Positions 1 to 32,568 of a stretch of DNA of 32,568 nt are shown here, in pieces. The stretch is from Spirochaetes bacterium ADurb.BinA120 (GTDB lineage Bacteria > Spirochaetota > UBA4802 > UBA5368), in assembly GCA_002069125.1 (NCBI GenBank), contig MVZN01000032.1, forward strand, positions 1 to 32,568, given 5' to 3'. The notes below the pieces were generated by a model. The model was given only the letters and a program-made list of their open reading frames with translations. It ran no database searches and was not told the DNA's origin. A program made the translations under genes and the position numbers. Positions within the stretch are counted from its first letter, which is position 1. Each line of letters begins with the position of its first letter.

Positions 1-64
1 GGCGACCGGCCCGTCGGCGGGCGGATAAACATAATTGCTGAATTTGCCAGTACTTACAATTTAT

Positions 65-98
65 GGGAATCTAAAAAACTTGATTTTTAGAGATTCCC
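65..98. repeat. Intergenic inverted repeat (hairpin)
   Basis: GGGAATCT at 65-72 pairs with AGATTCCC at 91-98, and the A-tract at 73-77 pairs with the T-tract at 84-88, leaving a two-base bulge. It lies in AT-rich DNA with no open gene, in the first 527 bases of the window. It could be the terminator of a gene left of the window or a repeat end. The sequence does not decide which. Confidence 0.4.
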
Positions 99-159
99 TG
101 AAAATAATCAGATCGTCAAGTCGTAATTAAAAGTCAATGGAATAACCAAACAGCCCATC

Positions 160-219
160 CACTCGCTCTCCCCCTATCCTTCCATCCAATCTTAATGGGA
201 GAGGGGGATGGGGATGAGG
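160..219. repeat. Possible REP-like intergenic repeat
   Basis: CTCTCCC near 165-171 can pair with GGGAGAG near 197-203, followed by a GGGGATGGGGATGAGG-type run. This resembles the short CTCTCCC/GGGAGAGGG dispersed repeats common between genes in many bacterial genomes. Only one copy is seen here, so membership of a repeat family is inference from general resemblance. Confidence 0.3.
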
Positions 220-389
220 TGATTAAGGCGCATGCCTCCTCGAGCCCGTCCAAGCACGACCTGGGCCGCAATGCCTGCTTTTATCCCACTTTTTTCGATT
301 GTATTGCCATAGGAAAAGATTTATAAAGGTATTAACCAAGAGCGGTCGCCCGGTTTTGTCGCCTTATCAAACTCAATCGTTATCTCAAT

Positions 390-429
390 TTTCGGTATGG
401 AAGGAGCGATCGACGGCGATACGCTGAAA
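390..429. repeat. Structured intergenic repeat, copy A
   Basis: TTTCGGTATGGAAG at 390-403 runs into GGAGCGA (403-409). A second copy of both blocks, in the same order, lies at 23728-23752. In both copies TTTCGGTAT is followed about 20-30 bases later by a near-complementary ATAC...GAAA arm (419-429 here), so each copy can fold into a hairpin. ATATTTAAAA follows in both (429-438 here). Both copies lie upstream of a promoter in non-coding DNA. Confidence 0.5.
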
Positions 430-471
430 TATTTAAAATTGGCAAAAACGGGTTCATAAACCGGTAAATTG

Positions 472-499
472 TTGACGGCTCCGGGGCATTCGATACTAT
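472..499 (+). promoter_or_regulatory. Sigma70-type promoter of the PLD-helicase gene
   Basis: TTGACG (472-477), a 16-base spacer and TACTAT (494-499) match the -35/-10 consensus well. Predicted transcription start is near 506, giving a short leader to the helicase start at 528-546. The rest of the 1-527 gap holds only the hairpins and repeats listed separately. Confidence 0.6.
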
Positions 500-527
500 C
501 CCGCCGACCTGTGTCCTAAGCCAACCC

Positions 528-3302
528 GTGAAAGGCTCCATGGCAATGCCATCCGATCCAAACGACAACCAACTCCGGCGCTACTTCGACGGCGGCGGCG
601 CGGCCCTCCGAGTGGTGAAAAACGCCCTCGACGGCGCGCGCGTTGTACGCATAGCCACAGCCTATTTCGAGCCCTCCGGCTACCAGGTCCTGCGCGAGAC
701 GCTTCGCGGAAAGGAGGTGCGCCTGCTCCTCGGGCGCCCCGACACCGGCGCCGACAAGATACGCGAGGTGATAGACGAGTTCTTTTCGGCGCTTGCCGGA
801 GGCCGTGTCGAGGAGCGCACCCGCGCGATGGAGGAGCTGTGCGCGGCCTTGGAGCGCGGCCTTTTTCAGGTGTCGGTCTCTACCGGCGAAGGTTCGCGCC
901 CATCCACCCTCGGCCCGCGCTATCTGCATCATCACGCCAAGGTCTATATGGCGGACCGCAAAAGCGCCGTTGTGGGCTCGTCCAATTTTACGTTCAACGG
1001 GCTGGTGACGAGCCGAGAGGCCGGAATCTCCCTTACCGATCCGGACGACGTGAGATATTTTGTCGAGCGCTTCGACCTGTATTACAAAAAGGCCGTTCCG
1101 GTCGCCGAAGAGCTCCTCGACCGCCTCAGGCTCTGGCTCCTCGTGTACCGCCCTTTCGACATCTACATGCGCTCGCTCATCGAGCTCTACGGGCTCCCTT
1201 CCGAGGCCGCCCGGGGAAGGCTTCCGGAGCTTGCGGGCTATCAGCGCCCGGTGGTGTCGCGCATCATCCGAAATTTCGAGGACTACGGGGGATGCATGCT
1301 CGTCGCGTCCACGGGCCTCGGAAAGACCATCATGGCGGCCCACGCCGTGGCCTATCTAAGGATGAAGGGACAAATAGATTCGGCCATTGTCCTCTGCCCG
1401 GCGGGGCTCAAGTCCATGTGGGGGCGCACAATGAGGGCGGCCCGGATATCGAGCGCCGAGTTCTCATACTACATCATCTCCATCGATGACTGGAAAAAAT
1501 ACAAGGATATAGGCATCCTCGAATACGAGCTAAGACACGCGGACGAAAAGACGGTAATAATACTCGACGAGAGCCATCACCTTCGAAACGCCGATAAAAG
1601 CGGCGAACTCAGAATGAGGAACAGGCGCATCGTGGATTCGGTGAGCCGCTCGGCGCGCGTGCTTCTGATGACCGCCACACCGTACAGCCGCAAGGTCGAC
1701 GATATCAACGATCAGCTCATGCTTCTGCCGCACTTCCAAAAGGAGGAGGGCCTTCTCGGTATGGAGGCGGCCATCCCTTGGAGCGTGGACAGCCCCGGGA
1801 GCCTTTCGGAGATACCGCCGGGCGTGGTGCTTACCGCCCCCAGCGTAGTTAAATACTTCAGCTCGCGCGATGGGGATGGAAACAGATTCGTGCTGTTCTC
1901 CGGAAACCAGAGGCGCTTTTTCCCCAGAAGGATGCACATTCGAAACATCAACTATTCAAACCCGGCCGACGACCTGCTGCTCGCGCTTCTCAAGAGCGGG
2001 CTTTTAAACAGGAGGACGGCCTCTTACGGCGAAGACGAGGCGCTGCTTTTCGATGATGCTCCGAACGGCGTCCGAAACCCCCTTTTCGAGGCGCACATCG
2101 TCCATCAGTTCTGCTCCTCCCTGCGTGAGGTGGACACCCTCCTCGGAAAGATGCAGGAGGAGGGGGGATTCTCGACCCTGCGGTTTGCAAGCCAGGCGGA
2201 GCTCTCCGAATACGTGCACGCGGCGCGCTGCGATCTGCATCCCCTCATCGCCGGCGGGCCGGGGCCCTGCGGGGACCCCAAGATAAGGGAGCTAATCGGG
2301 ATACTGCGTTCCTTCGAGGGTGAAAAGGCGGTAATCTTCTGCCATTACCGGGAAACGGCGCGCTATGTCGCCGACTGCCTGAGGCGATACGCGCCTCATC
2401 GCGCGGTGGAGACCACCGTCGAGCGAAAGCCGGACGAGATAGAGCAGATCCTGCGCCGTTTCGCGCCCGAGGCCAATACGATCGACATCTACTCGGACGA
2501 GGAAACGCCCATGATGGAGAGCGAGCCCATCGACGTGCTCGTCGCCACGGGCGCCATGTCGGAGGGGTTCAATTTCCAGGACGCCCGCCTGCTCATCAAC
2601 TTCGATCTGCCCTGGACCGTGCTGGTGCTGGCCCAGCGGATGGGGCGCATCCTCCGTCCCTGGCACGAGCCCCGTGACGTTTACATCTATAATCTCATCC
2701 CCTCGACGATGTCCAACGAGAGCATAGGCCACGCTCTCAACTGGAGGGAGCGGCTGTACGCTCGCAACAGGGAGTTCAGCTCCTTTGCCGACATACCGGT
2801 GATGGTGGAGCAGGGCTCCGAATTCGAGATGGTGGAGCTTGCCCGCTCCGTTAGCCGATTCGGGGATGCCGAGCTCGAGCTCGATGAAGTGTTCGATTTC
2901 ATAGAGAGGGCGGATCGGCTTCGAACCAGCGCGTTCATCGACGACCTGGCGGCGCTGTCGCCGGGCGATCTGGAAATCCTGCGCGGCCTTCCTGCCGGCA
3001 TAAGGAGCGCCAAAAAGGCCCCTGTAAAGTCCACGGCCCTGTACGCGCTCTTCGCGTACAGGGACCGCGTATATCCGGCGCTCTTCGGGCCGGGGGGGGA
3101 TGTCCTCATGGACAATGACCGGATGGACGAGATAATGAATCTCATCCGATCGACAACGGACGAGGAGGCCTGCCGCGCGCCGGAGGATCCCGACGGGATG
3201 GACCTGTGGCTCGCGCGCTCGCGAAACACCTGGGCGGCGGCGCGAAAGGTCATGCCGGAGGACATAGAGGTCCTGTGCTGGATGGCGCTGGTTCCCGGTT
3301 AG
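528..3302 (+). CDS. PLD-nuclease/SF2 helicase fusion protein
   Basis: Predicted 924-residue two-part DNA (or RNA) processing enzyme. The N-terminal part carries a phospholipase-D-type HKD signature, HHHAK near residue 134 followed by SSNFT, as in PLD-superfamily nucleases. The rest is a superfamily 2 helicase: Walker A TGLGKT (about 262-267), DESH box (about 346), TATP motif III (about 381), and a C-terminal helicase domain with the arginine-finger motif QRMGRILRP (about 703). GTG at 528 opens the frame; ATG at 540 or 546 with GAAAGG just upstream are equally plausible starts. No methylase, specificity or second defence gene flanks it; ispD lies convergent downstream. PLD-helicase fusions are known in repair and phage-defence settings, so a stand-alone defence role is possible but is inference. 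Confidence 0.85.
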   Translation: MKGSMAMPSDPNDNQLRRYFDGGGAALRVVKNALDGARVVRIATAYFEPSGYQVLRETLRGKEVRLLLGRPDTGADKIREVIDEFFSALAGGRVEERTRAMEELCAALERGLFQVSVSTGEGSRPSTLGPRYLHHHAKVYMADRKSAVVGSSNFTFNGLVTSREAGISLTDPDDVRYFVERFDLYYKKAVPVAEELLDRLRLWLLVYRPFDIYMRSLIELYGLPSEAARGRLPELAGYQRPVVSRIIRNFEDYGGCMLVASTGLGKTIMAAHAVAYLRMKGQIDSAIVLCPAGLKSMWGRTMRAARISSAEFSYYIISIDDWKKYKDIGILEYELRHADEKTVIILDESHHLRNADKSGELRMRNRRIVDSVSRSARVLLMTATPYSRKVDDINDQLMLLPHFQKEEGLLGMEAAIPWSVDSPGSLSEIPPGVVLTAPSVVKYFSSRDGDGNRFVLFSGNQRRFFPRRMHIRNINYSNPADDLLLALLKSGLLNRRTASYGEDEALLFDDAPNGVRNPLFEAHIVHQFCSSLREVDTLLGKMQEEGGFSTLRFASQAELSEYVHAARCDLHPLIAGGPGPCGDPKIRELIGILRSFEGEKAVIFCHYRETARYVADCLRRYAPHRAVETTVERKPDEIEQILRRFAPEANTIDIYSDEETPMMESEPIDVLVATGAMSEGFNFQDARLLINFDLPWTVLVLAQRMGRILRPWHEPRDVYIYNLIPSTMSNESIGHALNWRERLYARNREFSSFADIPVMVEQGSEFEMVELARSVSRFGDAELELDEVFDFIERADRLRTSAFIDDLAALSPGDLEILRGLPAGIRSAKKAPVKSTALYALFAYRDRVYPALFGPGGDVLMDNDRMDEIMNLIRSTTDEEACRAPEDPDGMDLWLARSRNTWAAARKVMPEDIEVLCWMALVPG

Positions 3303-3518
3303 CCCTAAAGGGGACGCTGTCGGTCCCAGAGGAGGCCTCACTCCGCCCGACCCCCGCAAGCCTCGAATCGATCTCCCCGCCGCCTGCACGCCGAATGAAT
3401 GCTTTTTAAAAACAGATGAGGGAATGCTTATAGCGCCTTTTAAGATGCCGGAAGGATCGGTGCGCCGCTTCAATCCGGGCGGGGTCGACCGCGTAGATTG
3501 GACGACCGTTCAATAGCG

Positions 3519-4241
3519 TTAAGCGTTTGGAGACCCGCCTTCGCCTTCCGGCTCGATCCCTTCGGCATAGGAGCGCGCCACCGCAAGATCGAAGGCGGTG
3601 GTTATCTTGATGTTCCGGGACTCGCCCGGGACGATCCTCACCCGATGGCCGGCGTCGAGCGCCAGTCGGACGTCGTCGGTGGCCGAGTCGATTCCGGACT
3701 CGCGCGCCCGGATATGGGCTTCGCGTATGAGCCAGTGGCGAAAGCACTGCGGGGTCTGGGCGTAGTAAAGGCTTTCCCGTGATGGTATGGCGCGCACAAA
3801 ACCGTCGGAGCCCTCGGCGACCGTGTCCGTCGCGCGGACGTAGACCGCTGCCGCGCCGTGAGCTCGCGCCTCCTCAACGCACTCGAATATCGTTTCGCGC
3901 GCGATGAACGGTCGTGCGGCGTCGTGGATAAGCACGATGTCGTCCCTTTCGTACGGGAGGGCCGAAAGCCCGTTCCACGACGAGCCCTGTCGCGTCGGGC
4001 CGCCCGGCGTCACGGCGCACACCAGGTTGCGCCCGTATCTCGCGGCGATGGACTCCATCCGGGCGAGCATGTCCTTCGGGCCGACCAGCACCATGCCCGC
4101 AAGGCCTTCCACCGAGGCGAAGGTCTCCACGGACCAGGCGATGACGGGCCTTCCGGCGAGGTCCAGGAACTGTTTAGGCTCACCGGCGCCTACCCGCTCC
4201 CCCCGTCCCCCCGCGAGGATGATGGCGTAGATCGAGCTCAT
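3519..4241 (-). CDS. ispD: 2-C-methyl-D-erythritol 4-phosphate cytidylyltransferase
   Basis: Transfers CMP from CTP to methylerythritol phosphate, the third step of the non-mevalonate isoprenoid pathway in the cytoplasm. The 240 residues match the family length. The CTP-binding signature is intact: ILAGGRGERVGAGEPKQF near residues 8-25, with the conserved Arg and the Lys of PKQ. HDAARPF lies at 106-112, the T-R-Q-x-S segment near 83-87, and a C-terminal K-I-T-T-x-x-D-L motif is present. No ispF follows it, unlike the common ispDF pair. The gene converges on the helicase gene across about 215 bases in which no clear terminator was found. No strong Shine-Dalgarno precedes the ATG. Family assignment is firm. 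Confidence 0.95.
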   Translation of the reverse strand: MSSIYAIILAGGRGERVGAGEPKQFLDLAGRPVIAWSVETFASVEGLAGMVLVGPKDMLARMESIAARYGRNLVCAVTPGGPTRQGSSWNGLSALPYERDDIVLIHDAARPFIARETIFECVEEARAHGAAAVYVRATDTVAEGSDGFVRAIPSRESLYYAQTPQCFRHWLIREAHIRARESGIDSATDDVRLALDAGHRVRIVPGESRNIKITTAFDLAVARSYAEGIEPEGEGGSPNA

Positions 4242-4325
4242 GTGTTTGAATTAAATCTCATCGATAAAAAATAAAACGGCTTTTCACCCGAAGTCGGTAT
4301 CCTTATATCGTAAATGATTAAAAAT

Positions 4326-4408
4326 CTTGTTGCATAACTGGCCGGGAGAGCCCTTTTCCCCCCGCCTGCGGCGGGGGAACGTCGATCATCCCAAGTTTGG
4401 CAACAAAT
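4326..4408. repeat. Small intergenic element with imperfect terminal inverted repeats
   Basis: The left end CTTGTTGCATAACTGG (4326-4341) is mirrored by CCAAGTTTGGCAACAAAT (4392-4409): GCAACAA is the complement of TTGTTGC and the flanking bases partly match. Inside is a GC hairpin, TTCCCCC(C)GCC/GGCGGGGGAA at 4356-4379, with no T-tract, so it is not a typical terminator. The same end motif CTTGTTGCrTAwCTG bounds the longer element at 18224-18436, suggesting one family of non-coding mobile remnants. The rest of the 4242-4519 gap shows nothing else. Confidence 0.4.
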
Positions 4409-4519
4409 TTAAAGATTATACCGATTTTTTCAATCCATAATCGATGAGCCGAAAAGTGACCCCATATAAAAAATTGGCCAAGTCAATATACCGGCCCAAA
4501 TGATCGGACTTGTAAGCCG

Positions 4520-5989
4520 CTACTTTCTGGCCCACTTGAGCCCCACCGTCTCTCGAAGCACCCGTATGTCATCCCCGGTAACGAGCAATGACATGACCGC
4601 AACGGCGTAGAGCGCGCTTATGACCAGAAAAGAGGCCAAAAAGTGAATGCGAGAAAGAAGCGTGATGTGCAGCGCGTACAGCCCCATCGTGATCAGGCCG
4701 AGCTTTACGTATGCCATGAAGGTGCGGTACAGGCGTACATATCGCTTTCGATAGAGGAAGAGGTACATGGCGAAAAACGCAAGCGCCCAGGCGGCAACCA
4801 TAGCAGCCGCCGCTCCCTCGGCCCCAAAGGGTGGAATGAGAGAGAGGCAGGCGACGAGGCTGAAGACGGCCGACGTCGCCTGTATGCGAGCCAACACTGG
4901 CTGCATGTCCAGGGACTGAATGATCGCTCCGGCCACCGTAAATACGAAGGGCACTCCGAAGGCGCTTATTCGCAGCACTCCTGTCGAGGCGGCGTAGTGC
5001 CCGCCAAAGACGAGCATGACAAGATCGTTTGAATAGAAAAAGAGGACTATAAAAATATAGAAGGAGAGCATTGCGTAGAGCCTGGCGTAGATGTCGTGGG
5101 CGAACTGGAATTTTTCCCGCTCTTCCGGGTACGGGCAGCGGTACAGATATGGCAGAAGCACACGGTTGAGGTTCGATGGAATGAAAAATAGCGATGAGAA
5201 GAAAAGATAGCCTCCGGTGAAAAGCCCGGCCGGAGTGGTGCCGCGTAAAAGCGAGAGTATGGGAACCGTGGCGTTCTGCGAGATGTTGCCGGAGATCGTC
5301 CCCAGCGTGAAGGGAAGGGTCGTTTTAAAAAAAGAGGCCAGGTCCGCGGATTTCCATCGCGGCCGAAAATACCGAAGGGTAAGCGCGCCGACCACGGCAA
5401 TATAGAGGATCGCGGTCACGGCCCGCACCCAGGCAAGGGCGAAATAATCGTATTGTAGAAGAACGACGCATATCGTTCCGGCAAGCACCGTGAAAGAGAA
5501 GGAGGAGTTGAAAAACGAGCTCAAAAAAAAGCGCTCCTTCGCGTCGAAAAGGGCGTAAAAGCCGCTTAGAAATACGTTTCCCACGCGCGCTATCCCCAGG
5601 ACCAGAGCGAGATATGCCGTATTCCGGTTGTATCCGGTAAAATACAGGGCCAGGGCCAACAGGCCGTACGCGGCCGCGGACAGGAGCAGCCTCATCTCGA
5701 TGGCGGCGGCGAAATGCGAGCGCTCGCTTTCGGGCTCGAGGCTTACCGAGCGCACCAGCGCCTCCGCGGAGCCCATATCGGCGAAGATGGAAAAAAAGGT
5801 GGCGAAGGCGAGGGCCGATGTGTATTCGCCGAAATGCGCGGGACCGAGGTAACGCGCCGTGATGACGGATATTACGAAGAAGGCAAGCTTGTCGAATACC
5901 GTGGCCGCGTTCGCGGCCACGGAATGGGCGAAAACCCTCGACTTTGGCGCCGAGGGCTTTCTGATGGAAAGGCGCTTCTTGAGTGTCAC
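4520..5989 (-). CDS. Polysaccharide flippase (Wzx/MOP superfamily)
   Basis: A 489-residue integral membrane protein with about 12-14 hydrophobic segments spread over its whole length, an N-terminal basic stretch and the pattern of O-antigen/teichoic-acid type flippases. Characteristic features are the TARYLGPAHFGEY segment near residues 42-54, then alternating helices with a loop rich in aromatic and basic residues. It probably moves a lipid-linked saccharide across the inner membrane. The start is a GTG with CAGGAA upstream. No glycosyltransferases lie beside it, so the substrate cannot be inferred. The gene downstream on the same strand is ispD, 278 bases away with a repeat element between them, so an operon is unlikely. 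The superfamily is fairly sure, the precise role is not. Confidence 0.8.
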   Translation of the reverse strand: MTLKKRLSIRKPSAPKSRVFAHSVAANAATVFDKLAFFVISVITARYLGPAHFGEYTSALAFATFFSIFADMGSAEALVRSVSLEPESERSHFAAAIEMRLLLSAAAYGLLALALYFTGYNRNTAYLALVLGIARVGNVFLSGFYALFDAKERFFLSSFFNSSFSFTVLAGTICVVLLQYDYFALAWVRAVTAILYIAVVGALTLRYFRPRWKSADLASFFKTTLPFTLGTISGNISQNATVPILSLLRGTTPAGLFTGGYLFFSSLFFIPSNLNRVLLPYLYRCPYPEEREKFQFAHDIYARLYAMLSFYIFIVLFFYSNDLVMLVFGGHYAASTGVLRISAFGVPFVFTVAGAIIQSLDMQPVLARIQATSAVFSLVACLSLIPPFGAEGAAAAMVAAWALAFFAMYLFLYRKRYVRLYRTFMAYVKLGLITMGLYALHITLLSRIHFLASFLVISALYAVAVMSLLVTGDDIRVLRETVGLKWARK

Positions 5990-6108
5990 CAGGTTTCCTG
6001 CCTGTGGGACATAATAGCCGGAGCCCGCGGAAAATCAAGGAAAAGAGGGCTCTTTTCATTTACAAGGGAGATGGAGCGAAGGAGGGCTCCTGTCCATAAA
6101 AATAATAC

Positions 6109-6136
6109 TTGATGTCGGTTCCGGTTGTGATATAAT
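6109..6136 (+). promoter_or_regulatory. Sigma70-type promoter of the GTPase-module operon
   Basis: TTGATG (6109-6114), a 16-base spacer and a perfect TATAAT (6131-6136). Transcription would start near 6143, giving a leader of about 55 bases to the ATG at 6199, which has GAAAGGG (6185-6191) at ideal spacing. It drives the winged-helix/BON/OmpA gene and probably the GTPase and phosphatase genes that follow in the same direction. Confidence 0.7.
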
Positions 6137-6198
6137 TTTTTGGATGTTGTCCGCTTACAGAGATGGGCTTTATTGCGTTACAGCGAAAGGGCTTGCGG

Positions 6199-7947
6199 AT
6201 GAGGAAAGAGATAGATATTAGGGCGCTCAAGCGGATCGACGAGCTTGACAACCCGTACTTACGCCACTTCGTGAGAAGGCACAACCTGGACGACAGGGAG
6301 GCCCTTGCGCTCGGCGTGCTCATGGAGCAGACCGATCACATGCGGCTTGCCATAAGGACCAGCTATTCCATGATCGCCCGCGATGTCGGCGTCTCCACCA
6401 GCGAGGCATACCGCCTTGTACAGGCCCTCCACCGCCGTCGGATACTCGAGTCGCGCACGGATGGCGAGCTGATCAGAATCGCCTTTTATCCCATCAAGGA
6501 GACGGTCGACGAGATCCGGCTGGCTTACAAAAACGCGCGCCGGCTCGATGTTGTTGAAGGAGATCTTCGGACCATTAAAGGCAGGGACTATCTGCCGCGT
6601 GCGGACCTGTTCGACGATATCTATCCCCTTATGGGCTCGCTCATCGCCAGGAAAATGTCCGAGGCGCTCCGCTCCCTGGCCCACTACATCGATAAAAGGC
6701 TCGAGGCCGCCACAAGCCTTCGCCTGTGGCGCTATCGCGTCCGCTCGCGTATAAGCGGCGTTCCGGCCGGCGAGCTCATGCTGCGGGACACTCTTCCATT
6801 CATCGTCGAGGAGCTCTTTATTATCGAAAAGAAGAGCGGTATTCTCATGGCGCACCATTCCCGAAAGGCCGAAGGCGAGGTGGACCGCGACCTTGTAAGC
6901 GGCATGCTGACCGCCATAAGGGATTTCGTAAAGACCTCGTTCAAAAAGAAGCGAGAAGACGAGGTGGACGAGATAGCGTACGGTGAAGCCCGTATCCTGA
7001 TACGCGCCGAGCCCTACTTCTACGCCGCGTTTGTAGTCACCGGTAATCCCGATATCGAGTTCAACCTCGAAATGGACCGGTTCGCCCTCGAGCTGCATCG
7101 CGCGAATCGGTCCCTTGTGCGTTCTTTCAACGGTGATATGGATTCGCTCGAACCCCTGCGCGCTCCGGTAAGGGGGTTCGTCGAGCGCTTCAGCACCCTT
7201 CCCTCCGAGGAACGCGAGGGCGGCGCTTCTCTCAGGAGCCTTAAACGCGCCGGAGCGGTCGTGGCGGTTCTTTTAATATGCCTCCTGGGGCTTGCGATTT
7301 ATCATTCATGGAACGACGCCCGGATTCGAAAGCTCACCATCGCAAGGCTTGCCGGGACCCTGCCGGTCCATATGTACGATGTCGAACTCAAGGTGGGCCG
7401 GGGCGTGGTTACGGCCACGGGAATGGCCTCGTCGGAGGACATAGTGCGGCGCCTGGGGGATGCGCTGGCCTCCACGCCCGGGGTAAAGGGGGTGGACAAC
7501 CGGGTCCTTGTGGTCGATATCGAACGGATAAGCCGGTTTCGCGGGGAGATGGAAACTATAAGGAAGCGCATGGACGCGGTATTGCTGGCCCAGACCAGGG
7601 AGGAGCTCGAAAAGATAGTTATACGCTTTCCAATTAACGTGGCCGAGCTGGGAAAGGAACAGGATTTTCTGGTCAAACGGATATATGAAATAATCAGGCA
7701 CCATCCGGCCGCGCATTTGGACGTGGTCGCCTTTGCGGACAAAACCGGGAGCTTCGAGATAAACAAGTCGCTGGCCGAACGAAGGGTGGCGGCGGTGCGC
7801 GCCGGGCTTATAGCCAGGGGAATCGAGCCCTCGAGGGTGCATCCGTTTCCCTTCGATCCCGCCCTGATAGAGTCGGATCCCCGAATGGCGGCGCATCTCG
7901 ATGAGCGGGGCATAATGATATTCGCCCGAATGGCTGAAGAGGAATAG
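6199..7947 (+). CDS. Membrane protein: winged helix, roadblock/longin-like, TM, BON and OmpA domains
   Basis: 582 residues in an unusual order. Residues about 35-100 look like a winged helix-turn-helix (SYSMIARDVGVSTSEAYRLV). About 198-315 resemble a roadblock/longin-type domain (IIEKKSGILMAHHS, then DRDLVSGMLTAIRDFV), a fold that binds small GTPases. One TM helix lies at 351-368 behind a basic flank, placing the N-terminal part in the cytoplasm. About 380-440 form a BON domain (VVTATGMASSEDIVRRL), and about 470-578 an OmpA-like C-terminal domain that would touch peptidoglycan. ATG 6199 is preferred for its Shine-Dalgarno; ATG 6163 is in frame but has a poor one. The Ras-like GTPase begins only 22 bases after the stop, so a functional pair is likely. 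The DNA-binding and GTPase-partner roles are inference; BON and OmpA calls are firmer. Confidence 0.75.
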   Translation: MRKEIDIRALKRIDELDNPYLRHFVRRHNLDDREALALGVLMEQTDHMRLAIRTSYSMIARDVGVSTSEAYRLVQALHRRRILESRTDGELIRIAFYPIKETVDEIRLAYKNARRLDVVEGDLRTIKGRDYLPRADLFDDIYPLMGSLIARKMSEALRSLAHYIDKRLEAATSLRLWRYRVRSRISGVPAGELMLRDTLPFIVEELFIIEKKSGILMAHHSRKAEGEVDRDLVSGMLTAIRDFVKTSFKKKREDEVDEIAYGEARILIRAEPYFYAAFVVTGNPDIEFNLEMDRFALELHRANRSLVRSFNGDMDSLEPLRAPVRGFVERFSTLPSEEREGGASLRSLKRAGAVVAVLLICLLGLAIYHSWNDARIRKLTIARLAGTLPVHMYDVELKVGRGVVTATGMASSEDIVRRLGDALASTPGVKGVDNRVLVVDIERISRFRGEMETIRKRMDAVLLAQTREELEKIVIRFPINVAELGKEQDFLVKRIYEIIRHHPAAHLDVVAFADKTGSFEINKSLAERRVAAVRAGLIARGIEPSRVHPFPFDPALIESDPRMAAHLDERGIMIFARMAEEE

Positions 7948-7969
7948 CCGTGTTCGAACGATTCAATCA

Positions 7970-8494
7970 ATGGCATGGAATGGTGGCCCCTTGCTGATAC
8001 AAAAAAAAATCTGCCTCCTGGGCGATTTTGCGGTCGGGAAAACGAGCCTTATACGGAGATTCGTGTATAATGAGTTCAGCGAAAGCTACCTCACCACCAT
8101 AGGGGTGCACATTACAAAAAAGGAGATACTCTTGGGCGGTGACAGGCTTGTGTTGATCATCTGGGACCTGGCAGGCAACGACGGCTTTCAAAAAACCGCC
8201 GCCTCCTATCTCGCGGGCGCGGCCGGGGCCATATTCGTGGGCGATCTCAGCCGCTCCGAAACCATGAGCGGCATTCCTTCACAGATGCGCATGTTCGAAG
8301 AGTCCAATCCCGGTTCGCCGGGTGTAATCGTTTTCAACAAGACCGATCTCCTGCCGGGCCCGGTGAACCCAATGCAAACATCACGCGAGGCCGGAATACC
8401 GGAGGGCGCGCCGGTATTTTTAACGAGCTGCAAGACGGGAGAGAACGTTGGGAGCGTGTTCGACTCCCTCGCCGGACTGATCCTGGGACGATAA
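7970..8494 (+). CDS. Ras/Rab-like small GTPase
   Basis: A single-domain GTP-binding protein of 174 residues, the size of eukaryotic Ras/Rab proteins. All G-motifs are visible: G1 GDFAVGKT (18-25), the switch-I threonine in YLTTIG (40-45), G3 DLAGN (66-70), G4 NKTD (123-126) and G5 TSCKTG (152-157). The residue after the G3 glycine, glutamine in Ras/Rab (DTAGQE), is Asn70 here, which suggests slow intrinsic hydrolysis and need of a partner. No lipid-anchor cysteine tail is present. The true start may be TTG at 7991, since homologues tend to begin just before QKKICLLGD; a run of nine A follows that point. It sits between the roadblock/OmpA protein and a PP2C phosphatase, implying a signalling switch. 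Confidence 0.88.
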   Translation: MAWNGGPLLIQKKICLLGDFAVGKTSLIRRFVYNEFSESYLTTIGVHITKKEILLGGDRLVLIIWDLAGNDGFQKTAASYLAGAAGAIFVGDLSRSETMSGIPSQMRMFEESNPGSPGVIVFNKTDLLPGPVNPMQTSREAGIPEGAPVFLTSCKTGENVGSVFDSLAGLILGR

Positions 8495-8545
8495 GATGAA
8501 TAAACCGGCCTCCATTTCAAAGCGCCGGCGCGCGAGTGTCCCATC

Positions 8546-9808
8546 ATGACTCTGCCGGATCCGGAAATCCTGCCGGGCCTCTGTGACCGTTACGGGATAC
8601 ATTTTATCGCTTTCGATGACAGCTTCGAACTACTTGGACCCGTTCCCGATCTGTCGAAGACGCTGGGAATCGATATCCCCGAGAGTGCGGGGCTTTTCGA
8701 AGTCTTTCCGGAACTGGTTGGCCGCGAGTCCGACCTGGAGAAAATACTCGACGGGACCGGTGAGCTGTCGATCACCCATATCCTCTCCGCGAATGGGGCG
8801 GCCTATTATGATCTCCTGGCGCTTCCACTCCCGAACAGGCCCCGATGCGCGCTTCTGGTGCTCCACGATGTGACCGGCGAACTCGAGGCCAGACGCCTTC
8901 TGCAACAGGCTGGACACGAGGTTTCGCTTCTCAGTGAAATGCTCCGGAGCAAGGACGACAACCTTAAGGCACTCAATGAGACTACGCTCCTCTATATCAA
9001 CAGGCTGCATGCCACAGAAGAATCACTGATGAAAAGCCGTGAGGAGTTGCGGCGAAGCAACGAACGGATGACCAGGGAGCTCCTGATGGCGGGAAAGGTG
9101 CAGCGCCAGCTTGTCGAATTCGATCCGCCCGGAGCGCCCTGGCTTCGCACGGCGCATACCTACCGCCCTCTCGAAGAGGTGGGCGGGGACTTTATGGCGC
9201 TCATTGAAATGGAAGACGGCGCCTTCGCCGTCTGTATAGGCGATGTAACGGGCCATGGAGTGGCCGCAGCGCTGTTCATCGCGCTGTTAAAATCAACCTT
9301 CAGGCAGGTCCTCCAGGATTACGGCGGCTCACCGGACGTGCTGCTCGAACGGCTCAATGACATGCTCATAGGAAATCTCAATGGCAATTTTGTCACGTGT
9401 ATATATGGGATACTTGCAAAGACGGAGCAGGGGGCGGAGTTCGTGTTCGCTTCCGGGGGACATCCGTCTCCGGTGGTGGTACGGGCCGGCGGATCGATCG
9501 ATTTTTTGCAGGCGGAAGGGACGATGCTGGGATTCAGGAGCCCTTTGAGGACCAGGGCCGTAACGGAGACACTGCTTCCCGGCGACAGGCTCTATCTTTA
9601 CACTGATGGCCTTCCCGAATCCGGCAATTCACAAGGCGGGATGATCGGATTCGACGAGGGCCTCGAGGAGATGTTCCAGTTTTCCAGGGCCGGTACTCTG
9701 GAGGAGACGCACGGGAGGATCATCGAATACTGCGACCGTTTTCGCGGCGAAGAGCCCTTGCATGACGATATAACCATCCTATCCTTCGAGATCGTCCGTA
9801 CTTCCTAG
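8546..9808 (+). CDS. PAS-like sensor with SpoIIE/PP2C protein phosphatase
   Basis: A cytoplasmic signalling protein of 420 residues. Residues 1-112 form a PAS-like sensor (FEVFPELVG at 51-59, LLVLHDVTGE near 103-112). About 113-185 are a coiled-coil linker, and 186-420 a PPM/SpoIIE serine/threonine phosphatase with the metal-binding aspartates in VGGDF (212-216) and GDVTGHG (232-238), then ASGGHPSP, YTDGLPES and HDDITIL. No membrane segment is present. It follows the GTPase by 51 bases, in which a 17-codon frame starting at 8496 overlaps this ATG by its stop (TCATGA), a possible coupling device. Likely substrates are anti-sigma-antagonist-type or other phosphoproteins; none lies nearby. Its sensor domain is duplicated in the convergent HD-GYP gene. 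Confidence 0.88.
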   Translation: MTLPDPEILPGLCDRYGIHFIAFDDSFELLGPVPDLSKTLGIDIPESAGLFEVFPELVGRESDLEKILDGTGELSITHILSANGAAYYDLLALPLPNRPRCALLVLHDVTGELEARRLLQQAGHEVSLLSEMLRSKDDNLKALNETTLLYINRLHATEESLMKSREELRRSNERMTRELLMAGKVQRQLVEFDPPGAPWLRTAHTYRPLEEVGGDFMALIEMEDGAFAVCIGDVTGHGVAAALFIALLKSTFRQVLQDYGGSPDVLLERLNDMLIGNLNGNFVTCIYGILAKTEQGAEFVFASGGHPSPVVVRAGGSIDFLQAEGTMLGFRSPLRTRAVTETLLPGDRLYLYTDGLPESGNSQGGMIGFDEGLEEMFQFSRAGTLEETHGRIIEYCDRFRGEEPLHDDITILSFEIVRTS

Positions 9809-10905
9809 GATTTCCATTTAAACCCCTTCTCCCTGAAAAGGCGGACGCATGTTTTCACCACGTCCGCGTCGTAGAGCAGCCCGGAGTTGGTTTCTATCTC
9901 GCTCAACGCGCTTTCTATGCTGGAGGAAAAACGGTATGGCCGGTAGGTTGCCATGGCCTCGACCACGTCCGCTACGGTAACGATCTTAGCTTCAAGCAGT
10001 ATCTCGTCCGCCTTCAGGCCGTCCGGGTATCCCGAGCCGTCGCATTTTTCGTGGTGCTGGAGGGTGATTGTAGCGACGGGCCAGGGGAACTCGATGTCCC
10101 TGAGAATCTCGAAGCCGACGCGCGAGTGCGTCTTGATGACGTTGAATTCGGCCTCGGTGAGGCTTAGTGGTTTGGTCAGGAATTCGCTCGGCACGTATAT
10201 CTTGCCGATGTCGTGCAGACGGCTGGCCACGCCGATTCCATCGATGATCTGTTCGGAAAGGCCGAGCTCCCGTCCGATGGCCTCGGCAAGCGTGCCCACG
10301 CGCTGCTGGTGTCCGACGGTATAGGGGTCCCGTTTTTCCATGGCGAACATGAGCGTATTTACGGTCTGGCTGAACAGCCGCTGCGAGAGTTCTATGCTCT
10401 CCTTTAGCTCGCGGGTACGGCTTTCAACCGCTTCCTCGAGCCCCCTGTTCAACTCGCGCAGCTCCTCCTGGCTTCTTGTAAGCTGGGCGTTTTTTTCGGA
10501 AAGGTGCTGCTGCAGCAGGTGTATCTCGTTTCGGCGCTGTTGGAGGGACTGGCGGATCAGGCACTCGCCTGTTACATCCTTTACCACCAGTGCCGCGGCG
10601 TCGGCCTCCCTTTCATCGTGGATAATGTATAGATCGAAAAAGACCTCCGAGGAGGGCGGACCGAAAAGGATCCGGTTAATACGCTTGATGGAGGTCTCGC
10701 GGCTGTTGCCGTCTATTATGGAGGTTATCTTCCTTTCGACTCCGACAAGCTCCGGGAAGACCTCGAATGCTTCTGCGGTACCGTGGTCGGCATCCAGGCC
10801 CAGAAATACCTGGAGCGAGGGCCCGTGGAAATGAATGGTGTAATCGCGGTCAATGCGCGCCTGGTGCAGGCCGAACCTGTACGCCAACAGCGAGTTGTCG
10901 ATCAT
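9805..10905 (-). CDS. PAS-like sensor with HD-GYP cyclic-di-GMP phosphodiesterase domain
   Basis: 366 residues from ATG 10905 (AAGGGG upstream); TTG 10908 would add one residue. Residues 1-113 are a PAS-like domain with FEVFPELVG at 48-56 and VVKDVTGE near 107-114, matching the sensor of the PP2C protein at 8546. A coiled coil (about 115-170) leads into an HD-GYP domain: HD at 231-232 in HDIGKI, then HHEKCDGSGYP at 284-294. HD-GYP enzymes cleave cyclic-di-GMP to pGpG or GMP; the metal-binding residues look intact, so activity is expected. The stop codon shares bases with the stop of the phosphatase gene (CCTAGG, 9804-9809), so no separate terminator fits between them. Confidence 0.9.
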   Translation of the reverse strand: MIDNSLLAYRFGLHQARIDRDYTIHFHGPSLQVFLGLDADHGTAEAFEVFPELVGVERKITSIIDGNSRETSIKRINRILFGPPSSEVFFDLYIIHDEREADAAALVVKDVTGECLIRQSLQQRRNEIHLLQQHLSEKNAQLTRSQEELRELNRGLEEAVESRTRELKESIELSQRLFSQTVNTLMFAMEKRDPYTVGHQQRVGTLAEAIGRELGLSEQIIDGIGVASRLHDIGKIYVPSEFLTKPLSLTEAEFNVIKTHSRVGFEILRDIEFPWPVATITLQHHEKCDGSGYPDGLKADEILLEAKIVTVADVVEAMATYRPYRFSSSIESALSEIETNSGLLYDADVVKTCVRLFREKGFKWKS

Positions 10906-11010
10906 CAATCAACCCCTTTATGGAAATCGTGGCCGGGCATAACCGCGCCCGATGAAAACATATTCAAAAGACCGCAAAATGGCAATAATAAATCGTTGAT
11001 GATAATTCGT

Positions 11011-11039
11011 TTGCCTGAATCAATGTGGTGTTCTATAAT
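11011..11039 (+). promoter_or_regulatory. Sigma70-type promoter of glgP
   Basis: TTGCCT (11011-11016), a 17-base spacer and a perfect TATAAT (11034-11039). The start would be near 11046, leaving a leader of under 20 bases that just includes the GGAGGGA Shine-Dalgarno at 11050-11056 before ATG 11063. Confidence 0.65.
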
Positions 11040-11062
11040 GAGCCAATTTGGAGGGAACGCCC

Positions 11063-13573
11063 ATGGCACCAAAAAAAAAGACAAACCCGAACCTCTCCCC
11101 GTCGACCAACGAGCTTAAGGGGACCGACGTCGAATCGCTTAAGGTCTCCTTTGTCAACCACCTGGAGTTCTCGCGCGGCAAGGATGAATACTCCGCCACG
11201 GAGCGGGACCTCTTCCACAGCCTGGCGCTTACGGTGCGCGACCGGCTGATTGAGCGCTGGATCGAGACACAGCAGACCTATTACGACCGCGACGTCAAGC
11301 GCGTCTATTACCTGTCCATGGAATACCTCATGGGGCGTGCCCTCGGCAACAGCCTCATCAACCTGGGGCTGTCGGACAATATGGGGCGCGCCCTGGAGGA
11401 GCTTGGGCATCCCATGGGCCCCCTAATGGACCTGGAGTGGGATGCCGGCCTTGGCAACGGCGGCCTGGGGCGCCTTGCCGCCTGCTTTATGGACTCGCTG
11501 GCCACCCTCGAGATTCCGGCGGTCGGGTACGGCATCCGTTATGATTACGGCATATTCTTCCAGCGCATCATCGACGGTTATCAGGTCGAAACCCCGGACA
11601 ACTGGCTGCGCTTCGGCAATCCCTGGGAGTTCCCTCGCCCGGAATTCCTCTATCCGGTGAAGTTTTACGGCAGGGTCCACCAATACCACGACGAGGCAGG
11701 CCGCTTCCGCGCCGACTGGACCGACACCGAGGTTCTCCTTGCAATGGCCTACGACACCCCTGTCCCGGGGTTCCAAAACAATACCGTCAACAACCTGCGC
11801 CTGTGGTCCGCCAAATCCACGCGCGAGTTCGACCTTGGCTATTTCAACGACGGCGACTACGAGAGGGCCGTTTCCGAAAAGGCCCAGTCGGAGACCATCT
11901 CCAAGGTGCTGTATCCGAACGACAACATCTTCGAGGGAAAGGAGCTCCGCCTCAAGCAGGAATACTTTTTCGTCTCCGCCACGCTGCAGGACATCATGCG
12001 CCGATACCGGAAGACTCACGACGGTTTCGCCGAGTTTCCCCGGAAGGTGGCCATCCAGCTCAACGACACGCACCCGGCAATCGCCATACCCGAGCTCATG
12101 CGTATTCTCATCGACCGCGAACGCCTGCAGTGGGACGAGGCGTGGGAGATCTGCCTGGGCACCTTCGGCTACACCAATCATACGGTGCTTCCCGAGGCCC
12201 TGGAAAAATGGCCCGTGGCGCTCATGGAACGCGTACTGCCGCGCCATCTTCAGATCATCTACGAAATCAACCGCCGCTTCCTGGAGCGCGTAAGCATCGC
12301 CTTTCCCGGGGACGGCGGAAAGCTCTCGCGCATGTCCATCATCGAGGAGGGGCCGGAAAAGCGCGTGCGCATGGCCAACCTGGCCATAGCCGGAAGCCGC
12401 TCCGTGAACGGCGTTGCCGCGCTCCACACCGAGATCATCAAGGCGACCCTCTTTCGCGATTTCCACGAGCTGTGGCCAGAGCGCTTCAACAACAAGACGA
12501 ACGGCATAACCCAGCGCCGATGGCTTATGCATTGCAATCCGGCGCTCGCCTCGCTCATAAGCTCGCGTATCGGCGGCGCCTGGACCAAGGACCTGGACCG
12601 CCTGCGCGATCTCGAGCCTTTAGCGAACGACGCTCCTTTCCGCGAGGAGTGGATGGCGGTAAAGCGCGCCAACAAGGAGGCCCTGGCGCGCTTCATGGAA
12701 GAGCAGTGCGACGTGACGGCAAGCCCGGAATCTATTTTCGACTGCCAGGTCAAACGCATACACGAGTACAAGCGGCAATTGCTTAACGCGCTGCACGCGG
12801 TCACCCTCTACAACCGCGCCCGCGCCGGGCGCTTGTCCGGAGGGGCGCCGAGGACCGTTATCTTTTCCGGAAAGGCCGCGCCGGGATATTATACGGCCAA
12901 GCTCATCATCAAGCTCATAAGCTCAATCGCGCGGGTGGTAAACTCGGACAAGGCGACGCGCGAGGCGCTCCGGGTGGTATTCATCCCCAATTACTCGGTC
13001 ACCGTGGCCGAGAGGCTCATTCCCGCGGCCGACCTCTCCGAGCAGATATCGACCGCGGGCACGGAGGCCTCGGGCACGGGCAACATGAAATTCGCCCTTA
13101 ACGGGGCACTCACCATAGGAACGCTCGACGGGGCCAATGTCGAGATCGCCGAGGAGGTCGGTGAGGACAACATCTTCATCTTCGGCCTCAGGTCGAACCA
13201 GGTGGACGAGCTACGGGCCTCCGGTTACCGGCCCCGCGACTGGTACGAGCGCGACCAGGAGCTCAGAGAGGCCATCGACCTCATAGCCGGAGGCTATTTC
13301 AGCCCATCCGAACCCGCGCTCTTCAAGCCGATCGTCGATTCCCTCATGGACCGGGACTTTTACCTTCTCTTTGCCGATTATGCGGACTACGTGCGCTGCC
13401 AGGAGGAGGTTGCCGCGGCATATTCCGACAGGGAGCGCTGGGCGCGCATGTCCATACTGAACGTGGCGCGCATCGGCAAATTTTCGAGCGATCGCACCAT
13501 CGCCGAATACTGCCGCGATATCTGGGGGGCGGTCCCGGCGCCGATCGAGCTTGGAAGGAAAAAACGCGCCTGA
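11063..13573 (+). CDS. glgP: Glycogen/maltodextrin phosphorylase
   Basis: Releases glucose 1-phosphate from alpha-1,4-glucans with phosphate, using pyridoxal phosphate (GT35 family, cytoplasmic). The 836 residues are near the usual bacterial length of 800-840. The PLP-site signature EASGTGNMKFALNG is intact, with the Schiff-base lysine near residue 676. Also present are the N-terminal YYLSMEYLMGRAL and GNGGLGRLAACFMDS, and NDTHPAIAIPELMR. ATG 11063 is chosen for GGAGGGA at 6-base spacing; an upstream in-frame TTG at 11048 lies before that site. No other glycogen genes flank it. It has its own promoter and terminator and appears monocistronic. Glycogen versus maltodextrin preference cannot be read from the sequence. 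Confidence 0.96.
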   Translation: MAPKKKTNPNLSPSTNELKGTDVESLKVSFVNHLEFSRGKDEYSATERDLFHSLALTVRDRLIERWIETQQTYYDRDVKRVYYLSMEYLMGRALGNSLINLGLSDNMGRALEELGHPMGPLMDLEWDAGLGNGGLGRLAACFMDSLATLEIPAVGYGIRYDYGIFFQRIIDGYQVETPDNWLRFGNPWEFPRPEFLYPVKFYGRVHQYHDEAGRFRADWTDTEVLLAMAYDTPVPGFQNNTVNNLRLWSAKSTREFDLGYFNDGDYERAVSEKAQSETISKVLYPNDNIFEGKELRLKQEYFFVSATLQDIMRRYRKTHDGFAEFPRKVAIQLNDTHPAIAIPELMRILIDRERLQWDEAWEICLGTFGYTNHTVLPEALEKWPVALMERVLPRHLQIIYEINRRFLERVSIAFPGDGGKLSRMSIIEEGPEKRVRMANLAIAGSRSVNGVAALHTEIIKATLFRDFHELWPERFNNKTNGITQRRWLMHCNPALASLISSRIGGAWTKDLDRLRDLEPLANDAPFREEWMAVKRANKEALARFMEEQCDVTASPESIFDCQVKRIHEYKRQLLNALHAVTLYNRARAGRLSGGAPRTVIFSGKAAPGYYTAKLIIKLISSIARVVNSDKATREALRVVFIPNYSVTVAERLIPAADLSEQISTAGTEASGTGNMKFALNGALTIGTLDGANVEIAEEVGEDNIFIFGLRSNQVDELRASGYRPRDWYERDQELREAIDLIAGGYFSPSEPALFKPIVDSLMDRDFYLLFADYADYVRCQEEVAAAYSDRERWARMSILNVARIGKFSSDRTIAEYCRDIWGAVPAPIELGRKKRA

Positions 13574-13692
13574 GGAGCGCGAGCCTCGGAAATCCGCGTT
13601 TTCCGTCGCGCCGAATCACTCCCACGGGGAGCGGTGCGTGTCCGCCCAGGATGGAAAAATCCCGGAAATGGGTATATATATCGTATAACCAT

Positions 13693-13719
13693 ACCGGCCC
13701 ATGCGGCCGGTTGTTTTTT
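13693..13719 (+). terminator. Rho-independent terminator of glgP
   Basis: ACCGGCC (13693-13699) pairs with GGCCGGT (13705-13711) around a five-base loop, followed by a T-rich tail to 13719. It lies 120 bases after the glgP stop in a 384-base gap whose remaining sequence holds only the weaker hairpin listed next and the leader of the H1-like gene. Confidence 0.75.
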
Positions 13720-13823
13720 CGGCAAAAATTGGATTATGTCTCATTTATTGCTTGCAATTTTAAGATAAATGTGCCAAAGGTATAGTATGTTATCCGATAC
13801 TGTTGTGAGTTTCACCGGAATGC

Positions 13824-13844
13824 GCCCGTGCGCGGGTTTTTTTT
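13824..13844 (+). terminator. Weak terminator-like hairpin
   Basis: CCCG (13825-13828) pairs with CGGG (13833-13836) around TGCG, followed by eight T. The stem is short, but the T-run is typical. It could be a second terminator or an attenuator ahead of the H1-like gene. Confidence 0.35.
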
Positions 13845-13957
13845 CGAATTATTTTCCTTTTTGTGAAAATAATCGTAAAAAAAACACGAAAAGGAACGAA
13901 AACAATAGTAGGCGCGCGTACGCACATTCCTAAAATTTAATATAGAGGTGAGCTACA

Positions 13958-14167
13958 ATGCCCAGGTGTGCAACCCCCAAGAAGGCGACCGCGGCGAAGA
14001 AGCCGGCGGCCAAGAAGGCGACCGCCGCAAAGAAGACGACTGCGGCGAAGAAGACCACGGCCAAGAAGGCGACCGCCGCAAAGAAGACGACCGCGGCCAA
14101 GAAGACCACGGCCAAGAAGACCACGGCGGCAAAGAAGCCGGCCGCAAAAAAGACCGCTGTAAAGTAA
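13958..14167 (+). CDS. Histone H1-like Lys/Ala-rich DNA-binding protein
   Basis: A 69-residue protein made almost only of Lys, Ala and Thr. After MPRCATPK it consists of units such as ATAAKK, TTAAKK, TTAKK and PAAKK, closely resembling the C-terminal tail of eukaryotic H1 and bacterial Hc1/AlgP-type proteins. It should bind DNA without base specificity and help compact the nucleoid. No folded domain is present. ATG 13958 has AGAGGTGA (13945-13952) at good spacing, and a strong terminator follows the stop, so it is a single-gene unit. At DNA level the repeats are near-identical GCC/AAG-rich blocks, liable to length change by slippage. The frame is believable because of the start, terminator and codon regularity. 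Confidence 0.88.
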   Translation: MPRCATPKKATAAKKPAAKKATAAKKTTAAKKTTAKKATAAKKTTAAKKTTAKKTTAAKKPAAKKTAVK

Positions 14168-14194
14168 GCGATCTTCCCGACGAAGACGAACATG

Positions 14195-14220
14195 AAAGGC
14201 GGGGAGTCCCCGCCTTTTTT
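14195..14220 (+). terminator. Strong rho-independent terminator of the H1-like gene
   Basis: AAAGGCGGGG (14195-14204) pairs perfectly with CCCCGCCTTT (14208-14217) around a three-base loop, ending in six T. It starts 27 bases after the H1-like stop. Confidence 0.9.
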
Positions 14221-14358
14221 CTTATCTTAAAAAGACAACTATCGCGGCTCGTTTTAATATATAAATCTCGGTTCCAATCTCTGATCAATTTGCCGAATAG
14301 ACCGGGTCGTACCTATCCTGAGTCCGGCTGGCCAAAACGGCGGCGCTCGTCAACCGGT

Positions 14359-15198
14359 TTACCCGAGCCGGTCGAGCCCAAAGGTCTTCGATAATATTCG
14401 GTCAACGACGCTTGTCGGGAGCAGCCATTTTACAAGAGGGAGCTTTACCGATTCCTTGCCTATGCGTATTATCGCCGGCGGTTTTTTCGCCAGTATCTTT
14501 TTAACCATTTTTCGCGCGAAGAGATCGGCGTCGGTCGGATTGCGCTGTGAATATTCGGCGCGGCCCTCGACAAATTGCGCGATCGGCTGGTAGTGCGATT
14601 GTTTGCCCTTTCGGCCCTCCAGTATGGTGGCGGCGGCCTTTCCGAAATTGGAGCGGATGGCCCCCGGCTGGGCGGTGATTACGCGAACGCCGAATGGGGC
14701 CAGCTCAACGCGCAGTATGTCCGAAAGGGCGTTTAGCGCGGCCTTCGACGCGCTGTAGGCGCCCGCGAATGTTGAGGGAAGCACCCCGGATACGCTGCCT
14801 ATGTTGACAATCATGCCCGAGCGCCGCTCGATCATTCCCTCGGCAAGGGCCTGGGTTAGGGAGAATGATCCGAATACGTTCGTCTCGAATTGCCTGCGAA
14901 GCTCGTCGAGCGATATCTCGATTAGCGGCCCCATAAGCCCGTAACCGGCGTTGTTGACCAGAATGTCGACCTGTTTGCCCCGGCGCTCGAGCTCCTTAAC
15001 GCACTCCTGGATGGAATTCGGATCGGTGATGTCGAGCCTCATTTTAAGGAGCTTTTCGGTTCGTATATCGCCTATAGCCTCGGGCTTTCGCGCCGTGGCT
15101 ACGATTTCGCACCCCGCGTTCGCGAATGCGCGGGCGAGCGCAAGGCCGATGCCGGACGAGCAGCCCGTGATGAGTACAACTGGTATGCGTTCTTTCAT
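14359..15198 (-). CDS. Short-chain dehydrogenase/reductase (classical SDR)
   Basis: A soluble NAD(P)-dependent oxidoreductase of 279 residues. The cofactor motif TGCSSGIG is at 11-18, NNAG at 82-85, and the catalytic Ser135, Tyr148 and Lys152 (AYSASK) are all present. ARKP after the second strand, with an Arg near the position that selects the cofactor, mildly favours NADPH. The sequence resembles the large group of uncharacterised SDRs often named after retinol or sterol dehydrogenases; the substrate cannot be told. AAGG precedes the ATG. The MFS gene ends 194 bases upstream on the same strand, so co-transcription is possible but unsupported by tight spacing. Confidence 0.92.
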   Translation of the reverse strand: MKERIPVVLITGCSSGIGLALARAFANAGCEIVATARKPEAIGDIRTEKLLKMRLDITDPNSIQECVKELERRGKQVDILVNNAGYGLMGPLIEISLDELRRQFETNVFGSFSLTQALAEGMIERRSGMIVNIGSVSGVLPSTFAGAYSASKAALNALSDILRVELAPFGVRVITAQPGAIRSNFGKAAATILEGRKGKQSHYQPIAQFVEGRAEYSQRNPTDADLFARKMVKKILAKKPPAIIRIGKESVKLPLVKWLLPTSVVDRILSKTFGLDRLG

Positions 15199-15392
15199 AT
15201 AATTGCCTTTCCTGTCGGTGTATTGTGACGAAACCGCTACCGGCCCGGGCTCGAGAGCCTCGGCCGGTCAAGCGCTCGACACTAACAATACAGGGCATTT
15301 AAACGTAAAAATCAATAGATTAATTTTCGTTTTCGCCGTGAGGGCTTAAATACAATCAAGCCGCGGGTTTCAATATCTCCCGGCCGATCCCT

Positions 15393-16697
15393 TCAATCCA
15401 TCATCTCCCGCGCGCGTTTCTCCATGAGGCTCCTGAGTGCGTTGCGGTCCGAGCCGATGTGCCGGGCCACCATGAAGAAAAGCAGCCCGCACGGCACCCA
15501 CCAAAGCACGGCGAAGTTCATCATGAACAGGTGTCCCATGGGCACGAGAAGCCCCCCGATGGCGGGCCCCATTCCCTGGCCGAGGTTGTCCGTAATGTTG
15601 AAAACCGAGAAGACGGTGCCCCGGTGCTCCGGCCTGTTTACGTTCATGAGTATGGCCTTTACGTTGGCCGCCGCCACGGAAACCAGGGCTCCTGCGAAGA
15701 AGCCCATCAGCATATACGCCGTCATGTTGGACAGGTCCATGTTGATGAGAAGCATGGCGGGGATGATTCCGGCGAGCACCCCCGCTCCGCACATGGCCGG
15801 CATATATGAAGGTTTCTTTTTATACAGCCATTCGCCGAGGTAGGCGAACGCAACGCTTCCAACGGTCGAGCCTGCTCCCAGCACGAGAAAAATTGTGGTT
15901 GCGGTCTCCTTCGAAACCCCCCGGTATTCCTGGAAGAAGGTGATCATCCAGTAGGTCAGGATGCCCCAGGGGACGGTTCCGGGCAGGCCCTGGAGAAAGG
16001 TGTAAATGTTCGTTTTATTGGAGAAGATGATCCTGAAATCACGGGGATGTATCACCTGCCGGTAGGCGAGCCCCTTCTGTATGAGGTCCTCGAGCGCCTC
16101 CTCCGTGCGGCCGCGCTCCGGCTCGCGCGCGTACATGGCGAAGAAGATGGCGATTGGAATATTGGGTGCGCCGACCAATATGAACGAAAGCCTCCAGCCG
16201 AAGTCGTTAGTGAGGTATCCCGCGACGCTCACGCCGAGCACGGCGCCGATGGACCATGCCAGCGTAATCCAGGCGGAGGCGGTCGCGCGGTGCTCTTCCC
16301 TGAAAAAGTCGGCGAGGATGGAATAGGTCACGGGATAGACCCCGCCCAGGCCTATACCCGAGAGCACTCGGAGCGCCGCGAACGAACCGATTGTCTGGGT
16401 AAAAAAGGGTATGCCCGTCATGAGGCAGGGGACCTCTCCGAGCAGGATGACGATGACCAGAAGCGATTTGCGGGCGGCCTTGTCCGCGATGTAGCCGAAG
16501 ATTATGCTCATCGCCGCGCCGATTAGGATGAAGGCCGAGCCTATGAGCCCGAGAAGGGTTTCGCTTACCGCATACTCCTTCGAAAGCTCGGGCAGGATGG
16601 CCGACATGATCATCTGGTCGGCGAAAAGGAGAGTCGTCATGACGAACAGGAGGCCGAGGGTGGTGATGTCCCTGGCGCTCATCCGCGGTTTTCGCAT
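15393..16697 (-). CDS. Major facilitator superfamily transporter
   Basis: An inner-membrane carrier with about 12 TM helices. The family's loop 2-3 motif is seen as GYIADKAARKSLL, close to the G-x-x-x-D-x-x-x-R-R/K pattern, and a repeat-like second half begins near the FFQEYRGVSKETATT region. It is likely a proton-coupled exporter or a metabolite carrier of the spinster or sugar-phosphate type; the substrate is unknown. ATG 16697 (434 residues) is chosen because GGGAGG (complement of 16703-16708) lies five bases away. A longer in-frame start at 16808 would add 37 polar residues lacking a Shine-Dalgarno and would run into the palindrome upstream. A possible TetR-type operator lies about 95 bases upstream. 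Confidence 0.9.
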   Translation of the reverse strand: MRKPRMSARDITTLGLLFVMTTLLFADQMIMSAILPELSKEYAVSETLLGLIGSAFILIGAAMSIIFGYIADKAARKSLLVIVILLGEVPCLMTGIPFFTQTIGSFAALRVLSGIGLGGVYPVTYSILADFFREEHRATASAWITLAWSIGAVLGVSVAGYLTNDFGWRLSFILVGAPNIPIAIFFAMYAREPERGRTEEALEDLIQKGLAYRQVIHPRDFRIIFSNKTNIYTFLQGLPGTVPWGILTYWMITFFQEYRGVSKETATTIFLVLGAGSTVGSVAFAYLGEWLYKKKPSYMPAMCGAGVLAGIIPAMLLINMDLSNMTAYMLMGFFAGALVSVAAANVKAILMNVNRPEHRGTVFSVFNITDNLGQGMGPAIGGLLVPMGHLFMMNFAVLWWVPCGLLFFMVARHIGSDRNALRSLMEKRAREMMD

Positions 16698-16789
16698 ATA
16701 TTCCTCCCGTAAAATGCCCGGAGTGTCCGCCGTGGGTCCGCGGGCCGCGGATATGGTGAGGCATGAAGAATCTTTTTTCAAGGAAAAAA

Positions 16790-16803
16790 TGAGCGCTCGC
16801 TCA
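16790..16803. promoter_or_regulatory. Palindromic operator candidate upstream of the MFS gene
   Basis: TGAGCGCTCGCTCA consists of TGAGCG and CGCTCA around a two-base centre, the form of many TetR-family operators. A 12/14 match lies at 27941-27954 ahead of the DUF1189 gene. No TetR gene is present in the window. Confidence 0.4.
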
Positions 16804-16847
16804 GTCACCGCGCCGGCGATCGGCCATTCAGCGCCGCGGGCAGGCGT

Positions 16848-16880
16848 AAAAAAAGCCCTCTCTTTCGAGAGGGCTTTTTT
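16848..16880 (-). terminator. Terminator after the TMEM43-like gene
   Basis: GCCCTCTC (16855-16862) pairs with GAGAGGGC (16867-16874), flanked by seven A on the left and six T on the right, so it can work in both directions. On the minus strand it starts 17 bases after the stop of the TMEM43-like gene and separates it from the MFS gene. Confidence 0.88.
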
Positions 16881-16896
16881 GGGGCGGGACGCGCGG

Positions 16897-18069
16897 TCAG
16901 GTCGTGGCGGCTGCCGCGGCCTTTTTCTTGCGCGACTGCATTATTCCGTAGGCGATCGCCCCGCCGGCTAGCGCAAGCAGGATGATGGCCAGTACGGGCC
17001 TGTAGTATATCCACGCGATCGCTATGGTGATAAGAGAGAGCGCGAAGGCTACGATGCCGGAAAAGAGTCCAAGGCCTATCTTTAGCAATCCCCCAACCGC
17101 CGGGACGACGTCGGCGACCGTAACCAGCGGCTTGAATACCATCATGAGCCCCATGTACATCATGACGAGCCCTACGAAGCGGACTATCCAGGTACGCATG
17201 ACGTTGGCGTCCTGCGCGCTCTGAATCATACCCGCTGCGTCAATGATACCCATTTCAGTCAGGAGCTGGCTGGTGCCCTCTTTGCCGCGATACGGCTGGA
17301 AGGTATCGCCGTTCTGTACCGCGATGACCGAGATCTCCTTTGGCGATTTTACGACTTTGAGGCTTATACGCACGTCGCCAACCTGCGGGCTCTGGGAATT
17401 GGCGCCCAGGAAGAGCCATTCGCCGGAGGGCTTGGCCTTTGCCCGAATATCGGGCGGAAGCTTGGCGATCTCGGCCGCGGTAAAGTTGACGGTCTCCGCC
17501 CCTCCTATACCGCTTATCTGTCCGGGTATGAGCCTGAATGCCCCAAGTACGACGCTTTGGGCCGAGATTCTCATGGCCTCATAAGGCATGGCGCCCGGGT
17601 TTTGGTGGCCCTGGGGCTGTTTGAAGATCGAGGAATCGACCGCGGACGATGACCAGCCAGTTTTATAATCGTAGGTGGTGACCGTCTCCTCTCCTCCGCC
17701 AAGTTTCTTCTGGGTTTTCTGGCTTTTGGATTCAATCCACTGGAACATCTCGACCGAACGGTCCAGGTGGATCGCGTTGGCGCTGTAATTGAATGCGCTG
17801 TCGGTTAACACCTCGTCGGTCTTCGCGGTACCGCTCATGTGTACCGGTTTAAGGTTGTTGGCCGGATCCACTTTTAGAGAATCTACGCTTATAACCTCAT
17901 TCCCCAGGCTGCTCAGGTCGCGATAGGTTTTAACGGCGCAACCCTCGTTCATAAAGAGTACCGGAAAGGCCGCGACGAAGAGGGCGAGGCCCACAAGCAC
18001 CCCCTTGATGGACTCCATGAGGCGCGCGCCCCATGATTTGGAACTGACTTCCGTAACCGAATCGGACAT
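16897..18069 (-). CDS. TMEM43/LUMA-family membrane protein
   Basis: 390 residues from ATG 18069, which has GGGAGGAGA just upstream; the longer frame to 18141 adds 24 residues without such a site. One TM helix near residue 20-40 (GVLVGLALFVAAFPVLFMNEG) is followed by a large extracytoplasmic region with the family's N-E-G, R-x-S/D-L and Y-x-x-x-W features, then three or four TM helices near the C-terminus and an Ala/Lys-rich tail. This is the layout of TMEM43 (LUMA), known in eukaryotes from the inner nuclear membrane and also found in bacteria, where its function is unknown. It has its own promoter and terminator, so it stands alone. Family call rests on remembered pattern and topology. Confidence 0.75.
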   Translation of the reverse strand: MSDSVTEVSSKSWGARLMESIKGVLVGLALFVAAFPVLFMNEGCAVKTYRDLSSLGNEVISVDSLKVDPANNLKPVHMSGTAKTDEVLTDSAFNYSANAIHLDRSVEMFQWIESKSQKTQKKLGGGEETVTTYDYKTGWSSSAVDSSIFKQPQGHQNPGAMPYEAMRISAQSVVLGAFRLIPGQISGIGGAETVNFTAAEIAKLPPDIRAKAKPSGEWLFLGANSQSPQVGDVRISLKVVKSPKEISVIAVQNGDTFQPYRGKEGTSQLLTEMGIIDAAGMIQSAQDANVMRTWIVRFVGLVMMYMGLMMVFKPLVTVADVVPAVGGLLKIGLGLFSGIVAFALSLITIAIAWIYYRPVLAIILLALAGGAIAYGIMQSRKKKAAAAATT

Positions 18070-18119
18070 CGTATCTCCTCCCTGATTTTGATTCTGTCGG
18101 AAACGGCCGACAAGGCGTG

Positions 18120-18148
18120 AGAGTAGTATGTTAAAAAACAAATGTCAA
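18120..18148 (-). promoter_or_regulatory. Sigma70-type promoter of the TMEM43-like gene
   Basis: Read on the minus strand, a perfect TTGACA (complement of 18143-18148), a 17-base spacer and TACTCT (complement of 18120-18125). The start would be near 18113, about 44 bases before the ATG. Confidence 0.5.
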
Positions 18149-18223
18149 CCAATAATCGGGCAATATTACGCTAAGCTGCCATTCTTTAACAGGACAACAT
18201 GGGGTATGTATCATAATACAGTG

Positions 18224-18436
18224 GACTTGTTGCGTATCTGACAAAAATGTCGCGCGCGAGAAGGCCGCAGGCCGACGTGGCGATCTCAGAATACAAGGAA
18301 TTATTCATAGAAACAGAAAGCTAAAGAGATTGCGCTGGCCAGGATGGCCGAGTGCCGCGAAGCACACGGATGTGCGTGAGCGGCCCACGCCCCGATACGA
18401 CCGGGGCTCGCAATGTACTCAGTAAAGCAACAAGTC
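18224..18436. mobile_element. MITE-like palindromic element, 213 bp
   Basis: Bounded by GACTTGTTGC (18224-18233) and its exact complement GCAACAAGTC (18427-18436), with a further CTGA/TCAG match inside each end. Internal inverted pairs are GCGATCTC (18280-18287) with GAGATTGC (18326-18333), and GCCCCG (18389-18394) with CGGGGC (18402-18407). The inside resembles the dispersed TCATTGCGAG...GTGGCGATCTC intergenic repeats of many genomes. It has no open gene and no clear target duplication. It fills most of the 18070-18573 gap before glnS; a TTGACA at 18495-18500 is the only promoter-like trace after it. Confidence 0.5.
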
Positions 18437-18573
18437 TAATATGTATAAGCCCCCACTGAGCTCGATCACCAATGGATTTCTTTTGTCCAAATCCTTGACA
18501 AAAGCTCCGGCAAGGCCGATTCTTCGTGTGGGGCCGCGCGGCCCCGGAATACTATGCTTACATGGCGGGCCAA

Positions 18574-20268
18574 ATGAACAACGAAGAGAAGAACAGGCCG
18601 CAAAATTTTATCGAAGAGATCATCGAGGAGGATTTAAAGGCGGGTAAAAACGGCCCCGGGGTCCATACCCGCTTCCCGCCGGAGCCCAACGGCTATCTCC
18701 ACATAGGGCATGCCAAATCGATATGCCTTAACTTCGGCCTTGCAGCGAAATACGGCGGCCTTTGCAACCTGCGGTTCGACGATACGAATCCTGAAAAGGA
18801 GGACGTGGAGTACGTCGATTCCATAATGGAAGACGTGCGCTGGCTTGGCTTCCAGTGGCACGACCGGCCATATTACGCCTCGGACTATTTTGGCCAACTC
18901 TACGACTGGGCCGTGCTTCTAATACGCAAGGGCCTGGCCTATGTCTGCGACATGGGCCCCGACGAGATCGCCGCAACCCGCGGCACTCCCACGGAGCCGG
19001 GCAGGGAGAGCCCCTGGCGCGGTCGCTCGGTTGATGAGAACTTAGACCTCTTCGAGCGCATGAAAAAAGGAGAGTTTCCGGACGGCTCGAAGGTGCTGCG
19101 AGCGAAAATCGGCATGGACTCGCCCAATATGCACATGCGCGACCCTGTGCTCTACCGTATTAAGCGCGCGGAGCACCATCGTACCGGCAACGACTGGTGC
19201 ATCTATCCGATGTACGACTTCGCGCACGGACAGTCCGACTACGTCGAGGGCATTACGCATTCCATCTGTACGCTCGAGTTCGAGGTGCACCGCCCTCTGT
19301 ACGACTGGTTTCTGGACCATCTGGCGGAGGAGGGGAGGGTACGCCCCAGGCAGATCGAGTTCGCACGCCTCAACCTGAGCTATACGGTGATGAGCAAGCG
19401 CCTGCTTCTGCGCCTCGTAAAGGAAGGCCATGTTAAAGGATGGGACGACCCGCGCATGCCCACCATCTCGGCCCTTCGAAGGCGCGGCTGTACGCCCGAA
19501 GCCGTTCGCGCCTTCGCTGCGATAATCGGCGTAGCCAAGCGGGACACGGTGGTCGACATGGCGCTTCTGGACCACTGCATTCGCGAGGATTTAAACAGGC
19601 GCTCGCCGCGCGTTATGGGGGTGCTCGATCCGTTGAGGCTCGTTATCGAAAATTATCCCGACGGCCGCGTTGACGAATTGGAGATAGCGAACAATCCCGA
19701 GGAACCGGCGGCCGGATCCCGGCGCGTGCCTTTTTCGCGCGTGCTCTATATAGAGCGGGAGGATTTTATGGAAGAGCCGCCCAGGGGCTTTTTTAGACTG
19801 GCGCCGGGGCGCGAGGTGCGCCTGCGCGGGGCGTGCCTCGCTACATGCACCGGGGCCGTTAAGGACGAGGCGGGAAATATTGTGGAGGTCCGGTGCGAGT
19901 GGGACCCGGCCTCGCTTGGCGGAAACGCCCCCGACGGGCGCAGGGTAAAGGGGACGCTCCACTGGGTTTCGGCCGCGCATGCCGTGAAGGCGGAGGTAAG
20001 GCTTTACGACCGCCTGTTCACATGTGAGGACCCGTACAGGGCCGAAGAGGGGAAGGACTTCATCTCCAATATAAATCCCTACTCTCTGAAGATCGTCTCC
20101 GCTTATATCGAGCCGCATGTCGCCGGTGCGCGGCCGGGCGAACGCTTTCAGTTCGAGCGCCTGGGCTATTTCTGCGTGGACCCGGACACAACCGACAGGC
20201 GCCTCGTCTTCAACCGGACCATCCCCCTTAAGGATTCGTGGGCCCGCGAGGCGAAGAAGGGCCGATAG
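18574..20268 (+). CDS. glnS: Glutaminyl-tRNA synthetase
   Basis: Charges tRNA-Gln with glutamine using ATP (class I synthetase, cytoplasm). From ATG 18574 it is 564 residues, close to the 554 of E. coli. The start [14 protein letters not shown] aligns with the usual N-terminus; ATG 18562 and GTG 18526 are in-frame alternatives, and none has a strong Shine-Dalgarno. Signatures are [15 protein letters not shown] (HIGH at 43-46) and VMSKR (about 271-275) in place of KMSKS, as is normal for GlnRS. The C-terminal anticodon-binding beta-barrels are complete. A GlnRS separates this genome from those relying only on GatCAB transamidation. A tRNA-Gln(CUG) lies 4.4 kb downstream. Confidence 0.96.
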
Positions 20269-20346
20269 ACTTATTTCCGCCAGGCGGCCGTAAAATCATT
20301 CCTCCTGCGGGCAGCGGCCGGTCCAAACTGCGGTGGCAAAGCGCCA

Positions 20347-21294
20347 TCAGGCCTTTCGCCTGGGCCTTCGCTTCGGCGGGTGGTAGTGGATGTATACCCT
20401 TCTGAGTAAATCTATTTTTTCGTAGAGCATTTTCTCGATCTCGTCGGCTATACGGTCGCCCTCCGCGACGCTCTGGGCGCCGTCAATGGCTATGGTGATG
20501 TTCGCCATGAAATACGGACCAAACCTGTGGGCATGGATGCTTTCGACCCTTAAAACCTCGCTGTGCGAAGAGATTATCGCGCGGATCGCCGCGTCCATCT
20601 GCGCACCCGGGACCGTGTCCATCAGCTCGGCCGTGGATTCGCGCAGTATGTCCAATCCCGTTTTGGCGACGACTACGGCGACAAGGGCGCCGGCGAGAGG
20701 ATCGCCCCACGGAATTCCCAAAAGCCCCATAACTATGCCGGCCGCCGCGCCCAGGGACGCGAATATGTCATTCCGGTGGTCGCGCGCAAGCGCGTTGACG
20801 GCGAGGTTCCGGGTGGCCTTTCCGACGGCCGCGGCATCGAGCATTAGGAACACTTTTACGATAACGGTTCCCGCAGCCACGGCCAGGGTGAACGATTCGA
20901 CAGGATTGCGGCCATTTTTTCCGGAGAGGAGGCCAAAGGCCGTGTTGATGGAATCCCAGAATATGGCGATACCGGTCGTAATGACAAAGGCGCCTATTAC
21001 GACCGCGGCAATGCTTTCCAGTTGATGATGGCCGTAAGGGTGCTCCTCGTCGGCCGGCTGGGCGGAAAGTTTGACCAGGAGCTTTACGAAAAGAAAATAG
21101 ACCACGTCCGAGAATGAATTGACGCCGTCGGCAAGGAGCGCCTTGCTGTGGCCGAACATCCCCGCCGATATCTTGAGGATGGAGAGGAGGGCGTTTGACA
21201 CCAGCCCGAGATTGACCACCCGGTAGCCGTGCCTCTGACGTCCGGCGTCGTAAGCGCATTCGGCGGTATTGAGAAGGTCCGTTTCGGTTGTCAT
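20347..21294 (-). CDS. Cation diffusion facilitator (CDF) metal exporter
   Basis: A 315-residue proton-coupled exporter of divalent metals (Zn, Fe, Mn or Co) in the inner membrane. Six TM helices are visible. Metal-site motifs are ADGVNSFSDV in TM2 (about 55-64) and DHRND near the start of TM5. HPYGHHQLE lies in the loop before TM3. A cytoplasmic C-terminal domain of the CDF type (ESIHAHRFGPYFMANITIAIDGAQSV) contributes to dimerisation. The ADGVNS form is frequent among Mn/Fe-type members, so the metal is uncertain. ATG 21294 with GAGAGGA directly upstream is preferred over the longer frame to 21360. The neighbouring glnS gene is convergent. Confidence 0.92.
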   Translation of the reverse strand: MTTETDLLNTAECAYDAGRQRHGYRVVNLGLVSNALLSILKISAGMFGHSKALLADGVNSFSDVVYFLFVKLLVKLSAQPADEEHPYGHHQLESIAAVVIGAFVITTGIAIFWDSINTAFGLLSGKNGRNPVESFTLAVAAGTVIVKVFLMLDAAAVGKATRNLAVNALARDHRNDIFASLGAAAGIVMGLLGIPWGDPLAGALVAVVVAKTGLDILRESTAELMDTVPGAQMDAAIRAIISSHSEVLRVESIHAHRFGPYFMANITIAIDGAQSVAEGDRIADEIEKMLYEKIDLLRRVYIHYHPPKRRPRRKA

Positions 21295-21609
21295 TGTCCT
21301 CTCGATAGACGTAATGGTCGTTCGAAGTCCGGTTGGACGAATACTGTCTTCGGGCCGCAATTTTCTCCTCTATTGCGCTTTAAAGCAATACAAAAACGGG
21401 AATGGAATACGCCGGAATCGCGAAGGCTATGGCCATGAGCGGCGACGGGAGACTTTGGGAATCGAATGGGCCGGGTCATTTTAATATTGACACTCATTGT
21501 AAAATGGCTTCAGCTAAAACGATGGGCCCCCTGACGATGGCGCTGCTCCAGTGGGGACAGCCCATGGCCGCAGGGGCGTTTTAAAAACAGACACCCGGAA
21601 GGAGAACTG

Positions 21610-23421
21610 ATGAAATATCGATTGCCGCTGTTAAAACTGACCATCTCTCTCGAGTTCTTCGCGTATACATTTCCAGTAGGATTACTCGTCTATTTCGTCG
21701 TGATAGGCGGAAACAATATCGAAAACCTGACATACTTCATGCTGAGCGCCGGAGCCGGTTCGGTGGCCGCGTTCCTCACCTTCAATATATTGCGATGGCG
21801 CGACCTCTGGCCTGTTTTCCGCGCGCTCAAGAGCTCGAAGAGGCTGTCTGAAGAGGAGTTGGAGGAGTATAAAAAACGGCTTATCCGCAGGCCCGGGAGG
21901 GAGGCTCTCGCCATTCCCTTGCGCTACACCCTGGGGGTGGGAATGGCGGTGTTTTGCCTGGAGTGGTTCGGATCGCTGAACGAATACACGCTTTATATTA
22001 TGCCCATAGCCACATTAATGGTCGTTCCAATCAACATGAGCCTGTTCTATTTTCAGACGGAGGTAAGCCTCGCCCCTTATCTTCAAGATTACCGTCTTTC
22101 AGCCGCGTCGGCCCCCGAAGGATCATACTTTCGACTTGGGACGTTCACCCGCATCCTGTGGATGCTCGGTTCCGCCCTGCTGGTTCCGATGGTTATTTTC
22201 GGGACATTCCTTTATATGGTAATGAACGGGATGATCGTGCTCAATAACTTTTTCCTTCACATGGGCTTTCTGAGCTTCTTTCTACTGGGAACGATAGTAA
22301 TCAGTTCGTATTATTTCGCCAAGTCCACCAAGACCAATATCGCCGGGCTGAAGTCGGCCCTTAACAGGATCTCCGACGGCGAGCTAAGCGTCCGCTTCGT
22401 CCCCATGATCTCGACCGACGAGTCCGGCGAGATGACGGTCGACATCAACAATCTCCAGCTCAAGCTGTTCGGCGTCATACGCAGGATCCAGGAGTATTCG
22501 GACGAGATTATGTCGGCCATCGGCGAGGTTTCGGCCACCACCACGTCCTTCGCCGAGAACGCGCAGAACCAGGCCGCCTCGACCGAGGAGATAAGCGGTA
22601 CGCTCGAGGAGGTCAGCGCCGGCATAGAGAACATCGCCGATAATTCCGCCGGCCAGAGCGAGCGCCTGGAAGCCCTCCGCAAAATGATGGAAGAGCTGTC
22701 CGCGGGGATGGTCCGGATCCGCGCGAAGCTCGATGAATACCTCGACATCTCCGGATCTATAACATCCAGCGGAAAAACAGGCGAGGAATCCCTGGGTAAA
22801 ATGCGCGAGAACATGGCGGCGATTAACGAAAGATCGAAGGAGATGATAGCCGTTACTGGCATTATAAACGATATTTCCGACAGAATAAACCTGCTTTCGC
22901 TTAATGCCGCGATCGAGGCCGCCCGCGCGGGCGACGCCGGGAGGGGGTTCGCCGTGGTCGCGGACGAGATCTCCAAGCTCGCGGACCAAACATCCTCGAG
23001 CATAGGGGAGATCGACCGCTTCATCAGAAAGAACAACGAAGAGATCGAGGGCGGGATGGACGGCATCAGGCGGACGATCGCGGTACTCGAGGGCATCCTC
23101 ACCGGAGTGCGCGCGATAGGCGATGGGATGGGCGAGTTGGGCGCCGTGATGAGAGACCAGTTCGAGCTGAATGAAGAGGTAAACCGGTCGACCGAAGAGG
23201 TTGGCAAACGTTCCGAGGAGATAAGAAGCGCGACGGACGAGCAGAGGATAGCCACCGGAGAGATCGTCAAATCGGTTACGAGCGTAAACTTGCTCACCCA
23301 GTCCTATGCCAGCGGCGCCGAACAGATGCTCGCAACAGCGGAAAACACGGCTTCAATGGTTGAGAATTTAAGGGACGCGATAGATTTTTTCAGGCTTGAA
23401 GAGGGTAAAAGCCAGGGATAG
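21610..23421 (+). CDS. Methyl-accepting chemotaxis protein with six TM helices
   Basis: 603 residues. Instead of the usual two helices around a periplasmic sensor, residues about 1-235 contain six hydrophobic segments with only short loops, so the signal is probably sensed inside the membrane. A HAMP-like linker (about 236-285, ending SDGELSVRF... and DESGEM) leads to the cytoplasmic signalling domain, whose hairpin tip is intact: [28 protein letters not shown] near 430-457, the site that contacts CheA and CheW. No CheR-docking pentapeptide is seen at the C-terminus. GGAAGGAG lies just before the ATG. No che or flagellar genes are nearby. The 249-base gap upstream shows nothing clear apart from a TTGACA without a good -10. 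Confidence 0.93.
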
Positions 23422-23727
23422 GCGGGCGCAAGCGAGGGACTCCTCCCTCCGCGGTTTCGGCCCCGCCCGCTATCAAACATGGGATGAGATGCGGGCCGGC
23501 TTCCCGGCCGCACACAGCCTTTTTATGACGGGCCGGATTGTTGGTTTTGCGTGCCCGTTGTCCGCTCGTATTATCTTTTCCCCGGGGTCTATGCGTACAT
23601 AGGATTCATGGCGTGTCCGCCTCAGCGCCTGATCGCACGGTAAATGGGGCGATCCACAGGCGATCAAGCCGTCGGAAATTTCCCTGTGGGTGAAACCTCA
23701 CCTTAAACATTTCGAGTGGCCGTCAGC

Positions 23728-23766
23728 TTTCGGTATGGAAGACAAGGAGCGACAATACCGCCGAAA
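23728..23766. repeat. Structured intergenic repeat, copy B
   Basis: TTTCGGTATGGAAG (23728-23741) and GGAGCGA (23746-23752) repeat copy A at 390-409. The closing arm ATACCGCCGAAA (23755-23766) is nearly complementary to TTTCGGTAT, so a hairpin forms. ATATTTAAAA (23794-23803) also recurs. It sits ahead of the Fur box and promoter of the peroxiredoxin. The earlier part of the 23422-23891 gap holds only a short GC-rich hairpin (GAGGGA/TCCCTC near 23435-23450). Confidence 0.5.
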
Positions 23767-23799
23767 ACGCGAACAGGCGGCAAATTGAAGCTCATATTT

Positions 23800-23830
23800 A
23801 AAAACGATAATAATAATGATTATCGTTTTT
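23800..23830. promoter_or_regulatory. Fur-box-like operator of the peroxiredoxin
   Basis: The core GATAATAATAATGATTATC (23806-23824) matches the classical 19-base Fur box GATAATGATAATCATTATC at 17 positions. The palindrome extends through C/G and A/T tracts to 31 bases centred on 23815. It ends just before the -35 element, where binding of a Fur-family protein (Fur or PerR) could control transcription by iron or peroxide. No fur or perR gene lies in the window. Confidence 0.7.
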
Positions 23831-23833
23831 TGC

Positions 23834-23861
23834 TTGAAATAATTCACCCTCAGGCTACTAT
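23834..23861 (+). promoter_or_regulatory. Sigma70-type promoter of the peroxiredoxin
   Basis: TTGAAA (23834-23839), a 16-base spacer and TACTAT (23856-23861). The start would be near 23868, about 24 bases before ATG 23892. The -35 starts four bases after the Fur-box palindrome. Confidence 0.62.
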
Positions 23862-23891
23862 CGGGACAAACATAATGAAAGGAGGTAGAAT

Positions 23892-24617
23892 ATGGCCGAT
23901 GAAATACCCGTTGGATGCGCCAGACCGACGGGTTCTGTCGAAGGAGAGCCCGGGATTGCGCTCAATCCGATCGAAAAGGAAAAATCAGTAAAAGGAGGAC
24001 CGGCAGCAATGATTAAAGTCGGGAAAAAGGCGCCGGATTTTACGGCGCCGGCATACCATAAGGGAAAATTCACCAATTTCAAGTTGTCCGATCACCTCGG
24101 CAAATGGGTGGTGCTGTGCTTCTATCCGGGCGACTTCACCTTCGTTTGAGCGACGGAGGTTTCGGCAGTTGCCGAAAAATATCCCGAATTCCAGAAGTTG
24201 GGAGTTGAAGTTTTTTCGATGAGTGTAGACAGCATTTTCGTGCATAAGATGTGGAACGACACCGAGCTTTCTAAGATGGTTAAGGGCGGCATACCATTTC
24301 CCATGCTCTCCGATGGAGGAGGCAGGGTCGGTTCCGTCTATGGCATCTATGACGAGGACGCCGGGGTGGAGACCCGCGGCAGGTTCCTTATAGACCCCGA
24401 CGGAATTGTTCAGGGTTTCGAGGTGCTTACCCCTCCGGTGGGAAGGAACGTAAGCGAAACACTCCGACAGATCCAGGCCTTTCAGATCGTTCGCCAGAGC
24501 AAGGGAGGTGAGGCCACTCCTTCGGGCTGGAAGCCGGGCAAGGCGACGCTAAAACCCGGCCCGGACCTTGTAGGTAAGGTATGGGAAGTCTGGAAGGTTG
24601 AGCAGGCTTTCGATTAA
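23892..24617 (+). CDS. Selenocysteine-containing peroxiredoxin (AhpC/TSA family, UGA recoded)
   Basis: Reduces hydrogen peroxide and organic peroxides. 241 residues if the in-frame TGA at 24147-24149 is read as selenocysteine 86. The context PGDFTFV-U-ATEV (from residue 79) is exactly where the peroxidatic cysteine sits in AhpC-type enzymes (P-x-x-x-T-x-x-C). The downstream part, through FLIDPDG and the final GWKPG region, continues in the same frame without other stops. The usual resolving Cys near the C-terminus is Thr209 (EATP for EVCP); the only cysteines are Cys9 and Cys76. ATG 23892 has AAAGGAGGT; ATG 24009 has a second AAAGGAGG. A Fur box and promoter precede it. A gene caller treating TGA as stop would report two fragments. 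The selenoprotein call is strong; sel genes are outside the window. Confidence 0.93.
24147..24177 (+). promoter_or_regulatory. UGA codon with bacterial SECIS-like hairpin
   Basis: Ten bases after the TGA, TTTCGGC (24160-24166) pairs perfectly with GCCGAAA (24171-24177) around the loop AGTT, with a G in the loop. Bacterial SECIS elements are hairpins directly downstream of the UGA with a guanine in the apical loop, bound by SelB. The distance and loop fit. The stem lies within codons that still encode a normal peroxiredoxin helix. Confidence 0.8.
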
Positions 24618-24621
24618 GAGC

Positions 24622-24659
24622 TTAGCGGCCGGGTGCGGCACCCCGCGCCCGGCCGCTAA
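24622..24659. terminator. Strong hairpin after the peroxiredoxin, without T-tract
   Basis: TTAGCGGCCGGG (24622-24633) and CCCGGCCGCTAA (24648-24659) form a perfect 12-bp stem four bases after the stop. No T-run follows, so it may stabilise the mRNA 3' end or act as an L-shaped or assisted terminator before the tRNA promoter. Confidence 0.5.
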
Positions 24660-24673
24660 ACTGTCGAAAACAC

Positions 24674-24704
24674 TTGACAAAAAAATCCGCACCGTAAATG
24701 TATA
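24674..24704 (+). promoter_or_regulatory. Promoter of tRNA-Gln
   Basis: A perfect TTGACA (24674-24679) and TGTATA (24699-24704) with a 19-base spacer, which is slightly long. Transcription would start near 24711, just before the tRNA. Confidence 0.5.
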
Positions 24705-24713
24705 AACCGCAAT

Positions 24714-24786
24714 TGCCCGGTGGTGTAACTGGCAACACGTCTGGCTCTGGACCAGAAATGTCTAGGTTCGAACCCTAGCCGGGCAG
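24714..24786 (+). tRNA. tRNA-Gln (anticodon CUG)
   Basis: Complete cloverleaf. The acceptor stem is TGCCCGG (24714-24720) with CCGGGCA (24779-24785); the D-stem is GTGT/ACAC. The anticodon stem TCTGG/CCAGA encloses the loop CTCTGGA with anticodon CTG (codon CAG). The T-arm is CTAGG, TTCGAAC, CCTAG (24762-24778). The discriminator is G24786, as E. coli tRNA-Gln has. The 3' CCA is not encoded (CAT follows), so CCA-adding enzyme must complete it. It has its own promoter and terminator. Confidence 0.95.
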
Positions 24787-24791
24787 CATGG

Positions 24792-24818
24792 AGGCCCCGT
24801 CGGAAGGCGGGGCCTTTT
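24792..24818 (+). terminator. Rho-independent terminator of tRNA-Gln
   Basis: GGCCCCG (24793-24799) pairs with CGGGGCC (24808-24814) around an eight-base loop and is followed by four T. It starts seven bases after the tRNA. Confidence 0.88.
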
Positions 24819-24914
24819 GTGTCTGCCGATGCTCAACGACCTCACCCCTTCATTTAGAATTGACTCCATCCGGCCCTTATAAGCACAATGAAAAGCGAGA
24901 GAGGCCAATCTTAG

Positions 24915-26039
24915 ATGAAAGATTTTACCCTGATTGCCGTTTGCGCATTCGGTCTCGAGTCCCTGCTCGAAGGCGAGCTTAAGGCCCTTGGATACGCCGA
25001 TCTTAGAAAGTCGGACGGCAAGGTCTTTTTCAGCGGGAACGAGCGGGATATCGCCCGCTGCAACCTGTGGCTTCGGACCGCCGACCGCGTTCAGATTCTC
25101 ATGGCGGAGTACGACGCGCCGGATTTTGGCGCTCTCTTCGACGGGGCCTTTGCGGTGGAATGGGAGCGCTTTATCCCCGAGAATGGCCGGATGCACGTTA
25201 TGGCGCGCTCTGTGAAATCGAGGCTGTCGAGCCTTCCGGCCTGCCAGTCCGTGGTCAAGAAGGCGGTGGTTAGGGCCATGTCCAGAAGGTTCGGGCGCGA
25301 GCGCTTCGAGGAGAACGGCCCGCTCTTTCCGATCGAACTATCCCTTTCGTCGGACCGCGCGTTGATCACGCTTGATACCAGCGGAGACGGCCTGCATAAA
25401 CGTGGATACAGAAAGGCGAAGGGCGGGGCCCCTTTAAGGGAAACGCTTGCGGCCGCGCTGGTGATGTTGAGCCGCTGGGACACCTCCCGCCCGTTCGCCG
25501 ACCCCCTGTGCGGCTCGGGCACCATCCCAATCGAGGCCTGTCTTATAGGCGCCAATATGGCTCCCGGGCTGGGGCGCTCCTTCGCCGCGGAGTTCTGGCC
25601 GCTCATGGCGGGAAGGGCCTGGCGCGACGCGCGCGAGGAGGCCAGATCGTCGATCCGCCGCGAGGATTTCAAGGTGTACGCCTCGGACTTCGACGCACAG
25701 GTATTCCGGAAGGCCCGGGAGAACGCCGCCGCGGCCGGAGTCGCAGGGCACATCGTATTCGAAAGAAAAAAACTGGAGGAATTCAGCTCCGCAAAGCCCC
25801 GCGGATGTCTGGTCTGCAATCCTCCGTATGGGGAGCGCATGGGCGAAAAGGCCGAAGTGGAGGGGTTATACCGGGCCATGGGAATGGTGCTGGGCAAGCT
25901 CGATTCATGGTCCGTTTTCGTACTTACCGCGCATCCCGATTTCGAGAAACATTATGGCCGCCCGGCCGATAAAAACCGGAAGCTCTATAACGGGAAAATA
26001 AAATGCTATCTGTATCAGTATTTCGGCCCGCTCATTTAG
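24915..26039 (+). CDS. THUMP-domain 23S rRNA methyltransferase (RlmL N-domain/YpsC family)
   Basis: 374 residues, cytoplasmic, SAM-dependent methyltransferase acting on guanine N2 of large-subunit rRNA (E. coli RlmL N-terminal half; B. subtilis YpsC is similar in size). The N-terminal ferredoxin-like and THUMP parts cover about 1-160, with the signature FGLESLLEGELKALGY. The Rossmann-fold domain has DPLCGSGTIPIEA (about 196-208) as the SAM-binding loop and CNPPYGERMG (about 299-308) as the catalytic N-P-P-Y motif. It lacks the second methyltransferase (RlmK) half of E. coli RlmL. It follows tRNA-Gln and its terminator by about 100 bases and so has its own transcript. The target base is inferred from family. 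Confidence 0.92.
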   Translation: MKDFTLIAVCAFGLESLLEGELKALGYADLRKSDGKVFFSGNERDIARCNLWLRTADRVQILMAEYDAPDFGALFDGAFAVEWERFIPENGRMHVMARSVKSRLSSLPACQSVVKKAVVRAMSRRFGRERFEENGPLFPIELSLSSDRALITLDTSGDGLHKRGYRKAKGGAPLRETLAAALVMLSRWDTSRPFADPLCGSGTIPIEACLIGANMAPGLGRSFAAEFWPLMAGRAWRDAREEARSSIRREDFKVYASDFDAQVFRKARENAAAAGVAGHIVFERKKLEEFSSAKPRGCLVCNPPYGERMGEKAEVEGLYRAMGMVLGKLDSWSVFVLTAHPDFEKHYGRPADKNRKLYNGKIKCYLYQYFGPLI

Positions 26040-26141
26040 GCCCCGCTCGATGGGCGTTGAATGCCCTAATCGCCCGTATTGACCGCTCATTCCGTTCCCG
26101 GATAATCATGGTCCCCGCCGGTACGCGCGTAGAAACGCCCT

Positions 26142-26879
26142 TCAATACCTGCGCTTCATCTGTATGAGCGTTCCGCGCTCCATCCTCACCCGGTATTCGA
26201 TCCCCATCGGGTACAGTATGAGAGTGCCCTCGCCGTGCTCGTGGTCCTCCTCCCAGTTGCCTGTATATTTATTACCGTCGGGGAAAAGGCAGGTGCCGTT
26301 GCCGTGGCGTTTGCCGTCCTTCCAGTTACCCCGGTACTTTTCGCCCCCGGAAAGAACACAGGTCCCGAAACCGTTCCGGCGGTCGTTATACCATTCCCCG
26401 CTGTAAGAGCCGCCGTCCGGAAGCGTCAGAGTACCGTAGCCATGCCGCTTGTCGTTCCGCCATTCGCCGGTGTACCTGGTCCCGTCGGCGCCGATAAAGG
26501 TGCCGTTGCCGTGGCGCATGTTTTTCACCCATCCCCCGGAATATCGGCTCCCGTCGGCGTATTGGTAGCTTCCCTCTCCCTGCCATTCGCCTCTTTCCCA
26601 GTTTCCGGAATAAGCGCGGTTGTTGGGATAGGTAATCGTCCCCTGGCCGTGCGTCATGCCGGCCCTCCAGCCGCCTTCGTAACGGGACCCGTCGGGGTAA
26701 ACGCAAACGCCGTGTCCATCGGGGAGGCCGTTTTTCCATTCGCCGGTATATCGGCGGCCGTCTTCGAATTGTCTGCTTCCGCTTCCGTTGGTGCAGTTGC
26801 CCGTGCAGGGTTCGAGGGCGTGCCCGGCGGGAACGGTGAGGTAGAGGGCTGTGAGGACCAGTATAAGCGGACCTTTCAT
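26142..26879 (-). CDS. Exported MORN-repeat protein
   Basis: 245 residues from ATG 26879, chosen because it begins with a clear signal peptide: MKGP, then a hydrophobic core (LILVLTALYLTV) and a cleavage region at PAGHALE. The longer frame to 27035 adds 52 polar residues before that signal. After cleavage come two cysteines in EPCTGNC and eight consecutive MORN repeats of 23 residues, each with a Y-x-G-x-W and a G-x-G-x-G/T core (for example YTGEW...HGYGT). In eukaryotes MORN repeats serve as membrane or protein platforms; in bacteria exported copies are common but unassigned. The first cysteine does not sit in a typical lipobox. It is convergent with the rRNA methyltransferase gene. Confidence 0.9.
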   Translation of the reverse strand: MKGPLILVLTALYLTVPAGHALEPCTGNCTNGSGSRQFEDGRRYTGEWKNGLPDGHGVCVYPDGSRYEGGWRAGMTHGQGTITYPNNRAYSGNWERGEWQGEGSYQYADGSRYSGGWVKNMRHGNGTFIGADGTRYTGEWRNDKRHGYGTLTLPDGGSYSGEWYNDRRNGFGTCVLSGGEKYRGNWKDGKRHGNGTCLFPDGNKYTGNWEEDHEHGEGTLILYPMGIEYRVRMERGTLIQMKRRY

Positions 26880-27110
26880 GGCGCGGTGCTCCAGGGCTTT
26901 CCCTTTAAGGATATCGTATCGCTTATGTCCGGTATTTGCAAGCTTTTTGTAAGAGTAACTCCGACAAACGGGTGATGGGCGTTTTCGGGAGTATATGCCG
27001 TTTCTCCGATATGATCCATGGATGGGAGGGTGCAAGTGGGGCTTGTTAATAGAATATTTAAGCGCATTGCGGCGTTCGATGAAAACAGCCCTGTCCTGCC
27101 TGACCGCGGA

Positions 27111-27902
27111 TTATCCCTCCGGCGGAAGCGTCCGGATAACGCCGACTCCTCTTATCAGGTAAAAAACCGCTATTCCATAATAGATGATGAAGAACCACGG
27201 GATGTCCATCTCCGTCGCGGATGAGGCCGTTTTAATGATGATGGACAGCGTCAGCGAATACATGGAGAGCCGGAACAGGATGTTGAACGGCACCTGCCTT
27301 TGCGCCAGCGCGAATCCGGCAAGGCCGATAAGGGCCACGAAGAGGGCGCTTAGGTATTTCGCAAGGACCGAAAACACGAGAATGAATGCCGTTATCGCCG
27401 CGGTGAGTACCCAGTGATACGATATGAGGCGCTCAACGTCTCTCTTCGCGATGGGCGCGTACTGCTTTAAGGCATCCAGGCTGTAGTGGCGTGTTTCGAT
27501 TTCGTTCTTTTTATACAGCACGCCCTCGTTCGAGAGATAGATACCCCTGGGATAATCATTCAGGATGGAATGGTCCGTCTTTCCGGAGGGATCGAACACC
27601 CAGATGAACCGCTCCTCGTCGATGGAAATTACGGGAAGCCTGCCTTTCGCATTGAAGCCTTCCGGCGTAAAAACGAAATCCGGAAAGTCCGTACGGAAAT
27701 ACCGTCCCGCCCGCTCCAGCGACACGTCGATCTCCCGGGCCACGGGAATTGCCGCTATCGACGCGCACACGAGCGAGAAGACGAGCAGGTATATAACGGC
27801 GTGCGCCGTCGGCCTCATGGCGAGGGCGGCGTACGCAGTGGCGTCGTACAGGCTACGCGCGACGGAAAGGATCAGGTTGTCCCTGTATTTTCGTTCTTTC
27901 AT
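27111..27902 (-). CDS. DUF1189-family membrane protein
   Basis: 263 residues. One TM helix near 33-53 is followed by a roughly 110-residue extracytoplasmic part (FTPEGFNAKGRLPVISIDEERFIWVFDPSGK, a beta-rich stretch) and three or four TM helices near the C-terminus. This topology and the YLLVFSLVCA and FPD-F-x-F segments recall the DUF1189 family, whose function is unknown, with links to maltodextrin genes in some Firmicutes. GGAGAG lies before ATG 27902. A possible operator with an overlapping TATATT -10 lies 40 bases upstream. The assignment is a resemblance, not proven. Confidence 0.65.
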   Translation of the reverse strand: MKERKYRDNLILSVARSLYDATAYAALAMRPTAHAVIYLLVFSLVCASIAAIPVAREIDVSLERAGRYFRTDFPDFVFTPEGFNAKGRLPVISIDEERFIWVFDPSGKTDHSILNDYPRGIYLSNEGVLYKKNEIETRHYSLDALKQYAPIAKRDVERLISYHWVLTAAITAFILVFSVLAKYLSALFVALIGLAGFALAQRQVPFNILFRLSMYSLTLSIIIKTASSATEMDIPWFFIIYYGIAVFYLIRGVGVIRTLPPEG

Positions 27903-27934
27903 GGGGCTCTCCGAAGGTTAAGGGCCGGGGCCCA

Positions 27935-27954
27935 ATATACTGACTGCTCGCTCA
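27935..27954 (-). promoter_or_regulatory. Operator/-10 candidate upstream of the DUF1189 gene
   Basis: TGACTGCTCGCTCA (27941-27954) matches the palindrome at 16790-16803 at 12 of 14 positions. On the minus strand TATATT, a possible -10, follows almost directly (complement of 27935-27940), so a bound protein would block the promoter. No good -35 was found. Confidence 0.38.
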
Positions 27955-28057
27955 GCCCGATTCGGCCATACGTCGCGTCATAATGCAAATCATTTTCGGC
28001 GGGTCTTCCGGCATTCCGCGCGGTATACCGGGCATTATGCGCCACGCTTCGGGCCGT

Positions 28058-29524
28058 TCAATACATGAGCATGGGAAGCCCTATGACCCCCAGGTCGATT
28101 ATGAAGTGACAGATAACGCATGGCAGTACGCTCCGCGTACGTTCGAAAACCATGCCGAGCACCGCGCCATAGATGAAGCTGAGTACGAAGAACAGCGGCC
28201 CGCCCACGGCAAGATGGATGAGGGCGTAAAGGGCCGCCTGCGAGGCAAGAGCGGCGGCCAGGCCCAGGCCCGAGGCTTGCAGTAGCCGAAAGAGCGCGAG
28301 CCGGAAGAAGACCTCTTCGGCGAGTGAGTTGAGGAGGGAGATGGCTATTACGGGAGGCCAGTATTCCGCTCCGCGCAGGGAGTATCTGGCGGCGCCCAGA
28401 AGTATGACGGCGTAGGCAAGGCTGCCGAATAGGGCGAGACCGAACCATGGATTGAAGAGCCGCCGAACTTCGAGTCTAAAAGAGGGGATGAACGGTAATC
28501 CGGCCTTTACCAGGAATAAAAGCCCGGCCATCTCCAGAAGGAAAACCGGCAGATAGGCGGGAATTCTCCCCCATGCCTCGGAAACGCTTTCCACCGGGAA
28601 CAGGGGCCAGGTGACGAGCCCCGTCCTTATAAGGAGCGCGATGAGGGCGAAGAAGGCGAGAAAAAGGGCGGAAAGCGCGCCCGCCGCGACGCGCGCGCCG
28701 AAGATGCGCCTTGCGTCCCCGGACAATTCATTGTAGCGGTTCTTAAGCGCGGTCGCGGCGAGTATGAGCGAGCCAATCGCCACGAAGGCGATCATTACTA
28801 TCTGCGCCTGGGTGAGCCCGAGCGCCGCGATCGATTCGGTCCGGATGAATTCGATTATAAAACGTGCGTCGCCGTAGAGGATCAGATAGAGCGCCGTAAT
28901 CTTCCCCCCCTCGCGCATGCGCTCTGTCGATCCCGGAGCGTATATGCGTTCGTGCATCTTTCTGAGCGTGAAAAAGATCGCGAGGTTATAGGCGATATCG
29001 TAAAGAGGCACAGGATTATAGAACTCGACGCTTAAGCCGAAAAAGTTAAGTGCGATCGGGCCGCCCCAGCAGCATCCAACGAGAAGGCAGGCGACCCTGC
29101 CGATCGCGTTGGAAAGAGGAATGTAGAGGAAGAAGGTGTCCGAAATGTCCCAGAAGCGGAAACGCATGGCGAAAAGTAGCGCGCTGATAAGCACGGTCGG
29201 AAGCATCAGGCTCGCGTGAAACGTGTGGTAGCTTTGCGAGCTTACGATGTCAGCCAGAAGCGAGTAGCTCCAGAGCTGGCTGGGATGATAGAAGATGTTG
29301 GCCGCCCGGGAGCTTATAAACCCCGCAGGCAGGATGAATATCGCTATTATCAGGAAAAAACGGCGCACCCTGGCCCTGTCATAGTTCAGCGCGAGGATTT
29401 TGCGGTAGACCAAAAGGAGCCCTGTTGCGACCGCCAGAACGACGATGGTATTGTAAATGGAATTGGTGATCGTGACGAACAGCCGGGGATCGACATCGTA
29501 TTTAAGCAGCAAATAGGAGATCAT
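28058..29524 (-). CDS. Lgt-like/CPBP intramembrane protease fusion
   Basis: 488 residues, multi-pass. The N-terminal half (about 1-270) resembles prolipoprotein diacylglyceryl transferase: YHTFHASLM near 108-116 and NAIGRVACLLVGCCWGGP (about 140-157), a divergent form of the Lgt signature, then RFIIEFIRTE. The C-terminal half carries the CPBP/CAAX-protease (Abi) signature in order: EEVFFR (about 402-407), ALIHLA (His near 438) and HFIIDL (His near 478). The catalytic residues of both families are recognisable, but the Lgt part is diverged and the Lgt activity is uncertain. It starts 33 bases after the SpeE-like gene on the same strand, so they are probably co-transcribed. No normal separate lgt lies in the window. 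Confidence 0.8.
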   Translation of the reverse strand: MISYLLLKYDVDPRLFVTITNSIYNTIVVLAVATGLLLVYRKILALNYDRARVRRFFLIIAIFILPAGFISSRAANIFYHPSQLWSYSLLADIVSSQSYHTFHASLMLPTVLISALLFAMRFRFWDISDTFFLYIPLSNAIGRVACLLVGCCWGGPIALNFFGLSVEFYNPVPLYDIAYNLAIFFTLRKMHERIYAPGSTERMREGGKITALYLILYGDARFIIEFIRTESIAALGLTQAQIVMIAFVAIGSLILAATALKNRYNELSGDARRIFGARVAAGALSALFLAFFALIALLIRTGLVTWPLFPVESVSEAWGRIPAYLPVFLLEMAGLLFLVKAGLPFIPSFRLEVRRLFNPWFGLALFGSLAYAVILLGAARYSLRGAEYWPPVIAISLLNSLAEEVFFRLALFRLLQASGLGLAAALASQAALYALIHLAVGGPLFFVLSFIYGAVLGMVFERTRSVLPCVICHFIIDLGVIGLPMLMY

Positions 29525-29557
29525 GGGTGTGTCCGTTCCATCGATGGATTTCCGTGC

Positions 29558-32500
29558 TCAATCGAGTCGAGCGAGGCCCTGCCGCGCGCCCATGTGTCCC
29601 GGATCGAGTCTGAGCGCCCGGCGGTATTGCGTAAGGGCTAAGTAGCGGTCGCCCTCCGCCTCCGCGATCAGACCGAGCTCGAAATGTATCTCGCCGTCGA
29701 AGGGGGTAAGCTCTTCGGCGCGGCTGAAGCTTCTTCTGGCTTCCGCTATTCGGTACTGGAATTTACGGGTCATCCCGAGCGCGTAATGAAGCTCCGCCGC
29801 GTCCGGGTTCGTATCGATACCGGTGGAGAACTCCCGGGCCGCTGCCTCCAGGTCGCCCTTTCTAAGATATATCCATCCGAGATGGTAATGAGCCTCGAAC
29901 GATGCTCCTGTTTCGATTGCCTTTTTGAGGTTTCTTGCGGCCTCGTCGAACCTTCCAGTTTTAAGTAAGGCCTCGCCCATAAGGGTTAGGGCCTCTCCCG
30001 AGCGGGGCCGGATGGCGAGCGCTTCGCGAAGCGCGACGATCATCCGAAGGTAATCGCCTTCACGGCGAAGTTCCCGCGACAGAGAGAGGAAATCGTCGAA
30101 GCTTTTAGGCTCTCCGGCGGGTTTGGCGGCCGGGGGCGCCATGGATATGCCGTCGGCGTGCGTCGATATCCCGGGGTAATCCGGCACGATGGCCAGGGCC
30201 CTGCGAATCTCGACGGCATGCGCCGGGTCCCCCCGGCTGTTGAGGAGCATCGCGGAGACGACATGCCCGGTCGCCATGCTCATTCGTTCAATTTCCGCGG
30301 CGAGCCGGTCGCGCCCTCGCCCATGTATCAGCAGGGATGAGGCCGGCGTGCGGTACAGCCGTATGAGCGAGAGAGCGTTGGAAAGGTCGTGCATGGTCGT
30401 TCTCGACATGGCGAATTCGAGATAAGGGTCGTTTTCCGTATGCAGCCTGCCGCACTCTTCGAGGTCGTCGATGGAGGCCTGGTCGAACTTGAAGATGTCG
30501 AGAAAGGCGGCGGGCGAGCCGTATCCTATCTCCGTGAGATCCCCGCGCGCGTACCGATCGAAGCGCGCCGAAAATACGTCGGGTTCGACGATAAAAGGGG
30601 AGTCCGAGCCCGCGATCAGCGCGTGCTGGTTGTCGTGGCTGGTGGCGAACCAGAAGCTGACGTATGGGAATTCCGCGCGGAACGTCTTTAAAAGCGAAAC
30701 GAGGCTCGAGACGTCCATGTCCACCGGCATCCACGAGGTCATAATGCCGCCGGGCCTCAGGCGGCTTTTAGCGGTCCGGAAGTACTCCCGCGTATATAGC
30801 CCGGAGTTGCCCGCGTAGAAGGGCCATATCGAATCGTTCATGATGATGTCGTAGCGCTCGGAGCTAAGCCGGAGGTAGTTGGCCCCGTCCATTATTATCG
30901 GACGAAACCTGGGATTGCGGACCACGCCGCCGTTGATGTCGCGAAAGAACCGGTCGGAGGTCTCGATGACCGAGTCGCTTATCTCGACCACGTCGAGCCT
31001 TTCAATATCGTATGACGTGACAATGCGGGAGGTCTCGCCGCTGCCGAAACCGACCTGGCAAACGAGCCGGGGCCCCGGGTGCAGGAGCATGGGGATATGC
31101 GCCTGCAGCTTCTGCGTGGTGCGCAGGGTGTACGCGGTGCCTGCGACATTGATGGAGCCCGTGGAAATGACTCGATGGCCGCTTGCGAAGTGGTGCACCG
31201 TGGTGATGCCCTCTATCCCCTCGTGGGCGTAATCGATCACCGAGCTCGGATCGTGCGCCGCCTCGCCTTTGTTATAGTAACGAAAGAGATGGTCGCCGGG
31301 CAGGATGAGCATTGCGGAGAGCATAACCGGCCAGGGCGCGAGCTTGCGGACAAAACGGCCGGCCCGGGCGGTGGGCTTCTCCGAGGGCATCCTTTCGGCC
31401 AGGACCAGCGCCGCGGTGGCGGCGCAGGAGCTTATAAGCACCATGATGAGCATGGATACCTGCGTGCCGGCGAGCGTTATTAGGAGAAAACCGGTCGCGA
31501 CGCAACCGACTATCGATCCGGCGGTGCTCGCCGCGTAGAGGGCGCCGAGCGATTCGCCGAGGCGCGATATTTGCCGCGTGAAGACGGCCGCCGCAGTGGG
31601 GAAGGCCATGCCGACAAGAAAGGTGGGAAGCGCCATCACCGCCGCCGAGGGCAGCAGAGCGGCCCTTACAATATTGCCGGCCCAGGTAGTCGCGGTTGAA
31701 CCGGCGTCGGCCGGCATTCCGGCCAGCAGACCGAAGGCCGGAAGCGACAGGAATATCGATGCCGCCACCCCCCACTGCAAAAGGCCCCAGAGCCTTAGAT
31801 GATTTCGAATGACGAGGCGGCGGTCGAAGAGCGTAAAGCTCAGGCTTCCAAGTCCGATCCCAAGCAGAAAGGTGGTGAGCATGGTGGAAAAGGCGTAGAC
31901 GGTAGTTTTCAGCATGAAAACGAGCAGGCGTGTCCAGAGAATCTCGCACGAGAGCGATACGAAGCCGGCGGTAGCGGCGAGAAAGAGGAATATCCGCGCG
32001 TGTGAGTCGGAAATGGCGGATGATGGTTTCGCGGTCCGCGCGCTCTCCGCCGCCTCGGCCGGCTTTTCGTCCGAAATGAGCCTCGCGGCGAGGGCCACCG
32101 AGAGCGCTATGATGAGATTGACGGCCGCCGCGATAAAAACCGTCTCTCTTACGCCGAAGGATTTTATGAGATAAAACCCGGCCGCAAGGCAGCCGGCGGC
32201 GGCCCCCAGCGTATTTATTCCGTACAGAAGTCCGGTCCCTCTGCCCACCTCTCCCGGACGGCGCACGAAGAAGCGGGCGATTACCGGAAGCGTTCCGCCC
32301 ATTAGAACAGTGGGGATGGCCACCAGCACGAAGGAGAGGACGAAGCGGGCCGCGGTGAGGAGCGTATCCGAGAATCCCATCATGCCGTAAAGGAAGCGAT
32401 AAACCGGATCGATCAGGGGGACGGCGAGGGTGATGAGCACCGCGAACAGGGCGATACCCGCCTCGAGGGACGCGTATACCGCGAGTATTCCTCTCTTCGT

Positions 32501-32568
32501 ATCTATGAGCCCGCCGAAGAGCCGGCCGCCCAGCGCGAGCCCCGCCATGAAGGCCGACAGTACGGCGG
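29558..32568 (-). CDS. Spermidine synthase-like membrane protein with TPR tail (5' end outside window)
   Basis: The frame stays open to the right edge, coding AVLSAFMAGLALGGRLFGG, so the true start lies beyond it; ATG 32548 is internal. At least 1,003 residues are visible. The first about 430 hold around a dozen TM helices like those of fused spermidine-synthase/MFS-type proteins. Then comes a SpeE-like Rossmann domain with GFGSGET (near residue 506 of the visible part) and VEIS, followed by MDGANYL and MNDS. The polyamine residues are not all typical, so transferase specificity is uncertain. The C-terminal about 210 residues form around five TPR repeats (for example AHYHLGWIYLRKGDLEAAAREF). 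Membrane-anchored SpeE-like proteins are widespread but poorly characterised. It precedes the Lgt/CPBP gene by 33 bases. Confidence 0.88.
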   Translation of the reverse strand, partial: AVLSAFMAGLALGGRLFGGLIDTKRGILAVYASLEAGIALFAVLITLAVPLIDPVYRFLYGMMGFSDTLLTAARFVLSFVLVAIPTVLMGGTLPVIARFFVRRPGEVGRGTGLLYGINTLGAAAGCLAAGFYLIKSFGVRETVFIAAAVNLIIALSVALAARLISDEKPAEAAESARTAKPSSAISDSHARIFLFLAATAGFVSLSCEILWTRLLVFMLKTTVYAFSTMLTTFLLGIGLGSLSFTLFDRRLVIRNHLRLWGLLQWGVAASIFLSLPAFGLLAGMPADAGSTATTWAGNIVRAALLPSAAVMALPTFLVGMAFPTAAAVFTRQISRLGESLGALYAASTAGSIVGCVATGFLLITLAGTQVSMLIMVLISSCAATAALVLAERMPSEKPTARAGRFVRKLAPWPVMLSAMLILPGDHLFRYYNKGEAAHDPSSVIDYAHEGIEGITTVHHFASGHRVISTGSINVAGTAYTLRTTQKLQAHIPMLLHPGPRLVCQVGFGSGETSRIVTSYDIERLDVVEISDSVIETSDRFFRDINGGVVRNPRFRPIIMDGANYLRLSSERYDIIMNDSIWPFYAGNSGLYTREYFRTAKSRLRPGGIMTSWMPVDMDVSSLVSLLKTFRAEFPYVSFWFATSHDNQHALIAGSDSPFIVEPDVFSARFDRYARGDLTEIGYGSPAAFLDIFKFDQASIDDLEECGRLHTENDPYLEFAMSRTTMHDLSNALSLIRLYRTPASSLLIHGRGRDRLAAEIERMSMATGHVVSAMLLNSRGDPAHAVEIRRALAIVPDYPGISTHADGISMAPPAAKPAGEPKSFDDFLSLSRELRREGDYLRMIVALREALAIRPRSGEALTLMGEALLKTGRFDEAARNLKKAIETGASFEAHYHLGWIYLRKGDLEAAAREFSTGIDTNPDAAELHYALGMTRKFQYRIAEARRSFSRAEELTPFDGEIHFELGLIAEAEGDRYLALTQYRRALRLDPGHMGARQGLARLD

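Follow-up and report, generated by a model that had tools for sequence, protein, structure and literature searches.

Gene content of the locus

The window, a 32,568-nucleotide stretch of DNA from Spirochaetes bacterium ADurb.BinA120 (contig MVZN01000032.1), contains three intact genes in one direction between positions 6199 and 9808 (genes A, B and C; Table 1). ORF analysis confirmed this co-directional arrangement, which had been claimed in a sequence-only reading of the same DNA. The three genes had also been placed behind a single promoter; one candidate extended -10 site was located 5′ of gene A, and it is a consensus match (10 of 12 positions) and nothing beyond. Position 6163 is a possible alternative start for gene A, the start used by relatives being 6199, and relatives of gene B begin at the position matching the TTG at 7991. 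A fourth gene that had been overlooked, D, is convergent with gene C (tail to tail) and belongs to the module alongside A, B and C.

Table 1. Features of the locus (positions are those of the window)
Feature	Positions	Strand	Evidence
Promoter-like site TTGATG-N16-TATAAT with extended -10 TG, 5′ of gene A	6109..6136	+	Consensus scan, 10/12
Gene A, 582 aa: wHTH, helical linker, longin-like domain, TM, BON, OmpA	6199..7947	+	ORF, Pfam, relatives' alignment
A residues ~40-100, winged-helix-like segment; HTH_IclR match at residues 56-85	6316..6498	+	Pfam 3.7e-4, slightly below cut-off
A residues 199-336, longin-like domain (predicted)	6793..7206	+	AlphaFold2 model; VIA-align and Foldseek
A residues 351-369, single transmembrane helix, R/K residues just before	7249..7305	+	Hydropathy
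A residues 372-439, BON domain, extracytoplasmic	7312..7515	+	Pfam PF04972 2.1e-5, 25.1 bits vs cut-off 27
A residues 477-548, OmpA peptidoglycan-binding domain	7627..7842	+	Pfam PF00691 8.3e-7, above cut-off
Gene B, small Rab-like (Rup) GTPase, 167 aa from TTG	7991..8494	+	Pfam Ras, relatives' start, motif counts
Gene C, PAS-like N-domain, Gln121, coiled coil, SpoIIE (PPM/PP2C-type) phosphatase	8546..9808	+	Pfam, invariant Gln, metal motifs
Gene D, N-domain of C, coiled coil, HD-GYP c-di-GMP phosphodiesterase	9805..10908	-	Pfam, HHE..DG.GYP, same arrangement in three relatives

Computation places the product of gene A in the inner membrane with a single pass, its wall-binding domains on the outer side and its longin-like domain on the inner side. 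The BON and OmpA domains previously assigned to this membrane protein were borne out by Pfam, the BON match falling just below the cut-off, and by the one transmembrane helix. Among 38 aligned A members the outer domain, where found, was wall-related (OmpA in 21, SH3_3 in seven), and BON was matched in four. Another OmpA-containing gene in the same genome was considered as an A homologue and rejected, its resemblance being confined to the OmpA part.

The earlier description of A left out its N-terminal winged-helix-like segment. Alignment with relatives showed this region to be conserved within the same order only, and it would suit an alternative in which A acts chiefly as a transcription factor held in the membrane, with the winged helix binding DNA and the GTPase controlling A. 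We consider this improbable: the HTH match is weak and sub-cut-off, it was obtained for one of the 38 A members (the window's own protein), and the segment is absent from a distant Spirochaetota family. Given that absence, and with no HTH match in other members, the winged helix cannot be the core function of A.

The product of gene B is, by computation, a GTPase of Rab-like type that lacks a catalytic glutamine of its own. The earlier call of a Ras/Rab-sized GTPase held, with a Pfam Ras match (PF00071, 3.5e-25) in a protein of 167 residues, and the best 60 PDB relatives of the B profile were all Rab-type. The G3 motif reads WDLAGND; its WD was present in all 56 B relatives with letters at these positions, glutamine occupied the expected position in none of 56 sequences, and the other G motifs of B are intact. 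B is the only small Ras-type GTPase in this genome. The remaining Ras-profile matches belong to long reading frames (856 and 620 aa). Across the same genome (95.8% complete), no match to Robl_LC7 (PF03259) was found.

Genes C and D have one N-terminal domain in common, joined in C to a SpoIIE domain (Pfam 6.1e-41, metal-site motifs present) and in D to an HD-GYP domain (Pfam HD_5, 1.5e-30, with its motif), and this arrangement recurs in three relative loci. For the proposed PAS-SpoIIE phosphatase, the catalytic assignment stood, while the PAS domain of C was recognised through its homologues: PAS_4 was matched in 21 of 39 output N-domains, and the window's own C N-domain matched no Pfam family, PAS included. 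As computed, both proteins carry this PAS-like domain followed by an invariant glutamine (Gln121; 56 of 56 letters, and likewise throughout a 53-protein alignment of outputs). The phosphatase had been taken for the sole output, but the phosphodiesterase D, which shares its N-domain, is an output as well. In relatives the outputs are interchangeable, with histidine kinase, cyclase, GGDEF and EAL among them.

Predicted fold of the gene A middle domain

An AlphaFold2 model of the middle domain of A (A-mid), built with 70 sequences, reached a pLDDT of 81.8, with much of the core above 90; an earlier model with 10 sequences was poorer (pLDDT 66.4), yet already gave longin matches. The predicted topology is that of a longin, with a five-stranded sheet (beta-beta-alpha-beta-beta-beta-alpha-alpha) and an extra C-terminal helix modelled in place of the roadblock N-terminal helix. 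When the model was compared with solved structures using VIA-align, the top matches were longins: TRAPP (Z 13.6 over 128 residues), then Vamp7 (12.8), Sec22b (12.6), Fuzzy (12.3) and Ccz1 (12.1; 16% identity). The roadblock protein MglB scored below them (Z 10.7 over 103 residues). The longin matches take in the second C-terminal helix, the feature that distinguishes longin from roadblock (PMC10933270). Roadblock (PF03259) was weighed as a better label for A-mid and set aside: although the two folds are akin, the longin matches had the higher scores and extended over the additional helix. Among the Foldseek matches listed, all came from longin/roadblock assemblies, and the first ones include GATOR1-RAG complexes.

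A roadblock/longin-like region had previously been placed at residues 198-315, which coincides with the predicted longin fold. While the model of this region is of longin type, profile searches were essentially blank: the A-mid profile retrieved no longin from the PDB at E values up to 10, and Pfam searches of 70 A-mid members returned one weak Intu_longin_1 match (0.0032), with no match for the window's A-mid.

Conservation and relation to Group 1 Rup systems

A-mid and B were found in an identical set of 17 genomes out of 247 in Spirochaetota and of 13 out of 296 in Bacteroidota, where one genome has two of each; of 201 Chloroflexota genomes, eight carried both and one carried B only. These counts take no account of shared ancestry. 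The two lie on separate contigs in several genomes and are adjacent in many others. Conservation of the gene set was borne out far beyond close relatives. A, B and outputs with the common N-domain stand together across several phyla, and their grouping is therefore not chance. A coincidental neighbourhood of unrelated envelope, GTPase and phosphatase genes is scarcely credible, being contradicted by the A-mid/B co-occurrence in three phyla, the conserved neighbourhood and the common output N-domain. The evidence for the A-mid/B pairing is genomic co-occurrence; binding and regulation are proposed.

The sequence-only reading had presented the circuit as uncommon. It is not without precedent: it varies on the Group 1 Rup systems, which Wuichet and Sogaard-Andersen proposed in 2014 by prediction only (PMC4316618). 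The GTPases of these systems were described as closely resembling eukaryotic Rab/Ras, and at that time not one had been characterised (PMC4316618); our literature search, thin on subscription journals, found no paper characterising any Rup system. The locus and the Group 1 systems both have a small (<240 aa) Rab-like GTPase that keeps the G3 Asp and lacks the G3 Gln, a neighbour combining a conserved unknown domain with a transmembrane segment and OmpA, as in gene A, and an output protein with an invariant glutamine in its N-terminal region, as Gln121 of C and D. Neither is coupled to MglB, the window's genome being without Robl_LC7. A-mid was equated with the 2014 'Unc' domain by its description, with a homologous domain in the phyla listed for Group 1, and Gln121 was likewise matched by description.

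The locus also departs from that description, as regards the outputs in part. Group 1 outputs are typically DGC/PDE or histidine kinase; here one is SpoIIE and the other HD-GYP, itself a c-di-GMP PDE but from a different class, and histidine kinase, GGDEF and EAL occur among relatives' outputs. Gene A adds the wHTH and BON; and the text of PMC4316618 mentions neither Spirochaetota nor SpoIIE. The 2014 description includes a conserved coiled-coil gene. At 16 loci outside this phylum, with Bacteroidota, cyanobacterial and acidobacterial relatives among them, a gene with a coiled-coil motif resembling that description is the immediate upstream neighbour of A; the Spirochaetota loci have no such gene. 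Because this gene is absent, the window holds a variant rather than a canonical member. Finally, the domain left unidentified in 2014 is predicted here to be a longin, and the constant domain partner of Group 1 Rup GTPases is, on the basis of the model, likely a longin. Apparently new are this longin identity, the paired SpoIIE and HD-GYP outputs, the wHTH-fused sensor and the lack of a coiled-coil gene.

Other known systems resemble the locus in part. In the Myxococcus polarity switch MglA/MglB, too, a small Ras-like GTPase has a partner whose fold, roadblock, is related, but the G3 Asp present in B is missing from MglA, and A-mid is closer to longin than roadblock, is fused into a membrane protein and belongs to a genome without Robl_LC7. 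Eukaryotic Rab regulators (Mon1-Ccz1, Fuzzy-Inturned, TRAPP) likewise combine a longin fold with a Rab-type GTPase, whereas A is one membrane-anchored bacterial protein with wall-binding domains and no detectable sequence relation to them. Actinobacterial conservons (CvnA-D) place a GTPase switch in an operon tied to a membrane signalling protein; however, they have an MglA-type GTPase, the roadblock protein CvnB and the histidine kinase CvnA (PMC4316618, PMC13343842), a combination to which this locus does not conform.

A proposed model for envelope signalling through B

Overall, the locus probably represents a variant, in Spirochaetota, of the signalling systems predicted as Group 1 Rup, mechanism included. 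In this model, A would sense the state of the peptidoglycan or envelope via OmpA and BON, and its longin domain, probably dimeric, would bind B and set its nucleotide state as an exchange factor or platform, a role modelled on longins acting for Rab GTPases. Once loaded with GTP, B would bind C and D at their PAS-like domain, altering both the breakdown of c-di-GMP and the activity of the SpoIIE phosphatase, whose target would be an anti-sigma-antagonist or a similar phosphoprotein. The invariant glutamine of the outputs may then complete the active site of B and turn the signal off; its role as a trans-acting residue was suggested by the 2014 authors (PMC4316618). We infer that the signal runs from envelope to GTPase to phosphatase. 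The earlier observation of this locus is confirmed, and its interpretation as a whole is partly supported.

The longin domain could instead be a GTPase-activating platform that, like MglB, switches B off, such that envelope contact represses the outputs. The A-mid fold also lies near MglB, longin/roadblock proteins are GAPs in the GATOR1-RAG complexes, and B, lacking its own glutamine, needs hydrolysis help from elsewhere. Against this, the closest matches include the exchange-factor longins TRAPP, Ccz1 and Fuzzy, and the invariant glutamine proposed as the trans-acting residue is found in the outputs (PMC4316618), making this arrangement possible but rather unlikely. We hold about the same reserve towards A as a scaffold rather than a switch, whose longin domain gathers B and the output proteins at A, anchored to the wall, with localisation (e.g. 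at a pole or septum) as what is regulated: roadblock/longin dimers are often platforms (PMC10933270) and the outputs are interchangeable, as a localisation hub would have. Nothing specific speaks against the scaffold, and sequence does not tell scaffolding and exchange-factor action apart.

With the preferred reading, a Group 1 Rup variant, a broader proposal can be made, tentatively and with the balance somewhat against it: Group 1 Rup GTPases and their wall-anchored longin partner may form the bacterial equivalent of the eukaryotic Rab-longin pair and run parallel to MglA-roadblock, with the PAS-Gln module of the interchangeable effectors serving as both effector and GTPase-activating element. 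If true, longin-Rab pairing would exist beyond eukaryotes and Asgard archaea. According to published work, longins stem from MglB-like roadblocks (PMC3521125), and the identity of A-mid bears on the origin of this pairing. A longin identity would also make the Group 1 Rup 'domain of unknown function' a testable regulator, and suggests a general bacterial module in which a single GTPase could relay wall state to kinases, cyclases, c-di-GMP enzymes or phosphatases.

Gene cluster and output proteins

Genes A, B and C are co-directional and span 6199-9808; gene D is placed tail to tail with C such that their stop codons overlap at 9805-9808. The window's genome (Spirochaetota, 216 contigs) shares its family with Spirochaetia bacterium UBA5368 (G195/L038). 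For the GTPase B, the start codon of relatives corresponds to TTG 7991, as opposed to an upstream ATG at 7970 within the same ORF; automated annotation may pick the longer form.

Features of the cluster and other ORFs in the window
Feature	Position	Strand	Content
A, membrane protein	6199-7947	+	winged-helix-like segment, helical linker, A-mid (predicted longin domain), one TM helix, BON, OmpA
B, Rab-like (Rup) GTPase	7991-8494	+	Ras-type; G1 GDFAVGKTS, G3 WDLAGND, G4 NKTD
C, SpoIIE phosphatase	8546-9808	+	N-domain, coiled coil, SpoIIE phosphatase with metal motifs
D, HD-GYP phosphodiesterase	9805-10908	-	N-domain same as that of C, HD-GYP domain with HHEKCDGSGYP
TMEM43-family protein, bacterial	16900-18141	-	PF07787, 2.5e-74
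LGT fusion	28061-29524	-	single ORF; prolipoprotein diacylglyceryl transferase (LGT) domain fused with CAAX-protease-like (Rce1) domain
ORF of 996 aa	29561-32548	-	MFS-like, spermidine-synthase and TPR regions

The PAS-like N-terminal domain common to C and D (N-domain) was found in 53 aligned proteins, and PAS profiles matched 21 of 39 homologues. One residue, Gln121 of C, located where the coiled coil begins, is invariant in these proteins (53-protein alignment; 56/56 letters in a separate count). Families counted in the 53 proteins include histidine-kinase ATPase (20), class III cyclase (11), HD-GYP-type HD (10), SpoIIE (7), GGDEF (3), EAL (1) and sigma-54 activator (1). A class III adenylate/guanylate cyclase domain often forms the end of output proteins that carry the N-domain or lie next to rup (11 of the 53, and one more at L110, 5458-6468). 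In further Spirochaetota the GTPase is flanked by SpoIIE and HD-GYP genes (L031, L112, L113).

Predicted fold of A-mid

The relation of A-mid to longins was not seen by sequence comparison alone, and the claim therefore depends on predicted structure. AlphaFold2, the sole prediction method used, was given an alignment of 70 diverse homologues and modelled residues 118-345 of A with a mean pLDDT of 81.8, reaching at least 90 across much of the core. The elements of A-mid are ordered beta-beta-alpha-beta-beta-beta-alpha-alpha. All 50 VIA-align rows were longin-, roadblock- or adaptor-type chains, led among longins by TRAPP (2j3t; Z 13.6), Vamp7 (12.8), Sec22b (12.6), Fuzzy (12.3) and Ccz1 (12.1; 16% identity), with Asgard Roadblock3 (11.1) and MglB (10.7) representing the roadblock type; Foldseek agreed. 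Longin matches cover model residues 82-219 (A residues 199-336), including the second C-terminal helix that is one difference between the longin and roadblock folds (PMC10933270), and roadblock matches end ~30 residues earlier. A-mid is predicted to be a longin domain.

Conservation and co-occurrence

The full set of four genes is clustered in L021-L023, three close relatives; other families within the same taxonomic order have A, B and an N-domain output grouped in varying gene order. Scanning 84,980 species genomes for A-mid, not exhaustively since a single peptide pattern was used, gave 68 loci in Spirochaetota, Chloroflexi, KSB1, Cyanobacteria, Bacteroidales, Helicobacteraceae, Gammaproteobacteria, Acidobacteria, Verrucomicrobia, Planctomycetes and Euryarchaeota. 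Among 66 loci with A-mid outside the archaeal set, the fetched stretch held the GTPase in 55, and the GTPase plus an N-domain protein in 42.

Whole-genome searches provide stronger evidence of partnership than these counts. The Spirochaetota genomes with A-mid and those with B were one identical set of 17 among 247, and the two sets also coincided in Bacteroidota (13 of 296 genomes, one with two of each); across 201 Chloroflexota genomes, eight held both and one held B alone. Hypergeometric values, which ignore shared ancestry and adjacency, were 1e-26, 6e-23 and 2e-13, respectively. Since the two genes lie on separate contigs in seven genomes (G001, G027, G067, G467, G488, G585, G398), adjacency does not fully explain their co-occurrence.

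Scytonema and Rhizonema loci L083, L088 and L093 carry a coiled-coil gene and an A homologue with no adjacent GTPase; the L083 genome has a Rup-type GTPase elsewhere (G249:C379). In Marine Group III and other Euryarchaeota (L097-L103), a longin-like core (A residues ~200-317) lies near the C-terminus of proteins up to ~2,400 aa. In L099, the sole archaeal protein scanned, beta-helix, laminin-G and weak PKD and AAA/STAND matches precede it.

Proposed signalling and relation to Group 1 Rup systems

The outer part of A is variable and wall-related wherever recognised (OmpA 21/38, bacterial SH3 7/38). Beyond the parts, fold prediction, co-occurrence and common output domain shown here, we infer a path in which OmpA/BON would read wall or envelope state, the TM helix would relay the signal to the longin domain, and this domain would load or hold B. 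B-GTP would then engage C and D through their PAS-like domain, and Gln121 may help signal termination. The longin domain may act as exchange factor, GAP or scaffold; its resemblance to TRAPP, Ccz1 and Fuzzy favours exchange factor or platform.

Group 1 Rup GTPases are Rab-like and without the G3 Gln. Neighbouring genes encode a coiled-coil protein, a protein bearing a conserved domain of unknown identity, in many cases with TM and OmpA after it, and an output protein with an invariant Gln in its N-terminal region; this set was proposed in 2014 as a membrane signalling system (Wuichet and Sogaard-Andersen 2014; PMC4316618). The window matches these features except for the coiled-coil gene, which is absent from it, and so, judged against that description, the cluster is filed as a Spirochaetota variant; a gene fitting the coiled-coil description was found directly upstream of A in other phyla. 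To the 2014 description our analysis adds the prediction that the unknown domain is a longin. It also adds SpoIIE phosphatase and class III cyclase outputs (the cyclase, found in relatives, is not named there), the pairing of SpoIIE with HD-GYP, and a wHTH-like segment on A in the taxonomic order of the window's genome.
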